Shown: positions 1 to 64,000 of the stretch, one piece after another
How positions within the stretch are numbered: position 1 is the stretch's first letter
How the letters are laid out: each line of letters starts with the position of its first letter
Source: an uncultured Methanocorpusculum sp.
GTDB taxonomy: Archaea > Halobacteriota > Methanomicrobia > Methanomicrobiales > Methanocorpusculaceae
NCBI RefSeq assembly: GCF_963667985.1
Contig: NZ_OY764081.1
Span: 806,001-870,000 of the forward strand
Direction of reading: 5' to 3'
Length of the DNA: 64,000 nt
Position numbers and translations under genes: made by a program
Notes under the pieces: generated by a model
What the model was told of the DNA's origin: nothing
Seen by the model: only the letters and a program-made list of their open reading frames with translations
The model's database searches: none

Positions 1-902
1 TCTCCACATATGACATCCTTGCTGAGGTCAGAGAAGCAAGCAGGGTAGAAAAAATCACGACAATAGGACCCGAACGACTTCCAGCAGGACCTGCCGTTTT
101 GGAGTCGGATGCGATCATCATTGTCGAGGGAAGGGCGGACGTCCTGAATCTTTTGAAGTGCGGGATTAACAATACCGTGGCAGTTGAAGGGACCAAGGTC
201 CCGGAAACGGTCATTGACTTGTCCGCCAAGAAAAACACCACCGTTTTCGTTGACGGGGACAGAGGAGGAGATCTGATTCTGCGTGAACTTCTTCAGGTTG
301 CCGACATCGACTTCGTGGCATTCTCTCCCCGCAGAAGAAGCGTGGAGGACATGAGCCGAAAGGAGATCGTCAAATCTCTCAGAAACAAGGTCCCGGCATC
401 GGTTCTGAAAAACCATATCGAGAAGGACGAACCTATCTCCGACCTCGTCTTCGAGATTGAGGCAGCGGAAGAGGACCAAAACCCGATCCCTCAAAAGCAG
501 GAGGTAAATAACATCGCTCCGGATGTCCCCGCAAATCTACCGGAAGAACCTCCCAAAAGTAACAATGAGGAGGCTGTAATTCCCCCAATCATCGCGTCGG
601 AACCGGTCAGGGTTAAACCGGAGAATCCACACACAATTCAGGAACACACCGAATATATGAGGAACACCGGACGAAGCAGAGTCCTCGCAGAGGATGCCGG
701 GGTCATCGGCGATTATTCACTTCCGGAACTCAAGGCAATCCTGCCGAAACTGAATGACGATGCGGCCGGGGTTATTGTTGACGCAGCCGTTGATCAGAAG
801 TTCATCGATCAGGCATTTGCAAAAGGGCTGACGTATGTCGCTGCGAATGCATTTGAAGGGATCGTCCGAAGACCCGCCGGTCTCAGGCTGATACCTTTCT
901 AA
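1..902 (+). CDS. dnaG: Archaeal DNA primase DnaG, C-terminal part (5' end outside window)
   Basis: Carboxy-terminal part of DnaG; the frame beginning at base 3 is open through the left edge, so the true start is outside and the TTG at 99 is internal. The TOPRIM domain is visible: the glutamate loop IIIVEGRADVLNLL just after base 110 and the acidic DGDRGG motif near 252-269, which bind the catalytic metals in this family. A Pro/Glu-rich linker (about 480-640) and a helical tail follow. In archaea DnaG can make short RNAs and is also an RNA-binding subunit of the exosome; the sequence does not say which role dominates. It converges with pgi, one base separating the stops. Confidence 0.93.
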   Translation, partial: STYDILAEVREASRVEKITTIGPERLPAGPAVLESDAIIIVEGRADVLNLLKCGINNTVAVEGTKVPETVIDLSAKKNTTVFVDGDRGGDLILRELLQVADIDFVAFSPRRRSVEDMSRKEIVKSLRNKVPASVLKNHIEKDEPISDLVFEIEAAEEDQNPIPQKQEVNNIAPDVPANLPEEPPKSNNEEAVIPPIIASEPVRVKPENPHTIQEHTEYMRNTGRSRVLAEDAGVIGDYSLPELKAILPKLNDDAAGVIVDAAVDQKFIDQAFAKGLTYVAANAFEGIVRRPAGLRLIPF

Positions 903-903
903 C

Positions 904-1629
904 TCAAAAACGTTTTTTATCCGCACAAAACCGGCCGATGATATCCATATACTCCTCAGGCCGGTTCATAACGTCCAATGTATCAGTTGTGCCGACCATC
1001 CCGTAAAGACCCCGTCCGGGAACAAGTCCAAGTTCTGGAAGGGGAAGGGGGAGGATTACATGCATTGGGATTTGATCACCATAGTGCGGATTTGGAACCC
1101 AGCCTTCTTTTTTCATGTAATAGTATGCGGCCCCGTGCATCTCATTGATCTCGCCGTATTCGCTGGCAAAATCTGTGGAGACCAGATTTGCCATAATCAG
1201 CTCGTCACGTCCTGGATTGATGGTCACATGACCGTATCCGGGAGGGATGAGGACCAGATCCCCGGCGTGAGCCGGAACGAGTATTACGTCGGTATGATCG
1301 CGTTTCTGTAACAGATAATAGGCGGATCCGGAAAGAACCTCATACACCTCGGGATACGGGACCCCGGCAGTGTTGGAGGGATGATAATGTCCTTTGGTCT
1401 TGGTATATTCTCCATTGATAACTCCGGCAGGAATCCGGGTGATATCATATCTGAGATGATGGCGTTCGAGCCAGGTGTGGTCTCCGTGCGTCTGGTAGAG
1501 ATCCCGGTACATATAATAGAGCGGAGTAGCGGGATCGCGATTCGACGGACGTGAGGCAAAGACATTCTCCATGTCCTCCACGGTCCGGACGGAAGGGGTG
1601 GGAAGCGAGCCGGGCCAGAACTGTTTCAT
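904..1629 (-). CDS. pgi: Cupin-type glucose-6-phosphate isomerase
   Basis: Interconverts glucose 6-phosphate and fructose 6-phosphate in gluconeogenesis. The 241-aa protein is the archaeal cupin form, unrelated to the bacterial/eukaryotic isomerase. The metal-binding cupin signature is seen as TKGHYHP followed by PEVYEVLSG and, later, PPGYGHVTIN, giving the His/His/Glu/His ligand set that binds Fe2+ or Ni2+ in known members. Length fits the longer archaeal forms. The next gene (hemD) is divergent. Assignment by motif and overall similarity is strong; metal identity is not visible. Confidence 0.93.
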   Translation of the reverse strand: MKQFWPGSLPTPSVRTVEDMENVFASRPSNRDPATPLYYMYRDLYQTHGDHTWLERHHLRYDITRIPAGVINGEYTKTKGHYHPSNTAGVPYPEVYEVLSGSAYYLLQKRDHTDVILVPAHAGDLVLIPPGYGHVTINPGRDELIMANLVSTDFASEYGEINEMHGAAYYYMKKEGWVPNPHYGDQIPMHVILPLPLPELGLVPGRGLYGMVGTTDTLDVMNRPEEYMDIIGRFCADKKRF

Positions 1630-1722
1630 GGAATAATGTTATGCGGTTCATGCTATAAGGACATGATTATTTCCCAAACCAACCGGAGATACTTTTTATC
1701 GGGAAAGGACAATGGTATATCT

Positions 1723-2415
1723 ATGCAGATCGCAATAACCCGGCTCGCGGAAAAAGGTACGACAGATCAGGCATTATGCGAAAAATACGGTCATTCTGCC
1801 AGAATCGTCTCGCCGCTGCAGGCAGAGCTTAGGGCAAGTCTTGTCCAGACCTTTGTTCTTGCCGCAAACGACGGAGAGTTCGATGCAATATTCTTCACAA
1901 GTGCTTATCCTGCAAAACATATCGGGATGCTGCTTGACCGAGAGATCACCAAACGCTGCCGGGTCATCGCAATCGGGCCGCAGACCGCAAAGATACTGCA
2001 TGAGCAGGGTATTGCCGCCGAGACGCTGCCGACCTTTTACTCACGTGATTTCGTACCGTATCTCGGAAAGTGGATTGATGGAAAACGTATCGGAATTCCG
2101 CGGGCGGACGTCCCAAATCCAGAACTGATTCGGGCGATAGAAGATGCAGGGGGACTGGCATTCGAGTATCGATGTTATGGACTTGTACCGACGGGCGAGT
2201 TCCTCGATCTCGAGGGAGCGGATGTGGTTCTCTTTACGAGTGCAAACTCCTTCTCACAGGCACGTCTACCGGATTTAACAGGAATAATTCCAGCGGCGAT
2301 TGGTGAGATCACGGCAGAACGCATGAAAGATGGTGGAGTCACGCCGATAGTAGTCGGAGATGGTTCATTGGAAGGGACACTAATCAAACTTAACGAATAT
2401 TTGAAAACACAATAA
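1723..2415 (+). CDS. hemD: Uroporphyrinogen-III synthase
   Basis: Closes and rearranges hydroxymethylbilane to uroporphyrinogen III, the branch point to siroheme, F430 and corrinoids, all central to methanogens. The 230-aa product starts MQIAITRL and has the two-lobed HemD pattern: FFTSAYPAKHI, AIGPQTAKIL, then in the second lobe GIPRADVPNPELI and VLFTSANSFSQ. An upstream in-frame start at 1636 would add 29 residues not typical of the family, so the ATG at 1723 is preferred. It stands alone here, ending in a T-run terminator. Confidence 0.88.
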   Translation: MQIAITRLAEKGTTDQALCEKYGHSARIVSPLQAELRASLVQTFVLAANDGEFDAIFFTSAYPAKHIGMLLDREITKRCRVIAIGPQTAKILHEQGIAAETLPTFYSRDFVPYLGKWIDGKRIGIPRADVPNPELIRAIEDAGGLAFEYRCYGLVPTGEFLDLEGADVVLFTSANSFSQARLPDLTGIIPAAIGEITAERMKDGGVTPIVVGDGSLEGTLIKLNEYLKTQ

Positions 2416-2426
2416 CCAATTCTCTC

Positions 2427-2434
2427 TTTTTTTT
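2427..2434 (+). terminator. T-run terminator after hemD
   Basis: Eight consecutive T residues 12 bases after the hemD stop, preceded by CTCTC. Pyrimidine-rich T-runs of this kind end archaeal transcripts. No hairpin is needed or seen. Confidence 0.55.
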
Positions 2435-2512
2435 ACAAAAACCCGCGATGATGAACTAAATCATTATCAATCAAAGAGTGAATACATCAACAAACCGGAT
2501 AAAAAAACAAAA

Positions 2513-2584
2513 TGCATCGACCGGGACTCGAACCCGAGTTTAGGCGTTGGCAACGCCTAGTGATAACCACTACACTATCGATGC
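2513..2584 (-). tRNA. tRNA-Gly (anticodon GCC)
   Basis: The reverse complement folds as a standard cloverleaf: acceptor GCATCGA pairs perfectly with TCGATGC, the anticodon stem AGGCG/CGCCT encloses loop TTGCCAA (anticodon GCC, glycine), and the T arm reads TCGGG-TTCGAGT-CCCGG. The discriminator is A. The CCA end is not encoded. No intron. Confidence 0.97.
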
Positions 2585-2627
2585 TAGTGTGCCCTATTCT
2601 ATTACATAAATTCGTATAAATAGGTTT

Positions 2628-3548
2628 CTACCAGACAAGCCAGCCCCATGAACCTGCAATATGGCAGCAGAGGAAGAAACCACTGATCGCACACCCATTG
2701 ATCAGAGGAAGACCAGGCTGAGGTTTTCCGGTGTTTACCGGCACCATTAATATCAAAAGACCAATAATTCCGCCGATTAAAGCACCTAAAGCAGGCAGAT
2801 ACAGACCAAATATGGAGAGAACTCCTTCACCTCCGGCAAATACCTGTGCCGAGACCACAAGGATCGCCGGCATGATCACGTCACCCATACCGATCATGTA
2901 CGCGCCGCGTTCACCTTTTGAATCACGGATGGATAAACCGTTTTTCCGGTATGAATACCCTTTCGTCTTTGGAACGAGAAACATGATCGGCATCTTCTGG
3001 CGAAGAACACCATCAGCAAGGGTCAGCATATGTTTTGACCGCTTTACTGCGACAAAATCATAGACCATCAGCAGAACAAGAAGAATCAGGACTGGGAAAA
3101 GCGAGAGAGACACGCCAAAAATAACCGCACATCCGGCAGCAACCACGATTCCTGCAATATTGATCACGTACCATTCCGGATAGAGCCAAAGAAGAGCAAT
3201 GATACCGATACCAACAATCACTCCTCCAACATCGGCCCAGATACCAAGGTCGAACTCCCGCAGGAGAGCCTTTACCACGTAATAGATCACTGCTGCCAGA
3301 GAAAAACCGATGATGAGACTGATCACCTGCTGCGCCTTCCATTTGATCAGAATCAAAAGCACAGCCGTGACGACCAGCATCGCAAAGATGAAGAGAAACG
3401 CATTGAGAACAGAGTCAGGATCTTCAAATGCACCCAGGCCCGCCGCCGTCACCGGGCCGATTAAAAGGACAGCAAGGAGGTTGGTCACCGCCATCATCAG
3501 AATAAGACCGGCATATGAAGCCGCTGAACGCAGAGTATGTTCGCTCAT
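2628..3548 (-). CDS. Presenilin/signal-peptide-peptidase-like intramembrane aspartyl protease (PSH)
   Basis: A 306-aa protein with about nine membrane helices. It carries all three A22 signature motifs: YD (Y163-D164) in one helix, GMGD with D223 in the next, and PAL at 252-254 near the C-terminus. These are the two catalytic aspartates and the substrate-docking motif of presenilins and signal peptide peptidases, so it should cut transmembrane segments inside the cytoplasmic membrane. Length and spacing match the structurally known archaeal PSH from Methanoculleus. Its physiological substrate is unknown. It diverges from a small membrane/coiled-coil gene across a 40-bp gap containing a 12-bp palindrome. 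Confidence 0.93.
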   Translation of the reverse strand: MSEHTLRSAASYAGLILMMAVTNLLAVLLIGPVTAAGLGAFEDPDSVLNAFLFIFAMLVVTAVLLILIKWKAQQVISLIIGFSLAAVIYYVVKALLREFDLGIWADVGGVIVGIGIIALLWLYPEWYVINIAGIVVAAGCAVIFGVSLSLFPVLILLVLLMVYDFVAVKRSKHMLTLADGVLRQKMPIMFLVPKTKGYSYRKNGLSIRDSKGERGAYMIGMGDVIMPAILVVSAQVFAGGEGVLSIFGLYLPALGALIGGIIGLLILMVPVNTGKPQPGLPLINGCAISGFFLCCHIAGSWGWLVW

Positions 3549-3558
3549 GTATAGTTAA

Positions 3559-3570
3559 GTTAATATTAAC
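3559..3570. promoter_or_regulatory. 12-bp palindrome between divergent genes
   Basis: The sequence GTTAATATTAAC is perfectly self-complementary and sits 10 bp from the protease start and 18 bp from the start of the opposite gene. It is AT-rich and about 24 bp from the plus-strand ATG, so it can act as a bidirectional TATA element, a regulator site, or both. Confidence 0.4.
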
Positions 3571-3588
3571 CCTCACCTTAGTTAAAAT

Positions 3589-3903
3589 ATGAATGTTCGC
3601 GACATCATTCCGGAGATACAGCTTATCCTTCTGATGGCGGTATCCGCGATCATGGTTGTCAGCAGATTATGGCAGGATGCCATCATTTCCATAGGGATTC
3701 TGCTGCTTATACTTGCATTCGGCGGGCTTATCCTGCAGGTACTGGTTCGTCTTCGCCGGCTGGAGGAACAGGCCATTCAGCGTGAGCGCATGCTGAGAGG
3801 CAATCTTGAGGATCTGGGCAGACAGCTGATCGCCAAGCAGGACCACACCTCTCAGACAGTCATCGAGGCGGTCGAAAGCATCAAGATGCGGATGTACCGT
3901 TAG
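3589..3903 (+). CDS. Small membrane protein with C-terminal coiled coil
   Basis: A 104-aa protein of unknown function. Residues roughly 8-26 and 30-48 form two hydrophobic helices (IPEIQLILLMAVSAIMVV and IISIGILLLILAFGG), then a charged, heptad-like region (RLRRLEEQAIQRERMLRGNLEDL) to the end, probably cytoplasmic. The stop TAG is followed immediately by the ATG of fen, so the two are probably one transcript. No family is recognised; the operon arrangement alone does not imply a DNA-repair role. Confidence 0.7.
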   Translation: MNVRDIIPEIQLILLMAVSAIMVVSRLWQDAIISIGILLLILAFGGLILQVLVRLRRLEEQAIQRERMLRGNLEDLGRQLIAKQDHTSQTVIEAVESIKMRMYR

Positions 3904-4905
3904 ATGGGTGTTGCCCTCCGGCCGCTTCTTGCGGAGTATAAGGAGTCGCCCGGATGGGAAGGGCTCGGCGGGATTGCGGCAGTCGATGCCTTCAACGCAC
4001 TCTATCAATTCCTTTCCGGGATACGGCAGGCCGACGGCGCGCCGCTTATGGATGGACAAGGACGGATCACCTCGCATCTGAGCGGGCTTCTCTTTCGGAA
4101 TGCGAACCTGATTGAAAAAAACATCACCCCCATATACGTTTTTGACGGAAAGCCGCCGGTCTTCAAAGCATCAACACTGGCAAAACGCCACGAAGTTCGG
4201 GAAAACGCAGCAGATGCATGGGAAAAAGCTCTGAAAGAGGGAGATGAAGAGAGTGCCAGAAAATATGCGATGGCATCTTCGAAAATAGATGCATTCATCA
4301 TCGACTCATCAAAGGAACTCCTTTCTGCCCTTGGAATAGCGTGGATACAGGCTCCCGAAGAGGGGGAAGCACAGTCCTCGTTTATGACACGGAATGGGGA
4401 TGTGACCTATGCTGTATCGCAGGATTATGACTCACTCCTTTTTGGAGCGCCGAACCTGGTTCGAAACATCACTTTCTCGGGAAAGAAAAGGATTCGAGGA
4501 AAGGTACTTTCAGTCCATCCGGAACGTCTAAGGCTGGAAGAGGTCCTAACTGGACTTTCCGTGACTCAGGAAGAACTCATCCAGATAGCGCTACTCATAG
4601 GGACAGATTACAACAGCGGGGTGCCAGGGGTAGGACCAAAGACAGCGGTGAAAATTGTCAGAGAAGGAAAGTTCTATGACCGGATCGGCGAGTCGGAGAA
4701 TGCCGCAGAGCCGGATCAGCTGATCGGATATTTTCTGGATCCTCCGGTCGAGAAGTCCTATAGTATTGAATGCAGGTCTCCGGATCCGGATCGGGTCATT
4801 GATCTTTTGTGCGGGGAACATGGATTTACTCAGGAAAGGGTTGAGGCAGGGCTCGAACAGCTCGGTGCAAAAAAGGGTCAGGCAACTCTGGACGCCTGGT
4901 TCTAA
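3904..4905 (+). CDS. fen: Flap endonuclease 1 (FEN-1)
   Basis: Structure-specific 5' nuclease that removes flaps during Okazaki-fragment maturation and base-excision repair. The 333-aa product has the N-domain ([15 protein letters not shown], then YVFDGKPP), the I-domain with acidic metal ligands ([20 protein letters not shown]), and the helix-hairpin-helix region [22 protein letters not shown]. It ends in QATLDAWF, a PCNA-interacting peptide (QxxLxxWF) that tethers it to the sliding clamp. The start MGVALRPL matches the family, whose N-terminus must lie in the active site. Confidence 0.97.
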
Positions 4906-4970
4906 ATCACATATTTGAATAAGAAAAATGCTTTCAATTGAGTAGATTTTCTAAAAAAAGTTGAAAAATA

Positions 4971-5639
4971 TCAGGGGCTTTTACCGACGATGACAAGCGT
5001 TTTTTCGGTCATTTTCGCAAAAATACCATTCTCCACCACGCCTGGAATCGCATTTATTGCAGACTCGAGCCCGGAAGGATCGTCCACTTTGCCAAAAGCA
5101 CAGTCAAAAATATAATTTCCATTGTCCGAGATCACCGGGCCATCCTTTTTAACGCCGTTCCGCATAACTGGCTCGCCACCAAGTGCAGCAAGCTTCCTGC
5201 AGACACTTCCATAAGCAAACGGCAGTATTTCAATCGGTACGGCGGCGTCAAGATCCGAGACCTCTTTTGCCGAATCAATCACCACGACAAACTGTTTTGC
5301 CGCATCGGCCACGATCTTTTCTCTGAGGTGAGCCGCACCGCGTCCTTTGATCATCTGCTTTGAGGGAGTTACCTGATCCGCCCCATCAATGGCAATATCT
5401 AAAACCGGGTGGAGAGACAGGGTCGTCAGCGGAATGCCGTACTCCTCGGCACGCATTGCAGTCTGATTAGAGGTCGGAACACCAAAGATCCTGATACCCT
5501 CTGACGCAATACGCTCTCCAAGACGTTCCATCGCAAAAAACACTGTAGACCCGGTACCAAGACCCACGATCATCCCATCCTTAACTAAATCAGCCGCACG
5601 ATAGCCGGCATTTCTTTTTGCTTCAGTCACAGCATCCAT
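4971..5639 (-). CDS. rpiA: Ribose-5-phosphate isomerase A
   Basis: Interconverts ribose 5-phosphate and ribulose 5-phosphate for nucleotide synthesis. Motifs: GLGTGSTVFFAMERLG (phosphate loop), IDGADQVTPSKQMIKGRGAAHLREKI (catalytic Asp and Lys region) and a C-terminal VVENGIFAKM. Two starts are possible: ATG at 5663 (230 aa) or ATG at 5639 (222 aa). The latter is preferred because GTGAG lies just upstream and the family begins about 20 residues before the GLGTGST loop. Convergent with fen. Confidence 0.95.
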   Translation of the reverse strand: MDAVTEAKRNAGYRAADLVKDGMIVGLGTGSTVFFAMERLGERIASEGIRIFGVPTSNQTAMRAEEYGIPLTTLSLHPVLDIAIDGADQVTPSKQMIKGRGAAHLREKIVADAAKQFVVVIDSAKEVSDLDAAVPIEILPFAYGSVCRKLAALGGEPVMRNGVKKDGPVISDNGNYIFDCAFGKVDDPSGLESAINAIPGVVENGIFAKMTEKTLVIVGKSP

Positions 5640-5733
5640 TATGCTCACAATTATGCGTGACATCCTAATAATGACTTTGTATAAACATCTACCCTATTGA
5701 TTTATAATAAAGAAAATCCTTTTTTTATCATCT

Positions 5734-7188
5734 ATGAACGATCCTCTCCCAACTGGAAAAACCCTGATCTTCATCCTTATTGTCGCGTCCATCGCCTCGT
5801 TTATGTCATCCCTTGACGGGACGATCGTCAATATTGCCCTTCCAAGCATCGCGGAAGCATTCGATCTCACCACCTCCTCCGTCGCCTGGGTCAGTACAAT
5901 ATATCTTCTCGTAATCGCCGGTCTGCTCCTGATTATCGGGAAAATTATCGACACCATCGGCATCAAAAATATATTCCTGGGAGGATTTGCCATCTTTGTC
6001 ATCGGATCATTTTCCTGCGGATTTTTCCCCGACCTCCTGCACTCATTCAACCTCCTCCTGATTTCCCGTATCGTTCAAGCAATAGGCGGTGGAATGATGA
6101 TAGTAGTGGCTCCGGCCATGCTTTCCCTGTTCATGCCGGGAGACAGACGGGCAAAAGGCCTCTCACTCATAATGCTATTTGCCGCCGTTGGGATGGCACT
6201 TGGTCCGACTCTTGGAGGATATCTTACCGAGTACCTTTCCTGGCACTGGATCTTTTTCATCAACGTCCCTGTCGGTATTTTTGCCATTGTTCTGGGCCTG
6301 ATCGTCATCCCGGAAAAGAAACCCGATTCATGCCCTCTCAAAAAATTTGACACCCCAGGAGCAGTTCTTATTTTTGTCGGCCTTGCGGCACTGCTCTTCT
6401 CCTTCTCGGAAGGCTTTTCCCTTGGGTGGACATCGCCAGAGATCATAGTCTCGGTCCTCCTTGCCGTGATCTTTATCGGCGGCTTTATCCGACGTGAACT
6501 GCACTACGACAACCCGCTGATTGACCTTGGAATGTTCAAAAGCCGATCATTTGTCGTCCTGAACATCGTTTTCGCACTGCTGTATTTCACCTTTGCCGGG
6601 GCGAACTATGTTCTCCCGTTCTACCTTGAGTATATACACGGTTTCTCGACCGCAAACGCGGGACTCATCCTTACAAGCCTCTCGGTCGGGATGATGATCA
6701 CCGGCATTCTATCCGGTCTGATCTATGCAAAACTGGTCGGCAAAATAAAATATATGGTCATGGCAGGTGTTGTTCTGGTTGGCGTGGGATATTTCCTTCT
6801 CTCTCACTTGAATCCGGTCACGGGACTTGGGGTCATCATCACCGCACTTTCAATGATCGGTCTCGGCATTGGTGTGACGGTCACGCCTCTTACCACGCTT
6901 ATCATGGGAGCGGCACCTCCATCCAAGCAGGGAATGGTCTCAAGTCTGACCGGTCTTGAGCGCTATGCCCCTATGACGATCGGTGTGGCAGTTTACAACC
7001 TGATGGTGATTGTTGGAATCGTCATAAGCGTCAAGAACTCGGGGATCACGTATAAAACACCTGCAGATATCAGCCCATACATCCTCTCCTTCGGCTTTGA
7101 CCTGGCATTTGTGATTTCAGTGATTCTCGCCGTGATAATTCTGGCTCTCTGCTTCTTTATCAAAGAAGAAAAAGCAGCAGAAGAGTAA
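5734..7188 (+). CDS. MFS multidrug exporter, DHA2 (14-helix) type
   Basis: A 484-aa integral membrane protein with about 14 helices, as in EmrB/QacA-type proton antiporters. The N-terminus shows SLDGTIVNIALPSI, the conserved motif at the end of helix 1 of DHA2 proteins, and GMALGPTLGGYL, the antiporter motif C in helix 5. Substrate cannot be predicted. A T8 run follows the stop, and a MarR regulator gene lies 54 bp downstream on the same strand, a common regulator/exporter pairing. Confidence 0.88.
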   Translation: MNDPLPTGKTLIFILIVASIASFMSSLDGTIVNIALPSIAEAFDLTTSSVAWVSTIYLLVIAGLLLIIGKIIDTIGIKNIFLGGFAIFVIGSFSCGFFPDLLHSFNLLLISRIVQAIGGGMMIVVAPAMLSLFMPGDRRAKGLSLIMLFAAVGMALGPTLGGYLTEYLSWHWIFFINVPVGIFAIVLGLIVIPEKKPDSCPLKKFDTPGAVLIFVGLAALLFSFSEGFSLGWTSPEIIVSVLLAVIFIGGFIRRELHYDNPLIDLGMFKSRSFVVLNIVFALLYFTFAGANYVLPFYLEYIHGFSTANAGLILTSLSVGMMITGILSGLIYAKLVGKIKYMVMAGVVLVGVGYFLLSHLNPVTGLGVIITALSMIGLGIGVTVTPLTTLIMGAAPPSKQGMVSSLTGLERYAPMTIGVAVYNLMVIVGIVISVKNSGITYKTPADISPYILSFGFDLAFVISVILAVIILALCFFIKEEKAAEE

Positions 7189-7191
7189 TCC

Positions 7192-7199
7192 TTTTTTTT
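7192..7199 (+). terminator. T-run terminator after the MFS gene
   Basis: T8 starting three bases after the exporter stop codon, separating it from the operator and promoter of the following MarR gene. Confidence 0.5.
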
Positions 7200-7215
7200 C
7201 TCATCAAACATAAAT

Positions 7216-7231
7216 AGTTGCAAATGCAACT
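7216..7231. promoter_or_regulatory. Inverted-repeat operator for the MarR-type regulator
   Basis: AGTTGCA-AA-TGCAACT: a perfect 7-bp inverted repeat with a 2-bp centre, 11 bp before the MarR start and overlapping the AT-rich core promoter. MarR dimers bind such 16-18 bp palindromes, so autoregulation is the likely reading. Confidence 0.6.
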
Positions 7232-7242
7232 AAATTATATCA

Positions 7243-7740
7243 ATGCAGCAAAAAACATTACAAAGAGGTCTTGGTCACAACATCATGGCCTTTGACAAGT
7301 ATTTCAGAATCTATCTGAAAAACGGTCTTAAAGACCATAATCTCAATGCAGCTGAGGGAATGGTCCTCCTCTCCCTCATCGAAAAGGGAAACAAAACCGA
7401 GGGAGAGATTTTCACCACTATACACACCCGTGATCCTGAGATAACTCAGGATCAATTGGTACACGAACTGCATTATGATAAAAGCGTCATGACCCGAACG
7501 ATGCAGTCGCTTGAAGGAAAAGGGTATGTTGTCCGTGCCGTAAACCCAACGGACAGCAGGTCGTTTGTTTTTTCTTTGACTAAAAAGGGAGCGGTATTCA
7601 AAGAAGTTCTGCTGACCAACATGATGGAATGGAACGCTGCAGTGCTGGACGGATTCTCCCTTTCGGAGATCGATTTGATGAATGATATGCTTGCAAGACT
7701 TGCACAAAATGCAAAAGTGGCCGGCAGCCGGGAAAGATGA
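7243..7740 (+). CDS. MarR-family transcriptional regulator
   Basis: A 165-aa winged-helix protein. The recognition region ELHYDKSVMTRTMQSLEGKGYVVRAVNPTDSRSFVFSLTKKG has the standard MarR helix-wing layout, with the DxR wing motif seen as PTDSRS. It lies downstream of an MFS exporter and behind a perfect palindrome, and it overlaps the next small membrane gene by four bases. It probably represses its own promoter and perhaps the exporter in response to a small ligand; the ligand is unknown. Confidence 0.88.
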   Translation: MQQKTLQRGLGHNIMAFDKYFRIYLKNGLKDHNLNAAEGMVLLSLIEKGNKTEGEIFTTIHTRDPEITQDQLVHELHYDKSVMTRTMQSLEGKGYVVRAVNPTDSRSFVFSLTKKGAVFKEVLLTNMMEWNAAVLDGFSLSEIDLMNDMLARLAQNAKVAGSRER

Positions 7741-7976
7741 TGAACAAACATACAACTATCGCAAAAAAAGCCGGAAAGGGTCTTGCCGCTTATCTGACCG
7801 ACTGGAAAAATCTGCTGGCTCACGCCCTTCTCGGATGTCTCCTGCTTCTTATTGCAATCATCGCACCGGTCCCGATATGGGCAAAACTTCTGCTGATCGT
7901 CTGTCTTGTGACGCTGAACATTATCCGGATGAGATGGTCAAAGAGTCGAAAGATGCAGAATACTGTGAAAAGATGA
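7737..7976 (+). CDS. Small two-helix membrane protein
   Basis: A 79-aa protein whose start overlaps the MarR stop (ATGATGA), so it is translationally coupled. Residues 27-45 and 48-62 are hydrophobic (LLAHALLGCLLLLIAIIAP, IWAKLLLIVCLVTLNII); both ends are basic. No family recognised. The coupling suggests a role with the regulated exporter, but that is inference. Confidence 0.65.
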   Translation: MMNKHTTIAKKAGKGLAAYLTDWKNLLAHALLGCLLLLIAIIAPVPIWAKLLLIVCLVTLNIIRMRWSKSRKMQNTVKR

Positions 7977-8052
7977 GATAAATGTCCCATCCGCAATTAC
8001 CTTTAAGTGTACGTGGGATGATGTAGTTAACAACGAAAACGGAGAAAGGATC

Positions 8053-8481
8053 ATGACATACGCAGTAATTTACTTTTCACGAACCGGAACCAGCAGGAGG
8101 ATTGCTGAAAAAATCGCGAAAGAACTCTCCGTCGAACCGGTAGAGGTGACCGACAACATGGATTGGGACGGTACTCTCGGCTATATGCGTGCGGCACGCT
8201 ATGCGGTGAAGAACAAAGAGGTCGCCATTCAGACCCGTGGTAAGATCGGGGAAGTGGACGAGTATATCGTCGTGACCCCTATGTGGTGCGGAAAAATCAC
8301 TCCGGCGATCCGCATTCTTCTGCAGGAACTTCCAAAAGAAAAAGTCCACCTGATTGTTTCTTCCGGAGGCATGAACTACAAAGAACGAGACGGATATCTC
8401 TCCGTTCTTGACATCATGAAAAAAGACAAAAACGAAGATCAGCAGATCAACGCGTTCGTCAACAGTCTGACTGCCTCTTAA
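8053..8481 (+). CDS. Flavodoxin-like protein
   Basis: A 142-aa protein with an N-terminal FMN-phosphate loop of the flavodoxin type, YFSRTGTSRRIAEKIAKEL, and a central VVTPMWCGKITPAIR matching the second FMN-contact loop. Likely a soluble one-electron carrier or a small FMN-dependent reductase. The start is preceded by GGAGAAAGGATC, a good ribosome binding site. A single gene; its redox partner is not evident from the neighbours. Confidence 0.82.
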   Translation: MTYAVIYFSRTGTSRRIAEKIAKELSVEPVEVTDNMDWDGTLGYMRAARYAVKNKEVAIQTRGKIGEVDEYIVVTPMWCGKITPAIRILLQELPKEKVHLIVSSGGMNYKERDGYLSVLDIMKKDKNEDQQINAFVNSLTAS

Positions 8482-8500
8482 CCAAATCACCCATTTTTAA

Positions 8501-9307
8501 TCACGGAAGCAGCATCCGGATGGCGATCACCAGCATCAGGATAAAGAATATGCGCAGAAGCCAGACCTCAGGCACGCGACCCGAGATTCTGACGGCAAAC
8601 AACACCATAGGTATTGCCGTAATTACGAGGATTGCCCACATTAGGACGTCAATGTAGCCGATTAGATAAAATCCGTATTCGGAGAGATTAATCCCGGCCG
8701 AAAAACCATTCACCAGATACGAGAGGATTCCACCAAGGGTTATAAAGACGATTGCGGCTGCAGAGGTTGCCGCCGCTTTTTTCATCGAAAATTTTCCAAG
8801 AAGTACCATAAGCGGTACAAGAATAGTTCCGCCGCCAACGCCCAGAAGTCCCGACATGAATCCAGCGGTACCGCCGATCCCGCCAGCAAGAGGAGCGGGC
8901 ATTTTCTCACCCGTACCTGATGGAAGACAAGTAACCAGCCGGATCGCACCAAGTATCAGCATCACGCTAAAAAGAATCGTGAGAATCTGAACCGGCAGAT
9001 AGGTGGCGACAGTACCGCCGATGAATCCAGTCACCGTACCACATAACCCCATGATAACGGCGTCCCGCCAGACAACATTTCCTTTTTTTGTATGACCAAC
9101 GGCGCCGGTCAAAACGGTTGGGAATGCCGCGGCAAGACTGGTCCCGAATGCCACCAAAATCGCCATATCATCGGGGACACCAGACTGGCGAAGAACGAAA
9201 TACATCACCGGAGCATACAAAAATCCGCCGCCAACACCCAGAAGGCCGGACATAAAACCGGCAAGAAGGCCGGTTCCGATCAGAATACAGATGAAGACGG
9301 GTTCCAT
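8501..9307 (-). CDS. TauE/SafE-family membrane carrier
   Basis: A 268-aa protein with about eight helices and the internal duplication typical of TauE/SafE: GFMSGLLGVGGGFLYAPVM near the N-terminus and GFMSGLLGVGGGTILVPLM in the second half. Characterised relatives move sulfite, sulfoacetate or other small organosulfur anions. It is the last gene of a tight minus-strand operon after the radical SAM gene and pscS, which supports a sulfur-compound role. Confidence 0.88.
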   Translation of the reverse strand: MEPVFICILIGTGLLAGFMSGLLGVGGGFLYAPVMYFVLRQSGVPDDMAILVAFGTSLAAAFPTVLTGAVGHTKKGNVVWRDAVIMGLCGTVTGFIGGTVATYLPVQILTILFSVMLILGAIRLVTCLPSGTGEKMPAPLAGGIGGTAGFMSGLLGVGGGTILVPLMVLLGKFSMKKAAATSAAAIVFITLGGILSYLVNGFSAGINLSEYGFYLIGYIDVLMWAILVITAIPMVLFAVRISGRVPEVWLLRIFFILMLVIAIRMLLP

Positions 9308-9311
9308 GCTA

Positions 9312-10415
9312 TCAGGGTATTATCTCGCATCCGTTATATCGTGTGTGGACAAAGGCATCCATGTCAAGTCTGCCTTCTTCGATCATCGACCGGATGCGGG
9401 GGATATTTTCCATAAGAGCATCGTGCAGGTTTCTAACGGCCCCGCAGACCAGCTGATATTCATCACGCCACGGACGAACAATATTCGAGTAAAGACAACG
9501 GCCTCCACAGAATCCGTAAATATCACAGGAAAGACACGGTTCCTGAATAGGAATTTCCGGTAAGGAAAGCGGATCGGCATTTTTGATATCGCCCGCATAA
9601 TAATCCGCCATTCCCACCATAATCGGACAGGGAGCGATCCGGCCGTTGGTCATAATGCTGTAATTCACGTATCCCGAGCCGCACCTGAGTTTTGAGGAGC
9701 GGCCAAGCAGGAGATCCTCGGTCGTCGAAAGAAACGGATACCATTTTGGAACAATACCCGTTGTCTCGATACGCGAAACCCACTCGGCAACAAGCCGGCG
9801 GATGCCGGCATTATATCCCTCGCTCCACGCGGCAAACCTTCGACGGGAGAAGTCTCCGGTAAAATCCGCATCCATCTGCCAGTGGATCGAACTGAAATGT
9901 TCTGCAAGATGGGTGACGGCAGAAAAAATATCCGTGTCCTCTGCCACGGTCATTCTGGCGATAAGCTCGCCGGCGTATCCGTTGGCACGGATCAGTTCTG
10001 CTGTGCCAAGCACGAGATCATACATTCCCTCGCCACGATGCCTGTCGGTCAACTCCTTTTCCCCGTCGATTGAGAGAAGGATCGTCTCGAAACGGTTTGT
10101 GTATTCAGAGGGGAGTTTTCCAAGAAGAGTTCCGTTCGTCTGGAGCATGAACCGTTTTACCGGCGCATGATCCATGATCTCCATAACCAGATCGGATCGA
10201 AGGAGCGGCTCGCCACCGATAAACGTGAGAACGGCGTTGGGATCCTTTGCGAGAAACGCGTAGAGATCCACTAACGGAAACGACAGATTCTCGCAGATCG
10301 TATCATCAATCGTGCCCGGAGAATTCCCGGCAGGGTCTTCCTCCTCGAACATCTTTCCCCTGCAGTACGAACAGCAGAGATTGCAGTCATCGGTCACAAT
10401 CAGATGGAAAAACAT
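9312..10415 (-). CDS. Radical SAM/SPASM protein, putative peptide-modifying type
   Basis: A 367-aa enzyme. The N-terminal CNLCCSYC (C11, C15, C18) binds the S-adenosylmethionine [4Fe-4S] cluster, followed by FIGGEPLLR (the GGE SAM-binding motif). The C-terminal third is cysteine-rich: CGSGYVNYSI, PCPIM, and CLSCDIYGFCGGRC, then a last Cys, the pattern of a SPASM domain with auxiliary clusters. It resembles the methanogen family annotated as Mhun_1560-type putative peptide-modifying radical SAM (from memory). It sits 3 bp after pscS and 4 bp before TauE. Substrate unknown. Confidence 0.82.
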   Translation of the reverse strand: MFFHLIVTDDCNLCCSYCRGKMFEEEDPAGNSPGTIDDTICENLSFPLVDLYAFLAKDPNAVLTFIGGEPLLRSDLVMEIMDHAPVKRFMLQTNGTLLGKLPSEYTNRFETILLSIDGEKELTDRHRGEGMYDLVLGTAELIRANGYAGELIARMTVAEDTDIFSAVTHLAEHFSSIHWQMDADFTGDFSRRRFAAWSEGYNAGIRRLVAEWVSRIETTGIVPKWYPFLSTTEDLLLGRSSKLRCGSGYVNYSIMTNGRIAPCPIMVGMADYYAGDIKNADPLSLPEIPIQEPCLSCDIYGFCGGRCLYSNIVRPWRDEYQLVCGAVRNLHDALMENIPRIRSMIEEGRLDMDAFVHTRYNGCEIIP

Positions 10416-10418
10416 ACT

Positions 10419-11597
10419 TCAATTGATGGTCAGACCATTCGTTTCCGCGATCTCAAGATATGTATCCGCTACATACTCGGCCTGCTTTCTAGTCATTCCG
10501 TAGGTATTGAACTTCCACACCTTGGTGGCGCCGGGAATAATACCGGTGATTCCCTTCTTTCCAAGAGCACTCGAGAGGAAAAAACCGCGCTTCTTGTGGG
10601 TCTGCGCGACCTGATCAAACGAACCGGTGGTGTCCACGCGGGTAAGCGTGTGTTTTCTCGGGTACTCGGAAAGGATCTTTGTTCCCTCGATGGAGCGAAG
10701 TGCCTCGACAATGATCTTACTGTTGGCAAGTTCCTCATCGAAGTGTTCAACACGTGCCTTCACTGTCGGGAAGGAAGCAAGAAGTCCGACGATTGGAGCA
10801 CCCATCAGGGAACATCCAAGGATCCCCAGCTCTTTGATGCCGAATTTTCTCCCCGTGAGGTCGCCTTCCATCTGCGTCGTACGGAAAACCTCATCGGCCC
10901 GCTCTTCGGTCGCGGCAAGAATTCCCGATGGGGCTGGGGCGGCCATGCTTTTGTGACCAGATCCAACAATGAAGTCAACACCAAGTTCCTTACCATTTAC
11001 CGGCATGACGCCGACGGTATAAACACCGTTGTAGAGAACGGGAATATCATACTGGTGGGCAACTTTTACGATGCCCTTCACATCGTGCATGTTCCCGAAC
11101 TGGTAATCCACATGATCGATGAAGAGCAGTTTCGGCGCGGTACCAAACTCCCGGAGAACATCTTCGATCCGGTTTGCGGTATCCTCTGCGGTGATATGAT
11201 TGTCGGCAGTTTTCGGGATCTCACGCACGAGCCCTTGCTGAAGTTCGACGGAGAGATACGAAGTATAGTGGGCAAGCGCACCGATCAGAACGGGATCGCC
11301 TTTTTCTACGTAGGTTCCGGCGACCTGCTGAAAACCGCGGCGTGCTCCTGGGATCGTGCGTGCCTGAGCCATCCCAAGCCACTCAGCAACATCGACATGG
11401 AAATCCTTCAGCGGCGGATTCTCGATATAATCCAGGCGGAACGGTTTTCTGCAGTTGTCACAGACCGAGTAACCGTCTCCCCAGGAGATCATCGCTTTCA
11501 TCGCCTCAGGCGTCAGACGACCCGCAACCTGGATCGGATCAAGATTGATGGAGGTCTCGTCGACCATGCGTGCGTCGATATTATCACAGCATTTCAT
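10419..11597 (-). CDS. pscS: O-phosphoseryl-tRNA:cysteinyl-tRNA synthase (SepCysS)
   Basis: PLP enzyme that converts Sep-tRNA(Cys) to Cys-tRNA(Cys), the second step of tRNA-dependent cysteine synthesis in methanogens; SepRS makes its substrate. The 392-aa chain shows FIVGSGHKSMAAPAPSG, with K216 as the likely PLP lysine, and the three cysteines implicated in sulfur relay: C46 and C49 in SVCDNCR, and C262 in GILGCSLMG. It begins inside the stop of an upstream 59-aa gene (4-bp overlap) and is followed closely by a radical SAM enzyme and TauE. Confidence 0.95.
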   Translation of the reverse strand: MKCCDNIDARMVDETSINLDPIQVAGRLTPEAMKAMISWGDGYSVCDNCRKPFRLDYIENPPLKDFHVDVAEWLGMAQARTIPGARRGFQQVAGTYVEKGDPVLIGALAHYTSYLSVELQQGLVREIPKTADNHITAEDTANRIEDVLREFGTAPKLLFIDHVDYQFGNMHDVKGIVKVAHQYDIPVLYNGVYTVGVMPVNGKELGVDFIVGSGHKSMAAPAPSGILAATEERADEVFRTTQMEGDLTGRKFGIKELGILGCSLMGAPIVGLLASFPTVKARVEHFDEELANSKIIVEALRSIEGTKILSEYPRKHTLTRVDTTGSFDQVAQTHKKRGFFLSSALGKKGITGIIPGATKVWKFNTYGMTRKQAEYVADTYLEIAETNGLTIN

Positions 11598-11773
11598 AAG
11601 AGTTCCTCTCTGAGTATGGATATCTGCTTTTCCACCGATGCGAGAGCCTTTTCGGTTTTTATCTTCTGGTTCTCGTCAAGGGAATGATCCGGGGCAGTAG
11701 TCCGGAGGATGGCTCTGATGTCCGTTAGGGAGAATAAAGCCTGAAATACTGCATCTGCGGCTCGCTGTGACAT
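11594..11773 (-). CDS. Small helical protein translationally coupled to pscS
   Basis: A 59-aa protein, MSQRAADAVF to ISILREELL, predicted fully alpha-helical with a charged C-terminal heptad-like half (EKALASVEKQISILREEL). Its stop overlaps the pscS start (ATGA). An upstream extension of the frame is possible but the ATG at 11773 gives a normal soluble product. No family recognised. Position and shape would fit a small partner of SepCysS; the known scaffold SepCysE is much longer, so equivalence is speculative. Confidence 0.6.
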   Translation of the reverse strand: MSQRAADAVFQALFSLTDIRAILRTTAPDHSLDENQKIKTEKALASVEKQISILREELL

Positions 11774-11813
11774 GATGGTATGTACGTCTACTCCCAGACA
11801 AAAGAAAATATCG

Positions 11814-12586
11814 TTACAGGCTGACGAGACCAAGCAGGAATAAGACGCCGATGATGATCGGCACATGGACGATATAGATGATCAGTGTATGACGTCCAAG
11901 AAAGCAAAGAGGGGCAAGTCCCCGAGGCATTTCACCGAGCCGGGTGAGGATTCCGCGGCGGAAACCGCATTTATAGATGACCTGACCAAGAGCCACACCG
12001 AGAAGAACGACACCGAACCAGGGAATAAGGGGTTAGTAGTCCAGCGTAGCAAATCCATTATAAGTAATACCGAACGGAATCAGAAAAGCCGGCCCCTCAG
12101 CATTGAGACGAGAGGAGAGAGAACGATACAGATTATGCCAAACACGAGGGGGACATACGGTTTGACTTTCAGCACGACAAACGGGATGGAAAGTATCGTG
12201 GCAACGCCGATCAGATGAAGAATACCGAAGACGACGACCTCTTCAGGGTAAACGATCCAGGTCACCAGGGTAATCATCGCAGCAATGCAGAGAAGATAAA
12301 GAGACCGGAGAAAGAGTTTCTTCGCCGCCTTTACCGGACTTGTTTCGCGGCCGGTAGATAAAACGAGGGATATGCCAGCAATCACGATAAAGAGAAAAGC
12401 GATCGGCGCACCCGACATGGTATACGGATTGAACCAGGGGACAAGTCCCGTGCCGAAAAAGTACAGACAGAAGAGAATATGATAGATGATCAATAAAATG
12501 AGGGCAATTCCGCGTGCAGCGTCCAGTTCGAAGTAGCGTGACCCTCTCATTGGATTTATGTTGATGCGGATATCATATCTATCCAT
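11814..12586 (-). pseudogene. Broken DUF1624-type membrane acyltransferase gene
   Basis: Two collinear pieces of one membrane protein of the heparan-alpha-glucosaminide N-acetyltransferase-like family (DUF1624). The first 168 codons start near RGSRYFELDAARGIALILL, typical of the family, with four or five helices, and end at a TGA (12080-12082). The last 60 codons (GRHTLIIYIVHVP) match the family's C-terminus. Between them, the third frame reads AFLIPFGITYNGFATLDY, then TAA, then PLIPWFGVVLLG. So there is a frameshift near 12090 (a GGGG run) and a nonsense TAA near 12029. Not functional as a full protein. Confidence 0.8.
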
Positions 12587-12591
12587 CGGAA

Positions 12592-13446
12592 ATGAAAGAC
12601 GAACATATTATCGAGGCAATCGGAATGACGCGTATCGTCATCAGGGATGGAGAGGTTGTGGAGGTAGGAGAGCCGACCGTTGATTTTTGTCCTCTTGCAA
12701 AACGATTTGCCACACCAGTTGACCCGATAACACAGGAGTCGGTTCAAAAGAACATCGAGTCGCGAATCAAAAACTTCGGAATGTGCACAAAAGAACGGCA
12801 GGTTCTTGACAAGGAGACCTTCGTTCTCTTCGGTGCATCCGAACTTATGAGCACGGGTCTCAGAACAAAGACGCTTGACGCAGCGGTCATCTGCTCAGAC
12901 GGCGCAGGAACGGTTATTGTTCGAACTCCCGATCTTGTTCAGGGACTCGGCGGAAGGATGTCAGGTCTTGTTTCAACAACTCCCCATCCTGAAGTAATGA
13001 GAAAAATAGAGGAGGCAGGCGGCATCGTCATCGACAAAGAGACCGCTAAACTCGACGTCCTTGCAGGACTTGCACGGGCAAAATCCGAAGGATGGACGAA
13101 AACAGCAGTCACGGTTGCGGGATTCCAGCATGAACTCGCAGAAGAGATCCGCACAAAATATCCTGAAGCACTGATAATAGCAGTTCACACATCCGGGGTT
13201 ACAAGCGCCGAAAATGCAGAGAGGCTGGTCGCCTCCTCCGACCTGGTCTTTGCCTGTGCCTCGAAGTATGTTCGTGGTGCCGTGTCCAAAGCATTGGTAC
13301 AAGGAGGAGTGGGCGTGCCGGTATATGCCATGAGCCGGACAGGAAAACGTCTGATCATGGAAAGACTGATTGAAACGGATCAGCAGATCCTGGTGAAAAA
13401 CACCAAACTTCCGGTCGAGGATATGGGAAAACAGCCGGAACCTTAA
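12592..13446 (+). CDS. mmp8: Methanogenesis marker protein 8 (DUF2099)
   Basis: A 284-aa cytoplasmic protein of the methanogenesis-marker family DUF2099, conserved in methanogens and of unknown biochemical role. Recognisable stretches: VDFCPLAKRF, GMCTKERQVLDK, FGASELMSTGL, DAAVICSDGAGTVI and FACASKYVRGAVSKAL. Conserved cysteines occur in DFCPL, FGMC, ICSDG and FACASK. It is divergent from the decayed acyltransferase, with its start only 6 bp from that gene's start, and stands apart from other methanogenesis genes here. Confidence 0.87.
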   Translation: MKDEHIIEAIGMTRIVIRDGEVVEVGEPTVDFCPLAKRFATPVDPITQESVQKNIESRIKNFGMCTKERQVLDKETFVLFGASELMSTGLRTKTLDAAVICSDGAGTVIVRTPDLVQGLGGRMSGLVSTTPHPEVMRKIEEAGGIVIDKETAKLDVLAGLARAKSEGWTKTAVTVAGFQHELAEEIRTKYPEALIIAVHTSGVTSAENAERLVASSDLVFACASKYVRGAVSKALVQGGVGVPVYAMSRTGKRLIMERLIETDQQILVKNTKLPVEDMGKQPEP

Positions 13447-13900
13447 GTTTAATTTTTTTGCTTGGTTGAGACCTGAAATAATCCCGGACTCGAGAAAAAC
13501 AGGACATCAAAGTTACTCATTGTTTTTATTTAGAACAAAATTTTGTCAGATTTTTACATTCAGACTGATTATAACTGGATTAGGGGCAAAAGGTTTAAAG
13601 CGTGAGCCCAAAAGTAAAGTGTTCACCGGACGGGGCAGCCGTATGCCGATGATCCCTAGTTTTTTCACTGTGGCGTCGGCTTCCCGCAAACCGGTCTCTG
13701 CCACATTTGTGCGGAGATGAACACAGACTTGAGGCGAAAATGCATTCATTGTATATTTCATCATTATTCCGGCTAGTTAATGAGCCGGAACATGCTTTGC
13801 ATGAAAACTATCTGCGAATAAATCCGATCACCGGATGGATCATGGATCATCATTTTGAATTAAGTGATTCCGGCCCGACCAAAACCGGAGAGCGTGATAT
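13447..13900 (+). promoter_or_regulatory. Non-coding interval: probable promoter and structured leader of ablA
   Basis: No convincing gene; two short ORFs here lack family features. A BRE/TATA-like AAAAGGTTTAAA lies at 13589-13600, and the same 12 bases occur upstream of the second KamA gene. If transcription starts about 25 bp downstream, ablA has a leader of roughly 280 nt. Within it is a perfect 8-bp hairpin TTCCGGCT/AGCCGGAA (13767-13774 and 13783-13790) and ATGC-TTT-GCAT just after. GTGATAT before the ATG is the likely ribosome binding site. Confidence 0.45.
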
Positions 13901-15262
13901 ATGACACTGCAGACAGAGTCTGCGGAGAAAACCGCAGACGCAGAGACGCAAACGAACGAGAGTGGTGCCTTTTCAAAGGGAAGATATGCCGGGATTGATG
14001 ACGGTGAATACTGGAAAAACTGGAAATGGCAGGTCAGGCATGCGGTCAGAAGTATCGACATGGTCCAGAAGGTACTCGGAATAACGTTTGACCCAAAAGA
14101 ACGAGAAGAGCTCCAGAAAACGGTCGAAAAGTTCCCAATCAGTATCACCCCGTATTACCTCTCGCTTATCGACACCGAGGATTACCGAAATGACCCGATT
14201 TTCAGGCAGGCATTCCCATCTCCTGCAGAACTCATCGTGGAAAACTATGAGCTCAGCGATCCGCTTGCAGAAGACAAAGACAGTCCGTGCGAGTGTATAA
14301 CTCACAGATATCCGGATCGGGTTCTTTTTCTTGTCAGTAATACCTGTGCAATGTACTGCAGACACTGTACACGGAAACGAAAAGTCGGTGATAAAGATTC
14401 CATCCCCGATCGTGAAAAAATTCTTGAGGGGATTGCCTACATACGTGAAAACACCCAGATTCGCGACGTACTCCTTTCTGGAGGAGATCCGTTTATGTTG
14501 AGCGATGAAAGCTTGGACTGGATACTTACCGAACTTACCGCCATCCCGCATGTCGAGGTAATACGAATCGGGACAAGAGTTCCTGTTGTCCTTCCATTTA
14601 GGATCACCAATGAACTGGTCGACATCCTCAAAAAGCACAAACCGATCTGGATCAATACACAGTTCAATCATCCAAAAGAGATGACTCCGTCAGCCCAGGC
14701 AGCAGTTGCAAAACTTGTCGATGCGGGAATTCCGCTTGGAAATCAGTCGGTTCTCCTTGCACGGATTAACGACTGCCTGGTCATTATGAAAGAACTGGTA
14801 CATCAACTGGTGAAAAACCGGATTCGTCCGTATTATTTGTATCAGTGCGATCTGTCAGAAGGAATCAGTCATTTCCGAACACCCATCGCGAAAGGAATCG
14901 AGATTATGGAAAGTCTGATCGGGCACACCAGCGGATTTGCCGTCCCAAGGTATGTGGTGGATGCGCCAGGAGGAGGAGGGAAGATTCCTGTATCTCCGAA
15001 TTATCTGCTGACATGGTCGGTAAACAAGGTAGTTCTTCGAAACTATGAAGGAATCATCTGTACATATCAGGAGCCGGCAGGTTATGACAGAATTATCTGT
15101 GATCAGAAGTGTGATGCCTGCAAACTCCAGCTGAACATACGAAACGCAGATGAATCAAAGGTCGTCGGCGTCGCAAAACTTCTCGCTGATTATGATGATA
15201 CAACCACACTGATCCCGGAAAATAACGAACGTCTTGACAGGAGGGAGGATGAAACCAACTGA
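13901..15262 (+). CDS. ablA: Lysine 2,3-aminomutase
   Basis: Radical SAM/PLP enzyme turning L-lysine into beta-lysine, the first step to the osmolyte N-epsilon-acetyl-beta-lysine. The 453-aa chain has C149-C153-C156 (CAMYCRHC) for the [4Fe-4S] cluster, [10 protein letters not shown], the lysine-binding aspartates D317 (YQCDLSEG) and D354 (VVDAPGGGG), the PLP lysine K361, and the C-terminal zinc cysteines C400, C404 and C407. An acidic N-terminal extension of about 30 residues is longer than in bacterial forms. It overlaps ablB by 14 bp. In methanogens this pair responds to salt. Confidence 0.96.
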
Positions 15263-16088
15263 TTCCGTGATCACATATGGAAACAGCATACTTCAGCACG
15301 GACCTTTCAACAACAGGATCTACTTCATAACACTTGCACCAGAGGACCTGCCGGCGATCATCAGGTATGCAGATGATCTTGCCGAAAAGGAGGGATATAC
15401 CAAGATCGTTGGAAAAGTTCCCTTATCTTCTGCAGAGCATTTTTTCCATGCAGGCTACGTAATTGAAGCATCCATCCCAGCATTCTATCAGGGCAGAGAA
15501 GAGGCAGTATTCATGGCGAAATACACCGACCCTGCCAGAAAAGAGATCAAAGGATTAGACAAACATACAGAGACGCTTGCTACAGTTCAGAAGCATACTG
15601 CTCATCGAAAGGAAGGATATCTCTCGGAAGGGGTCGCCCTTCGGCCCGCACAAACAGATGATGCCGAAAATCTTGCAGCCTTGTTTCAACGGGTCTTTCC
15701 AACGTACCCTTTCCCAATATTCGATCCTGCATATCTCAAAAAATCCATGCAGGACAACGTACGCTATTTTCTCATCACGCACGGAGAGAACATTGCTGCA
15801 TCAGCGGCATGCGAAGTTGATGAAGCGAGCCTGACTGCAGAGATGACGGATTTTGCAGCAGATCCCTTGTATCGCGGCAGGGGATTTGCAGGTATCCTGC
15901 TTGCCGAGATGGAAAAGGCTATGAAGCGAGAAGGAATCATCACAGGATATACCATCGCCAGATCGATTTCTCTCCCTATGAATGCAGTTTTTGCAGGGGC
16001 TGGTTACCGATTTGGCGGGATGCTTCCAAACAACACCAACATAAGCGGAGCAATGGAGAGCATGAATATCTGGTACAAAAAACTTTAA
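15249..16088 (+). CDS. ablB: Beta-lysine N-epsilon-acetyltransferase
   Basis: GNAT-fold enzyme that acetylates beta-lysine, finishing synthesis of N-epsilon-acetyl-beta-lysine. The 279-aa product has an N-terminal AblB domain ([17 protein letters not shown]) and a C-terminal GNAT domain, with the acetyl-CoA loop region [18 protein letters not shown]. The ATG at 15249 is chosen over 15234 because ACAGGAGGG lies right before it. It starts inside ablA, so the two are translationally coupled. About 50 bp after the stop begins an AT-rich gap before a second KamA-like gene. Confidence 0.93.
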
Positions 16089-16347
16089 AGAAAAACTCCA
16101 GATATCCCCACCTTTTCCAATACATTATACTATATTCAAAAAATATTCAAAGGTATTTAACATAATTTTCTCCATATCCGCCCAATAAACAGAAAAGGTT
16201 TAAACAATAGAGACAAAGTAAACTCTGTTTAAAGAATTGTGCATCGGGTCACTAAGATCTTCTGTTTAACGGCAATGTGACCGGTCTTTTTGCACATATC
16301 GAGTCTGCCCCTTTTGGGCGGATTGTACCTTCAACCGAGGGAAAGAA
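16089..16347 (+). promoter_or_regulatory. Promoter and structured leader of the second KamA-family gene
   Basis: Contains GAAAAGGTTTAAAC (16192-16205), a good BRE/TATA match shared with the ablA upstream region. About 120 nt of leader would follow, with an inverted repeat GGTCAC (16247-16252)/GTGACC (16277-16282), the hairpin GCCC-CTTTT-GGGC near 16306-16318, and repeated CTGTTTAA boxes near 16225 and 16262. Just before the ATG, CCGAGGGAAAG offers a ribosome binding site. Confidence 0.45.
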
Positions 16348-17484
16348 ATGAAACCAAAGTACATTACATCTATTTCTGCGCTTGACAATCTTGTTGGGCT
16401 TGCTCCCAAAGAACGGGAGATGATGGAGAGAGTGACCGACGTATTTCCGTTTCGGGCCAACGATTATTATCTATCACTTATCGACTGGAAAGACCGGAGG
16501 GACCCGATCAAAGCTATCATCATTCCCAACCCCCGTGAACTTGAATCCGGCGGATCAAATGACCCATCCTGTGAAAAAGACTACACCAAAAAACCCGGCC
16601 TTCAGCACAAATATGATCAGACCGGACTTCTGCTTTTGACCGATGTCTGTGGCGGAATATGCCGTTTCTGTTTTCGAAAACGCCTTTTTATGTCCTGCGA
16701 ACGCGAGACGGTGAAAGATGTCTCCGAGAATCTCGAGTATATTCGTCAGCACAAGGAGATCACCAATGTACTTCTCACCGGCGGGGATCCACTGACCCTA
16801 GGCACCAGGCATCTCGAATCCGTGCTCCGTGAACTTCGCGAGATCCCGCATGTAAGCATCATTCGGATCGGAAGTAAGATGCTGGCATACAATCCTTACC
16901 GTATCCTCAACGATGCTGAACTTCTTTATGTTCTCTCCCGATACAGCACCCCAGAAAAGAGAATATATCTGATGGCACACTTCAACCATCCTAATGAGAT
17001 CACGGATGTCTCCATTCAGGCGGCAGAGGCGCTGCAGAAATCCGGTGTGATCGTTGTCAATCAGACACCGATCCTTAATGGAATCAATGCCGAATCGGAG
17101 ACGCTTACGGCACTTTTCCGAAAACTTTCCTTCGCAGGAATCTCGCCCTACTATGTCTTCCAGTGCCGGCCGGCGACCGGAAACGGACTATTTCAGGTCC
17201 CGGTCGAACAGTCCTATGACATCATTCAAGGAGCTTGGAAAAACTGTTCGGGTCTTGCAAAACGTGCGAGATTCATCATGTCCCACTCGACCGGAAAAGT
17301 CGAGGTAGTTGGGAAAGATGCCGAAAACATCTTCATGCGATATCATCAGGCGGCAGAAAACGAGGAAATTGGAAAGTTCATGACCTTCCCGACGAACCCA
17401 AAAGCAACTTGGTTCGATGATTATCTTGCAGACCCGACACTGGAAATGGAACAATCCACATCTATAAATCGAATCCTAAGATAG
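16348..17484 (+). CDS. KamA-family radical SAM protein, divergent lysine-2,3-aminomutase paralogue
   Basis: A 378-aa paralogue of lysine 2,3-aminomutase. It keeps the cluster cysteines C101, C105 and C108 (CGGICRFC), NVLLTGGDPL and a lysine (K317 in SHSTGK) aligned with the PLP lysine. It differs where AblA binds substrate: D317 of AblA aligns with the RPATG segment (274-278) and D354 with MSHS (311-314), so both lysine-contacting aspartates are gone. The C-terminal zinc cysteines are also absent. It is therefore probably a PLP radical mutase or related enzyme acting on another substrate. It has its own promoter region and no partner acetyltransferase. Confidence 0.85.
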   Translation: MKPKYITSISALDNLVGLAPKEREMMERVTDVFPFRANDYYLSLIDWKDRRDPIKAIIIPNPRELESGGSNDPSCEKDYTKKPGLQHKYDQTGLLLLTDVCGGICRFCFRKRLFMSCERETVKDVSENLEYIRQHKEITNVLLTGGDPLTLGTRHLESVLRELREIPHVSIIRIGSKMLAYNPYRILNDAELLYVLSRYSTPEKRIYLMAHFNHPNEITDVSIQAAEALQKSGVIVVNQTPILNGINAESETLTALFRKLSFAGISPYYVFQCRPATGNGLFQVPVEQSYDIIQGAWKNCSGLAKRARFIMSHSTGKVEVVGKDAENIFMRYHQAAENEEIGKFMTFPTNPKATWFDDYLADPTLEMEQSTSINRILR

Positions 17485-17579
17485 AATCAAAGTATGTGGT
17501 AAAATATGGCAAAAACATAGAAATCATGTTTCATATGCCTATTTTTACCAATATTTGACTGAATGTCTAAAAAAGAGAG

Positions 17580-17840
17580 TTATCCCCGGCGGCAACTTTG
17601 GTCGCCGCGGACTCTTGATCCCATCCCACAGCCGCATGGCATTCCCCCGCGGCCAGCACCATAAAATGGCGCCTGTGAAATTATCTGTTTTTCCCGTTCT
17701 CCGGACGCTGCCGCACCCTCTGGCGTGTGTACCGCTGACGGTACAACTTCGGTGTACCCCGGTCTAGCCCGGCATTTCCCAAAACCCCGTCCTGTCATTG
17801 ACCCCGTTCCAAGAGGTCCTGTACCATTTAATCCTGGCAT
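17580..17840 (-). CDS. Small Gly/Cys-rich DUF5320 protein
   Basis: An 86-aa protein with the family's N-terminal signature MPGLNGTGPLGTGSMTGRGFG followed by a cysteine (KCR) and a C-terminal GGMPCGCGMG. Family members are short and often lie near [4Fe-4S] MinD-type ATPases; function is unknown, with metal binding possible from the cysteines. Its promoter carries the same 18-bp motif as that of the MinD-type operon 2 kb away. It is transcribed alone, ending close to the second KamA gene (convergent). Confidence 0.75.
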   Translation of the reverse strand: MPGLNGTGPLGTGSMTGRGFGKCRARPGYTEVVPSAVHTPEGAAASGEREKQIISQAPFYGAGRGGMPCGCGMGSRVRGDQSCRRG

Positions 17841-17872
17841 TTCATGTGTTCCCTGATACTATTCAAAGTACC

Positions 17873-17890
17873 ATATTTACACATATGCGC
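17873..17890 (-). promoter_or_regulatory. Shared 18-bp motif in the DUF5320 promoter
   Basis: On the minus strand it reads GCGCATATGTGTAAATAT, just downstream of a TATA element (TTTATATATTT around 17895-17906) and about 33-50 bp from the DUF5320 start. The copy at 19843-19860 matches at 16 of 18 positions and has the same place relative to TATA. A position at the transcription start suggests a repressor site. Confidence 0.6.
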
Positions 17891-18023
17891 GAAAATATAT
17901 AAATATATTTATAGTGGCAAACTACATTGGGGGTTATCAGAACACTAATTCATTCTCGTCGCTATTAGGAATAACGAAAAAAAGGGGAAGATAAAACCCG
18001 CAACCAACAACCCTACGCAATCA

Positions 18024-18905
18024 TCAGCAGGCGTTAAGCTGGGTCAATTCCATTTTTAAATCGTCTGCCAATACACGGATTGCTCGCGATGCCGGTGATT
18101 CACCAAAATCGGTGACCGGGACTCCCGCACGTATCGCACCTATCACTGCAGGATCAAAAGGAATCTTTGCAAGAAGAGGAAGGGCTTCCTCACGGCAGTA
18201 GGATTCAATCTCTTCTGTATGTAACGGATCCAGATCGTATCGATTCACAACAACAAAGATTTTTGGACGGAACTGACGGCAAACGGTGACGACCCTTTTC
18301 AGATCATGAAGACCCGAGACACTCGGTTCTGTGACCACAAGCACTGCATTCATGCCGCTGACTGACGAAATCAGAGGACAGCCGGTTCCAGGCGGACCGT
18401 CAACCAGAAACATATCCGCATCCCCGTCACGTTCGAGTGCCGTTTTCTTCACTGCGTGAACAAGCAGACCGGAATTTCCGGCACCGGGTACGAGTCTGGC
18501 ATGAACAAGATGACCGCACGAAATCTCCAAATACAGAATCACACCGGTCTGCCTTGGCTGCATAGTCACCGCGTTGGCAGGGCAGACCAGTGTGCAGACC
18601 GCGCATCCTTCACAGCGGGATGGATTGATCCTATATGACTCACCATCCAGATCAACAGCATTAAAGCGGCAGTAATCTCTGCACGTACCGCACTCCGTAC
18701 ATACTGCCGAATCAATCACTGCCGCCTTCATTCCCATGAACGGATCGGTTCGGAGCAGGCGAGGATTCTGGACAAGAGCCATATTTGCAGCATCCACATC
18801 GCAGTCCGCAAGTACAAGAGATCCTTTCAGCAGACGGGATAGAGAAGAGGTGAGCATCGTCTTTCCCGTGCCACCTTTCCCGCTGATCACAGCTACCTGA
18901 ATCAT
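18024..18905 (-). CDS. MinD/Mrp-type P-loop ATPase with two [4Fe-4S] motifs (second of pair)
   Basis: A 293-aa ATPase of the ParA/MinD superfamily. It starts with the deviant Walker A GKGGTGKTML and has a later DGPPGTGCPL (Walker B/switch). Between them is a bacterial-ferredoxin-like insert with two Cys motifs, CTECGTCRDYC and CEGCAVCTLVCP, for two clusters. These proteins are often paired; the partner is the overlapping upstream gene, 4 bp. Family roles lie in Fe-S or redox-linked metal processes, unproven for this type. The pair probably forms a heterodimer. Confidence 0.88.
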   Translation of the reverse strand: MIQVAVISGKGGTGKTMLTSSLSRLLKGSLVLADCDVDAANMALVQNPRLLRTDPFMGMKAAVIDSAVCTECGTCRDYCRFNAVDLDGESYRINPSRCEGCAVCTLVCPANAVTMQPRQTGVILYLEISCGHLVHARLVPGAGNSGLLVHAVKKTALERDGDADMFLVDGPPGTGCPLISSVSGMNAVLVVTEPSVSGLHDLKRVVTVCRQFRPKIFVVVNRYDLDPLHTEEIESYCREEALPLLAKIPFDPAVIGAIRAGVPVTDFGESPASRAIRVLADDLKMELTQLNAC

Positions 18906-19753
18906 TCCTCTACCCCCGCAAGTATTTTGGCCTTGTCAAAGAGAGACAGAAATTCCTTCTGCCACTCCGGCCGCGCTCTGCAGAGAAGATCACCTATACT
19001 GTGAATAGAAGCGATTTCACGGCTGAATGGAATGGTCAGAAGAACCTCAATACCATGCTCAGAACAGAACCTGAGAGTCTCGTCATCCTTTCCATCACTT
19101 CTATTGATGACGACGCCTGCCGGAATCCCAAGACGCTTGGTCACATCAACGGCAAGTTCGAGATCGTGCAGACCAAATGGTGTTGATTCGGTGACAAGCA
19201 AACATGCATCGCACCCCTCAAGTGCCTCGACAACCGGACATGATGTTCCAGGAGCCGTGTCAAGAATTACAACAGGATCGGCTGCGGTCTCTTTTTTCAC
19301 CTCATGAATAATTGGAACGGCGAGGGGACTGCCGATATCCAAAACACCGGTAACAAGCTTCAAGCCCGGAGCGGGTGTTGAGACAGAGAGATTCCCTATT
19401 CGTTTTGGTTCTTCGCTAATCGCCTTTTCCGGACAAACCAAAACACATCCCCCGCAGGAGTGGCACAGATCGGCAAAGAAAAGAAGTTTCTTCGGCAGTA
19501 CGGAGATTGCCCCATACCGGCAGAACTCGCCGCACTTCCCGCACTTGGTACAGAGCAGTTCATCGATTACGGGTATCGGCAGGGTTACATCACGTGTCTG
19601 GACTGTTGAAGGAAAGAAAAGGTGGAGATTCGGTTCTTCCACATCACAATCAGCGAGGGTTACAGGACCTTTCGATGAGTGGGTGAAAGCCAGATTTGCT
19701 GCCACCATACTTTTTCCTGTACCACCTTTTCCACTGGTAATAGCTAATTTCAT
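18902..19753 (-). CDS. MinD/Mrp-type P-loop ATPase with two [4Fe-4S] motifs (first of pair)
   Basis: A 283-aa paralogue of the next gene. Walker A GKGGTGKSMV at the N-terminus, ferredoxin-like motifs CTKCGKCGEFC and CHSCGGCVLVCP, and DTAPGTSCPV in the switch region. It is the first gene of a two-gene minus-strand operon whose promoter bears the 18-bp motif shared with DUF5320. The gene divergent to it encodes a DUF364 protein. The set of paired Fe-S ATPases, DUF5320 and DUF364 recurs in methanogens (from memory) and points to a shared metal-related task. Confidence 0.88.
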   Translation of the reverse strand: MKLAITSGKGGTGKSMVAANLAFTHSSKGPVTLADCDVEEPNLHLFFPSTVQTRDVTLPIPVIDELLCTKCGKCGEFCRYGAISVLPKKLLFFADLCHSCGGCVLVCPEKAISEEPKRIGNLSVSTPAPGLKLVTGVLDIGSPLAVPIIHEVKKETAADPVVILDTAPGTSCPVVEALEGCDACLLVTESTPFGLHDLELAVDVTKRLGIPAGVVINRSDGKDDETLRFCSEHGIEVLLTIPFSREIASIHSIGDLLCRARPEWQKEFLSLFDKAKILAGVEE

Positions 19754-19842
19754 GGTTTTATTCTCTGATTTTTTTAAACGATCATGAGATCTCTGAATCG
19801 TGAGCCGGCTCCCGGTTTTGAGACCGAGATACTCTCATGTGT

Positions 19843-19860
19843 ATTTTTACTCATATGCGC
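19843..19860 (-). promoter_or_regulatory. Shared 18-bp motif in the MinD-type/DUF364 intergenic region
   Basis: Minus strand GCGCATATGAGTAAAAAT, directly downstream of TTTAAATTA (19866-19874) on the same strand. It matches the motif at 17873-17890 in 16 of 18 bases. It lies 90-107 bp before the ATPase start and 119 bp before DUF364 on the other strand, so it could control both. Confidence 0.6.
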
Positions 19861-19978
19861 ACAAGTAATTTAAACTATCTCATCGTACACATAGTATCCT
19901 TTGCAGAAGGTTCCGTTGATTATCCAAATGAATCGACGAATTATGCGAATAGTTCTGCATCAGGTGGTGAATAATTTC

Positions 19979-20716
19979 ATGAGTAAACATACAATCATTG
20001 ATGACTTGCTTGCAACTCTGCCGAACAAACCCGTACCGGTTCGGTCTGTTCACGTCGGTGCCCACTGGACTGCTGTTTGCAGCACACGCTGCGGTCTGGC
20101 TACAACGATAATTGGAGACAATTGTCACGATCACAAAACTGTTGTGCGTGATGCCGGATCCCTGCACTTGAAAAGTGCTCAGGAACTTGCCGAATATGCA
20201 AAATCGAATTATCCGTTAGAAGCCAGTATTGGTATAGCTGCTATCAACTCGCTTCTGGATATGGATGAACGAAACGCTGTAGAAATGAATGCATCTCAAG
20301 TTCTTATGGAAAAAGGCGCCGGGAAAAACGTAGCGCTTGTCGGGCATTTTCCCTTCATACCAAAACTCCGGGATAGTGTAAAAAATCTCTGGGTCCTCGA
20401 ACTCAATCCGACAGAAGATGACTACCCCGCGCAGGCTGCCAGTGAGTTGATTCCAAAGGCCGACATTGTCGCACTCACCGCAAGTTCTCTGATAAATCAT
20501 ACAATGGACAACCTGCTTGAGCTCTGCGATCCGGACGCACTGGTCATGATTCTTGGACCAAGCACACCCCTCTCGCCGGTATTGTTCGACCGGGGAGCAA
20601 ACATCGTTGCGGGATCACGTGTTCTGGATGAAAACGACGTCCTTCACGCCATTGCACAGGGATCAACGTTCCAGCAGGTAACCGGGGTTAAACTGTTGAC
20701 CTTTACACACCCATAA
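19979..20716 (+). CDS. DUF4213/DUF364 protein (putative metal-chelation domain)
   Basis: A 245-aa soluble protein. The N-terminal part (SVHVGAHWTAVCSTRCGLATTI) matches DUF4213 and the C-terminal Rossmann-like part (NVALVGHFPFIP, ILGPSTPLSPVLFDRGANIVAGSRVLD) matches DUF364. Related proteins have been linked to metal or cofactor handling without a defined reaction. The ATG at 19979 is chosen over 19901 because CAGGTGGTGA precedes it. Divergent from the Fe-S ATPase pair and sharing its control region. Confidence 0.78.
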   Translation: MSKHTIIDDLLATLPNKPVPVRSVHVGAHWTAVCSTRCGLATTIIGDNCHDHKTVVRDAGSLHLKSAQELAEYAKSNYPLEASIGIAAINSLLDMDERNAVEMNASQVLMEKGAGKNVALVGHFPFIPKLRDSVKNLWVLELNPTEDDYPAQAASELIPKADIVALTASSLINHTMDNLLELCDPDALVMILGPSTPLSPVLFDRGANIVAGSRVLDENDVLHAIAQGSTFQQVTGVKLLTFTHP

Positions 20717-20748
20717 AAGGTGAAATACGAGAAAATAGTAAGAGATGC

Positions 20749-21309
20749 ATGATGCAAAAAACAGATCAGAATAATAGCCGGAATAGTGAAGAAAAAACAG
20801 TCATCCAGTCATCAGAAGACATTCCAGATTCATTCACGTACACCCCGATCGGGATCGTTCATTCGCCCTACACCGATACCGCCGGAATGCCGATCCAGCC
20901 AACAGGAGCTGAAGGCGTACGCGGCACAATAATTCTGCGGCCGGAACTTTCACCTGGTCTCAAGGATCTTCAGGAGTTCTCCCACATCATCCTCATCTAT
21001 GCATTTCACCGTTCATGCGGCTATTCACTGCAGGTCACTCCGTTTTTGGACACGGTTCAGCACGGAGTTTTTGCCACCAGAGCCCCGAAACGGCCAAATG
21101 CTATTGGTCTTTCAACCGTCAGACTAATCGATATTCGGGATAATGTTCTGACGATAGAAAATGTGGATCTCCTTGACGGAACCCCTCTGCTGGATATCAA
21201 ACCCTATGTGCCGGCATTCGATGTATTTAGTTCGGCAAAAGCGGGATGGCTTGACAAAACATCGCAGGAAGCAGAGTCGGCACGATCGGATAAACGATTC
21301 AGCATATAA
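20749..21309 (+). CDS. trmO: tRNA t6A37 methyltransferase TrmO (TsaA/YaeB family)
   Basis: A 186-aa SAM-dependent enzyme that methylates t6A at position 37 of threonine tRNA in characterised members, stabilising the anticodon loop. It has the TsaA beta-barrel signature: FTYTPIGIVHSPYTD, EGVRGTIILRPE, LQEFSHIILIYAFHRS and the SAM-binding GVFATRAPKRPNAIGLSTV. The C-terminal LDGTPLLDIKPYVPAFD is the last conserved block. An acidic N-terminal extension of about 25 residues is variable in the family. Start could be ATG 20749 or 20752. Confidence 0.9.
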   Translation: MMQKTDQNNSRNSEEKTVIQSSEDIPDSFTYTPIGIVHSPYTDTAGMPIQPTGAEGVRGTIILRPELSPGLKDLQEFSHIILIYAFHRSCGYSLQVTPFLDTVQHGVFATRAPKRPNAIGLSTVRLIDIRDNVLTIENVDLLDGTPLLDIKPYVPAFDVFSSAKAGWLDKTSQEAESARSDKRFSI

Positions 21310-21417
21310 CCGATCCCGGGAGTAAACGGGAAAAGCGTTGAAAAAATCGTATTATTATGCATAAGGACAATATCTGATACACATGATTCGAATCACCGCC
21401 GATCGCACATTCGGGGA

Positions 21418-22385
21418 ATGGAAATGACGGGGAGCCATATCTTCGGCCCAGTCATGTCCCGCAGACTTGGGCGATCACTCGGCATAGATCTTCTGCCTTT
21501 CAAGACCTGTTCCTATAATTGCGTTTACTGCGAATGCGGAGCGACAACCCAACTTACGATGAAACGTGCCGAGTTTTATCCAACTGAAGAGGTAATTGCC
21601 TAGTTGGATAAGGTCCTTGCAAAAGATCCAGTGCTGGATTACGTAACATTTGCCGGATCCGGAGAACCTACTCTCTCTCTTTCGATAGGACCGGTCATCA
21701 GACATCTGAAAAAAACCTATCCCAAATACAAAGTCGCCGTCCTCACGAACGGAAGCCTGCTTGGCGATAAAGAAGTCAGAGAGGGACTCAGAGAGGCAGA
21801 TCTGGTTATCCCAACACTTACCAGCACCTCTCAGGAAACGTTCGAACATATCCATCGTCCGTTTCCCGGCCTTCTGACAAGCACGATCATCACCAACATA
21901 CTCGAGTTTAGAAAGGAATTCGCCGGGGAGATCTGGCTGGAGATCTTCCTGATACCCGAAATGAACACCAGTTTAGAAGAGCTGAAGTCGCTTCGAGACG
22001 TTATAGAAAAAAAATCCGGCCCGCACGCATTCAGCTGAACACGCTTGACCGGCCGGCTGCCGAAGACTGGGTCACGGTTCCAAGTGAAGATGAGCTGGAA
22101 AAAATCAGGAAATACTTTGCCGAACTCAAGATACCGGTGGATGTGGCCGGAGTCTGCTGTGAACAGCCGGACTCCTGCATCGCCGGCGAGAGTATGCATG
22201 AACTGATCAAAAAAACTCTGCAGATCCGTCCATGCTCGGTCGAAGATCTCGCATCCATGACCGGCTTACATCATCACGAAGTGGCCAAATACCTATCAGG
22301 ACTTCTTGAAGAGGGAACTATTCATGTCCAAAGAGGGAAGATAGGCGTTTTTTACTCTGCGGGCCCGGACACTGATCAAAAGTAA
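21418..22385 (+). pseudogene. Broken radical SAM gene with C-terminal winged helix
   Basis: A radical SAM protein of the COG0731-like group, CSYNCVYCECG giving the cluster cysteines, FAGSGEPTLS as SAM motif, and a C-terminal winged-helix (CSVEDLASMTGLHHHEVAKYL). It is interrupted by an in-frame TAG at 21601-21603 between EEVIA and LDKVL. Near 22010-22018 the frame shifts at an A8 run; restoring one A gives EKKIRPARIQLNTLDRPAAE and joins the last part. Two lesions argue for a real pseudogene rather than amber readthrough. Confidence 0.82.
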
Positions 22386-22489
22386 CATCGGGTAAAGGGA
22401 GAGGAGACTTTGCCAAATAGTCACAGAACTCCCACCAACCCTGAAAAAACATAGCTTCATATAAAGGAGAGTGAGATAGTATCAATTCA

Positions 22490-24495
22490 ATGATCTCTCT
22501 GCTTCTTTCTCGTCGTAAATCAAATGAATTCAGGATATCCGGCATGAGTATCGCCGTGTTCCTCCTCTTTTTATGTCTTGTTTGTGTACCTGTTCTTGCT
22601 GATTCTGATGAGAACCAGATAACAGACACTATCCCAAATCCAGCCGTAAGTGCTGATGTCGAAGCATTTTTTGACGCATCGATCCCGGCAGGACTTGCAA
22701 AATACAATATACCCGGCGCAACGGTCGCAGCAGTATATGATGGAAAACTGATCTTTTCCAAAGGATACGGGTATGCCGATATTACCAATAGAACACCGGT
22801 CGATGCTGGATCGACACTCTTTCATATTGGTTCAGTAACTAAACTCTTCACCTGAACATGTGTTATGCAGCTGGTGGACGAGGGTAAAATCGACCTGGAT
22901 GCAGACATCAACACCTTCCTTGCCGATTTTTCTCTTCCGGACACCTATCCCGGCCAACCGATCACCATGCGAAACCTGATGACGCACACAGCCGGATTTG
23001 AAGACGAAGCGCGAGGTGCGACGGTTGAAAGCGTTGATGATCTCTTTTCAATCAGAACCTACTGCCGGGATTATATGCCCGCACGGGTCTATCCCCGGGA
23101 ACCGTGACCTCCTACTCAAATTACGGCACGACACTCGCAGCCGTCATTGTTGAGGATGTAAGCGGCATGCCGTTTGAACAGTATCTCCAGGAAAATATCT
23201 TAACACCGCTTGATCTCAAAAATACCCATCTTTCCTATTTCCTCCCGCCAGAATCTGCCGATAACCTCTCCTCGGGATATAATTATATCAGCGGGACAAA
23301 TGCAGCGATCACCGACACGATTTTTGTCATCGGACCTGCCGGATCCATGAGCTCCACAGCAGAGGATATGGCAGTTTTCCTTGCCGCACATATGCAGAAC
23401 GGAAAAGTGAACGGCGCAGAAATTCTTTCTGAACCGGCCGCCGCACTCATGCATGCAAGAGCATTTACAAATGACCCGCGGGTCAGCGGCATCTGCCTTG
23501 GATTTTATGAAAACTATCTCAATGGCGAGCGGATCGTCCTCCACGGCGGAGATACCAATACCTTCCATTCGCTTTTCGTTATCATTCCTGACAAAAAAAC
23601 CGGATTTTTTGTCTCATACAATGCTCCCGGAGGGACAAGTGCACGAAATGATCTGCTTCTCGAGTATGTCGACCGATTCTACCCGCTCACAGAGAAAGAG
23701 ACGGTGACGCAGGAAATAGAACATTCCGCATCATTTGAGAAGTATGCAGGAGTTTATCAGTCAAACCGCCATAATTACCGGACGTTTGAATTCTTCCTCC
23801 AACCTCCCCAACAAATGACGGTTGAAGCGGGAGAAAATAATACTTGCCTTGTATTAAATATTGATGGCACATCTACAGAATACATCGAAGTTTCACCCGG
23901 CGTCTTTCAAGAGAAAAGCGGCGCCCCGTCTGTGTATGGAAATATGGTCTTTCGGGAGAATGAGAACGGTGATGTGACGTTCCTCTGTTCCGAAAATACG
24001 CCGGTCCTCGCATATGAACGGGTCCCATGGTATGCAGTCAATGCATTTACGTTCGGGGTGTTCTCTGCTTCAATGGTGCTTCTCTTCAGTGTTTTCATAT
24101 GGCCTGTAATGGCATTTTTCCGAAAGATATACGGGAAACGCAGTGAGGAAGAAGCGAAAACAAGACTTCCCTTCTATGCCCGCCTGACGGCGTTTATATC
24201 CGCAGTTGTGAGCATGTTCTTTGTGTTCTGTCTCTACACGATAATTCAACCCAACGAGGAATTGATCATGTCCTATCTCTTGAATCAAACACCTCCGCTC
24301 CTCCTTACGGTCATTCTGACAATCCCGGTGATATGCATAATATTGTCGATCGTAACCGCAGGTTTCACCTTCGTTGTCTGGAAGATGAAGTTCTGGAATG
24401 TATGGCAGAGAGTCCATTTTACGCTCGTTACTATCGGACTCTTTATGCTCATATGGTGGATAAATTATCAGAATTTATTCTTCTTCCGATTATGA
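22490..24495 (+). pseudogene. Broken beta-lactamase-like serine hydrolase with C-terminal membrane helices
   Basis: Class C beta-lactamase/penicillin-binding family. A signal peptide is seen (SIAVFLLFLCLVCVPVLADSD). The SxxK motif is HIGSVTKLFT, YxN is YSNYG, and the third motif is HGGDTNTF. Breaks: TGA at 22853-22855 just after KLFT, and a frameshift near 23094 in a CCCC run, where one more C restores RVYPPGTVTSYSNYG. The 463-codon rest is intact and ends with three or four membrane helices. As it stands, the active-site parts are in separate frames. Confidence 0.85.
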
Positions 24496-24647
24496 CAAAA
24501 ACCCACCTCCCTTTTTTCGTTTCAATGCATTTTTAATTGTGTCCCTGGAAAAAAGCATCATCACGTTCACAGATACCATTACCTCATAGCTGAGTAGTTA
24601 CCTCAAATCAAATAAATTATAAATATCCTTGCAAAGATAAACAGATT

Positions 24648-25694
24648 ATGACCGTAAACCAAGGAGGGACACTGATACTGGATGATCTGCGAGGCAGGAA
24701 ATTAGGTATTCCAACAAAACTACCCGCCTTTAACCCAGATACGGATGTATCGACGGCTCAGGATTATACAAATCCTGAAAGCTGGCTTTCGATGCCCGCA
24801 TATTTCAGCAGGGAAAAACAGCCGGTCGATGTATTCTGGGTCTATCCGACTATCCTCTCCGACAATGTAACCTACCTGATGGACATCAGCGATTCGGCAT
24901 TACGGGAGAAAGCACACTGGACGCTCGTGGAACAGGCCAGCATATTCGATGGGCAGGCAAATATTTACGCACCATTTTACCGGCAGAACAATGTGAAAAT
25001 CAATCCGTTGATGCTGACCGGGGCAAAGCCCATCTTTGATCTGGGACAGCAGGACCTCATCCGTGCTTTTGATTATTTCCTGAAAATTTTCAACAAAGGA
25101 GAACGGCCCATTATTCTCGCGGCCCACAGTCAGGGATCGGTCAGGGTCGTTGAACTCTCGAAAGCAGGAGAACTCCTGACCGGTGATGCCGAATCACTGA
25201 AGAGAATGGTGGCGGCGTATGTTATCGGATATTCGATTACACCATCGGATCTCGAACAAAATCCCCTGATGAAGATCAGTGAACATGCAACGGAAACGGG
25301 GTGTTTTATCACATATAATACGATCTCCGATGCTGAAGGCAAAGAAAAACAGGGACCGACAATCATTCCCGGAACCTTTGTGGTAAATCCTTTGAACTGG
25401 AAGACCGACACCACGTTTGTACCCGCCTCGGAAAATATCGAGGCAGTGTTCTTCAAACATGAACATCCAGAAACTCCTGACAGATACCCGAACTTTGCAG
25501 CGTCACAAATCGTAGACAACGTGCTTGTGATTACAAACATATCCAATCCGGAAGAATTACCTGCGGCCAGTGTTACCTTCCCGGAAGGTGTCTATCACAT
25601 ATACGACTATGCGGTCTTTTACGGGAACCTCAGAAAGAATGTGGGTGATCGGATCCGTTCGTATCTGGAGAAGGAGAAGATCGCGCAAAAATAA
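24648..25694 (+). CDS. DUF3089 family protein, alpha/beta-hydrolase-like
   Basis: A 348-aa protein matching DUF3089: VDVFWVYPTILSD near the N-terminus, ANIYAPFYRQ, RAFDYFLKIFN and ILAAHSQGSVRVVEL, where HSQGS is a nucleophile-elbow-like Ser. Later ATETGCFITYNTISDAEG and CVINPLNW-like VVNPLNWKTD agree with the family. It is a probable hydrolase; substrate unknown. No signal peptide is seen, unlike many family members that are lipoproteins. A T7 run follows at 25709-25715. TATA-like AAATTATAAATA lies about 30 bp before the start. Confidence 0.8.
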   Translation: MTVNQGGTLILDDLRGRKLGIPTKLPAFNPDTDVSTAQDYTNPESWLSMPAYFSREKQPVDVFWVYPTILSDNVTYLMDISDSALREKAHWTLVEQASIFDGQANIYAPFYRQNNVKINPLMLTGAKPIFDLGQQDLIRAFDYFLKIFNKGERPIILAAHSQGSVRVVELSKAGELLTGDAESLKRMVAAYVIGYSITPSDLEQNPLMKISEHATETGCFITYNTISDAEGKEKQGPTIIPGTFVVNPLNWKTDTTFVPASENIEAVFFKHEHPETPDRYPNFAASQIVDNVLVITNISNPEELPAASVTFPEGVYHIYDYAVFYGNLRKNVGDRIRSYLEKEKIAQK

Positions 25695-25708
25695 AATAAC
25701 TCATTCTC

Positions 25709-25715
25709 TTTTTTT
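25709..25715 (+). terminator. T-run terminator after the DUF3089 gene
   Basis: T7 preceded by CATTCTC, 15 bases after the stop codon. Confidence 0.45.
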
Positions 25716-25779
25716 CTGAAATCTGATGATCAGTATTTTGTTAAAGATGTTACAAAAGAACTCTGACAAAACAAAAGAA

Positions 25780-25864
25780 TGCGAGGGATGGGATTCGAAC
25801 CCAAGAACTACTACTAGACTAGCCCCTCAAGCTAGCGCCGTTGACCTGGCTTGGCTACCCTCGC
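25780..25864 (-). tRNA. tRNA-Leu (anticodon GAG)
   Basis: Reverse complement: acceptor GCGAGGG pairs with CCCTCGC, discriminator A, D-arm GCC...GGC, anticodon stem CTAGC/GCTAG with loop TTGAGGG (anticodon GAG, leucine CUC/CUU). It has a long variable arm, as expected for tRNA-Leu, then the T arm with GGTTCGAATCC. CCA is not encoded. Confidence 0.95.
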
Positions 25865-25994
25865 ACTGTGCGACCTATACATGTGGGTCAGTCAAGTAAA
25901 TAAATCTGCTGGATTTACACGGAGCACTTAGACATTGCTGTGCAAAAAATAAGGCAAGGGTATTTATGTGTTCCGTGATAGACACAAAGATACA

Positions 25995-26495
25995 ATGTGG
26001 CGGAGAATACTCGAACAATTTCAGGACTCGCCCTCGCAACAGAGAGTCGTCCGTTTTCTTCTTGAAAACGGTTTCGGCGTATCTGCCGAGGGAAAAGCAG
26101 TAGTAAACGGCATAGAAATTTCCGCATCCGCGCTCGCACGCGTGATAAAAGTCGATCGACGGGTCGTGGACTCCACCCTGCGCAGAATCTGCGAGATCGA
26201 TGAACTACAGTCTCTCTTTTCCCGTCTCCGGGTCACTCCCGATCTCACAGACGTCGCCAAAAATCTCGGCCTTTCGGTAATCACCATCCTCCCGAATAAT
26301 GCCGGCGACAAAAACATCGTCGCCTCGGCGGTGGACGTCCTCGCCTCCTACGATCTGCCGCTCAGACAAATATTCGTCACCGACCCCTATGTGGTCGAAA
26401 CGCCGCGCCTCGTCATCATCATCGACGGAGTGATCCCCGCAGAAGCCATACAGAAACTCCGCAATCTTCCAACGGTCAGATCACTCATCCTCTAA
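25995..26495 (+). CDS. ACT-domain regulator of amino-acid metabolism (COG2150-type)
   Basis: A 166-aa protein: an N-terminal winged-helix-like region (SQQRVVRFLLENGFGV, ISASALARVIKVDRRVVDSTLRRI) followed by an ACT-like domain (LGLSVITILPNNAGDKNIVASAVDVLASYDLPLRQIFVTDP). Archaeal proteins of this build are called predicted amino-acid-metabolism regulators. The ATG at 25995 (MWRRILEQF) is preferred to 25968. It precedes lsm by about 60 bp on the same strand and may be co-transcribed. Confidence 0.8.
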   Translation: MWRRILEQFQDSPSQQRVVRFLLENGFGVSAEGKAVVNGIEISASALARVIKVDRRVVDSTLRRICEIDELQSLFSRLRVTPDLTDVAKNLGLSVITILPNNAGDKNIVASAVDVLASYDLPLRQIFVTDPYVVETPRLVIIIDGVIPAEAIQKLRNLPTVRSLIL

Positions 26496-26552
26496 CGCAG
26501 GTCAGTTACAAACGGACAGATTAATTACGTCATATAACTAACACTTAGAGAT

Positions 26553-26786
26553 ATGGTATCCAGCATTGTCCTTCCGATAAAAAAAGTCAACTCACTCGTT
26601 GACTCAAAAATTTCCGTGGAAATAAAAGATGAGGGATGTAAATTCGAGGGACGGCTCGTCGCGATGGACGAGTATCTCAATCTTCACCTCGAAGAAACCG
26701 TTGAGATCACCGCAAACGGTCGAAGAAACATCGGCACCGTCGTCATCCGCGGAAACAACATCCTCACCATTTCTCCGCTGAACTAA
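26553..26786 (+). CDS. lsm: LSm (Sm-like) RNA-binding protein
   Basis: A 77-aa Sm-fold protein. The Sm1 motif is the stretch around KISVEIKDEGCKFEGRLVAMDEYLNLHLEE, and Sm2 is IGTVVIRGNNILTI, where RGNNI is the archaeal RG(D/N)N signature. Such proteins form heptameric or hexameric rings that bind U-rich RNA. Its stop is 2 bp before the start of an Fe-S winged-helix protein, so they are surely one operon. Confidence 0.93.
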   Translation: MVSSIVLPIKKVNSLVDSKISVEIKDEGCKFEGRLVAMDEYLNLHLEETVEITANGRRNIGTVVIRGNNILTISPLN

Positions 26787-26788
26787 AT

Positions 26789-27151
26789 ATGTCCAGAGAA
26801 GCTGAACTAAACGAAGCGGACGAAAAAACATTTGCCTATCTCAAAGAACACCCGAAGGGAGTTCTGCAGAGCGACCTCTGGAAAGCGATTGAGGCGGACA
26901 GCCGAACCTGTTCGCGCATCCTCAAAAAACTGGAGGATGCAGGCCTCATCGCCCGGGAAGAGACGAAAAAAGACGGGACACGCACCTATCTTATCACCGT
27001 CGTCCACACATCTCAGGCAGTCGACCCCAGCCTTTTGATGGCCGGCGAGTACATCGTCCCCTGCGTCGCCTGCGATGAGGAGTGTACTGTTGAACACTGT
27101 AAAATGCTTGAAGACTGGATCTATGAGCTGGTCTTCGACGAACTTGAATAA
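26789..27151 (+). CDS. Winged-helix protein with C-terminal four-cysteine motif (RPC34-like)
   Basis: A 120-aa protein. Residues 10-70 make a winged helix (YLKEHPKGVLQSDLWKAIEADSRTCSRILKKLEDAGLI) and the last 30 hold VPCVACDEECTVEHCKMLEDWI, with four cysteines suited to a [4Fe-4S] cluster or zinc. This arrangement resembles the archaeal and eukaryotic RPC34/RPC39 subunit of RNA polymerase III, where a winged helix is followed by a Cys cluster before a helix. Similarity is by layout, not by a search. Co-transcribed with lsm, suggesting a role in transcription or RNA handling. Confidence 0.7.
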   Translation: MSREAELNEADEKTFAYLKEHPKGVLQSDLWKAIEADSRTCSRILKKLEDAGLIAREETKKDGTRTYLITVVHTSQAVDPSLLMAGEYIVPCVACDEECTVEHCKMLEDWIYELVFDELE

Positions 27152-27217
27152 CCTTCTTTTTTCGCTGTCAATTAATAACGAAACCTATTTCTCCATTGCC
27201 TACAGATTCAGTGTATT

Positions 27218-28708
27218 ATGTCGGCAGGTTTTTTTGACCGGTTCTCTGCAAAGAAACCCTGGATCGTCGAGAGTGTACCGCCGCCATCGACCGGTCACGG
27301 GGCAGGAATGCAGGTTCCCGAATACAAATCACAACCATATTTCATCGTCGCATCCGTTGAGATGGGAAACACTACGACCAAATGCATTCTGACGGGCACA
27401 AGCCTTGATGACGGAAAATCTTACATCATCAATAAGACCGTGTCCATGAGCAGAGATGTCAGAAAACCGAAAAGTGGAGAAGAGATTTTTGGAGCTACGC
27501 TTGACGGAACGGAGCTTACCAGAGAATCCGTCACCGAACTTGTCAGAGACACACTGATCAAATGTCACAAAGATGCAGATCTGAGCATCAAAGACGAGCT
27601 TGATTTCGTTGTGAGAAGCACAGGAGTTGTGGCCGCAATGGACTCGCCCGATCAGGTCGGCGAGTTCGTCAAGGCACTCGCTAACGGATGCCTGCTCGCC
27701 GGTGTTCCGCCGAAAAAGATGACGCCCCCGATGGGAATCAACGGCCTTCCCAAAAAACTCCGGGACTTCTCCTACGCCGACCGGCTCGTCTTTACCGGGG
27801 CGATCGCAGGAGTTACGCCCCCAATCGGATCCACCGGAGTCGAGATGGTCGCAAACGAGATGGAGGGAGAGCTGGCAATGGCCGGGATCAAGGAGGGGGC
27901 CAAATGGACCGGGGTCGACATCAGGAATCCCTGTATCTCCATGGACTTTGGGACCACGCTCGACGGACGTATCACCAGTGATGTCGATCCAAATGCAGAG
28001 AACCCCTTCGCCAAGACGATTGGAAACTTCTGCGGCCTTGCCGGCGCAATACCCGATGCAATCATCCGCGGAACCGGCCTCGTCGATAAAAAGAAAGGTA
28101 CCGCGCTTGATCTGTTCGGAGAAAAATGCAAACCCTCCTCGACTCGGGCAACGAAAAAAGCCCAGCCCTATGTCGACCGTTGCATGGAAATAATCGACAT
28201 CACCGAAGTCCCGCGTGATCGGACGCATTTCGGCAAAGTGCCGGTCTGCGCCGACGTTGCCGAGGATTCCGGTATCGTTCTGATCGGTGTCGATATCGGT
28301 GTGAACGGCGATCGAACCTCCGACCTTGAAGCGATCGGTGCGGAAATCGCCAAAAATGAAAACAAAGAAGTGATCAAAGAGGTGATCGACCGGGTATGTG
28401 CAAACGTCGCACTCAAAATCATCGATATCTGTATCAAGAGAAACTTCCTGCCGAAAAACAGCTCGATCGGGTTCACCGGCCGTGCGATCATCTCAGGCAA
28501 TAAACCTCAGTATATTCTCGAGGGTGTGATGGAACGTGGAATCTATGATGATCCGGTCGATCATCTGGTCTTTGTCGATGACGGACTTGCCCGCGGGGCG
28601 GCACTGATGGGCAGATGTATGAACAGTCTTGGAAATGCCAAATGCCCGATCGGCGGGGTTCGGGGCGGACATTGTATAATGGCAAAACGCCAAAAGATAG
28701 GTAAGTAA
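27218..28708 (+). CDS. mmp14: Methanogenesis marker protein 14 (UPF0285)
   Basis: A 496-aa protein of the methanogen-restricted marker 14 family. It shows an ASKHA/actin-like ATPase flavour: SVEMGNTTTKCIL near the N-terminus is like a phosphate-1 loop, and MDFGTTLDGRI and VDIGVNGDRTSD are like later loops. Family hallmarks: GVPPKKMTPPMGINGLPKKL and GVTPPIGSTGVEMVANEM. Function unproven; ATP-dependent activation or assembly is inferred from the fold-like motifs. A 76-aa gene follows after one base, so they are translationally linked. Confidence 0.9.
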   Translation: MSAGFFDRFSAKKPWIVESVPPPSTGHGAGMQVPEYKSQPYFIVASVEMGNTTTKCILTGTSLDDGKSYIINKTVSMSRDVRKPKSGEEIFGATLDGTELTRESVTELVRDTLIKCHKDADLSIKDELDFVVRSTGVVAAMDSPDQVGEFVKALANGCLLAGVPPKKMTPPMGINGLPKKLRDFSYADRLVFTGAIAGVTPPIGSTGVEMVANEMEGELAMAGIKEGAKWTGVDIRNPCISMDFGTTLDGRITSDVDPNAENPFAKTIGNFCGLAGAIPDAIIRGTGLVDKKKGTALDLFGEKCKPSSTRATKKAQPYVDRCMEIIDITEVPRDRTHFGKVPVCADVAEDSGIVLIGVDIGVNGDRTSDLEAIGAEIAKNENKEVIKEVIDRVCANVALKIIDICIKRNFLPKNSSIGFTGRAIISGNKPQYILEGVMERGIYDDPVDHLVFVDDGLARGAALMGRCMNSLGNAKCPIGGVRGGHCIMAKRQKIGK

Positions 28709-28709
28709 T

Positions 28710-28940
28710 ATGGAAGACGAAGAATTTGATTTAGTCATTCCTCCGGGAACACCTAGAACGATCATCCGTGACGCCGCACTCAAGTTCGATGTAGAACTCG
28801 TGAGTGTCACCCGTCCGCTGAATTATGCCAATATGGTGAACGACGAACGCGAACTCCTGGCACTTCGGGGAAAGAAAGAGGAGATCGAAAAAGCGAATGA
28901 GTTCCTTTATCAGAAGATAAAGGAGTTTATTGACAGCTAA
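28710..28940 (+). CDS. Small acidic protein linked to mmp14
   Basis: A 76-aa protein (MEDEEFDLVIPPGTPRTIIRD...), predicted alpha/beta, without Cys. Starts one base after the mmp14 stop (TAATATGG), so it depends on mmp14 translation. The core IIRDAALKFDVELVSVTRPLNYANM looks like a small ACT- or KH-sized fold, but no family is recognised. Its location argues for a partner of Mmp14. Followed by a T8 run. Confidence 0.7.
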   Translation: MEDEEFDLVIPPGTPRTIIRDAALKFDVELVSVTRPLNYANMVNDERELLALRGKKEEIEKANEFLYQKIKEFIDS

Positions 28941-28941
28941 C

Positions 28942-28949
28942 TTTTTTTT
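28942..28949 (+). terminator. T-run terminator after the mmp14 operon
   Basis: T8 directly after the stop codon of the 76-aa gene, a typical archaeal end. Confidence 0.5.
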
Positions 28950-29006
28950 ATTTTCAAAAGAGCCGATCCTCTATACGAAAAGAGAGGCTGAAAAATATTG
29001 GATATG

Positions 29007-29312
29007 TTAATTGATATTTTCGAGACTGTACCCGCGTGACGTTAGAAGAGCTTTTACTCTGTCACGGTGATTTCCCTGAAGTTCAATAGAGTTTTCCTTC
29101 ACGGTGCCTCCGCATGCAAGCCTGCCTTTGAGGAACTTGGACAGATCCTCTAAATCGATCTCATACGGATCGAGACCGTCGACAACGGTCACTTCTTTGC
29201 CGTACCGTCTCTTGCTGACTTTAACGCTAATACGCTGCTGTTCTTTTGCGACTTCTTCACAAATACAGAGTTCTTTTGGTAAACCACATTTCGGGCAGAT
29301 GCCACTGTTCAT
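29007..29312 (-). CDS. Translation initiation factor aIF1 (SUI1 family)
   Basis: A 101-aa SUI1/eIF1 protein that guides start-codon selection on the small subunit. N-terminal zinc-ribbon-like [13 protein letters not shown], then the SUI1 core [38 protein letters not shown], the basic loop that contacts the P site, and the C-terminal [20 protein letters not shown]. Monocistronic by context. Confidence 0.94.
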
Positions 29313-29382
29313 TGCAGTAGTTAGTTGGTGCCGGCGAGTTAAAATATATATGGTTGACTTGAGGGGAAAAACCTTTGAAGAG

Positions 29383-30027
29383 TTACCCTTTGAAATTATA
29401 GAAATAATTATTGAGTTTCTCTTTTTTCGTCACAATATCCCGCTCGGCTTTCGATAAAAGGAGATCACGCTCTCTGCTTTGGATCGCAGGGCAGTATTTG
29501 CAGAACGCATCGTCGATATCATTCCATACTGCGCGAACCGGGCAGTAATACTCGCCGTCATACTGTTCCACGGAAAAACCGCCGGGAAACGGCATACCAA
29601 CGGGATGGACGGGTTCGTCTTTGATGTAAACGGTGTAGGCGGCAATCAGGTACTTGAGAGAACGCAGACGATCTCCCGGAGTTCCTTTCGATGCCGCCCG
29701 CCGGGCGTCGACAGTAAACGCATTCCACGAAGGAGGAAGAAGAATAGCAGAATGAATTGGCGAGAGCTCGTCAGTCATCATCCGATGATAGCCGTCGACG
29801 ATCTGGATACGAGCATACTGCATGAAAGAATCCCCGTACTCTTTTGGCACATTCTCCAGCTTTTTTGCATACCGGGTAAGCATCAACTCCAGATCTTCAG
29901 GAGAATACAGCTGACCTTTCTCTTTGAGGAGCGTGAGAAGGGCACCTTTGCGGGACACGCAGGCAAACTCACCCCATGAAAAAAGAGTTCGCGAAGGGGA
30001 TGTCCCCTCGCGGTTCCAAAATCCCAT
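29383..30027 (-). CDS. DUF2115/UPF0305-like archaeal protein
   Basis: A 214-aa soluble protein of unknown function that resembles the archaeal UPF0305 (DUF2115) group. Its C-terminal [27 protein letters not shown] holds three cysteines (CP...CKYC), possibly a metal site. The middle [13 protein letters not shown] and [25 protein letters not shown] are its other marked stretches. It follows tes by 9 bp on the same strand, so it is co-transcribed with the tetraether lipid synthase. Family call from memory. Confidence 0.6.
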
Positions 30028-30036
30028 CAGGTCACC

Positions 30037-31512
30037 TTATTCTGACAGAGGTTTTGCGCCTTTCTTCCAGACCGCTTCGCGATAGGTCGGGCCGCTGTTA
30101 TATGTACAGAACGGGATGAGTTTTCCATCCGGCGTCGCATAGTGGATACAGCAGCGGGATACCCGATCAGTGTCGTAGTTGAAGGCATCCATGAAATGCA
30201 TCGTCCCGATGAAGAGAGCATTTTCGTGGAATTTACCAAGCGAGTCGAAGTCGTGTTTGACAAGAGCGTCGTAGATGAGTTTCTTGAGATCGATCCGGAT
30301 ACCCTCGACCTCTTCTTTGGAAACAGCCTTGTTTATCTTACCAAGACCGGTGGGTATAGCCAGATACTTGCCCGTCTTGCCTGCCGTCTTGAACTTTTCT
30401 GCAAGAACGGTTGCCTCGTCGAAGAACTTGTCCACATCGACGAACCGGGTAATCGGAACGAGATCTCCCTCGTCATTCACGAATCCATAAGTTGCAGCTC
30501 CGCAGTGAGGGTGGGCACAGAACATGATCTGGGGTTTGCCGGTGTATGCCTCGATCAGATCACAGATCGTCATAACGGACGGGATCGGATAGAAATCGGA
30601 TGATTTGAGTTTACCCCCCATCTGTTCTTCCACGCAATGCGTGATATCAGGGATCGTCACGCGTTCACGCAGTACATCATCTTCTTTTGCCGCCCCGGTA
30701 AAGGCAACGGGCTGGAAGTTGATGCCGCGAATGATGTCGACATTCTTGCTTGCAAACTTAATGATGCCGCCAATCTCGTGGTCATTCTTACCACGGATGA
30801 TTGTTGGAACAAGCACGACACCGAGACCCACTTTCCGGCAGTTTTCAATCGCCGGGAGGGAAGTCTTTTCCAGAAGAGGATTCGTCTCTTTGGAGATGCC
30901 GTCAAAATGGAGATAGACAGTTGAGAGTCCGGCTTCGCGCAGATTCTTTGCAAGCTCGGGATTTTGGGCGAGTTTAACGCCGTTCGATGCCATCTGCACC
31001 TGGCTGAAACCAAGCTCTTTTGCTTTTTTGATGAGGACGACGAGGTCGTCGCGCATGGTCGGCTCGCCGCCGGCAAACTGAACGGCCGGACAGGGGACCG
31101 GCTTCTCATTCCTGAGAATCGTAAGCATCGAAGTGATCTCATCGAAGGTCGGTTCGTAAATATAGCCGCATGCCCGGGCATTGGCGAAACAGAACTCGCA
31201 CTTCAGATTGCAACGATTCGTTACATCGATGTTGGCAAGAAGCGTGCCTGACTTATGATTCGCACAAAGACCGCAGCGGGTCGTACATTCTCCTGAAAGG
31301 TCAACATTCGGATTTTCCACACCTCTTCCCACACGGTCATAGGTGTCGAACCGCCGGTACATCTCGGCATCCGACCAGTATAATGTCCTTGCAAAGCCGT
31401 GTTCTGGGCAGGTACGGCATATCCATATTGCACCGTCCTCTTCAGTAATCTCCGCGTCAAGCAATTTACCACAGACGGGGCACAGGCTTTTCGTTCTTTT
31501 TATTGGCGTCAT
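30037..31512 (-). CDS. tes: Tetraether lipid synthase (radical SAM, GDGT/MA-synthase)
   Basis: Radical SAM enzyme that couples two phytanyl chain ends to make membrane-spanning tetraether (GDGT) lipids. The 491-aa protein has the expected cysteine-rich N-terminus (C11, C14, C32, C35, C76, C80, C83) for auxiliary clusters, then the SAM cluster motif C101-C105-C108 (CNLKCEFC), and AGGEPTMRDDLV. The C-terminal part includes FCAHPHCGAATYGF and CCIHYATPDGKLIPFC. This matches the MJ0619/MA_1486 group. It is divergent from carS, another archaeal-lipid gene. Confidence 0.87.
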   Translation of the reverse strand: MTPIKRTKSLCPVCGKLLDAEITEEDGAIWICRTCPEHGFARTLYWSDAEMYRRFDTYDRVGRGVENPNVDLSGECTTRCGLCANHKSGTLLANIDVTNRCNLKCEFCFANARACGYIYEPTFDEITSMLTILRNEKPVPCPAVQFAGGEPTMRDDLVVLIKKAKELGFSQVQMASNGVKLAQNPELAKNLREAGLSTVYLHFDGISKETNPLLEKTSLPAIENCRKVGLGVVLVPTIIRGKNDHEIGGIIKFASKNVDIIRGINFQPVAFTGAAKEDDVLRERVTIPDITHCVEEQMGGKLKSSDFYPIPSVMTICDLIEAYTGKPQIMFCAHPHCGAATYGFVNDEGDLVPITRFVDVDKFFDEATVLAEKFKTAGKTGKYLAIPTGLGKINKAVSKEEVEGIRIDLKKLIYDALVKHDFDSLGKFHENALFIGTMHFMDAFNYDTDRVSRCCIHYATPDGKLIPFCTYNSGPTYREAVWKKGAKPLSE

Positions 31513-31581
31513 GGTTAACTCCCTTGAAATATAATTATTATATTAATTCGCGTTTAACTATAAAAGAATGAGAGTGAGAGT

Positions 31582-32169
31582 TTGATACTGGATATTTTAA
31601 CAACTGTGGGGATGGCCTGTCTGTGGGCAGTATGGATTATGATACCGGCATACATTCCAAATCCAGCCGCAGCGCTCTTGGGCGGAGGGACACCGGTCGA
31701 TTTCGGCAGATGTGCCAAAGACGGCAGGCGGATACTTGGAGACGGAAAAACCTGGCGCGGTCTGATCGGCGGCATCATTGTAGGAATCATCTTCGGACTT
31801 ATCCAGATTTTTCTGGTTGACTACTTCCAGCTGGATTTCCTACCGAAACAGACGATAATCACCGTCTGTGCCCTCGCAACAGGAGCGCTCCTTGGAGATA
31901 TGGTCAAGAGCTACTTCAAGCGCAGGCTGGGAAAAGACCGTGGAGCAAAATGGCCGATCGCAGATATGTACGATATGGTCATCGGATCTTTGGTGTTGAT
32001 GACCCTCACATTACTCGTGACCGGAAATATCGGATGGTTTGCCGAGAACTTCCACTCGGTCGGATTCCTGATCGCGACCTTTATTGCCATCCTCATACTA
32101 TCACCTCTATTACATAGAGGAACAAATATTATTGGATACTTACTCGGGTTAAAGGATGTACCATGGTAA
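31582..32169 (+). CDS. carS: CDP-archaeol synthase
   Basis: Membrane CTP transferase that activates digeranylgeranylglyceryl phosphate to CDP-archaeol, before polar headgroups are added. The 195-aa chain has about five helices and the family blocks MIPAYIPNPAAALLGGGTPVDFG, RRILGDGKTWRGLIGG and AKWPIADMYDMVIGSL. It uses a TTG start (31582) behind GAGTGAGAG; an ATG at 31612 is an alternative. It overlaps pyrE by 7 bp. Confidence 0.92.
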   Translation: MILDILTTVGMACLWAVWIMIPAYIPNPAAALLGGGTPVDFGRCAKDGRRILGDGKTWRGLIGGIIVGIIFGLIQIFLVDYFQLDFLPKQTIITVCALATGALLGDMVKSYFKRRLGKDRGAKWPIADMYDMVIGSLVLMTLTLLVTGNIGWFAENFHSVGFLIATFIAILILSPLLHRGTNIIGYLLGLKDVPW

Positions 32170-32672
32170 ACAGAATATTAGACCTTCTGATTCAATATAA
32201 GGCAGTGGAATTCGGGGATTTCACCCTCGCGTCCGGTGCTCAAAGCAAATACTACATCGACGTGAAAACGGCGATCATGCAGCCGGAACTCCTCTCGGAG
32301 ATTGCAGCGGAAGTCGCGAAAAGGTACGATTTCGACTGTATCGCCGGTGTAGCCGTTGGAGGGGTCCCGCTCGCCGTAGCCGTATCTCTTGCAGCAAAAA
32401 AACCATGCGCCATCATCCGGGCAGCAGCAAAAGACCATGGTAAGAGTCAGATGATCATCGGGGACGTTCAGGGAAAACGAGTTCTGCTGATCGAAGACGT
32501 TACAACATCGGGCGGTTCGTCGAAGTACGGCATCGAAGAGCTGAAAAAAGCCGGAGCATTCGTTGATTCCGTCGTTACCGTCGTTGATCGGGAAGGCGGG
32601 GCAGAGGAACTTCTCGCCGCAGAAGGAGTCACCCTTTACCCGCTTGTTAAAGCGAGCGAACTTCTCGCATAA
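32163..32672 (+). CDS. pyrE: Orotate phosphoribosyltransferase
   Basis: Transfers ribose 5-phosphate from PRPP to orotate in pyrimidine synthesis. The 169-aa product carries the orotate loop FTLASGAQSKYYIDVKTA, GVAVGGVPLA, and the PRPP motif VLLIEDVTTSGGSS. ATG at 32163 lies inside the end of carS, a coupling of lipid and pyrimidine genes that both use CTP-linked chemistry but has no proven meaning. Confidence 0.95.
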   Translation: MVNRILDLLIQYKAVEFGDFTLASGAQSKYYIDVKTAIMQPELLSEIAAEVAKRYDFDCIAGVAVGGVPLAVAVSLAAKKPCAIIRAAAKDHGKSQMIIGDVQGKRVLLIEDVTTSGGSSKYGIEELKKAGAFVDSVVTVVDREGGAEELLAAEGVTLYPLVKASELLA

Positions 32673-32717
32673 TTTTTTCATTTCATTTTCTAAAGGACAG
32701 ATACATCAGAAACTCGT

Positions 32718-32754
32718 GTGATATATTTATAACATATTGTGACAAATATATCAC
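32718..32754. promoter_or_regulatory. Inverted-repeat operator of the XRE-type regulator operon
   Basis: GTGATATATTT and its exact complement AAATATATCAC (32718-32728 and 32744-32754) with a 15-bp spacer, ending 2 bp before the ATG at 32757. The spacer holds TTATAACATATTGTGAC. This is a strong candidate binding site for the XRE regulator encoded as last gene of the operon. Confidence 0.6.
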
Positions 32755-32756
32755 AG

Positions 32757-33100
32757 ATGAATATGATTTCATTGATGGGACTTATCGGGTTCCTTGGCTT
32801 TCTCGGATTCTATACCGGGAACTACGGTTATTTCGGATTTTTCGGATTCTTTGTATTTTTCACCTACGCTCTGAAAAATATGATGAACTCTTTGATGCAT
32901 ATGTGAAGAAATCCGCAACCCTGGCATTCTTTACCTCGGTCGTATTATTCTGTGTGGCTCTTTGTGCAGTCGTCATACTCGGAATATTGGAATTCAGCAC
33001 GATCATATTTGTGCTGGTGTTCGCCGTCTCCATCATTGTATTTATTCTGCGTCTGACCATCTACGAAATGGCGGAAAACATCCGTGCCCGTGAGGAATAA
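32757..33100 (+). pseudogene. DUF3796-type small membrane protein, split by a frameshift
   Basis: The first 49 codons (32757-32906) read MNMISLMGLIGFLGFLGF, then a Gly/Phe-rich GYFGFFGFFVFFTYALK, typical of DUF3796. Near 32870-32880, at an A5 run, the -1 frame continues as KYDELFDAYVKKSATLAFF and two membrane helices to 33100, exactly the family's second half. In the present sequence the first piece ends at 32904-32906 and a GTG at 32903 could restart. It is either a decayed or sequencing-shifted gene, or two separate pieces. It precedes an XRE regulator with TAATG overlap. Confidence 0.75.
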
Positions 33101-33297
33101 TGCAGACACGCATTCGCGAATGCCGGCTAAAACTTGGCATGACTCAGGGAGAACTGGCGGACCTTGCAGGCGTACGCCGGGAGACGATCGTTCATCTGGA
33201 GAAGGGTAAATACAACCCCTCACTCAAACTCGGATTCGATCTGGCAAAGATCCTCCAGATGCCGGTGGAGGAACTGTTTTCGTTTGAAGACGAGTGA
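33100..33297 (+). CDS. XRE/Cro-type small transcriptional regulator
   Basis: A 65-aa helix-turn-helix protein, almost only the HTH domain ([29 protein letters not shown], then [17 protein letters not shown]). These tiny regulators usually accompany DUF3796 membrane proteins, as here. The ATG shares a base with the preceding stop. The palindrome at 32718-32754 is its likely operator. Confidence 0.9.
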
Positions 33298-33387
33298 TCC
33301 TATTTTTTGCCTGTGCTGGGACACAGAGCAGCAAATACCAAGTTATTGGAAACATTATTTGACTGTTAACGCGCCATAGATAAGGAT

Positions 33388-34680
33388 ATGAAAATATTAG
33401 TGGCCGGAGGTGGCGGAAGGGAACACGCCATCTGCTTAGCACTCACCAAAAATGCGAATGTCGAACTCTACTCAGTCAAGGGGAAAAAGAATCCGGGCAT
33501 CGCAAAAATAGCCCGCGAATCCTTCATCCACCAGGAAACGGATGTCCCCGCAGTTCTGGCTTTCGCAAAAAAACACAATATCCAATACGCCGTGATCGGA
33601 CCCGAAGCGCCGCTCGAAGCAGGCCTCGTCGATGCCCTCACTAAAGAGGGGATCGGGTGTGTAGGACCGGTCAAAGCCGCCGCACGCATCGAGACCGACA
33701 AGGGATTTTGCCGCGGCCTCATGAATAAATACGGAATCGACGGATGCCCGGCATACAAAATCTGCAATACCCCAAAAGAAGCCGCCGAATTCATTCGCGA
33801 ATATCCAGGCGACCTTGCGGTAAAACCGACCGGTCTCACCGGCGGAAAAGGAGTAAAAGTCATGGGTGAACAGGTCGACCGCGAAGGGGCCGTTGAATAC
33901 GCCATGACCCTGAAAGATCAGGTCATCATCCTCGAAGAGCGTCTTCTCGGCGAAGAGTTCACGTTAATGGCGTTCGTCGACGGCAAACATCTCGTTCCCA
34001 TGCCGCTCGTTCAGGATCACAAACGTGCCTTTGAAGGAGATGTCGGCCCCAACACCGGCGGAATGGGATCCTACTCGCTTGAAAACCACAAGTTCCCCTT
34101 CGTCACCGACGAAGACTACGCAAAAGCGATCTCCATCATGCAGGCGACCATCGACGCGCTCGCAGAAGAGGGAAGCCCGTACAAAGGCATCCTCTACGGT
34201 CAATTCATGAACACAAAGACCGGGCCGAAAGTGATCGAGTTCAATGCACGGTTCGGCGACCCGGAAGCAATGAATGTCCTGTCGATTCTGACCTCGGACT
34301 TTTTGACCATCGCAGAACACATCATCAACGGGACGCTTTCGACAAAGGACGTCTCCTTTGAGAAGAAAGCCACGGTCTGCAAATATATCGTGCCGATTGA
34401 CTACCCCGACAAACCCCATGCAGGCGATTTCATCACCGTCGGTCCGGCGGATAATACCATTCTTTACTATGCAAACATCGCTCAGGAAAACGAAGTGCTG
34501 ACGACTCTGACCTCCCGCACAATGGCATACGTCGGAATCGGAGAATCGCTTGCTGAAGCTGAAAAATATGCGGAAGCGGCCTGCAGGAACGTATCCGGAA
34601 ACGTCAGATACCGGAGCGATATTGGAACAGAGGCGCTGTTTGCAAAACGCATCGCCCACATGAAGGAATTAAGATCATGA
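33388..34680 (+). CDS. purD: Phosphoribosylamine-glycine ligase (GAR synthetase)
   Basis: ATP-grasp enzyme of purine synthesis joining glycine to phosphoribosylamine. The 430-aa chain begins [18 protein letters not shown], has [33 protein letters not shown] (ATP-binding), [11 protein letters not shown] and [17 protein letters not shown] (metal ligands). It overlaps argF by 4 bp (ATGA). Confidence 0.96.
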
Positions 34681-35594
34681 AAAAAGATTTCCTTTCAATC
34701 ACCGACCTCTCGGCAGAGGAGTATGAAGACATTCTCACCCTGGTTGCCCGACTCAAACGCCAGCGGTATGCTGGCGTCCCCCATCCGCTTCTCGCCGGAA
34801 AAACCCTCGCAATGATCTTCGAGAAGGCATCCACCAGAACGCGGATGTCATTCGATGTCGGCATGTACGATCTCGGCGGGTATGCCCTCTACCTGAATGC
34901 CAAAGACACCCAGCTCGGCCGCGGGGAAACCGTCGCCGATACAGCACGTGTGATGTCCAGATACGTCCACGGAGCGATCATGCGGACCTACAAACACGAG
35001 ACGATCACCGAGTTCGCCAAATACGCGTCCATTCCGGTGATCAACGCCCTTTCCGACAAAGAGCATCCCTGCCAGATCATGGCAGACTCATTAACCCTCA
35101 AAGAAAAGTTTGGGGAGCTGGATGGACTCAAGATCGCCTGGATCGGCGACGGGAACAATGTCTGTAATTCGCTGATAATGGCCTCCGTGCAAACCGGCAT
35201 GGAAATCGCGGTTGGAACGCCGAAAGGATACGAACCCGACCCGGCCGCCGTCAAGTTCGCAAAAGAGAACGGCGGAAAAGTCACCGTCTACGATGATCCG
35301 GTCAGAGCCGTCAGCGATGCCCACGCAATTTACACCGATACCTGGATCTCGATGGGCGAAGAAGACATCAAGGAAACCAAGCTCAAAGACTTCGTCGGAT
35401 ATCAGCTCGACACCGCCCTCCTGAACAAAGCGGCGGACGATGCTCTCGTTCTCCACTGCCTTCCGGCCCACCGGGGCGAGGAGATCACGGACGAGGTCAT
35501 CGACTCCATGCAGAGCGGCGTCTGGGATCAGGCGGAGAACCGTCTTCACGCCCAGAAAGCGATCCTCGTTCGGCTGATGTCCCAAGGATATTAA
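34677..35594 (+). CDS. argF: Ornithine carbamoyltransferase
   Basis: Makes citrulline from ornithine and carbamoyl phosphate in arginine synthesis. The 305-aa protein has the carbamoyl-phosphate loop [19 protein letters not shown], and [15 protein letters not shown], where the Cys/Leu-Pro bind ornithine. In a tight operon between purD and a class II aldolase. Carbamoyl phosphate would come from carB at the far right of the window. Confidence 0.96.
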
Positions 35595-35595
35595 G

Positions 35596-36132
35596 ATGCA
35601 GCCCGACTTCCCCCGAATCGGCAAACGACTGTTCTCGGAACATCTGGTCGGAGGAAACTTCGGCAACATGAGTGTAAGAACCGACGATGGGTATTTCATC
35701 ACGAAAACCGGATCCTACCTCGACGCGGACCCCGAACAGATCGTCCTTATGCCCCTAAACGGTAGGGTCACTCCCGGAGCATCCAGCGAATGGCGGGTGC
35801 ACACCGCGGTCTACAATGCCTCGGAACACAAAGCAATCGTCCACGCCCACCCGCCGTATGCCGTGGCCCTCTCGCTCCTCGCCGATGCCGACATCGAGAC
35901 CATCGACAGCGAAGGACACCTGCTCGCCCCGACAATTCAGGTCGTTGAAGGACCCTGCGGATCACAGCAACTTGCCGATGTCGTGGCAAAAGGCCTTTCA
36001 TCTGCCAACATCGTCATTGCCAGGGGTCACGGAACCTTTGCAGCCGGCCGCGATCTGGATCAGGCATACTTGTACACCTCTCTCGCCGAACACTGCTGCA
36101 AAGTCCTGCATCTGACGAAAACCTACAGATAA
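35596..36132 (+). CDS. Class II aldolase/adducin-family protein (fuculose-phosphate aldolase-like)
   Basis: A 178-aa zinc-dependent aldolase. Motifs: GGNFGNMSVRTDDGYFITKTGS, SSEWRVHTAVYN (catalytic Glu region), HAHPPYAVAL (HxH zinc ligands) and ARGHGTFAAGRDLDQAY (third His). In methanogens the homologue cleaves fuculose 1-phosphate and may supply lactaldehyde for coenzyme F420; that use is inference. It starts one base after argF stops. A poly-T-rich stretch follows. Confidence 0.85.
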   Translation: MQPDFPRIGKRLFSEHLVGGNFGNMSVRTDDGYFITKTGSYLDADPEQIVLMPLNGRVTPGASSEWRVHTAVYNASEHKAIVHAHPPYAVALSLLADADIETIDSEGHLLAPTIQVVEGPCGSQQLADVVAKGLSSANIVIARGHGTFAAGRDLDQAYLYTSLAEHCCKVLHLTKTYR

Positions 36133-36220
36133 TATTTCTTTTTTCCTGCCTCAATCGTTAGCCAGAGTCGAGAGATGAAAATAATTATTTGAGGAGGTGC
36201 ATAGTATCAAACATCGACCA

Positions 36221-36445
36221 ATGAAGTTCATCGCAAATCTTAGCACATGGAAGAAAAGATGTCTGTATTTTGCAGGTGGATTTATCATGGCATTTCCCGG
36301 CGCAGTTTTTATGGCGGCACTGGGGATGTACCCGGCACTTTTCAGCACACCGGATATTTTACAGATCCCATCCGTCATCATCGGATTAGGATTGTTTCTC
36401 GCAGGAATGGCCTCCATGTTCCATGCATTTATGCTGAAAGAATAA
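36221..36445 (+). CDS. Small membrane protein, paralogue A
   Basis: A 74-aa protein with two helices (CLYFAGGFIMAFPGAVFMAALGM, VIIGLGLFLAGMASMFHAFM) around PALFSTPDILQIPS. More than half of its residues equal those of the 74-aa protein at 37050-37274, and identical start positions fix the ATG at 36221. A strong GAGGAGGTG lies 21 bp upstream, unusually far, just after a five-codon ORF (36175-36192). No family recognised. Confidence 0.7.
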   Translation: MKFIANLSTWKKRCLYFAGGFIMAFPGAVFMAALGMYPALFSTPDILQIPSVIIGLGLFLAGMASMFHAFMLKE

Positions 36446-36520
36446 CGCGGCCACGGGCTGGTATGCGAAAGCGCCAGAACAGCGGGAAAATACATGAGAG
36501 TTACCCATTGATAGTTTCAA
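36433..36520. repeat. 88-bp direct repeat, copy 1
   Basis: Begins at the last codons of paralogue A (GCTGAAAGAATAACGC) and runs to ATAGTTTCAA. Copy 2 at 37262-37349 differs at only a few positions. It is not coding beyond the shared stop codon, and includes CTGGTATGCGAAAGCGCCAG, which can form a stem. Right after it lies a segment that is the inverse of what follows copy 2. Confidence 0.85.
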
Positions 36521-36524
36521 ACCG

Positions 36525-36579
36525 GTTCGCGGTTGGTTTTATCTCATCTGCCCATACCCAGCCATACGCTTTCCGAATT
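36525..36579. repeat. Inverted copy of the repeat-element end
   Basis: About 55 bp whose reverse complement (AATTC...GGATGGCTGGGT-like...CCAACCGCGAA) matches 37352-37404 with some changes. Thus the 88-bp repeat is followed by opposite orientations of this segment at its two copies. Confidence 0.7.
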
Positions 36580-36637
36580 GGGTTGTGATTAACACCGCGT
36601 AACTCCTATTTTACAATGTTTTCTTAAGGCACTGAGG

Positions 36638-36650
36638 AAGATAATTATAT
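36638..36650 (+). promoter_or_regulatory. Repeated promoter element upstream of the 87-aa gene
   Basis: AAGATAATTATAT, identical to 37011-37023 upstream of paralogue B. It contains a TATA-like core, 62 bp before the 87-aa gene here and 27 bp before paralogue B there, hinting at shared control. Confidence 0.4.
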
Positions 36651-36711
36651 GTGGATAGAATCTTAATTAAGACATATTGAGATTAAACAGACTGAAAATC
36701 ATGTGATTATT

Positions 36712-36975
36712 ATGTTTAAATATTTTAAGAAGAAATCCACCCCCTCTCCAAAAAAGGCGGATCGAGTAGTAAGTATAAGTGAGCAGTTCCTTTTCAGTGA
36801 AGAACATGTTGTCCAGACCGAATCTGACATCAAAATTCATTCAATGCGTATTTATCAAATGGCGCTCTATCCGGATAGTATTACAGAAGACGAACAGTAT
36901 GTCCTTGATAACGATATGTCCATTCGAAGAACGTATCAAAAATATGTAGACATCATCAAACAAAAAGGATACTAA
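36712..36975 (+). CDS. Hypothetical 87-aa protein in the repeat island
   Basis: A soluble, charged protein with a basic start (MFKYFKKKSTPSPKKADRV) and a helical C-terminus (DNDMSIRRTYQKYVDIIKQKGY). GTGAT just before the ATG at 36712 decides that start. It lies between the two 74-aa paralogues. AT-rich relative to the surrounding housekeeping genes. No family recognised; the N-terminal KK cluster could bind nucleic acid or membrane, which is a guess. Confidence 0.6.
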   Translation: MFKYFKKKSTPSPKKADRVVSISEQFLFSEEHVVQTESDIKIHSMRIYQMALYPDSITEDEQYVLDNDMSIRRTYQKYVDIIKQKGY

Positions 36976-37010
36976 TAGAAAAATACGGACAAAAATATTG
37001 GATACCAGCC

Positions 37011-37023
37011 AAGATAATTATAT
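37011..37023 (+). promoter_or_regulatory. Repeated promoter element upstream of paralogue B
   Basis: Second copy of AAGATAATTATAT, 27 bp before the ATG at 37050, the normal distance for a TATA box with a very short or absent leader. Confidence 0.45.
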
Positions 37024-37049
37024 ACAGAGATAAAACAAAGCATATAAAT

Positions 37050-37274
37050 ATGGGTTTCATTTCATACTTAGGAACATTCACGAAAAGATGTCTGTTTTTT
37101 GCAGTCGGATTTATCATTGCCTTTCCCTGTGCGGGATTTGTCATATCATTTGGGATGTATCCCAAACTTTACAACACACCAGATATATTGCAGATACCGG
37201 CCGTCGTCTTTGGATTAATATTATTTGTCGTAGGGATAGCTGCGATATTTTATGCATTCAGGCTGAAAGAATAA
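37050..37274 (+). CDS. Small membrane protein, paralogue B
   Basis: A 74-aa two-helix protein (CLFFAVGFIIAFPCAGFVISFGM, VVFGLILFVVGIAAIFYAFR) sharing GMYP, TPDILQIP and the LKE C-terminus with the protein at 36221-36445. The duplication includes about 100 bp beyond the stop. Function unknown. Confidence 0.7.
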   Translation: MGFISYLGTFTKRCLFFAVGFIIAFPCAGFVISFGMYPKLYNTPDILQIPAVVFGLILFVVGIAAIFYAFRLKE

Positions 37275-37349
37275 CGCAGCCACGGGCTGGTATGCAAAAG
37301 CGCCAGAACTGCGGGAAAATACATGAGAGTTACCCAGTCATAGTTTCAA
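37262..37349. repeat. 88-bp direct repeat, copy 2
   Basis: Second copy of the 36433-36520 repeat, from GCTGAAAGAATAACGC to ATAGTTTCAA, with the same length. Differences are few, for example CGGCC/CAGCC and ACAGCG/ACTGCG. It leads directly into the long inverted-repeat element. Confidence 0.85.
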
Positions 37350-37850
37350 GCCAATTCAGGAAGGGGATGGCTGGGTGTGGGAGCAAGAGAAAAGCCAACC
37401 GCGAATCGGCGCGAATCCCGCAAGCCTTTGGCTTGCTCCCAGAATCGGATTTGCTTTTCCTCACTCTCGCTCGTCGTGTCCCTCGCAAATCAAAGATTTG
37501 CTCGGCTGAGGTCGTCCGCTTTCAGCGTCCAACCCGCTATCAACACGACGGCTCGTCCCTTCATCGGGAGCGTTCGGGCAAATCCTGTCGGCGCCCCAGC
37601 GCCTCCTGTGAGAGAGATGTTCATTGATCATTACATATGAAATAATTGTTCTTTTCTGGTAATCGCCAAATGAGAGGGAGAGAGGAATTGCAGTTAGGAG
37701 CCGCCGGGGTGGCGACAGGATTTGCCCGAACGCTCCCGATGAGGGATGAGCAAGACAGCGAAGCTGGATTGCGAAAGTGAGGATAAGCAAATCCGATTCG
37801 CATCGCCCGAAGGGCGGATTCGCGCTGATTCGCGGTTGTTTTTTTTTCTC
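37350..37850. repeat. Long imperfect inverted-repeat element with no gene
   Basis: Left arm about 37383-37600, right arm about 37703-37849, loop about 100 bp. Matching blocks are: AACCGCGAATC-GCGCGAATC (37397 and, inverted, 37827), GAATCGGATTTGCTT-TCCTCACT (37442 and, inverted, near 37776-37799), and a near-perfect 35-bp block CATCGGGAGCGTTCGGGCAA... (37562 and, inverted, to 37741). Between blocks the arms carry different small hairpins: GCAAGCC-TTT-GGCTTGC and GCAAATC-AAA-GATTTGC in the left, CGCCC-GAA-GGGCG in the right. Non-coding mobile or structural element; no transposase. Confidence 0.75.
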
Positions 37851-37959
37851 TTGTGTCCAGATTAATGCCTTACACGAAAACGACGTACATTTCATAAGAT
37901 ATTCAGTTGTTTTTTCGATTGAAAGAACACCGCGTATCCCCTAATAAAAAAAGAAAAGA

Positions 37960-38295
37960 TCAGAGTGCCGCATCGATATATTCCGAGATCCTTGGCACGG
38001 AAATTGCCCCGACCGGCACAACGTGCCCGTTCACGAGAATGATCGGCAGCGGCGGATGATCGATTTTCACGATCTCGACAACCCTCTCCGGGATTCCCTC
38101 GTCAAGCGACGTAAGGGTCACCGAAACACGGTCACCGTACTTCTCTTTCAGCGCTTTTTCCAGTGCCGGAAACGCAAACGTCAGCGTTTCCTTCTCAAAA
38201 CACTCTACAAGCCCGCAGGACCGGTCTTTATCGCAGGGAAACGGACCGCAGGGCCGGTAGGTATAGCCAATCACTTCAACTGAAATAGGAGTCAT
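37960..38295 (-). CDS. Thioredoxin-fold hypothetical protein
   Basis: A 111-aa protein with a cysteine-rich N-terminus (RPCGPFPCDKDRSCGLVEC) and a C-terminal block PPLPIILVNGHVVPVGAIS resembling the cis-Pro region of thioredoxin-like folds. There is no standard CxxC pair at the thioredoxin position; CGPFPC has a CxxxxC spacing. A redox or metal role is plausible but not shown. It lies just before a thioredoxin gene on the same strand. Confidence 0.6.
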   Translation of the reverse strand: MTPISVEVIGYTYRPCGPFPCDKDRSCGLVECFEKETLTFAFPALEKALKEKYGDRVSVTLTSLDEGIPERVVEIVKIDHPPLPIILVNGHVVPVGAISVPRISEYIDAAL

Positions 38296-38354
38296 ACCTA
38301 CAGTATTGGTACCGGCGTGTAAAAAAGAATGGTGAAACGGTAAGACGTTTCAGT

Positions 38355-38624
38355 TTAGATAAGAGCCCGTAAAAGACTCCCGAGAGTTGCAGCGTCGGTC
38401 ACTCCCTCCAGACGCTGGATGACCTTACCGTCCTTCTCGATGATGAGAGTCGGGACAACGCTGATAGAATACTTGTTGGCAAGGTCCCCATGCTCATCCA
38501 CATCGACCATCTGGACATCAACCAAGCCTTCCATCTTTTTGGCAAGATCATGAACGATTGGGCTCTGAATTCTGCAGGGTCCGCACCAGGTGGCGAAGAA
38601 GTCGTACAATACCGGTTTTGTCAT
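38355..38624 (-). CDS. Thioredoxin/glutaredoxin-like protein
   Basis: An 89-aa thioredoxin with the active site FFATWCGPCRIQSP and the cis-Pro region ISVVPTLIIEKDG. The start at 38624 (MTKPVLYDFF) is preferred; an upstream ATG at 38663 would add 13 mostly hydrophobic residues. It should reduce disulfides in the cytoplasm; electrons in methanogens may come from an F420-linked reductase, not visible here. Confidence 0.87.
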   Translation of the reverse strand: MTKPVLYDFFATWCGPCRIQSPIVHDLAKKMEGLVDVQMVDVDEHGDLANKYSISVVPTLIIEKDGKVIQRLEGVTDAATLGSLLRALI

Positions 38625-38694
38625 AGATAAAACTGGGAGAAGAAAACTAATATAGCTTCCCATCAGGGAATAAAAAAAGGAGCCTAAGGTAGGT

Positions 38695-39549
38695 TTATTT
38701 GATGAGAGCTTTGATCAGATCACGGTCAAACAGCATGCCGGAAAGCCGCTGATCGTTATCGATAATCGGCATCTGATCAACACGTCCGCGTTTCATCCGC
38801 AGAGCACAATCGCTGACTTCTGCATTATTGGGGACGGCGATGACCTTTCGCACCATACAGATCTTAACAGGGCGGTTTGGAAGCTCGACTTTGGAGACAC
38901 CGTAGGAAATCGTGTGATTGTCACGAATACTCTCCCACGTCCATTCATCATCATCCGTTCCGGTCGAAAAGTCGCTCGTCTGAACATCATCCTCTATGCT
39001 TGAACATCTGATAAGGTCACGCTCGGAAATAATACCGGTGAGCTGGTTTTCCGAGTTGAGAATGGGCATTGCATCGGTGTGGGCGAGCTCCATGATTCGG
39101 CCGACGACCGGGAGAGGGGTTTCTTCCCACATCGCATACGTCCTTTTGCTGACGAAACCATTTCTGATCTCGCGAACGTCCCGAAGTTTGGCAACTGCCC
39201 CGACAAGATCGGAGACGCTTAATATGCCTATGAGATTGTCTCCTTCGACAACGGGCAGACGGCGGACATTCATCTTCGTCATGATTTCTGCAGCTTCCGA
39301 GAGGGTAACCTCCGGGCGGATCGTCAGCGGCTCGGATGACATAAGAAGTGCGACCTGAGTCTCTTCAGGTTTACGCAGAATATCCTTTCTGGTAACGATA
39401 CCGAGGAGTTTCTTCTCCGGACCTTTCACCACCGGAACACCACTGATTCCGGTCCGCTTGAGAATACGTAAAACATCATCGCGGCCTGAGGGGATCTCGA
39501 CCGTGACAACGTCTTTTGTCATGTAATCTTTTGCTAACATTTCCGTCAT
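38695..39549 (-). CDS. Four-CBS-domain protein
   Basis: A 284-aa protein made of two CBS pairs: YMTKDVVTVEIPSG...GISGVPVV, ALLMSSEPLTIRPEVTLSEAAEIM...RRLPVV, then PLPVVGRIMELAHTDAMPIL and MVRKVIAVPNNAEVSDCALRMKRGRVDQMPII. CBS pairs bind adenine nucleotides and regulate partner enzymes or act alone as energy sensors. The ATG at 39549 follows GAGGTGA at 6 bp and is chosen over an upstream extension at 39849. The neighbour is a UspA gene on the same strand. Confidence 0.87.
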   Translation of the reverse strand: MTEMLAKDYMTKDVVTVEIPSGRDDVLRILKRTGISGVPVVKGPEKKLLGIVTRKDILRKPEETQVALLMSSEPLTIRPEVTLSEAAEIMTKMNVRRLPVVEGDNLIGILSVSDLVGAVAKLRDVREIRNGFVSKRTYAMWEETPLPVVGRIMELAHTDAMPILNSENQLTGIISERDLIRCSSIEDDVQTSDFSTGTDDDEWTWESIRDNHTISYGVSKVELPNRPVKICMVRKVIAVPNNAEVSDCALRMKRGRVDQMPIIDNDQRLSGMLFDRDLIKALIK

Positions 39550-39728
39550 GATATTCACCTCAGGATTCGGGCCGGCCACACGGATCGGCCCCGGTGATTT
39601 CCTTTTGCAGAAAATCCGTGTGTATTTTTTGGAGTGCTGGAGATAAATAACGCTTACATTCCTCCTGCGGATTTCAAGGGAAAAATGCCGGCGAATCAGA
39701 TATTCGCGCGGAAAAAAGTTGAGGGGAT

Positions 39729-40157
39729 TTATTTTTTGATGATCAGGGTGTTGGTTTTCGCATATGTAATGATATGTGAAGAAACACTGCCGATAAGAAG
39801 GCGGTCGAGTTTGCTCTTTCCGCGGGATCCGACAACGATCAGATCGCACTCCAGTTCGGAAGCCATGTTGATGATCGTATCGCCGGCATGTCCTGCTTCA
39901 AGATGGGGCGTAACTATCACGCCTTTCTTGGATGCATCCTCGACAAGTTCTTCCATGATATCCCGGCCTTCTTTCTCGAAGCGCTGGTAGATCAGTTCCC
40001 AGGAAGCATCCACCGGACCGGGCGAGATTATGCCCGACTCGATAACGTAGATCACATGCAGCTCGGCTTTGGACATTTTTACCAGTTCAATCGCTTTATT
40101 GAATGCACTCTTGCTGATGTCGGATCCGTCAATCGCAACAAGTATCTTGGTAAACAT
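39729..40157 (-). CDS. Universal stress protein (UspA family)
   Basis: A 142-aa Usp-fold protein. N-terminal ILVAIDGSDISKSAFNKAI and the C-terminal ATP-binding signature GSRGKSKLDRLLIGSVSSH (G-2x-G-9x-G-S/T) show an ATP-binding UspA. GGAGGTTT precedes the start. With the CBS gene it makes a possible nucleotide-sensing pair, a common arrangement in archaea. Exact function unknown. Confidence 0.9.
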   Translation of the reverse strand: MFTKILVAIDGSDISKSAFNKAIELVKMSKAELHVIYVIESGIISPGPVDASWELIYQRFEKEGRDIMEELVEDASKKGVIVTPHLEAGHAGDTIINMASELECDLIVVGSRGKSKLDRLLIGSVSSHIITYAKTNTLIIKK

Positions 40158-40200
40158 TTTTTAAAACCTCCTACTTTATGAGTAAATTACTCCTCCAAGG

Positions 40201-41244
40201 TTATAAAGAGTTGGTATTCCACCCGGAAATGACCCGGGTTATCCCTCGTGAGCCGATCCGGGCAAAGAGAGATACGGGAGGATTTTTGGTCCAGCGGGCA
40301 GGATAGCCGCCGGCGAGGAGTGTGAGATTAGCAGATCCTCCTACCCCGATCCGGCTCTTTTTGCCAAGAAGAGAGAAGCCGTCTGTCATCATCCGAAGGA
40401 TATCGACGGGATCGATTTTGTACACGGTCTGCAGAAAGGCTGCCTCGGCAAACATATCGGGAGCGACAAACATCCCATTGTCGGTTCCAAGAAAAACACG
40501 GCATCCGGCATCCAGCATTTCACGAACCGGCGGCCTCTGGGCATCGTCTGTTGCTCCAAGCAGCCAGTTCGATCGCGGACAGATGACGATAGGGATATCC
40601 CGATCTGCCGTCTCGCGAATATGGGCTTTGGAAAAATGCGTGGCATGAATGATAAGATCGGGTTCAAGGGAAAAAGCCGCATCGATATCCTTGACCCCTG
40701 CCTCGCCAGCATGCACGGCGAAGAGTTTTCCGGCCTGCTTTGCAAGACGAACCGCATCTTCCTCTGCTTTCGTTCCTTTCGCACTGGAAAGACCAAATCC
40801 TCCGGCGGCAAACTCGCCACCGTCTCTGCCGAAAATAAGCATATCTACTGACGGGTCGGCCGCCTGTTTGAGAAGATCCACCCCATCAGGGCCCCCTTCC
40901 CGGAAATCCGCAAAACCAAGCGTCCCGGTCGCCTTCATAAATCGAATCGTATCCCGCATCGCAGAGACCAGACGATCCGGCGGCGTCTCCCGCAAAAGTC
41001 TGTGCTTCAGCCCGTTCGGCGGGGCAACCAGATCAGCAAGCGGGCGGTCGATGGGCGTGTCCATTCCAACTGTATCGGCGATGTGGGTATGCGCGTTGAA
41101 AAAAGCCGGGACGATCCACTGATCACAGGCGGTTTTACTCTCAGTCATCTCGGCAATACGCCCGTTTTCGATGACGATTTCAACATTCTGCGGAGTAAAA
41201 CCATCTCCGGTGAATGCCAGTCCTCTCAGTATCTCCTCCTGCAT
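40201..41244 (-). CDS. Amidohydrolase (metal-dependent deaminase/hydrolase type)
   Basis: A 347-aa TIM-barrel hydrolase. The zinc ligands appear as FNAHTHIAD (HxH), FAVHAGEAG, IIHATHFSK and GTDNGMF (final Asp). N- and C-terminal beta-sandwich parts are short. Related archaeal enzymes deaminate 5'-deoxyadenosine, S-adenosylhomocysteine or other bases; the substrate is not evident. The ATG at 41244 is chosen because the 30 residues before it are not family-like. Divergent from secG. Confidence 0.83.
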   Translation of the reverse strand: MQEEILRGLAFTGDGFTPQNVEIVIENGRIAEMTESKTACDQWIVPAFFNAHTHIADTVGMDTPIDRPLADLVAPPNGLKHRLLRETPPDRLVSAMRDTIRFMKATGTLGFADFREGGPDGVDLLKQAADPSVDMLIFGRDGGEFAAGGFGLSSAKGTKAEEDAVRLAKQAGKLFAVHAGEAGVKDIDAAFSLEPDLIIHATHFSKAHIRETADRDIPIVICPRSNWLLGATDDAQRPPVREMLDAGCRVFLGTDNGMFVAPDMFAEAAFLQTVYKIDPVDILRMMTDGFSLLGKKSRIGVGGSANLTLLAGGYPARWTKNPPVSLFARIGSRGITRVISGWNTNSL

Positions 41245-41297
41245 GAACCCGTGATCTCCTGTTCTTTTATATGGGTAGAGGATGAATATAATAGGAT

Positions 41298-41459
41298 ATG
41301 GCAGCAAAGAACTCGGGCAGAGGACTAAGTTCATCAGCAGGTCTGGTTACCTACTACGATGCGGATGACCGCAAAGCGTTCCACATTAAACCAACGGTTG
41401 TTTTAGTGGCCACAGGCGTCATTGGCCTCATCGTATACCTGCTGAACCTTTTCATCTAA
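41298..41459 (+). CDS. secG: Preprotein translocase subunit Sec61-beta (SecG)
   Basis: A 53-aa tail-anchored subunit of the SecYE-beta channel: a polar Ser/Gly start (MAAKNSGRGLSSSAGLVTYY), the conserved FHIKPTVVLVATGVIG and one C-terminal helix ending LLNLFI. TATA-like TTTTATAT lies about 30 bp upstream. Length and motif match archaeal members. Confidence 0.93.
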   Translation: MAAKNSGRGLSSSAGLVTYYDADDRKAFHIKPTVVLVATGVIGLIVYLLNLFI

Positions 41460-41544
41460 GTCCCAAATAATATACTTGAGATTTCATCTCAACATTTTTT
41501 CTGATTCCCGGATTCCTTAAATATTTCAAAAGAGAGGTATCTGT

Positions 41545-41685
41545 ATGCAGTTTCGGATGATCCACAATAACATCAATGTGCTCGATCTCGACCGCTCGAT
41601 GAAGTTCTACGCAGATGCTTTGGGACTTGTTGAAGTAAAAAGGATCGTGCCCGATTCAGGAAACGTCACGCGATCATCGCGATGA
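41545..41685 (+). pseudogene. Glyoxalase/VOC-family N-terminal remnant
   Basis: Forty-six codons, beginning MQFRMIHNNINVLDLDRS and MKFYADALGLVEVKR, equal to the first third of lactoylglutathione lyase-like proteins, and then stops after unrelated residues (TRSSR). The metal ligand His of the first half is present (IHNN) but the other ligands are missing. Its promoter and GAGAGGT ribosome site are intact. The end overlaps the convergent SdpI gene's stop, so a deletion or insertion cut it. Confidence 0.75.
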
Positions 41686-42250
41686 TCACCCCGAAAAAGA
41701 CCGGGATCCAGAACCAGGCGAGGAACGTATTCACGATCAGCACAAACCCGCCGATCATCCAGAGATACCCGGCGAACCTGTGGGTCCGTCTCCAGTTCTC
41801 TTCGCTTTCAAGCGTCCAGGGGAGTCTGACGCCGGCGACCGGATTCTGCTTTGTCTTCGGCGAGTAGTTCCCAATAATAATAAACACAATACCGACCAGC
41901 ACCGGGGCAATGATCTGGATTGGGATATCCGCACCGAGAGCCTTAAAGAGCATAATCGGAACGATCACAATCGAGATTATCGCAACAAGCCAGCGGCAAA
42001 ACTTCACCAGCATGCTTTGATTTTCCCCGCCGTATTTTCTGGTCGAAACATTACAGATAATGTTTATCAGACAGAGAAAGATCGGTAGCCCAAACACAAC
42101 GAGAGCTTTCGGCGCCCAGTTATCCGGATTGCCGGCAAAGTCGAAATGGACCGCAATCATATCCGGCAGTCGGTCGTACAGCACGACACCCAGCACGATC
42201 GGCAGAAGACAGATCACCGAGGTGAGTATCAGGGTTTTATCAATTTTCAT
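41666..42250 (-). CDS. SdpI/DUF1648-family membrane protein
   Basis: A 194-aa protein with about six helices. DUF1648 block LYDRLPDMIAVHFDFAGNPDNWAPK at residues 24-48, and the SdpI C-terminal block NYSPKTKQNPVAGVRLPWTLESEENWRRTHRFAG. In Bacillus SdpI is an immunity and signalling protein against a toxin, with autorepressor SdpR; here an ArsR-type gene overlaps it by 11 bp. No toxin gene is seen nearby, so immunity is not implied. Confidence 0.88.
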   Translation of the reverse strand: MKIDKTLILTSVICLLPIVLGVVLYDRLPDMIAVHFDFAGNPDNWAPKALVVFGLPIFLCLINIICNVSTRKYGGENQSMLVKFCRWLVAIISIVIVPIMLFKALGADIPIQIIAPVLVGIVFIIIGNYSPKTKQNPVAGVRLPWTLESEENWRRTHRFAGYLWMIGGFVLIVNTFLAWFWIPVFFGVIIAMIA

Positions 42251-42524
42251 TATGTACCTCTTTGAACTGGGAAATCCAGCACATCAGCTCCTCGAACACC
42301 GAAAGATTCAGCTCATAATACACGAAGTTCTTGTACTTCGTCTCCGTCACAAGATCCGCTTTTTTCAGCTGGGACAGGTGATACGAAATCGTCGCCCCTG
42401 TCATGTCGAAGTGCCCGGCGATATCTCCGGCAGACATCTTCCCTTCCTTTAAGAGCGTGAGTATCTCGCGCCTGACCGGATCGGATAATGCCTTGAATGT
42501 CTCGGGAAAGCCCATATTACACAT
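42240..42524 (-). CDS. ArsR-type regulator (SdpR-like)
   Basis: A 94-aa winged helix (FKALSDPVRREILTLLKEGKMSAGDIAGHFDMTGATISYHLSQLKKADLV) typical of SdpR autorepressors; no metal-binding cysteine motif of ArsR is present in helix 3. Starts at 42524 or at an in-frame ATG at 42515. Overlaps the SdpI gene. The upstream region holds three copies of a 7-bp element, two as an inverted repeat. Confidence 0.88.
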   Translation of the reverse strand: MCNMGFPETFKALSDPVRREILTLLKEGKMSAGDIAGHFDMTGATISYHLSQLKKADLVTETKYKNFVYYELNLSVFEELMCWISQFKEVHNEN

Positions 42525-42544
42525 ATTCTATTACCCTGACAAGT

Positions 42545-42580
42545 ATTTAGATGTTTTTCTAAATTGATAATTTTCTAAAT
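42545..42580. promoter_or_regulatory. Operator repeats upstream of the SdpR-like gene
   Basis: ATTTAGA at 42545-42551 and its complement TCTAAAT at 42558-42564 make a perfect inverted repeat; a third TCTAAAT lies at 42574-42580. The first is 21 bp from the regulator start. Such arrays are typical of cooperative binding by ArsR-type dimers. Confidence 0.55.
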
Positions 42581-42638
42581 AGCTTGAGGGATGAAAGATT
42601 AACGTTCCTTCCTGCGAATAGATTAACAGGGATAAGCA

Positions 42639-42892
42639 ATGGGTGAACTTGCAGCATTACCAAACATCGGCAAAGACACCGAAGAAAAACTGAACAAAGT
42701 CGGCATCACGACAGCCGCACAACTGCGTGAAATCAGCAGCAAAAAAGCCAGGCTGATGATCAGATCGATCGACGAGACCGCATGCCTGCACCGGCTCTCG
42801 GACTGGAGGGAGCGGTAATGGGTGTAAAAAAATCGGCTCTCTCTGCCGAAATGAAAAAAGAACTGAAAGAGTTTTTCTCTTCCTTCTCCTAA
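42639..42892 (+). pseudogene. TfoX C-terminal-domain-like protein, frameshifted
   Basis: The first frame reads MGELAALPNIGKDTEEKLNKVGI and on to TACLHRLSDWRER with a stop at 42816-42818. The family (TfoX C-terminal domain, a helix-hairpin-helix unit) continues LYALEGA. In the +1 frame the sequence goes on as LEGAVMGVKKSALSAEMKKEL to TAA at 42890-42892. One missing base near 42797-42800 restores the full 84-residue domain. Its role as stand-alone protein is unknown. Confidence 0.72.
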
Positions 42893-42895
42893 ACG

Positions 42896-43099
42896 CTAGT
42901 TCTCTTCTTTTTTGAATTTGGAATACTTGCCGCCGATGATAATAATGATAATGCCGGCAAAGATCCCGGCAAGCATCAGGATAAAGTTGTAACCCGATAA
43001 GAGAATCGCTGATGCGATAATAACGACTACACCGAGAAGAACGACCGCAGTTGATAAAACTGCCCCGTCTTTGGTAAGATACTCGAAAAATGACGTCAT
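42896..43099 (-). CDS. Small two-helix membrane protein
   Basis: A 67-aa protein: DGAVLSTAVVLLGVVVIIASAILLSG and FILMLAGIFAGIIIIIIGG helices with a KKEEN tail. ATG at 43099 (MTSFFEYL) or 43105 are both possible; upstream extension to 43153 looks non-coding. Convergent with the TfoX-like remnant and divergent to the purL gene. No family recognised. Confidence 0.55.
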   Translation of the reverse strand: MTSFFEYLTKDGAVLSTAVVLLGVVVIIASAILLSGYNFILMLAGIFAGIIIIIIGGKYSKFKKEEN

Positions 43100-43228
43100 A
43101 CACATAAAATACACATCCCTCAGGTTTAAAGGTAATGGACACTCAAAGACCATTACGGGAACAGTTAATCTTCATGCATGCCTACATATAAGCAGAGAAA
43201 CATCCGGATACAGGAATGGGATACTGAT

Positions 43229-46200
43229 ATGGTTTACAGGATATTTGTTGAGAAAAAACCCGCACTGGCAAACGAAGCACGCTCACTCCAGAATGAACTG
43301 CAGAGTCTGCTCGGCATCAAGGAGCTGACATCGGTCAGAATACTCAACCGGTATGATGTCGAAAATATAGATAAACCGCTGTTCGAGTACGCAAAGTCGA
43401 CGGTCTTCTCCGAGCCCCAGCTAGATATAACATACGACGAGCTGGAGACGGCCAGGGGCGAGATCATATTTGCCGTCGAGTATCTGCCGGGTCAGTTCGA
43501 CCAGAGAGCAGACAGCGCCGCCCAGTGCATCCAGCTGATTTCCCAAGGGGAACGACCGCTCGTAAACACCGCCAGAGTGTATATTCTCAAAGGAAAACTC
43601 TCCAAGGAACAACTGCTTGCGATCAAAAAATATGTGATCAACCCGGTCGAGAGCAGAGAAGCATCGCTTGAAAAACCGGCGACCCTTTCCGTATCCTACC
43701 ATATCCCGACTACCGTCGAAACCCTTACCGGATTCACCAGACTGGATGATGACGGTCTGACCAACCTTATCCGTGAACTTGGTCTCGCGATGGATCTTGA
43801 CGACATCGGATTCAGCCAGCAGTATTTCATTCAGGAAAACCGGGACCCGACGATCACCGAGATCCGGATGATCGACACCTACTGGTCGGATCACTGCCGC
43901 CACACGACGTTTTTAACGACGATCGACAAGGTAACAACCGAAAGCCCTCTTCTGCAGAAAGCATTCGACGAGTATCTCGCGGTCAGAAAAGCCGTCGGCA
44001 GGGACAAGCCGGTCAATCTGATGGATATCGCGACAATCGCCGTACGATATTTGAAACAGGCGGGAAAACTCGACAAGCTGGATGAGTCTCCCGAGATCAA
44101 TGCATGCACTGTGAAAATCACGGTGAACGTGGACGGACAGGACGAAGACTGGCTTCTGCTGTTCAAAAACGAGACCCACAATCATCCGACCGAGATCGAA
44201 CCATTCGGCGGAGCGGCGACCTGTCTTGGAGGGGCGATCCGTGATCCCCTTTCGGGCCGGGCCTATGTGTATTCGGCGATGCGGCTGACGGGTGCCGGAG
44301 ATCCGCTGCCTCCCGTGAGCGAGACCCTGGTTGGAAAACTTCCGCAGCGAAAGATCGTCTCGACGGCGGCGGCCGGCTACAGTTCCTACGGAAACCAAAT
44401 CGGGCTTGCGACCGGAATCGTCGATGAACTGTATCATCCGGGCTACGTGGCAAAACGGATGGAGGTCGGCGCCGTTATCGGGGCGGTCCCAAAGGAGAAT
44501 GTCCGGCGCGAGGTTCCGGCAGACGGGGATGTCGTGATCCTTTTAGGCGGACGGACCGGCAGAGACGGATGCGGCGGGGCTGCCGGATCCTCGAAATCCC
44601 ACACGGTGGCTTCACTTACAAGCTGCGGAGCGGAAGTCCAGAAGGGAAATGCTCCGGAGGAACGAAAGATCCAGCGGCTGTTTAGAAACAAGGAAGCCTC
44701 ACGCCTTATCAAACGCTGCAATGATTTCGGGGCAGGCGGGGTCTCGGTGGCGATTGGCGAACTTGCCGAGGGGCTGGAGATCGATTTGAACGCGGTTCCG
44801 AAAAAGTATGAAGGCCTTGACGGAACCGAACTCGCGATCAGCGAATCGCAGGAGAGAATGGCGGTCGTCGTGGACAAAACCGATGCGGAAACGTTCCGCT
44901 CTCTTGCTCACGCGGAAAATCTCGAGGCGACAGTCGTTGCCAAAGTGACGGAAAATCCGCGTCTGATCATGAACTGGAACGGGAAAAAGATCGTCGATAT
45001 CTCCCGTGCATTTCTGGATACGAACGGCACGGAAAAACACATCGAGATCGAACTCGCCGAGCCGAAACCGTTTGCAAAAGAAATCGGCGACGGATTTGCC
45101 GAGAATTACGAAAAGCTTGCCGGCGACTTAAACAGCTGTTCGAGAAAGGGACTTTCCGAGCGGTTCGACTCGACGGTCGGCGCCGGAACGGTTCTTATGC
45201 CGTTTGGCGGCAAATATCAGCTGACCCCGATCCAGGCGATGGTGAACAAGATCTCGGTGGAGAAAAGCGATACCGACGACTGCTCGCTGATGGCATGGGG
45301 ATTCAACCCGATGATCTCGGAAAAGAGTCCGTATCACGGGGCATATCTCGCAGTCGTTGAAAGCGTCTCGAAGCTGATCGCGACCGGAGCTGAGTTTTCG
45401 GACGTGTATCTTTCGTTCCAGGAGTACTTTGAGAAGCCGGGCATGGATCCGAAACGCTGGGGCAAACCGATGAGCGCTCTCCTTGGGGCATTCGCCGCCC
45501 AGATGGGTCTTGGGGTCGGAGCGATCGGCGGAAAAGATTCTATGAGCGGTTCCTTCGAGAGACTTGATGTCCCGCCGACACTGATTTCGTTTGCCGTAAC
45601 AACGGAGAAGATCAGAAACATCGTCACGAACGAGTTCAAGAGTCCGGGCCACAAGGTCGTTCTGCTGAAGGCTGAGTCTAATGAAAACGGTCTTCCAAAG
45701 GAGGAGTCGCTGACCGCAAATTATCATCTGGTAACTCAGCTGATGAGAGAAGGAAAAGTTCTCTCATGCTATACTCCTTCCCTTGGGGGCATCGCCGAGG
45801 CCGTGTTAAAAATGGCATTCGGGAACATGATCGGATTTGTGTACGACAGCAGCACCGATCCAAAAGACATCTTCGGATACAACTACGGAGCGTTTGTTCT
45901 CGAACTCGCCGATGACTCCGAGATCGGAGTCCCCTTAGGCATGACGACGTCGGACGCGTTCATCAGGTATGCCGGCGTAAAACTTCCGCTGGAAACGCTG
46001 CTGAACACATACGAAGCAAAACTGGAGTCGGTCTATCCGTGCAATATTCCGCAGGGGTCCGGCAGGATCAAAAAAATCAAGTGCGAGACACGCAGTGTCT
46101 TAAAACCGCGTGAACGAACAGCCCATCCGCGTGTCCTGATTCCGGTTTTCCCGGGAACGAACTGCGAGTACGAAAGCGCAAAGGCCGTCGCAAAATCAGG

Positions 46201-46924
46201 CGCGATTCCTGAAATCCTCGTAATCAACAATCAGACGGCAAAGGATACGGCCGAGTCGGTCGACAGGGCGGCGGACGCGATCTCAAGGTCCCAGGCGATC
46301 TTCATTCCGGGCGGTTTTTCCGGCGGGGACGAACCCGACGGATCTGGCAAATTCATCACGGCATTCTTCAGAAATGCAAAGATCAAAGACGCCGTCCATG
46401 ATCTGTTAAAGAACCGAGACGGGCTGATCCTTGGAATCTGCAACGGGTTCCAGGCCCTGATCAAGCTGGGACTTGTTCCCTACGGAGAGATCGTCGACGT
46501 CGATGCGGATTCGCCGACCCTGACGTTCAATACGATCGGCAGACACCAGTCGAAGATCGTCCGGGTCCGGGTCTCGTCCGTAAAATCCCCCTGGTTCTCC
46601 AAGGTGAATCCGGGAGATGTCTTCGCCGTACCAATTTCGCATGGAGAGGGAAGATTCCTCGCAAACGACGATGTCATCCGGACCCTGATCGAAAACGGCC
46701 AGGTGGCAACCCAGTATGTCGATCTGACCAACCATCCGACCTCGGATATCCGCTATAATCCGAATGATTCGATGATGGCGATCGAAGGGATAACCTCGCC
46801 CGACGGCCGTGTGCTTGGCAAAATGGGACACTCGGAACGTATCGGCAGCGGACTCTACAAAAACTATGACGACGTGTTCGATATGAAACTCTTCGAGTCG
46901 TTGGTCGAATACTTCAGACCATAA
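43229..46924 (+). CDS. purL: Phosphoribosylformylglycinamidine synthase, single-chain (PurL with glutaminase)
   Basis: Converts FGAR to FGAM with ATP and glutamine in purine synthesis. The 1231-aa chain contains everything in one: an N-terminal PurS-like part (VYRIFVEKKPALANEARSL), the synthetase (FKNETHNHPTEIEPFGGAAT near 44170; second half near 45200-45900) and a C-terminal class I glutaminase with ILVINN, GGFSGGDEPDGSGKF, nucleophile Cys in LGICNGFQAL near 46440, and SHGEGRF. Most archaea have separate PurS, PurQ and PurL; this resembles the clostridial single-chain form, suggesting transfer. ATG at 43229 is preferred to 43178. Confidence 0.93.
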   Translation: MVYRIFVEKKPALANEARSLQNELQSLLGIKELTSVRILNRYDVENIDKPLFEYAKSTVFSEPQLDITYDELETARGEIIFAVEYLPGQFDQRADSAAQCIQLISQGERPLVNTARVYILKGKLSKEQLLAIKKYVINPVESREASLEKPATLSVSYHIPTTVETLTGFTRLDDDGLTNLIRELGLAMDLDDIGFSQQYFIQENRDPTITEIRMIDTYWSDHCRHTTFLTTIDKVTTESPLLQKAFDEYLAVRKAVGRDKPVNLMDIATIAVRYLKQAGKLDKLDESPEINACTVKITVNVDGQDEDWLLLFKNETHNHPTEIEPFGGAATCLGGAIRDPLSGRAYVYSAMRLTGAGDPLPPVSETLVGKLPQRKIVSTAAAGYSSYGNQIGLATGIVDELYHPGYVAKRMEVGAVIGAVPKENVRREVPADGDVVILLGGRTGRDGCGGAAGSSKSHTVASLTSCGAEVQKGNAPEERKIQRLFRNKEASRLIKRCNDFGAGGVSVAIGELAEGLEIDLNAVPKKYEGLDGTELAISESQERMAVVVDKTDAETFRSLAHAENLEATVVAKVTENPRLIMNWNGKKIVDISRAFLDTNGTEKHIEIELAEPKPFAKEIGDGFAENYEKLAGDLNSCSRKGLSERFDSTVGAGTVLMPFGGKYQLTPIQAMVNKISVEKSDTDDCSLMAWGFNPMISEKSPYHGAYLAVVESVSKLIATGAEFSDVYLSFQEYFEKPGMDPKRWGKPMSALLGAFAAQMGLGVGAIGGKDSMSGSFERLDVPPTLISFAVTTEKIRNIVTNEFKSPGHKVVLLKAESNENGLPKEESLTANYHLVTQLMREGKVLSCYTPSLGGIAEAVLKMAFGNMIGFVYDSSTDPKDIFGYNYGAFVLELADDSEIGVPLGMTTSDAFIRYAGVKLPLETLLNTYEAKLESVYPCNIPQGSGRIKKIKCETRSVLKPRERTAHPRVLIPVFPGTNCEYESAKAVAKSGAIPEILVINNQTAKDTAESVDRAADAISRSQAIFIPGGFSGGDEPDGSGKFITAFFRNAKIKDAVHDLLKNRDGLILGICNGFQALIKLGLVPYGEIVDVDADSPTLTFNTIGRHQSKIVRVRVSSVKSPWFSKVNPGDVFAVPISHGEGRFLANDDVIRTLIENGQVATQYVDLTNHPTSDIRYNPNDSMMAIEGITSPDGRVLGKMGHSERIGSGLYKNYDDVFDMKLFESLVEYFRP

Positions 46925-46932
46925 TCACATTC

Positions 46933-46938
46933 TTTTTT
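46933..46938 (+). terminator. T-run terminator after purL
   Basis: T6 nine bases after the stop codon. Confidence 0.4.
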
Positions 46939-47008
46939 ACAGGAAATACCTGTGATGCCTGAATAAATACAGTAGTATTAAGTGAATATCTCGTGTATAA
47001 GAATAAAT

Positions 47009-47866
47009 ATGAGTAAAAGCGGGCTGATCGTCGAAGGAGGGGGGATGAAGTGTGCATACAGTGCAGGCATCCTCGACCGGTTTTTGGATGACGAAATTAC
47101 TTTTGACGAATGCATAGGTGTGTTGGCCGGATCCGGCAATCTTGCATCCTATCTCGCAAATCAGCGGGAGAGAAACCTGCATTTCTATACAATATACCAG
47201 AATCATCCAGAGTATCTTGGAATGAAGAACTATCTGAAACACGGTTCGTACTTCAATCTACAGTACATTTACGGAACGATCACGAACTCGACTGGTATCG
47301 ATCCGGTGGATTACCAGGCACTGACGGCAAATCCCGCTGAATATTATCTGACGGCGACCAACGCAAAAACCGGAGAAGCCGAATAGTTATCCAAAGCGGA
47401 CATGAAGAAGGATGATTTCCGGGCCATCATGGCGAGTTGTGCCATCCCGGTGGTGTGCAAACCGATCGAACTGAACGGCAAATTGTATTTTGACGGCGGA
47501 GTTTCCGATTCGATTCCGGTGCAGAAGGCACTTGACGACGGATGCGATAAACTCGTGGTGATTCTGGAAAATCCGCGAAGTTTCCACCGCCAGCCTCAGA
47601 AATATAAGCCGTTCTATCATATGATTTTACGAAACTATCCGGAGATCGTCAAAAAAATCGACAGACGGCATCTCGAGTATCACAAGGTGATAGCATTCGT
47701 CAAAAAACTGGAGGAAGAAGGGCGTGCATTCGTTTTTGCTCCGTCGCATAAGGGAAATGTGAAAACAACGACCAAAGATTCGGAGGATATACATGAGCAG
47801 TATGATCTCGGCATCGCCGATTACAATGCCAGACGCGGGGAATTGAAGGAATTTCTCAGGGAATAA
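47009..47866 (+). pseudogene. Patatin-like phospholipase, inactivated
   Basis: Family start GLIVEGGGMKCAYSAGILD (oxyanion GGG) and later LYFDGGVSDSIPV with the catalytic Asp. The nucleophile elbow should be GxSxG; here it reads IGVLAGSGN, so the Ser codon has become TTG (Leu). An in-frame TAG at 47384-47386 follows GEAE, while the frame is otherwise open to 47866. Two independent lesions on the active site and frame mean it is dead. The GNAT gene's start overlaps its stop (TAATG). Confidence 0.85.
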
Positions 47867-48405
47867 TGATGATCGAAACAAACAGACTGATCCTTCGGCA
47901 TATCGTTGAGTCCGATGCTGAGGATATTTTTGCCTATTCACGGGGACCAAACACGGGCCTGCATGCCGGGTGGAAACCCCACGAAAATCTGGAAGAAACA
48001 AGGCAGATCATGCAGGCGATCTTTCTTGGGCAGGAGGGTGTCTTCGGCATTGTCCTCAAAGAAACCAACGTTATGATCGGCAGCATCGGTCTGATAGCGG
48101 ATCCTTTGCGCGAGAACGATTCGGTCAGGATGCTCGGATATGCCCTCGGCGAAGAGTTCTGGGGAAAAGGATTCATGACCGAAGCGGCAAAGGCCGTTGT
48201 CGCTTTCGGATTCGGGACGATGCATCTCGACCTCATTTCGGCTACGTGCTATCCGTTCAACACTCAATCTAGACGGGTTCTCGAAAAACTCGGATTCCGG
48301 TATGAAGGAACGCTTGCACAGGCGGAGAAACGGTATGACGGACAGATCTTGGATAAGGACTGTTTTTCCCTATCGAAAGAGGCATATTTCGAAAATACGT
48401 GCTGA
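47866..48405 (+). CDS. GNAT acetyltransferase, RimJ/RimL type
   Basis: A 179-aa acetyltransferase. MIETNRLILRHIVESDAEDIFAYSR is the RimJ/RimL N-terminus, LGYALGEEFWGKGFMTEAAKAVVAFGF is the acetyl-CoA block and SRRVLEKLGFRYEGTL the C-terminal one. Substrate may be a protein N-terminus or a small amine; not determined. Two adjacent ATGs (47866 and 47869) serve as start. Confidence 0.87.
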   Translation: MMIETNRLILRHIVESDAEDIFAYSRGPNTGLHAGWKPHENLEETRQIMQAIFLGQEGVFGIVLKETNVMIGSIGLIADPLRENDSVRMLGYALGEEFWGKGFMTEAAKAVVAFGFGTMHLDLISATCYPFNTQSRRVLEKLGFRYEGTLAQAEKRYDGQILDKDCFSLSKEAYFENTC

Positions 48406-48435
48406 TCTAATTTAAAAAAGAGAGGGTTCGTTTAC

Positions 48436-49620
48436 TCAGGCCGCCACAGGGTTGCGTCTGACGTGCAGATATCCGACAACGTACACAACCCCTATACACA
48501 TCGAAATGAGACCAAAGATCAGGAACATGTGTCCATAACTTGCCGCCACAAGAAGAATCGGGACGGCGGCAAAGGAGCAGAGGAACTGACCAAGGTTGAG
48601 AGACATTCCGTATCCTCCCATCACTTTTCCCATGACTGGCGGCGGCGTGATAAGGCCGAGCCAGCCAAGGATCGTCGGCATCAACAGACCGTTTCCTATA
48701 CCGACAATCATCACCGCGATGATAAGCGTCTCAAGCGAGACGGAGATCCCAAACAGGCAGTAACCAAGGCCCAGCAGGATAAAGGAGAGCGCAAGCGTCA
48801 TCACCCGGTGAACTTTTCCGGCGATCCTCCAGTAGAAGACGCCTATGAGAGCTGAGAAACAACCCATTACTCCAAGCAGAATGCCGGAAAGAATTACAGA
48901 ATCGCCGGAGATCTCAGAGACGAGGTAGGGAAACTTCGTCGGCATCAGGAAGAAGAATACCATCCCCATAAAGAGTGTTAAATAGATCAGAGCGATTGAG
49001 GCGACCGGCACTTTGGTTTTCGGCGCATCGCGGATAATCTCCACCTGTTTTTTGACCGGTTCCTTCATGGTGATCAGCGTACCGATCAGAATGAAAAGCC
49101 CGAGTCCGTAGATAAGAAATGACATTCTCCACGAAATACCGGCAAGCAGTCCCCCGCTTGTATCCAGAATCAGGACGCCGACTCCCATAGCAGCCGCCTG
49201 ATATCCGAGAACACGGACACGGCAGGGCCCATTGTAATAATCCGTGATCAGGGATGTCGTTGCACTGATGATGCCGGCGATACCAATACCTAAGATGAAC
49301 CTCCCGACAAGAATCGCCGGAAGCGTCGTCAGGAAGAAACCGGAAATTCCGGCTAACGTGAATATGACAAGTGATATTGCAAGCACGGGGATCCTGCCCA
49401 GTCTGTCGACAACTGCGCCGATAATAAATCCGGTACAGGCGATCGCAAGAGAGGGGAGGGAAATAATAAGGGCTATTATTGCCTCGGAGGCCTCGGGAAA
49501 GGCACTACTAATTTCCGGCAAAGCCGGAGCCACAGCAGCTCCCCCCATTAATATCATCATTGAGGAGAGGAGTAAAAATACCAGTGTCCACCGTGTTGGG
49601 CGGAATGTTCTGTTCTGCAT
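48436..49620 (-). CDS. MFS transporter (12 helices)
   Basis: A 394-aa MFS protein. VVDRLGRIPVLAISLVIF is motif A, and GGAAVAPALPEISSAFP the first helix end. ATG at 49620 gives the MFS N-terminus; the in-frame extension to 49797 (59 residues with several Cys and His) is not MFS-like. A TATA-like TTTTATTA lies about 25 bp upstream, and a further promoter with a micro-ORF is seen at 49794-49862. Substrate unknown. Confidence 0.85.
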   Translation of the reverse strand: MQNRTFRPTRWTLVFLLLSSMMILMGGAAVAPALPEISSAFPEASEAIIALIISLPSLAIACTGFIIGAVVDRLGRIPVLAISLVIFTLAGISGFFLTTLPAILVGRFILGIGIAGIISATTSLITDYYNGPCRVRVLGYQAAAMGVGVLILDTSGGLLAGISWRMSFLIYGLGLFILIGTLITMKEPVKKQVEIIRDAPKTKVPVASIALIYLTLFMGMVFFFLMPTKFPYLVSEISGDSVILSGILLGVMGCFSALIGVFYWRIAGKVHRVMTLALSFILLGLGYCLFGISVSLETLIIAVMIVGIGNGLLMPTILGWLGLITPPPVMGKVMGGYGMSLNLGQFLCSFAAVPILLVAASYGHMFLIFGLISMCIGVVYVVGYLHVRRNPVAA

Positions 49621-49933
49621 TTTACAATATAGATTTGGTCGTAATAAAAGACTGCTCCAGAAATATCGGCGGCGACTATGGGGCCGTATATATATGTCAG
49701 GGCAGTGTACAGGGCAAAACGCGCATACGAAAAAAAAGGTATTTTCCCGATGAGATTTTATTTCGTCGAAATAGGCTGTGCGCGAGATTATTTTCACCTG
49801 ATACCAAACATTGTGTCACCTCCTTTGACACTACTCTGTCTGTTGTTCGGCCGTGATATATCCGGGCCGAAGGAGTTTGGGGGTTTGAGAGAAGAACCGG
49901 AATGTATTTGGAAATTCTCCGGCACCCTCAAAT
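49621..49933 (-). promoter_or_regulatory. Gene-free interval: MFS upstream region with hairpins and a leader micro-ORF
   Basis: On the minus strand: hairpin TTCGGCC/GGCCGAA (49846-49871) enclosing a TATA-like GATATATC; then inverted repeat GTGTCA/TGACAC (49813-49831) that embeds a perfect Shine-Dalgarno AAAGGAGGTGA (49816-49826); then ATG at 49811 opening a five-codon ORF (MFGIR, stop at 49794). The MFS start is about 170 nt further. This arrangement is like a translational attenuator, or is a relic of a lost gene. Confidence 0.4.
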
Positions 49934-50488
49934 TCACTCGCAGATCAACTGTTCGCGCTTGAGCGATTTGATCTTGCGTGCTGGTTTTAACCCAAAATAC
50001 AGCAGGAGAAGACCCAGTCCAACAAGCAGAACCACACATCCAAGATTCAGCCACTGTATCTGACGCAGAACGACCCATGAATAGATGACCATAGCCAGGT
50101 TTGCCGCGGCAATAATGAACTCGAGCCAGACAAAAGTAAACCAGAGATTTTTCATGGTTGAAAGACGCTTGATCTCGGAATCGATGTCGGTGTAGAGTTC
50201 GAACGGACCGCTCGCCACCTCTTTTCGTAAGTAAACCCATCTGAATATGGAAGAAACGCAGACAACACCCGTATCTTCCAGGAATCTGAGATAGGCTACG
50301 CTTTCCGGCGACTTCGGAAGATTTTCCAGAAGTTCGATTCTATAGATGTACTTTCCAGGCTCGGTCTCTTCAAAGGTGTACTTCCCAAAGAAGAAACTGT
50401 ACAAGGACATGCCTTTTGCCGCCATCTCGTTGAGCCACTTCTCCTCTTTTTCATAATCGGAGATCCATCTCCACACTGAATGCTTCAT
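49934..50488 (-). CDS. DUF2812 membrane protein
   Basis: A 184-aa protein: soluble N-terminal half (EKEEKWLNEMAAKGMSLYSFFFGKYTFEETEPGKYIYRIELLE), typical for DUF2812, then two helices (FTFVWLEFIIAAANLAMVIYSW, LGCVVLLVGLGLLLLYFG). Overlaps the PadR gene by 4 bp. DUF2812 proteins regularly pair with PadR-like regulators; function unknown. Confidence 0.87.
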   Translation of the reverse strand: MKHSVWRWISDYEKEEKWLNEMAAKGMSLYSFFFGKYTFEETEPGKYIYRIELLENLPKSPESVAYLRFLEDTGVVCVSSIFRWVYLRKEVASGPFELYTDIDSEIKRLSTMKNLWFTFVWLEFIIAAANLAMVIYSWVVLRQIQWLNLGCVVLLVGLGLLLLYFGLKPARKIKSLKREQLICE

Positions 50489-50808
50489 TTTTGTACTCCG
50501 GTAATTTTTTTGCCGTTTGCAAGAAGTTCTTCGAGTCTCAGTATTTCATATTTCACTGCTTTTTTTCCGGATTCGGTTATCTGATACTCTTTTTTTCTCG
50601 AATCCGATTCGCCGGCGGAGACGATCCACCCTTTTTCAAGCAGCGTATTGATCGCTCCGTACAATGTGCCGGGACCAAGATTGACCCGATCACCGCTGAG
50701 TACCTTCACATTCTGCATGATCCCGTAACCGTGCATCGGTTCGTAGAGAGAAAGCAGGATGTAGTATGCTGCTTCGGTGAGGGGAGATTTTTCCAAGGTA
50801 AGTGTCAT
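50485..50808 (-). CDS. PadR-family transcriptional regulator
   Basis: A 107-aa PadR winged helix: PLTEAAYYILLSLYEPMHGYGIMQNVKVLS, GPGTLYGAINTLLEKGWI, then GESDSRKKEYQITESGKKAV (wing). ATG at 50808 (MTLTLEKS) matches family starts better than 50850. The helix-alone C-terminus LRLEELL suits dimerisation. Likely autoregulates with DUF2812. Confidence 0.9.
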   Translation of the reverse strand: MTLTLEKSPLTEAAYYILLSLYEPMHGYGIMQNVKVLSGDRVNLGPGTLYGAINTLLEKGWIVSAGESDSRKKEYQITESGKKAVKYEILRLEELLANGKKITGVQK

Positions 50809-50841
50809 GGTTTGTTCCGTCTGACGATGCATCGTTTCGCG

Positions 50842-50862
50842 ATATATCACTTGACGATATAT
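50842..50862. promoter_or_regulatory. Inverted repeat upstream of padR
   Basis: ATATATC-N7-GATATAT, a perfect 7-bp inverted repeat, with two more CGATA/TATCG pieces to 50885. It is about 34 bp before the PadR start, overlapping the probable TATA; a likely PadR site. Confidence 0.5.
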
Positions 50863-50934
50863 TGTAGTATCGTCATCCGATATAATACTTATTCAAAAAA
50901 AGAGGAGGGTCTTCCGACGACCTTCAATTACGGT

Positions 50935-52899
50935 TTACCAGCGGGAAAACCCGCCACCGCCCATCATACCATATGAGGTCGTACCGTACGATCCGGCAGT
51001 CTCGTTCAGCGTGATAGATTCGACGATTGAGCCGATCGCAAGCGTATAGGTCGAACCGATCGCCATATCTGGCATACTGATGATCACGGAATTGAACGAG
51101 ATCGACGGCGTATAGGTGAGAAGGACGTTCCCTGATGCGTCGGTAAGGGAAATCGTGGTTCCGGACGCGGCACTTGTATCGAAGTTATACATGAGGGAAG
51201 GCTGTCCTGATGAAGAAGCGAATCCTTCCGCCATGGATAAACTTCCAACTGCCAATACCGTTCCGCCGTTTACGACGCATGTTCCTCCCGATTCCGTGCC
51301 GGCATCGATTGCGCTGTTTCCGTTATTGTTTGCCTCGACAAAGAGTGTGCCTCCGTTGATCGTGATATCACCGTTGGAATCAACGCCGTCACCTGAGGTC
51401 GAGAACACGGAAATTACTCCGCCGTTGATCGTAAGGGTCGGCAGATCACTGCTTCCCGTAACGGTTGAAGTGAAGGTGTCGGTATCAAATCCGCCGCCAC
51501 CCATCATCATGAATCCGCTCGAATCTGCCCCGCCGCCGGCATTCATACCGTCATCGGTCGAGGTTATGTCGATCTGCCCTCCGTTGATGGTAATGTTGGA
51601 TCCTTCCAGACCTTCGTAACTTTGGGTGACGGTGATGGATCCAGCATCTATTACGAGATCATCATCGGCATGCATGCCGTCATCACCCGAAGCGATGGAG
51701 AATGTGCCGCCCGATATCGTGATATCGCCGTTCGAGTGGATACCATCATCTTCGCAGTCGAGGGTGATCGTACCGCCGGAGATGAGAACCAGCTCATTGG
51801 CCTTCAGACCTTTTGCACTCACGCCGTCGTCAGTGGTCGTAGTTGTCCCGCTATCCGGGGCGAAACCCTGACCGCCGCCCATATTGGCAGTCATATTTCC
51901 GTCGAAGCTCGGGCGGGTCATATTCAGATCGCTCGTCATATTGATGTCCGACGAAACAGGCATCGTGGTCATATCAGGAACACTGCCCGTAAATCCGGAA
52001 TTTCCAGAAATTACTGTCCCGCTTCCTTCGCCCGTTGTGATATCGATCTCCCCTCCGGCGACACGGAGAACGGTTACGGCTTCGATACCGTCACCCGTTG
52101 AGGTGATCGTGATACTGCCTCCATCGATCGAGACGAATCCCTTTTCTTCATCATCCGTCTGGTCAGACTGGATACCCTCATCGCCGGCAGTAATGGTTAT
52201 AGTCCCGTCATAAATCTTCACTGACTCCTTTCCGTGGAGACCGTCGCCTACTGCGGTCAATACATAGGTGCCGCCGGTGATCACAAGATCCCCCTGGGAA
52301 GCGATCGCATGGAGATAATTACCAGTCACGATAAGTGTTCCCTGACCATTGAGCGTGAGATCGCTTCGCGAATAGATCGTAGCTTTGGCTTCCTTGGCGT
52401 CGATCGTCGAGATATATTCACTGCCGTCTTCAAGAGTATTTACACTGCCTTCTGCCAGAGTGATGAAAACTTTGTCGGCCTGTGCCACGTAAATCGCCGG
52501 ATTATCCGAACAGGAGATTGTAACGCCGTCAAGAACGAGCTGAACCTTGTCACTCTCGCCGGCATATATCACGATCTGGCCGTCCGAAAGACTGCCACTT
52601 ACAACGTATGTGCCTTCATCGGTGATGGTTATCACATCATTATAGACGGAGGCCCCGGATCCTTGAACAGTGCTCGCCCCGTCGGCAAGATAGAGAATCG
52701 TCGCTGACGTTTCATCATAGGAGGGATCGAGATCCCGGTCCGTGTACGTAACGTCGATGGTGAGACCGTCATCGGAGACACTGGTCGTTTCTGTAAAGCC
52801 AAGAACACCTGGAGCAAACATGATTGAACAGGTAAATCCAATGCCGAGTGCCAGAAGAACGAACGTAGCGACGGTGGTTCGCTTTTCAGATGAATCCAT
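50935..52899 (-). CDS. Surface carbohydrate-binding (DUF4353) repeat protein
   Basis: A 654-aa acidic, low-complexity protein. An N-terminal signal-anchor helix (TVATFVLLALGIGFTCSIMFAP) sends it outside. DUF4353-type core GTYVVSGSLSDGQIVIYAG and LDGVTISCSDNPAIYV leads into repeats of about 22-25 residues, with DDG followed by SGG: DDGVSAKG, DDGIHSNG, DDGMHADD, DDGMNAGG. These suit a beta-helix with calcium-binding Asp turns. Rich in Ser/Thr/Gly, ends in GGGFSRW. Function: cell-surface carbohydrate or Ca2+ binding, by family name only. About 270 bp without a gene precedes it. Confidence 0.82.
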   Translation of the reverse strand: MDSSEKRTTVATFVLLALGIGFTCSIMFAPGVLGFTETTSVSDDGLTIDVTYTDRDLDPSYDETSATILYLADGASTVQGSGASVYNDVITITDEGTYVVSGSLSDGQIVIYAGESDKVQLVLDGVTISCSDNPAIYVAQADKVFITLAEGSVNTLEDGSEYISTIDAKEAKATIYSRSDLTLNGQGTLIVTGNYLHAIASQGDLVITGGTYVLTAVGDGLHGKESVKIYDGTITITAGDEGIQSDQTDDEEKGFVSIDGGSITITSTGDGIEAVTVLRVAGGEIDITTGEGSGTVISGNSGFTGSVPDMTTMPVSSDINMTSDLNMTRPSFDGNMTANMGGGQGFAPDSGTTTTTDDGVSAKGLKANELVLISGGTITLDCEDDGIHSNGDITISGGTFSIASGDDGMHADDDLVIDAGSITVTQSYEGLEGSNITINGGQIDITSTDDGMNAGGGADSSGFMMMGGGGFDTDTFTSTVTGSSDLPTLTINGGVISVFSTSGDGVDSNGDITINGGTLFVEANNNGNSAIDAGTESGGTCVVNGGTVLAVGSLSMAEGFASSSGQPSLMYNFDTSAASGTTISLTDASGNVLLTYTPSISFNSVIISMPDMAIGSTYTLAIGSIVESITLNETAGSYGTTSYGMMGGGGFSRW

Positions 52900-53179
52900 T
52901 CATCTCACCCCGCCATGCAGCATGCTTTTTTGATCCTGGGTCGATTCGGAAATAGAGTCCCCTGTCTGGTATTTTGTGCATCCATGGGATGCTTGAGGAG
53001 AGGTTGTCATATTTTTCCTTCCATTATACATTTTGAGAGTAAGCATCCGTGTTTTCCCGCTGCAGTTTTTGCAGGAGGTCAGTAGATCCTTTTTCCTCTC
53101 ATTCTCGAATATATATGCAAGTAAAACATATTTAACATTTTGGTGCAGTAACTATACATAATCCTTGTTCGAGAGGAGT

Positions 53180-54109
53180 TCAGAAGAGAGATTTCTGCCC
53201 TTCGCGTAACCGGATCTGACAGGCATTCGTCACGACATCGCTGTCTCTCCTTGTTCCAATCAAAAAAGGTGATGAAGGATCATGGAGCGATCTGTTATGC
53301 CGGACGGTTTCTGAATCATAATTCGCATAACAGTAGACACACCCGTGCCCGCAGGTATTGTAGGCGCCGATATCACCGTTCAGCAGGCATGAGCAGGAAC
53401 TGCGTGTCGAGGTGCTGCCGGAATCATGACGAAGTTTTTGCCCGACCGCACGTTCGATGACCTCCCAGGTAAGACACCCGGAGCAATCGACCCCAAAGGG
53501 TGCCAGATCAGAGCCTTCGGCGCATGATTTGATTTTTATCCTGTGCTCGCGGCCAATTTCGCTAAAGGCTTTTCCAAGAGCGAGGCGGTCAGTTTGTTCC
53601 ACTTCTTTTCCGGCAGGGAAGTTTCGTCTGGTTTTTTCATAGCGGTCGAGAAAACTGATCACGCAGACGTCGGTGTATCCGGCAAGTTTCGCTGCCATTT
53701 TTTCAAACGAAGCGATATGATATTCGAGGGAATACGTCTCCGTCAAAAAAATCGGATCATACCGCCAGCCGATGCGATGTAATCCTACGATTCGGGAGAG
53801 TTGCTGAAATGATTCGATCACCTGGTCGACCGAAGGAACGTAAGGTTCGATCTCTTTTCCGTACGGGGTTATGGTGACATACCAGAACTGACCGAATTCG
53901 TCCAGTTCGTGGATCCGGGAAAGCATTGGGAGAGGATTTTTGGTACAGAAGTTGATACAGTCGACAATCCTTGGATCGAGCAGATACTTGGTGACCTTAT
54001 GAGGATAATACGGGTTTCGAACAAGAACATACCCTTCTCTGATACGATTGTAGAACCATTCGCTGAAGAATGCAGGGATGTCTGTCCTGCTTCCGGTATT
54101 GAGGATCAT
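53180..54109 (-). CDS. DUF1848 Fe-S protein
   Basis: A 309-aa protein matching DUF1848: N-terminal ILNTGSRTDIPAFFSEWFYNR, VDCINFCTKNPLPML, FWYVTITPYGKEIEP, WRYDPIFLTE, and a C-terminal cysteine cluster CSCLLNGDIGAYNTC then CVYCYANYD. The last CxxxCxxC (GHGCVYC with preceding Cys) looks like a radical SAM-type cluster motif placed at the end of the protein. No partner is seen. Function unknown. Confidence 0.85.
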   Translation of the reverse strand: MILNTGSRTDIPAFFSEWFYNRIREGYVLVRNPYYPHKVTKYLLDPRIVDCINFCTKNPLPMLSRIHELDEFGQFWYVTITPYGKEIEPYVPSVDQVIESFQQLSRIVGLHRIGWRYDPIFLTETYSLEYHIASFEKMAAKLAGYTDVCVISFLDRYEKTRRNFPAGKEVEQTDRLALGKAFSEIGREHRIKIKSCAEGSDLAPFGVDCSGCLTWEVIERAVGQKLRHDSGSTSTRSSCSCLLNGDIGAYNTCGHGCVYCYANYDSETVRHNRSLHDPSSPFLIGTRRDSDVVTNACQIRLREGQKSLF

Positions 54110-54236
54110 GGTCGGTTCACTTTGATAAAGTTTCTTTTCGAGGGGATAAAAGGGATGCGGGGAAAGAAAACAAGGCCTTAGTAAAGATCAAGAGATCGAC
54201 CTCAAACTGTTTTCTTTTAACTGAGAGATTGATTTA

Positions 54237-54923
54237 TCACCCACAATAATCTTCACGATACTCGGCCCGTAGTTCAGCATAATATTCATTCATTAATTCT
54301 TTGTTTTGATAAATTGGGGCACACAGACCATCAAGAGTCCCAGGCAACCAATTTATCACAAGAGCGAGATTTTCAATAATAAATACAACGATAGAATCTT
54401 TCAATAATGGTTTTCCATTTATGTCCACCGGATAACGGAATGTTTGTCCATGATTGTCCTGAGATAGTTCTTTGATAAAATGATTCATTGTAAGAAAAAT
54501 CTCTCTTCCTTCAATGTCAAGGTCAGAGTATTCTTTCCATTCATAGACTACTTTAAATATTTTTTTGCATTCACCCCATAGCTGAAACAAATTATGACCC
54601 TTTGAAAAACCTGTATCATCTCCAATTAATGGTCTGCCGATTAGCATGATTTCTTTGAACTTAAGTTCAAGATAATGTGAAAAAAGATAAAATATTGGAT
54701 AGCCAAAGGTGTCTGTGGTAAGTCTTCCTTCCATTACAGATTTTATAAGTTCTTCAACTGCACTGAGGTAACCCCTTGCATATGTACCCCAAATCTCATC
54801 CGGACCCCACATCCCTGCACGATATACATAGCCGGCATTATAGGGATTTTTAGCACGCTCAAATAACGATGACTTTCTGTCAGGTATAGAATCAAAATAG
54901 CTCATTGATTTACTGTTGTTCAC
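54237..54923 (-). CDS. Hypothetical 228-aa protein, AT-rich, HEPN-like pattern
   Basis: Not recognised as a named family. The central helix pair FYLFSHYLELKFKEIMLIG and GFSKGHNLFQLWGECKKIFK resembles HEPN-like helical domains (long helices with HYLEL and HxL). DNA is clearly more AT-rich than neighbours, and it lies directly on the 3' side of tRNA-Thr, the usual integration side. HEPN proteins often serve in toxin or defence systems, but no partner gene is present and the R-x4-6-H RNase motif is not seen. Confidence 0.55.
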   Translation of the reverse strand: MNNSKSMSYFDSIPDRKSSLFERAKNPYNAGYVYRAGMWGPDEIWGTYARGYLSAVEELIKSVMEGRLTTDTFGYPIFYLFSHYLELKFKEIMLIGRPLIGDDTGFSKGHNLFQLWGECKKIFKVVYEWKEYSDLDIEGREIFLTMNHFIKELSQDNHGQTFRYPVDINGKPLLKDSIVVFIIENLALVINWLPGTLDGLCAPIYQNKELMNEYYAELRAEYREDYCG

Positions 54924-55048
54924 TGTGATTATTTAATGCTGGCGTGAATCCAATTCAACAGGACAAATGAATGTGGGTGGATACTCGGAAAAAATTCACT
55001 AATTTCAGAATAAATGATTAATATTTTAATTTTGATTTCAGAAAAAGA

Positions 55049-55120
55049 AGCCTCAGGCGAGAGTTGAACTCGCGACCTCGTCCTTACCAAGGACGCGCTA
55101 TGCCACTAAGCCACTGAGGC
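55049..55120 (-). tRNA. tRNA-Thr (anticodon GGT)
   Basis: Reverse complement folds: acceptor GCCTCAG/CTGAGGC, anticodon stem CGTCC/GGACG with loop TTGGTAA (anticodon GGT), T arm GCGAG-TTCAACT-CTCGC, discriminator T. CCA not encoded, no intron. Confidence 0.95.
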
Positions 55121-55235
55121 AACAAAATATTGCGATAACAACATACAACTCAGACTCATTTAAACATTATGAATCGAGAGCAGTATTTTGAAACTGAAAA
55201 CGTCCACCTACCGAAAAAGAAGGGGGAAAGTTTGC

Positions 55236-56462
55236 TCACGCGCACAACAACGTAAGGATCGTTTTTGCAGCGGCAAAACCCGTGGAAAACGCCGCCTGAA
55301 TATTATATCCTCCCGTATCCCCGTCCAAATCCATCACTTCTCCTGCAAAAAATACGCCCGGAGCGATCTTCGACTCGCAGGTTTTTTTGTTGATCTCTGT
55401 GAGAGACACGCCACCCGCCGTACAGATTGCCGCATTGAAATCGCCAAGCCGGGAAATTGTGACCGGAAATGCCGTCAGATTTTCGATCAACGCGGCACGC
55501 ATCTTCGATGTGAACTGACTGCCGGTCGTTCCCTCGGGAATGCCGGACGCTTCCACCAGGGCACGGATCAGACGGTCCGGACAGGAAAGACCGAAAAGCA
55601 GATTCTGAATCTGCTTTCCCCCGGATGCGGCAGTCCTCTCTTTGAGAAGCGTATCCACTCCCTCCGGAGAGAGAGGAGTGAACGCGATTTTGAGCAGATC
55701 GCCCGCACGCATCCATCTCGACGCATCCAGAATCACCGGACCCGAATACCCAAAGCGGGTGATCAGCAGATCGCCCTCACGGGTCAGCAGTTTTTTCCCT
55801 TCCCGCCAGATACTGACCTTTGCCGGAAGAGAAATCCCGGAGAGATCTTTGAGAGGGTGATCATCGACATACACCGGAGTCAAAGCCGGTTCCGGCGAAA
55901 CGATCGTATGGCCAAGAGATTCTGCAAAACCATACCCGTCTCCCGTCGAACCGGTCCCAGGATACGACATCCCGCCGGTCGCGATCACCACATACTTTGC
56001 CCGATATGCCGCAAAAAACGTCTCGACAGAATACCCGTTCGCATTCGACGTTATCGCTTTCACTCCTTCCGAATAATTGATCTCGATTCCCGCCTCATCG
56101 CAGGCGGAAAGCAACGCATCCAGCACGTCATCCGCGAGAAGAGAGACAGGAAACACCTTCCCGTTCTCGTTTGCGAAAAAAGGAACGCCACGGTGTTCGA
56201 AAAAATCCGTCACGGCACGATTCGAACACGCCATCAGAGAAGGCTTCACAAAATTTCCATGATCACCGTAGTTTGCGGTGAACGTTTTCACATCGCCGGC
56301 ATGCGTGAGATTACACTGACCGGAACCGGCCAGCAGAAGTTTTCTGCCCGGAAGTTTCATCTTTTCCAGGATCAGAACCTTCGCCGGAGCAAGATTTGCA
56401 GCGCAGAATAACCCGGCAGGCCCTGTTCCAATCACGATCACATCATACTCGCCCAGACTCAT
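55236..56462 (-). CDS. HI0933/YhiN-family FAD-dependent oxidoreductase
   Basis: A 408-aa flavoprotein. The FAD Rossmann motif is VIGTGPAGLFCAANL, then KLPGRKLLLAGSGQCNLTHAG (family signature), VIATGGMSYPGTGSTGDGYGFAESLGH, and the C-terminal CTAGGVSLTEINKKT and MDLDGDTGGYNIQAAFSTG. It probably acts on hydrophobic or aminoacid-like substrates; none is established. ATG at 56462 is chosen. Divergent to rps15 with 268 bp between. Confidence 0.87.
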   Translation of the reverse strand: MSLGEYDVIVIGTGPAGLFCAANLAPAKVLILEKMKLPGRKLLLAGSGQCNLTHAGDVKTFTANYGDHGNFVKPSLMACSNRAVTDFFEHRGVPFFANENGKVFPVSLLADDVLDALLSACDEAGIEINYSEGVKAITSNANGYSVETFFAAYRAKYVVIATGGMSYPGTGSTGDGYGFAESLGHTIVSPEPALTPVYVDDHPLKDLSGISLPAKVSIWREGKKLLTREGDLLITRFGYSGPVILDASRWMRAGDLLKIAFTPLSPEGVDTLLKERTAASGGKQIQNLLFGLSCPDRLIRALVEASGIPEGTTGSQFTSKMRAALIENLTAFPVTISRLGDFNAAICTAGGVSLTEINKKTCESKIAPGVFFAGEVMDLDGDTGGYNIQAAFSTGFAAAKTILTLLCA

Positions 56463-56487
56463 TGTATGTACTACGTCCCAAACCCTT

Positions 56488-56730
56488 ATTATAAATCCCC
56501 TCCCATATGTAAGAAGCACTTAGGTGCTGACTGAAGTAAGTCCGACGTGTCTGTCTGCTAAGACACTGCCTTATGGCTTTGGGATTACGACGAGTCAGCT
56601 GTAATATACATGCTGCTCTTTTCGTGACTTACGACCATACCTGTCAAATTATAGTATCCGCGAATACGTCGTCAGGTTGGTTCTCCGCCGGTACGGATGG
56701 CGGACAGTCTCATTCGCGAGGTGATAAATT
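56488..56730 (+). promoter_or_regulatory. Promoter and structured 5' leader of the rps15 operon
   Basis: TATTATAAAT at 56488-56497 predicts a start near 56515. From there come three hairpins in a row: AGCAC/GTGCT (56515-56528), GACT/AGTC (56529-56542), GTGTCT/AGACAC (56547-56566). Later GCGAAT (56660-56665) pairs with ATTCGC (56712-56717) around CCGCC/GGCGG (56685-56703), right before the GAGGTGAT ribosome site. This leader can fold so that the ribosome site borders the stem. Confidence 0.5.
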
Positions 56731-57189
56731 ATGGCACGAATGCATGCTAGAAGAAGAGGAATTGCATCCTCTGTCAGACCATACAGAAAAGAAGTCCCTG
56801 CCTGGTCCAACTCCGATGTCAAAGAGATCGAGGGTAAAATCGTCGAGCTGCGCAAAGCAGGTCTTACCTGTGCACAGATCGGTCTCGTTCTCCGTGACAA
56901 ACACGGAGTCCCGAACGTAAAACTCGCAACCGGCAAGAGAGTCAATGCCATTGTTCGTGAGAACGACCTTGACACCGACATCCCCGAAGATCTGCGTAAC
57001 CTTATGCACAAGGCACTCATGATGAGAAAACACCTTGAGCAGAACAGAAAAGACCTTCACAACAAGCGTCAGCTCCAGCTGACCGAAGCAAAGGTCCGCA
57101 GACTCGTAAAGTACTATGTTGGTACCAAACGCTTACCCGCTGGTTGGGTCTACAAGCCGGAGACTGCAGAGATTCTTCTGTCCAGATAA
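56731..57189 (+). CDS. rps15: 30S ribosomal protein S15 (uS15)
   Basis: A 152-aa archaeal/eukaryotic-type uS15 that binds 16S rRNA in the platform. It starts MARMHARRRGIASSVRPYRKEVP and ends VGTKRLPAGWVYKPETAEILL, with the central helical core ENDLDTDIPEDLRNLMHKALMMRKH. GAGGTGAT 5-6 bp upstream fixes the start. First gene of the rps15-DHH-pcc1-rps3ae operon. Confidence 0.97.
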   Translation: MARMHARRRGIASSVRPYRKEVPAWSNSDVKEIEGKIVELRKAGLTCAQIGLVLRDKHGVPNVKLATGKRVNAIVRENDLDTDIPEDLRNLMHKALMMRKHLEQNRKDLHNKRQLQLTEAKVRRLVKYYVGTKRLPAGWVYKPETAEILLSR

Positions 57190-57202
57190 ATCATCATAAC
57201 CT

Positions 57203-58402
57203 ATGTCACTTGAAGAAGCCGCCAAAACGATCGCCGACCGCCTGAGAGGAATGGAGTACGTGGAAATGTACACCCATCACGATGCGGACGGCATATCCTC
57301 GGCGGCGATTATGTCCATCGCCTTAAAACGGGCGGGCATCGCGTTTAGGCTCAGGTTCTTACCTGTTCTTAACGAAACCGATGTCACGAATCCGGACATT
57401 TCCCTTCTGTGTGACCTGGGTGCGTCGTGCGCCGGATTGCCGGAGACGACAATGATCATCGATCACCACGTGCCTTACACCACCTCGAAATATCATATCA
57501 ACCCGCGGCTGTTCGGCGTAGACGGCGAAACGGAACTTTCCGCTGCCGGCTGCGCTTATCTGGTCGCGAATGCCCTTTCAGATAACCGTGACCTTGTAGG
57601 TCTGGTTCTTCTCGGCATCATTGGAGATGGTCAGAAACTCGCCGGTATGAATGAAAAGATCATCGGCGAGGCGATAGCGAATAATCTGATAAATCCGGGA
57701 AAAGGAATCATTCTTCCCGGAAGGACAACCAAAGAACAGATCGAAGCGGCATCCTCTCCGTATCTTCCGGGTCTTTCCGGAAACAGCGGAGAAGCCGAAG
57801 ATATAATGAAGATCTGTTCGGCGAAGACCTCGGACGAGGCTTACCTTGGCTGTCTTTTATCGGAAATCATCGCACGATCAGACGCTTCATACGATGCTCT
57901 GATGAATCTCTACGGCGAAACCTGGGATCTTGAGCGGGAAAATATCCATAATGCCCATTCTCTGACGATGGTCGTCGACGCCTGCGGTAAAGCAGGCAAG
58001 ACCGAGATCGCGTTCGGACTGGCATGCGGGGATGCTTCCCTGCTGAAAGAAGCCTGGGAGATCGCCCTTTCTTTTAAGAAAAAGGTGATCACTGCCGCAG
58101 ATTCAGCCAAACAGATAACAAAGAATGCATGGATGGTCGAATCCGTCGATACGGTAAGCGATGTCGCCGACATGTTTGCCGAGTCGGAAAACTGGCCTCT
58201 TTTCGTTCTTTGCAGAGGAGAATCGTATCTGAAAGTCTCAGCGAGAGCCCCCCGTTCTGCAGACGTGGATTTCGAGCAGTTCATCGTGACTGCCGCAAAA
58301 ACATTCGGCGGAAAGGGCGGAGGTCATAAGACCAGGGCAGGTGGCGAGTTCCCGCTTGCCTGCGAGACTGAGTTTATCAGATCACTGGAGGCATTGGCAT
58401 GA
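57203..58402 (+). CDS. DHH-family phosphoesterase, archaeal RecJ-like
   Basis: A 399-aa DHH/DHHA1 protein. YTHHDADGISSAAIM and MIIDHHVPY hold the DHH metal ligands; GKGGGHKTRAGGEF near the C-terminus is DHHA1. Archaeal relatives are RecJ-like single-strand exonucleases, one of which associates with the replication GINS complex. The ribosomal operon location is conserved in euryarchaea (from memory) and fits a housekeeping role. Overlaps pcc1 by 4 bp. Confidence 0.9.
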   Translation: MSLEEAAKTIADRLRGMEYVEMYTHHDADGISSAAIMSIALKRAGIAFRLRFLPVLNETDVTNPDISLLCDLGASCAGLPETTMIIDHHVPYTTSKYHINPRLFGVDGETELSAAGCAYLVANALSDNRDLVGLVLLGIIGDGQKLAGMNEKIIGEAIANNLINPGKGIILPGRTTKEQIEAASSPYLPGLSGNSGEAEDIMKICSAKTSDEAYLGCLLSEIIARSDASYDALMNLYGETWDLERENIHNAHSLTMVVDACGKAGKTEIAFGLACGDASLLKEAWEIALSFKKKVITAADSAKQITKNAWMVESVDTVSDVADMFAESENWPLFVLCRGESYLKVSARAPRSADVDFEQFIVTAAKTFGGKGGGHKTRAGGEFPLACETEFIRSLEALA

Positions 58403-58650
58403 AGATATCCGGCGAGATCAGATCGAAAAATCTGCGTGCAGATGATATCGAAAAATCTCTTTCGCCGGACAACGGCGGGTTTATTGAAACTTCTTTTGAG
58501 GAGGGGTGTATTGTGGCGAGGGTGAACGGTGAGTCGCTTCGGTCGGTTATTGCGACAGTTGATGATTATCTGATGAATCTCTCGGTTGCAGAACGGCTCA
58601 TCGAGACGATCTGCGAAGAGAATACGTTAAAAAATACTTCAGGTGAATAA
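58399..58650 (+). CDS. pcc1: KEOPS complex subunit Pcc1
   Basis: An 83-aa KEOPS subunit that dimerises and binds Kae1 for t6A synthesis on tRNA. SGEIRSKNLRADDIEKSLSPDN and ARVNGESLRSVIATVDDYLMNLSVAERLI follow the family. Starts within the previous stop and ends 3 bp before rps3ae. Note that TrmO elsewhere in the window modifies the same t6A. Confidence 0.88.
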   Translation: MKISGEIRSKNLRADDIEKSLSPDNGGFIETSFEEGCIVARVNGESLRSVIATVDDYLMNLSVAERLIETICEENTLKNTSGE

Positions 58651-58653
58651 ACC

Positions 58654-59274
58654 ATGGCAAGAAAAAAGCAGAGTGGCGGACGCAAAGTCGAGGGCTGGAA
58701 GGCAAAGAACTGGTATAAAGTTCATGCACCGGAATTCCTCGGCAAGCAGTTCATTGGAGAGATCATCTCTTCAAATCCGGAAAACGTTCCGGGTCGTGTA
58801 TTGACGGTTAGTCTGGGCGAACTGATCCAGGACTATTCCAAACAGAATGTTCGTGCATCCTTTAAGATCATGAATGTTGCAGGAGATGCAGCATACACCC
58901 AGTTCAATGGTCACGAAATGACCAAAGAATTCGTTCGTGCAATGGTTAAGAAACGGGCCTCCCGTGTCGACAGCACGATCACGGTTACGCCCCTTGGCAG
59001 CACCCGTGAACTTCAGGTCACGATTACCGCATTCACTATCAACCACGCAAGACTTTCCCAGGTTCAGGAGCTTCGTGCAAAGATGGTGAAAGTCGTCGAA
59101 GATACCGCAAAGGAATCCGACTTCGAGTCCTTTGTTTCTGCCATGCTGAAAGGCGAACTTTCCAAGAAGATGTTCGCAGAATGCAAGCCGATCTTCCCGG
59201 TCCGCAGAATCGAGATCATCAAATCCGAGTCAGTCAGCTCTGCAGCAGACCGCGCAGCAGCTCTTATCCGTTAA
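58654..59274 (+). CDS. rps3ae: 30S ribosomal protein S3Ae (eS1)
   Basis: A 206-aa archaeal/eukaryotic-specific ribosomal protein at the mRNA exit. MARKKQSGGRKVEGWKAKNWYKVHAPEFLG, RVLTVSLGELIQDYSKQNV, and FPVRRIEIIKSE are hallmarks. Last gene of the operon; the DNA downstream (59275-59402) carries a T6 (59291-59296) as probable end. Confidence 0.96.
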   Translation: MARKKQSGGRKVEGWKAKNWYKVHAPEFLGKQFIGEIISSNPENVPGRVLTVSLGELIQDYSKQNVRASFKIMNVAGDAAYTQFNGHEMTKEFVRAMVKKRASRVDSTITVTPLGSTRELQVTITAFTINHARLSQVQELRAKMVKVVEDTAKESDFESFVSAMLKGELSKKMFAECKPIFPVRRIEIIKSESVSSAADRAAALIR

Positions 59275-59402
59275 ATTCGGATAAACTCATTTTTTTAGAG
59301 ATACGCCCTTACTGAATTTTTCCCTGCATGCAGGCTATTTTCCAAAAGGTATGATCAATGCTTACAGCGGGTAAAAAAGGAATATACTCTCAGTCATGAC
59401 GC

Positions 59403-59924
59403 TTACTGACCGGAAGAACCTGAGTCTATACTCATTTCTTCTTCGGTACATGAAGGAGACCACAAAAGACGGGAGAGGGAGATCCCGGGCCGCGGATTTT
59501 CGATGACGAGATTGTCACCATCCAAATACAGCGTCATCCCGGTGAACTCATCAGCGGAACAGAGGAGATGCTGCTCGGGGTGGGTCCCGCGCCTTATATC
59601 ACAGCGCATCTCGATCTTTTCGGCGGCCGATACAACGTAGGAGAGACGTTTTCCTGCCGGATGGGTTTTTGGGAGAGCGATCACCGGCAGATGATATGTT
59701 TTGACCATCTCGAGAAGATAAAGAGCAGGAAGGATCTCGCCACCTTCCGGTGCCGATACGATGATCAGATCACCAGGATAGACACCCTGCACTAGTTCCT
59801 CGGTGTCGGTTTCGATCAGAAGAGGAAATTTTTCTACGGCTTTTGCAATCAAAAGAAAAGAGATGGTTCCCCGGATGATGACCGGATGGTCACCAGCAAA
59901 AGGAACACGAAGGTCACCGGTCAT
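59403..59924 (-). CDS. Hypothetical archaeal protein, 173 aa
   Basis: Not recognised. Soluble alpha/beta protein, beginning MTGDLRVPFAGDHPVIIRGTIS, with YPGDLIIVSAPEGGEILPALYLLEMVKTYHLPVIALPKTHPAGKRLSYVVSAAE, which looks like a Rossmann-like or DHH-like alternation, and a Ser-rich, acidic tail. Co-transcribed with a zinc-ribbon gene ending 5 bp before its start. Conserved operon position may help, but function cannot be inferred. Confidence 0.6.
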   Translation of the reverse strand: MTGDLRVPFAGDHPVIIRGTISFLLIAKAVEKFPLLIETDTEELVQGVYPGDLIIVSAPEGGEILPALYLLEMVKTYHLPVIALPKTHPAGKRLSYVVSAAEKIEMRCDIRRGTHPEQHLLCSADEFTGMTLYLDGDNLVIENPRPGISLSRLLWSPSCTEEEMSIDSGSSGQ

Positions 59925-59929
59925 TACGA

Positions 59930-60088
59930 TTACATCTCGGTAACGTCATCTGACTGGCAGGTCGGGCACATCGGGTGTTTGCCAAGCCCGGTGAAGGTCG
60001 CCCCGCAGTCATTACATTTATACTTCTTGCCTCTGCCCTTTAAGGGGTCATTGAGGTCAACGTCGACAGGTCCGCCTGCTGAACACAT
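59930..60088 (-). CDS. Zinc-ribbon small protein
   Basis: A 52-aa protein with two knuckles, KYKCNDCGATF and HPMCPTCQSDD, spaced like a rubredoxin-type zinc ribbon. N-terminal VDVDLNDPLKGRGK is acidic/basic and flexible. Its stop is 5 bp before the next gene's ATG (59924), so the pair forms an operon. Possibly RNA- or protein-binding accessory; unknown. Confidence 0.75.
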   Translation of the reverse strand: MCSAGGPVDVDLNDPLKGRGKKYKCNDCGATFTGLGKHPMCPTCQSDDVTEM

Positions 60089-60172
60089 AATCCATTTCTT
60101 GGGCGGGTGAGGTATTATGCGTGTCGGTGGATAGCCAAACCCTATATAAAATGGCGATAAATATCAACACAA

Positions 60173-61348
60173 ATGTCAGAAGAGAATATACAGAAAAAGT
60201 TCATCATCTACTTCAGTATAATCGGCTGCTTCGCGATATTTTCAACAACAATTTCGAAAAACCCCGTGCTCCCCTTATATGCAGCGTCTCTTGGAGCAAA
60301 TGACGCCTATCTGGGGCTGATCGCCGCTGTATCCCCTCTTGCAGGGATTTTATTCAGTTTTCCCGTAGGCCTGATTTCAGACAGGCTTGGCCGAAGAAAA
60401 CTCCTCATCGTCTCCGGATGCATATTTCTCATTGCTCCCCTGCTGTATCTTCTGATAACGGACCCGGTTTTTCTTATACCTGTGAGATTCTTTCACGGCT
60501 TGGCGACCGCGATCCTTGGGCCTGTAGTCGGAGCCGCGATCGCAGAAAAATTCGGCAACAGAAAAGGCGTAATGATGGGGACATACAGTTCTGCCACACT
60601 CGTCGGCAGGACAGCGGCTCCCCTGTTAGGCGGGGCAATTATCACGTTATTTGCCTTGGCGCCGGGATTCACTGCATATCATATGGTGTACCTGGCGGCG
60701 TTTTGTGCTGCAATACCTGTGTTTATTCTGATCCTTTTCTTCCATGACACGCATGGATGCGTGCAAAAAGTAACCGTTGCCGATTTCACAAACAGTCTGA
60801 AAACGTTTCTTTCGAACAGAGGACTTCGTGCCGCCTCCGTCTCTGAGATGATCACCTACTTCTGTTTTGGAACGTTTGAAACATTCTTGCCGGTCTATCT
60901 CCTCCTGATCGGCGTTTCAGCCTGGGAAACCGGAATCATTTTTGCCGTCCAGGTGGTGGTCATCGCACTCACAAAACCCTTCTTCGGCAGGCGTGCAGAT
61001 ACGGGAAATCCGCAAAAACAGATCGCTGCAGGTATGCTTATCACGGGTCTCTCGCTTGGGATCATGGGACTTACAATAAACTTCTGGATATTGCTGGTTC
61101 TTAGCTGTATTTTTGGCATCGGGATGTCGCTTTCCACGGTAGCCACCAATGTGTATGCGGCAAACACCGCAGAAAAAAACCAGCTTGCAGCCTCGCTTGG
61201 GGCCCTGTCCTCGATTATGGACATCGGCCACACATCGGGCCCTCTTGTCAGCGGGATTATAATAACGCTTGCGGGATATCAGATAGGTTTTGGTCTCTGT
61301 CTCGTACTTTCGGTACTGACGTCGGTATTTGTGCTGATGACCAGATAA
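60173..61348 (+). CDS. MFS transporter (12 helices)
   Basis: A 391-aa MFS protein: NPVLPLYAASLGANDAYLGLIAAVSPLAGILFSFPVGLISDRLGRRKLLIVSG (helices 1-3 with motif A, GLISDRLGRRK), and GAAIAEKFGNRKGVMMG. TATA-like CCTATATAAAA lies about 27-30 bp before the ATG, so the message is near-leaderless. Probable drug or sugar-like efflux; substrate unknown. Converges with carB. Confidence 0.87.
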   Translation: MSEENIQKKFIIYFSIIGCFAIFSTTISKNPVLPLYAASLGANDAYLGLIAAVSPLAGILFSFPVGLISDRLGRRKLLIVSGCIFLIAPLLYLLITDPVFLIPVRFFHGLATAILGPVVGAAIAEKFGNRKGVMMGTYSSATLVGRTAAPLLGGAIITLFALAPGFTAYHMVYLAAFCAAIPVFILILFFHDTHGCVQKVTVADFTNSLKTFLSNRGLRAASVSEMITYFCFGTFETFLPVYLLLIGVSAWETGIIFAVQVVVIALTKPFFGRRADTGNPQKQIAAGMLITGLSLGIMGLTINFWILLVLSCIFGIGMSLSTVATNVYAANTAEKNQLAASLGALSSIMDIGHTSGPLVSGIIITLAGYQIGFGLCLVLSVLTSVFVLMTR

Positions 61349-61369
61349 AAAAAGAAAGGAGAGGGGGGA

Positions 61370-64000
61370 TTAGCTGTGGTAGTGACTCAGCGGTTCGACG
61401 GTGATCTTGTTGGTCTTCATCGACTCGATTGCCTGAACTGCCGCCTCTGCTCCAAAGATGGTCGTGATGTAGGGGATCGAGTAGTCGATGCTTGCCCGCA
61501 TGATCTGCAGGTGATCTGCCCGTGCATTTTTATCGCCGGGTGTGTTGATGAGGAGGTTTACGTCCAGTGCCCGGATCATGTCAAGAATGTTCGGTGAACC
61601 TTCCTGAACCTTTCTGACAAGGTTCATGGGGATGTCGTTCTGAGCAAGGAACTTGACTGTGCCTTCAGTACCGTAGAGGGAGAAGCCGAGGGCGTGAAGT
61701 TTCTGCGCGATCGGCAGGATCTCATCCTTCTGATCATTGGTGACCGAGATGAAGACGTTGCCTTTCAGCGGGATGGTGTTCTCAGCTGCCTGGCTTGCCT
61801 TGTAGAAAGCTCTGCCGAAGTCGTAATCGATACCGATAACTTCACCGGTACTCTTCATCTCCGGACCGAGGATCGGGTCGACACCCGGAAGTCTGGAGAA
61901 CGGAAGAAGAACTTCTTTGACCGCTACGTGATTGATCTCTTTCTCCTGATAGCCAAGATCTGCAAGTTTCTTTCCAAGCATAAGTTTGGCTGCAATCTTT
62001 GCAAGCGGGAGACCGGTTGCCTTCGAGACGAACGGAACCGTTCTGCTGGCACGCGGGTTTGCCTCAAGAACATAGACCGTTCCTTTGTGGATAGCATACT
62101 GGATGTTGATCAGACCGACCACGCCAAGAGAGAGAGCAATCTTTCTCGTGTAGTCTTTTACGGTTGCGATCTGCTCGGGAGTGAGGGTCTGCGTCGGGAT
62201 GACACATGCCGAATCACCGGAGTGGACACCGGCTTCTTCGATATGCTCCATCACACCGCCGATAAGAACGGTTTCTCCATCAGATACTGCGTCCACATCC
62301 AGCTCGGTTGCATTGTCGAGGTATCTGTCGATTAAGACCGGGTGGGTGTTGGAAACACGGACTGCCTCTTTGATGTAGGTCTGGAGTTCAAGTTCATCGT
62401 GAACAAGTTCCATTGCACGGCCGCCGAGAACGTAGCTTGGTCTGACTAAGACCGGGTAGCCGATCTTGTTGGCAATTGCGTATGCCTCCTTCTCGGAGTA
62501 GGCAGAACCGTTTGCCGGGGACGGGATGTTGTTCAGTTCTAAGAGAACGCTGAACCGGTTTCTGTCTTCGGCAACATCCATATTGTCGGGGCTCGTTCCA
62601 AGGACCTTGGTCTTCAGACCGAAGAGTTTGATCTCTTCCTGGATTGGGATAGCGAGGTTCACGGAGTTCTGACCGCCGAACTGGACCATAACACCGTCAT
62701 AGTCACCTTTTCGGAGGATATTGACGACATCTTCAAGCTGCATCGGTTCGAAGTAGAGGCGGTCCGAGGTATCGAAGTCGGTTGAAACCGTCTCCGGGTT
62801 GTTATTTAAGATATGGACCTCGATGCCTTCTTCACGCAGGGACTTGACTGCGTGAACCGTACAGTAATCAAACTCAATTCCCTGGCCGATGCGTATAGCC
62901 CCGGAACCGAGGATGAGGATCTTTTTCCGATCAGACTGGGTAAGCTCGCACTCCTGCTCCCAGGTGGAGTAGTAGTAGGGCGTCTTTGCCGGGAACTCGG
63001 CAGAGCAGGTGTCGACCATCTTGTAGGTCGGAAGGCCGACAAGACTCTCGATCTTATAGATGTTCCAGCCGGTGAGTTCGCGGATCTCTGCGTTGGAGAA
63101 GCCAAACTTCTTGGAGGTTTTGACAAGCTCTTCAGTTGGGTGGTCGCGGAGCTCAAGTTCGATGTCCACGACATTCTGGATCTTCTCTAAGAAGAACGGC
63201 TCGATCTGAGTGAGGTCGTAGACTTCCTTGACGGTCATTCCAAGGCGGAAGGCATCAAAGAGGGTCGGGAATCTCTCATCGGTCGGGCGGGAGAGGATCA
63301 TTCTGATCTCGTTCAGATCGGTGTGCCGGTAGATATCCGTATCAAGCGAGCGGAGAGCTTTCTTGAATCCTTCTTCAACGGTACGGCCGATTGCCATGAC
63401 CTCGCCGGTACTTTTCATCGAAGTGGTGAGGGTCCGGTCGGCAGTCTTGAATTTATCGAACGGCCATCTGGATACTTTGACCACGACGTAGTCTACAGCC
63501 GGCTCGAAACAGGCCGGCGTGCATCCCGTGACCGTGTTCATGATCTCATCGAGGTGCAGACCGATGGCGACTTTTGCTGCCACACGGGCGATCGGGTAAC
63601 CGGTCGCTTTCGAGGCAAGTGCCGAGGAACGCGAGACACGCGGGTTGACTTCAATAACACGGTAGTCACCGTTGTTGAAGGCAAACTGGATGTTACATCC
63701 ACCCTGCACGTTGAGTGCACGGATGATTTTGATTGCGGCACGCCGCATGATGCCAAACTCATCAGAGGTGAGGGACAGGATCGGAGCGACGACAACGGAC
63801 TCTCCGGTGTGGACACCCATCGGGTCGACGTTTTCCATTCCGCAGATGATGATACAGGTGTCTGCCGCATCACGCATGACCTCGAACTCGATTTCGTTCC
63901 AGCCTTTGACCGACTCTTCGATCAGGACCTGGTGGACACGGGATTTCGTGAGACCGTGTTCGACGATAGTTTTGAGTTCTTCTTTGGTGTTCGCAACTCC
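61370..64000 (-). CDS. carB: Carbamoyl-phosphate synthase large subunit (5' end outside window)
   Basis: Makes carbamoyl phosphate for arginine and pyrimidines. The visible 877 codons cover most of the protein: the first ATP-grasp half (GMENVDPMGVHTGESVVVAP, VIEVNPRVSRSSALASKATGYPIA), the oligomerisation part, the second half (KILILGSGAIRIGQGIEFDYC, VLEANPRASRTVPFVSKATG) and the C-terminal allosteric domain (GFSLYGTEGTVKFL). The frame continues open through the right edge (upstream residues ELKTIVEHGL...VLIEESVKGWNEIEFEVMRDA). Supplies argF and pyrimidine synthesis seen elsewhere here. Confidence 0.97.
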   Translation of the reverse strand, partial: GVANTKEELKTIVEHGLTKSRVHQVLIEESVKGWNEIEFEVMRDAADTCIIICGMENVDPMGVHTGESVVVAPILSLTSDEFGIMRRAAIKIIRALNVQGGCNIQFAFNNGDYRVIEVNPRVSRSSALASKATGYPIARVAAKVAIGLHLDEIMNTVTGCTPACFEPAVDYVVVKVSRWPFDKFKTADRTLTTSMKSTGEVMAIGRTVEEGFKKALRSLDTDIYRHTDLNEIRMILSRPTDERFPTLFDAFRLGMTVKEVYDLTQIEPFFLEKIQNVVDIELELRDHPTEELVKTSKKFGFSNAEIRELTGWNIYKIESLVGLPTYKMVDTCSAEFPAKTPYYYSTWEQECELTQSDRKKILILGSGAIRIGQGIEFDYCTVHAVKSLREEGIEVHILNNNPETVSTDFDTSDRLYFEPMQLEDVVNILRKGDYDGVMVQFGGQNSVNLAIPIQEEIKLFGLKTKVLGTSPDNMDVAEDRNRFSVLLELNNIPSPANGSAYSEKEAYAIANKIGYPVLVRPSYVLGGRAMELVHDELELQTYIKEAVRVSNTHPVLIDRYLDNATELDVDAVSDGETVLIGGVMEHIEEAGVHSGDSACVIPTQTLTPEQIATVKDYTRKIALSLGVVGLINIQYAIHKGTVYVLEANPRASRTVPFVSKATGLPLAKIAAKLMLGKKLADLGYQEKEINHVAVKEVLLPFSRLPGVDPILGPEMKSTGEVIGIDYDFGRAFYKASQAAENTIPLKGNVFISVTNDQKDEILPIAQKLHALGFSLYGTEGTVKFLAQNDIPMNLVRKVQEGSPNILDMIRALDVNLLINTPGDKNARADHLQIMRASIDYSIPYITTIFGAEAAVQAIESMKTNKITVEPLSHYHS

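Follow-up and report, generated by a model that had tools for sequence, protein, structure and literature searches.

Paired MinD-type ATPases with 4Fe-4S domains are described as core parts of the bacterial ORP complex. In Desulfovibrio vulgaris, the pair Orp3 and Orp4, with two 4Fe-4S sites, occurs together with an ORP protein, and the orp operons are sigma54-controlled (PMC6345978). The PF02579-type protein IssA (PF2025) of Pyrococcus furiosus is reported to store iron and sulfide as thioferrate and, under sufficient iron, to be induced by sulfide (PMC5524996). Other papers give IssA homologues in 24 of 32 Methanomicrobiales genomes (PMC8351635) and more abundant IssA-clade proteins in Methanococcus voltae on FeS2 (PMC9431491). 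Among archaeal regulators, EnfR of Thermococcus onnurineus (TON_1525) and Tfx, found before fmdECB in Methanothermobacter, have a sigma-region-4-type helix-turn-helix; EnfR is reported as a dimer that represses through an inverted repeat at the promoter, and the reported Tfx binding site lies downstream of the fmdECB promoter (PMC10570040, PMC3087415).

The Methanocorpusculum regulon proposed here resembles the bacterial ORP system in combining paired 4Fe-4S MinD ATPases with an ORP/PF02579 protein, but its promoters are TATA-type, its operator is a CATATG dyad and its candidate regulator is DUF134. It shares a domain family with IssA through its PF02579 targets, for which thioferrate storage is putative; the accessible parts of the IssA literature (PMC8351635, PMC5524996) name no regulator, whereas DUF134 is a candidate here. 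Like the Tfx family, DUF134 would be an archaeal regulator with a sigma-region-4-type helix-turn-helix, predicted in this case; however, it is a separate family, with no Tfx domain in a Pfam scan at E 0.01. The EnfR site is a 36-bp pseudo-palindrome upstream of CODH genes, whereas the present site is a short CATATG dyad upstream of iron-sulfur genes.

Neither DUF134 nor DUF5320 has an assigned function, and little is established about how methanogens regulate the storage and delivery of iron-sulfur. In the literature searched, partly available and with most subscription journals outside its coverage, no DUF134 operator or regulon was found described. We propose that DUF134, a putative DNA-binding protein, probably regulates itself together with genes presumed to act in the storage and handling of iron and sulfur. 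This provides DUF134 with a predicted operator at a constant place in the promoter and with a set of targets found repeatedly in a methanogen order. It would also link DUF5320 and a small Cys/His-rich protein with the iron-sulfur system through shared control, beyond proximity.

A predicted operator core downstream of TATA

The window, the whole 64,000-nucleotide stretch that was analyzed, carries two copies of an 18-bp motif on the minus strand. The copy GCGCATATGTGTAAATAT at 17873-17890, whose last bases form an A+T-rich tail, lies upstream of a gene for an 86-aa DUF5320 protein (17580..17840, minus strand; PF17253 at 30 bits against a cut-off of 27), and GCGCATATGAGTAAAAAT at 19843-19860 lies upstream of two overlapping minus-strand genes for MinD-type ATPases of 283 aa (18902..19753) and 293 aa (18024..18905). 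Both ATPases match CbiA, ParA and Fer4, so that they form a pair with 4Fe-4S domains, as in an ORP-type complex. The divergent neighbor (19979..20716, plus strand) encodes a DUF4213/DUF364 protein (PF04016, PF13938). The domain scan therefore agreed with the gene identities given in a preliminary description of this DNA, and the positions, strand and 16-of-18 identity that it reported for the motif were correct. Within the window, these copies were the sole matches at up to three mismatches, with 0.05 expected, and none of 100 shuffled windows had two matches.

The TATA elements of the preliminary description were also present upstream of the motif copies, TTTATAT at 17897-17903 within TTTATATATTTTC (17891..17903, minus strand) and TTTAAAT at 19868-19874 within TTTAAATTACTTGT (19861..19874, minus strand). 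Their placement, described as equal, is nearly so: TATA starts 13 bases before the motif at the DUF5320 promoter and 14 at the MinD promoter. The 18-bp unit was upheld in part, because in a comparison of 113 sites the conservation covered the first 13 bases and the later positions were merely A+T-rich. By motif search, genome search and this comparison, the core is GCGCATATGTGTA at 17878..17890 before DUF5320 and GCGCATATGAGTA at 19848..19860 before the MinD pair, both on the minus strand.

The predicted operator is a 13-bp site, GCGCATATGWGTA, directly downstream of the TATA box; it is one form of the inverted repeat RCNCATATGNGY and makes up half of this degenerate dyad. In Methanocorpusculum the dyad is asymmetric (8 and 10 of 14 bases are self-complementary in the two window copies), and plain inverted repeats such as TACTCATATGAGTA, ACACATATGTGTA and GCTCATATGAGCA occur in other families. 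Across the 113 sites, the TATA box occupied positions -13 to -9 relative to the first operator base, with T at -4 in 96% and at -3 in 92% of sites; the fixed spacing includes the DUF5320 promoter. At least four A/T bases were found within -13 to -9 at 118 of 124 sites assigned to a target gene. Archaeal transcription starts about 25 bases after TATA, and archaeal repressors usually act downstream of TATA, activators upstream of it. The operator would therefore fall between TATA and the expected +1, a region in which bound proteins commonly keep polymerase out.

In the source genome (1,760,986 bp; expected counts from base composition), a search for the 18-mer that allowed up to three mismatches found 10 copies: two were exact, one had two mismatches and seven had three. 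The reversed pattern gave 2. None of the seven three-mismatch matches showed the TATA-operator arrangement before a target gene. The 13-bp core GCGCATATGNGTA occurred four times against 0.21 expected, once each before DUF5320, the Fe-S MinD pair, a PF02579 protein and a DUF134 gene. The third of these sites, the two-mismatch match, has its operator at 605184, directly after a TATA element and directly before the gene for a protein with two PF02579 domains (G000:C1:605205-605931; 138.4 bits over two PF02579 stretches). We take ORP to be PF02579, which agrees with the MrpORP match found here, so that the ORP protein carries the same operator as the MinD pair. The fourth site precedes the DUF134/UPF0251 gene (C1:164973-165242), which lies elsewhere on the chromosome than the DUF5320 and MinD genes of the window. 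The looser dyad RCNCATATGNGYA scored 6 rows and its reversed form 3, so it is not specific by itself; an extra dyad match at C1:772266 lay inside a 504-aa open reading frame and was set aside.

The preliminary description expected few matches genome-wide, and the four core sites all stand before regulon genes. Its common regulator site for DUF5320 and the MinD pair is supported by these sites and by their retention in relatives. The iron-sulfur or metal regulon that it regarded as uncharacterized also gained support, in a larger and better defined form: DUF5320 and the MinD pair stay in, DUF364 drops out, and PF02579 proteins and the probable regulator DUF134 join.

Predicted target genes across Methanomicrobiales

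The site, its spacing, its gene set, its lineage range and its co-occurrence with DUF134 were established computationally. A search of 33 family genomes for the core found 35 sites, against 1 for the reversed form. Among 199 order genomes, 85 carried the 13-mer GCGCATATGAGTA, at 122 sites in total, against 2 for the reversed form. With 23 family sites common to both searches, the distinct sites number 134, of which 35 belong to the family and 99 to other genomes of the order. The gene downstream of each was classified with purpose-built profiles. A target gene directly followed 124 of the 134 sites: DUF5320 at 56, PF02579 at 37, a small Cys/His-rich protein at 18, DUF134 at 11 and MinD at 2. 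The Cys/His-rich class, which belongs to Methanoregula-type genomes, is defined post hoc, since its pattern was loosened after inspection of the sequences (from 7 to 18 of 99 sites), and 106 of the 134 sites are assigned without it. The remaining ten sites had no recognized target; two of them (L344, L359) have an A+T-rich TATA region, seven (L029, L043, L297, L301, L333, L336, L349) look like chance or coding matches, and the tenth is L127.

The MinD pair is present in 13 of the 33 family genomes, and each of the 13 also has DUF134. Twelve of them retain the site upstream of the MinD operon, in line with its expected conservation at orthologous promoters; in the thirteenth (G005), the assembly breaks off within the PF02579 gene that precedes MinD. 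A fully symmetric form, ACTCATATGAGTA, occurred at 13 places in 9 of 90 order genomes against 2 places for the reversed form. Ten of the 13 places were inspected: seven lie before DUF5320 or PF02579 genes, and the other three, one of them in G081 and two in G094, stand elsewhere.

The proposal that the divergent promoter also places DUF364 under this control was not supported, as none of the 124 assigned sites precedes DUF364, a result that comes from the assignments to other classes and from reading the unassigned sites. Judged from the sequence, the operator also lies upstream, not downstream, of a possible DUF364 TATA. At L127 (genome G029), the MinD promoter persists between DUF364 and a KamA-like gene, its operator changed at one base (GCGCATATGGGTA), and MinD and DUF5320 genes are absent from the locus; it reads as a relic of the arrangement in the window or, less likely, as a hint of a DUF364 link.

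A motif-free search around DUF134 genes recovered the same site. We ranked k-mers at 80 DUF134 loci, the best 80 of 369 relatives, with long open reading frames masked; the loci came from named genomes of Methanocorpusculum, Methanocalculus, Methanoculleus, Methanoregula, Methanolinea and others. The top 10-mer, CATATGAGTA, occurred at 36 of these 80 loci against 0.13 expected, and the top 12-mers, CGCATATGAGTA and ACTCATATGCGC, at 20 of 80 each against 0.01, although the loci include related species and are therefore not 80 independent cases. The dyad pattern RCNCATATGNGYA was found at 88 of 128 DUF134 loci, with 221 matches in all, a symmetric site counting once per strand, and had no match in the examined flanks of the other 40; control patterns, the reversed form and three other palindromic centers, gave 0 matches at the 128 loci. 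Of 196 genomes sampled from the phylum, 161 belong to other orders and had 2 sites against 3 reversed, which is background; the 35 from this order had 27 against 0. The enrichment of the motif belongs to Methanomicrobiales.

DUF134 as the probable regulator

The presence of the operator tends to follow that of DUF134. Within the family, the core occurs in 17 of 19 genomes with DUF134 and in 1 of 14 without it (Fisher p 2.3e-6, counts compiled by hand before the test). Across the order, GCGCATATGAGTA occurs in 42 of 75 genomes with DUF134, being absent from the other 33, and in 0 of 15 without it (Fisher p 2.6e-5, likewise from hand-compiled counts), where 7 of the 15 are less than 90% complete. 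Because the genomes are related and some are incomplete, and because DUF134 is itself a target, which makes the association partly circular, we take the co-occurrence as support, not proof. The sole family exception lacking DUF134 (G020) has GCGCATATGCGTA with neither TATA nor target gene, and one genome with DUF134 (G027) has a degraded site, GCGTCAATGTGTA, at the equivalent promoter position. Five family genomes that gave no DUF134 match (G015, G020, G021, G023, G026) retain a PF02579 gene; the best operator match before it has 3 to 6 mismatches, and the gene looks like a different paralogue.

The DUF134 protein of the source genome (G000:C1:164973-165242) exceeds the curated PF02001 cut-off of 27 bits with a score of 56.6 (E 5.5e-15 when the genome was scanned) and the Sigma70_r4_2 cut-off of 25.7 with 30.9. 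A model of the M. parvum orthologue (mean pLDDT 72.6, about 84-95 at residues 41-100) resembles sigma region 4 domains, and a sigma-region-4-like helix-turn-helix fold is predicted; Foldseek gave no match at E 0.001 or better, and a search of solved structures with the DUF134 profile returned designed proteins and weak sigma-factor matches. The Tfx C-terminal domain was absent from the Pfam scan at E 0.01, which listed DUF134, sigma and helix-turn-helix models only. Across 57 sequences, C30, C35 and C105 never vary and C113 shows at least 90% conservation, a pattern suggestive of a metal or Fe-S site; these cysteines are missing from some of the more distant DUF134 proteins. The N-terminal GRPR motif resembles an AT-hook.

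On this basis, we think it likely, with good confidence, that DUF134 is the autoregulated repressor, acting at GCGCATATGWGTA, of an archaeal ORP/IssA/MinD iron-sulfur regulon with iron-sulfide as its likely signal. We infer binding to the operator, repression and the iron or sulfide signal. DUF134/UPF0251, with its predicted helix-turn-helix, GRPR motif and four conserved cysteines, would be the most likely regulator, bound as a dimer to RCNCATATGNGY. Lying between TATA and the expected start, a position that points to repression, the dimer would prevent recruitment of RNA polymerase and would also limit synthesis of DUF134 itself. Its targets would be DUF5320, the paired 4Fe-4S MinD ATPases, the PF02579 (IssA/ORP-like) proteins, DUF134 and, in Methanoregula-type genomes, the Cys/His-rich protein, a set that may correspond, in archaea, to the ORP complex of bacteria and to the IssA iron-sulfur store. 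Given the presumed ORP- and IssA-like functions of the targets, iron-sulfide status is the likeliest signal, and it may be sensed through the DUF134 cysteines.

A different transcription factor might instead bind the operator, with DUF134 merely one of its targets. DUF134 genes do bear the site like other targets (11 of 35 family sites), so that the presence of DUF134 and of the motif would be linked regardless. However, DUF134 is a helix-turn-helix protein whose gene, in Methanocalculus-type genomes, lies in the target cluster or next to it, the 13-mer is missing from all 15 order genomes without DUF134, and DUF134 genes of other archaea have other palindromes at their starts; we therefore regard a different factor as unlikely. 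We give similarly low weight to DUF134 as an activator, or as a switch between activation and repression: the predicted sigma-region-4-like fold would suit it, but the measured spacing puts the site downstream of TATA, by general knowledge the usual position of a repressor.

The rigid spacing would also suit an extended core-promoter element in place of a regulator site, which we consider very improbable, since the core occurs just four times in the source genome, always before functionally related genes, has dyad symmetry and falls to background frequency outside the order. Chance, or a promoter duplicated inside the window, would fit the presence of just two copies in the window, in neighboring transcription units; with 0.05 matches expected in the window and 0.21 in the genome, differing flanks and a core kept across genera, its probability is negligible, and it is not tenable after the family, order and assignment searches.

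DUF134 genes in other archaea

Returning to DUF134 as the repressor, its role may extend further. Among 30 loci inspected outside the order, the palindrome TTATGAATATATATTCATAA occurs at the DUF134 start in four (L236, L240, L242, L245), and such differing palindromes are consistent with autoregulation and changing specificity. We suggest, tentatively and with some doubt, that DUF134/UPF0251 proteins are widespread cysteine-dependent sensors of iron-sulfide (or thiometallate) that autoregulate and repress the anaerobic ORP/IssA/MinD system, with operators diverging by lineage. Of 17 loci whose recognition helix has RR, 16 lack a GCGC site, and of 57 with RK, 43 have one; this covariation with the half-site fails the test for independence, with only one independent pair supported, and carries no weight as proof. 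The diverged operators would be the CATATG dyad of Methanomicrobiales and, in other archaea, TTATGAATATATATTCATAA and other palindromes at DUF134 starts. One locus outside the order (L263) also has the CATATG dyad at its DUF134 start.

The small Cys/His-rich protein

At 18 loci (L340, L345, L350, L352, L357, L360, L362, L363, L368, L372, L376 and L380-L386), the operator directly precedes the gene of an unnamed small Cys/His-rich protein. This protein follows the pattern HTCACGE...CTS..KFG.SCCC...CGHGPRC, and the one copy scanned gave no match in Pfam or NCBIfam.

DUF134 genes and their surroundings

In the window's own genome, the gene for DUF134, the candidate regulator, lies within G000:C1:163500-167000 (L128/L033). 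About 330 bp downstream of it, in the same orientation, comes a gene read from its sequence as an Mrp/NBP35-like ATPase. At L155, a peroxiredoxin-like gene, named in the same way, is placed between DUF134 and the Mrp/NBP35-like ATPase. Two relatives, G013 and G014 (L084, L085), encode two DUF134 paralogues each, one of which is closely followed by ACGCATATGAGTA or ACGCATATGTGTA, an operator variant of greater symmetry. In other archaeal families (L236, L240, L242, L245), the perfect palindrome TTATGAATATATATTCATAA sits exactly at the DUF134 gene start; it is possibly a diverged operator.

The window region and its G029 counterpart

Window positions 13901-17484 (+) hold a GNAT-like gene flanked on each side by a KamA-like radical SAM gene, as judged by reading the sequence; the gene at 16348-17484 (+), the only one of the group subjected to a domain scan, matched Radical_SAM. 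The group looks like one for N-acetyl-beta-lysine osmolyte synthesis. The window region's syntenic counterpart in G029 (L127; G029:C7:118500-122000) retains DUF364 and a KamA-like gene. Despite the loss of the MinD and DUF5320 genes there, the TTTAAATTACTTGT promoter with its operator GCGCATATGGGTA (120192-120204) is still present.
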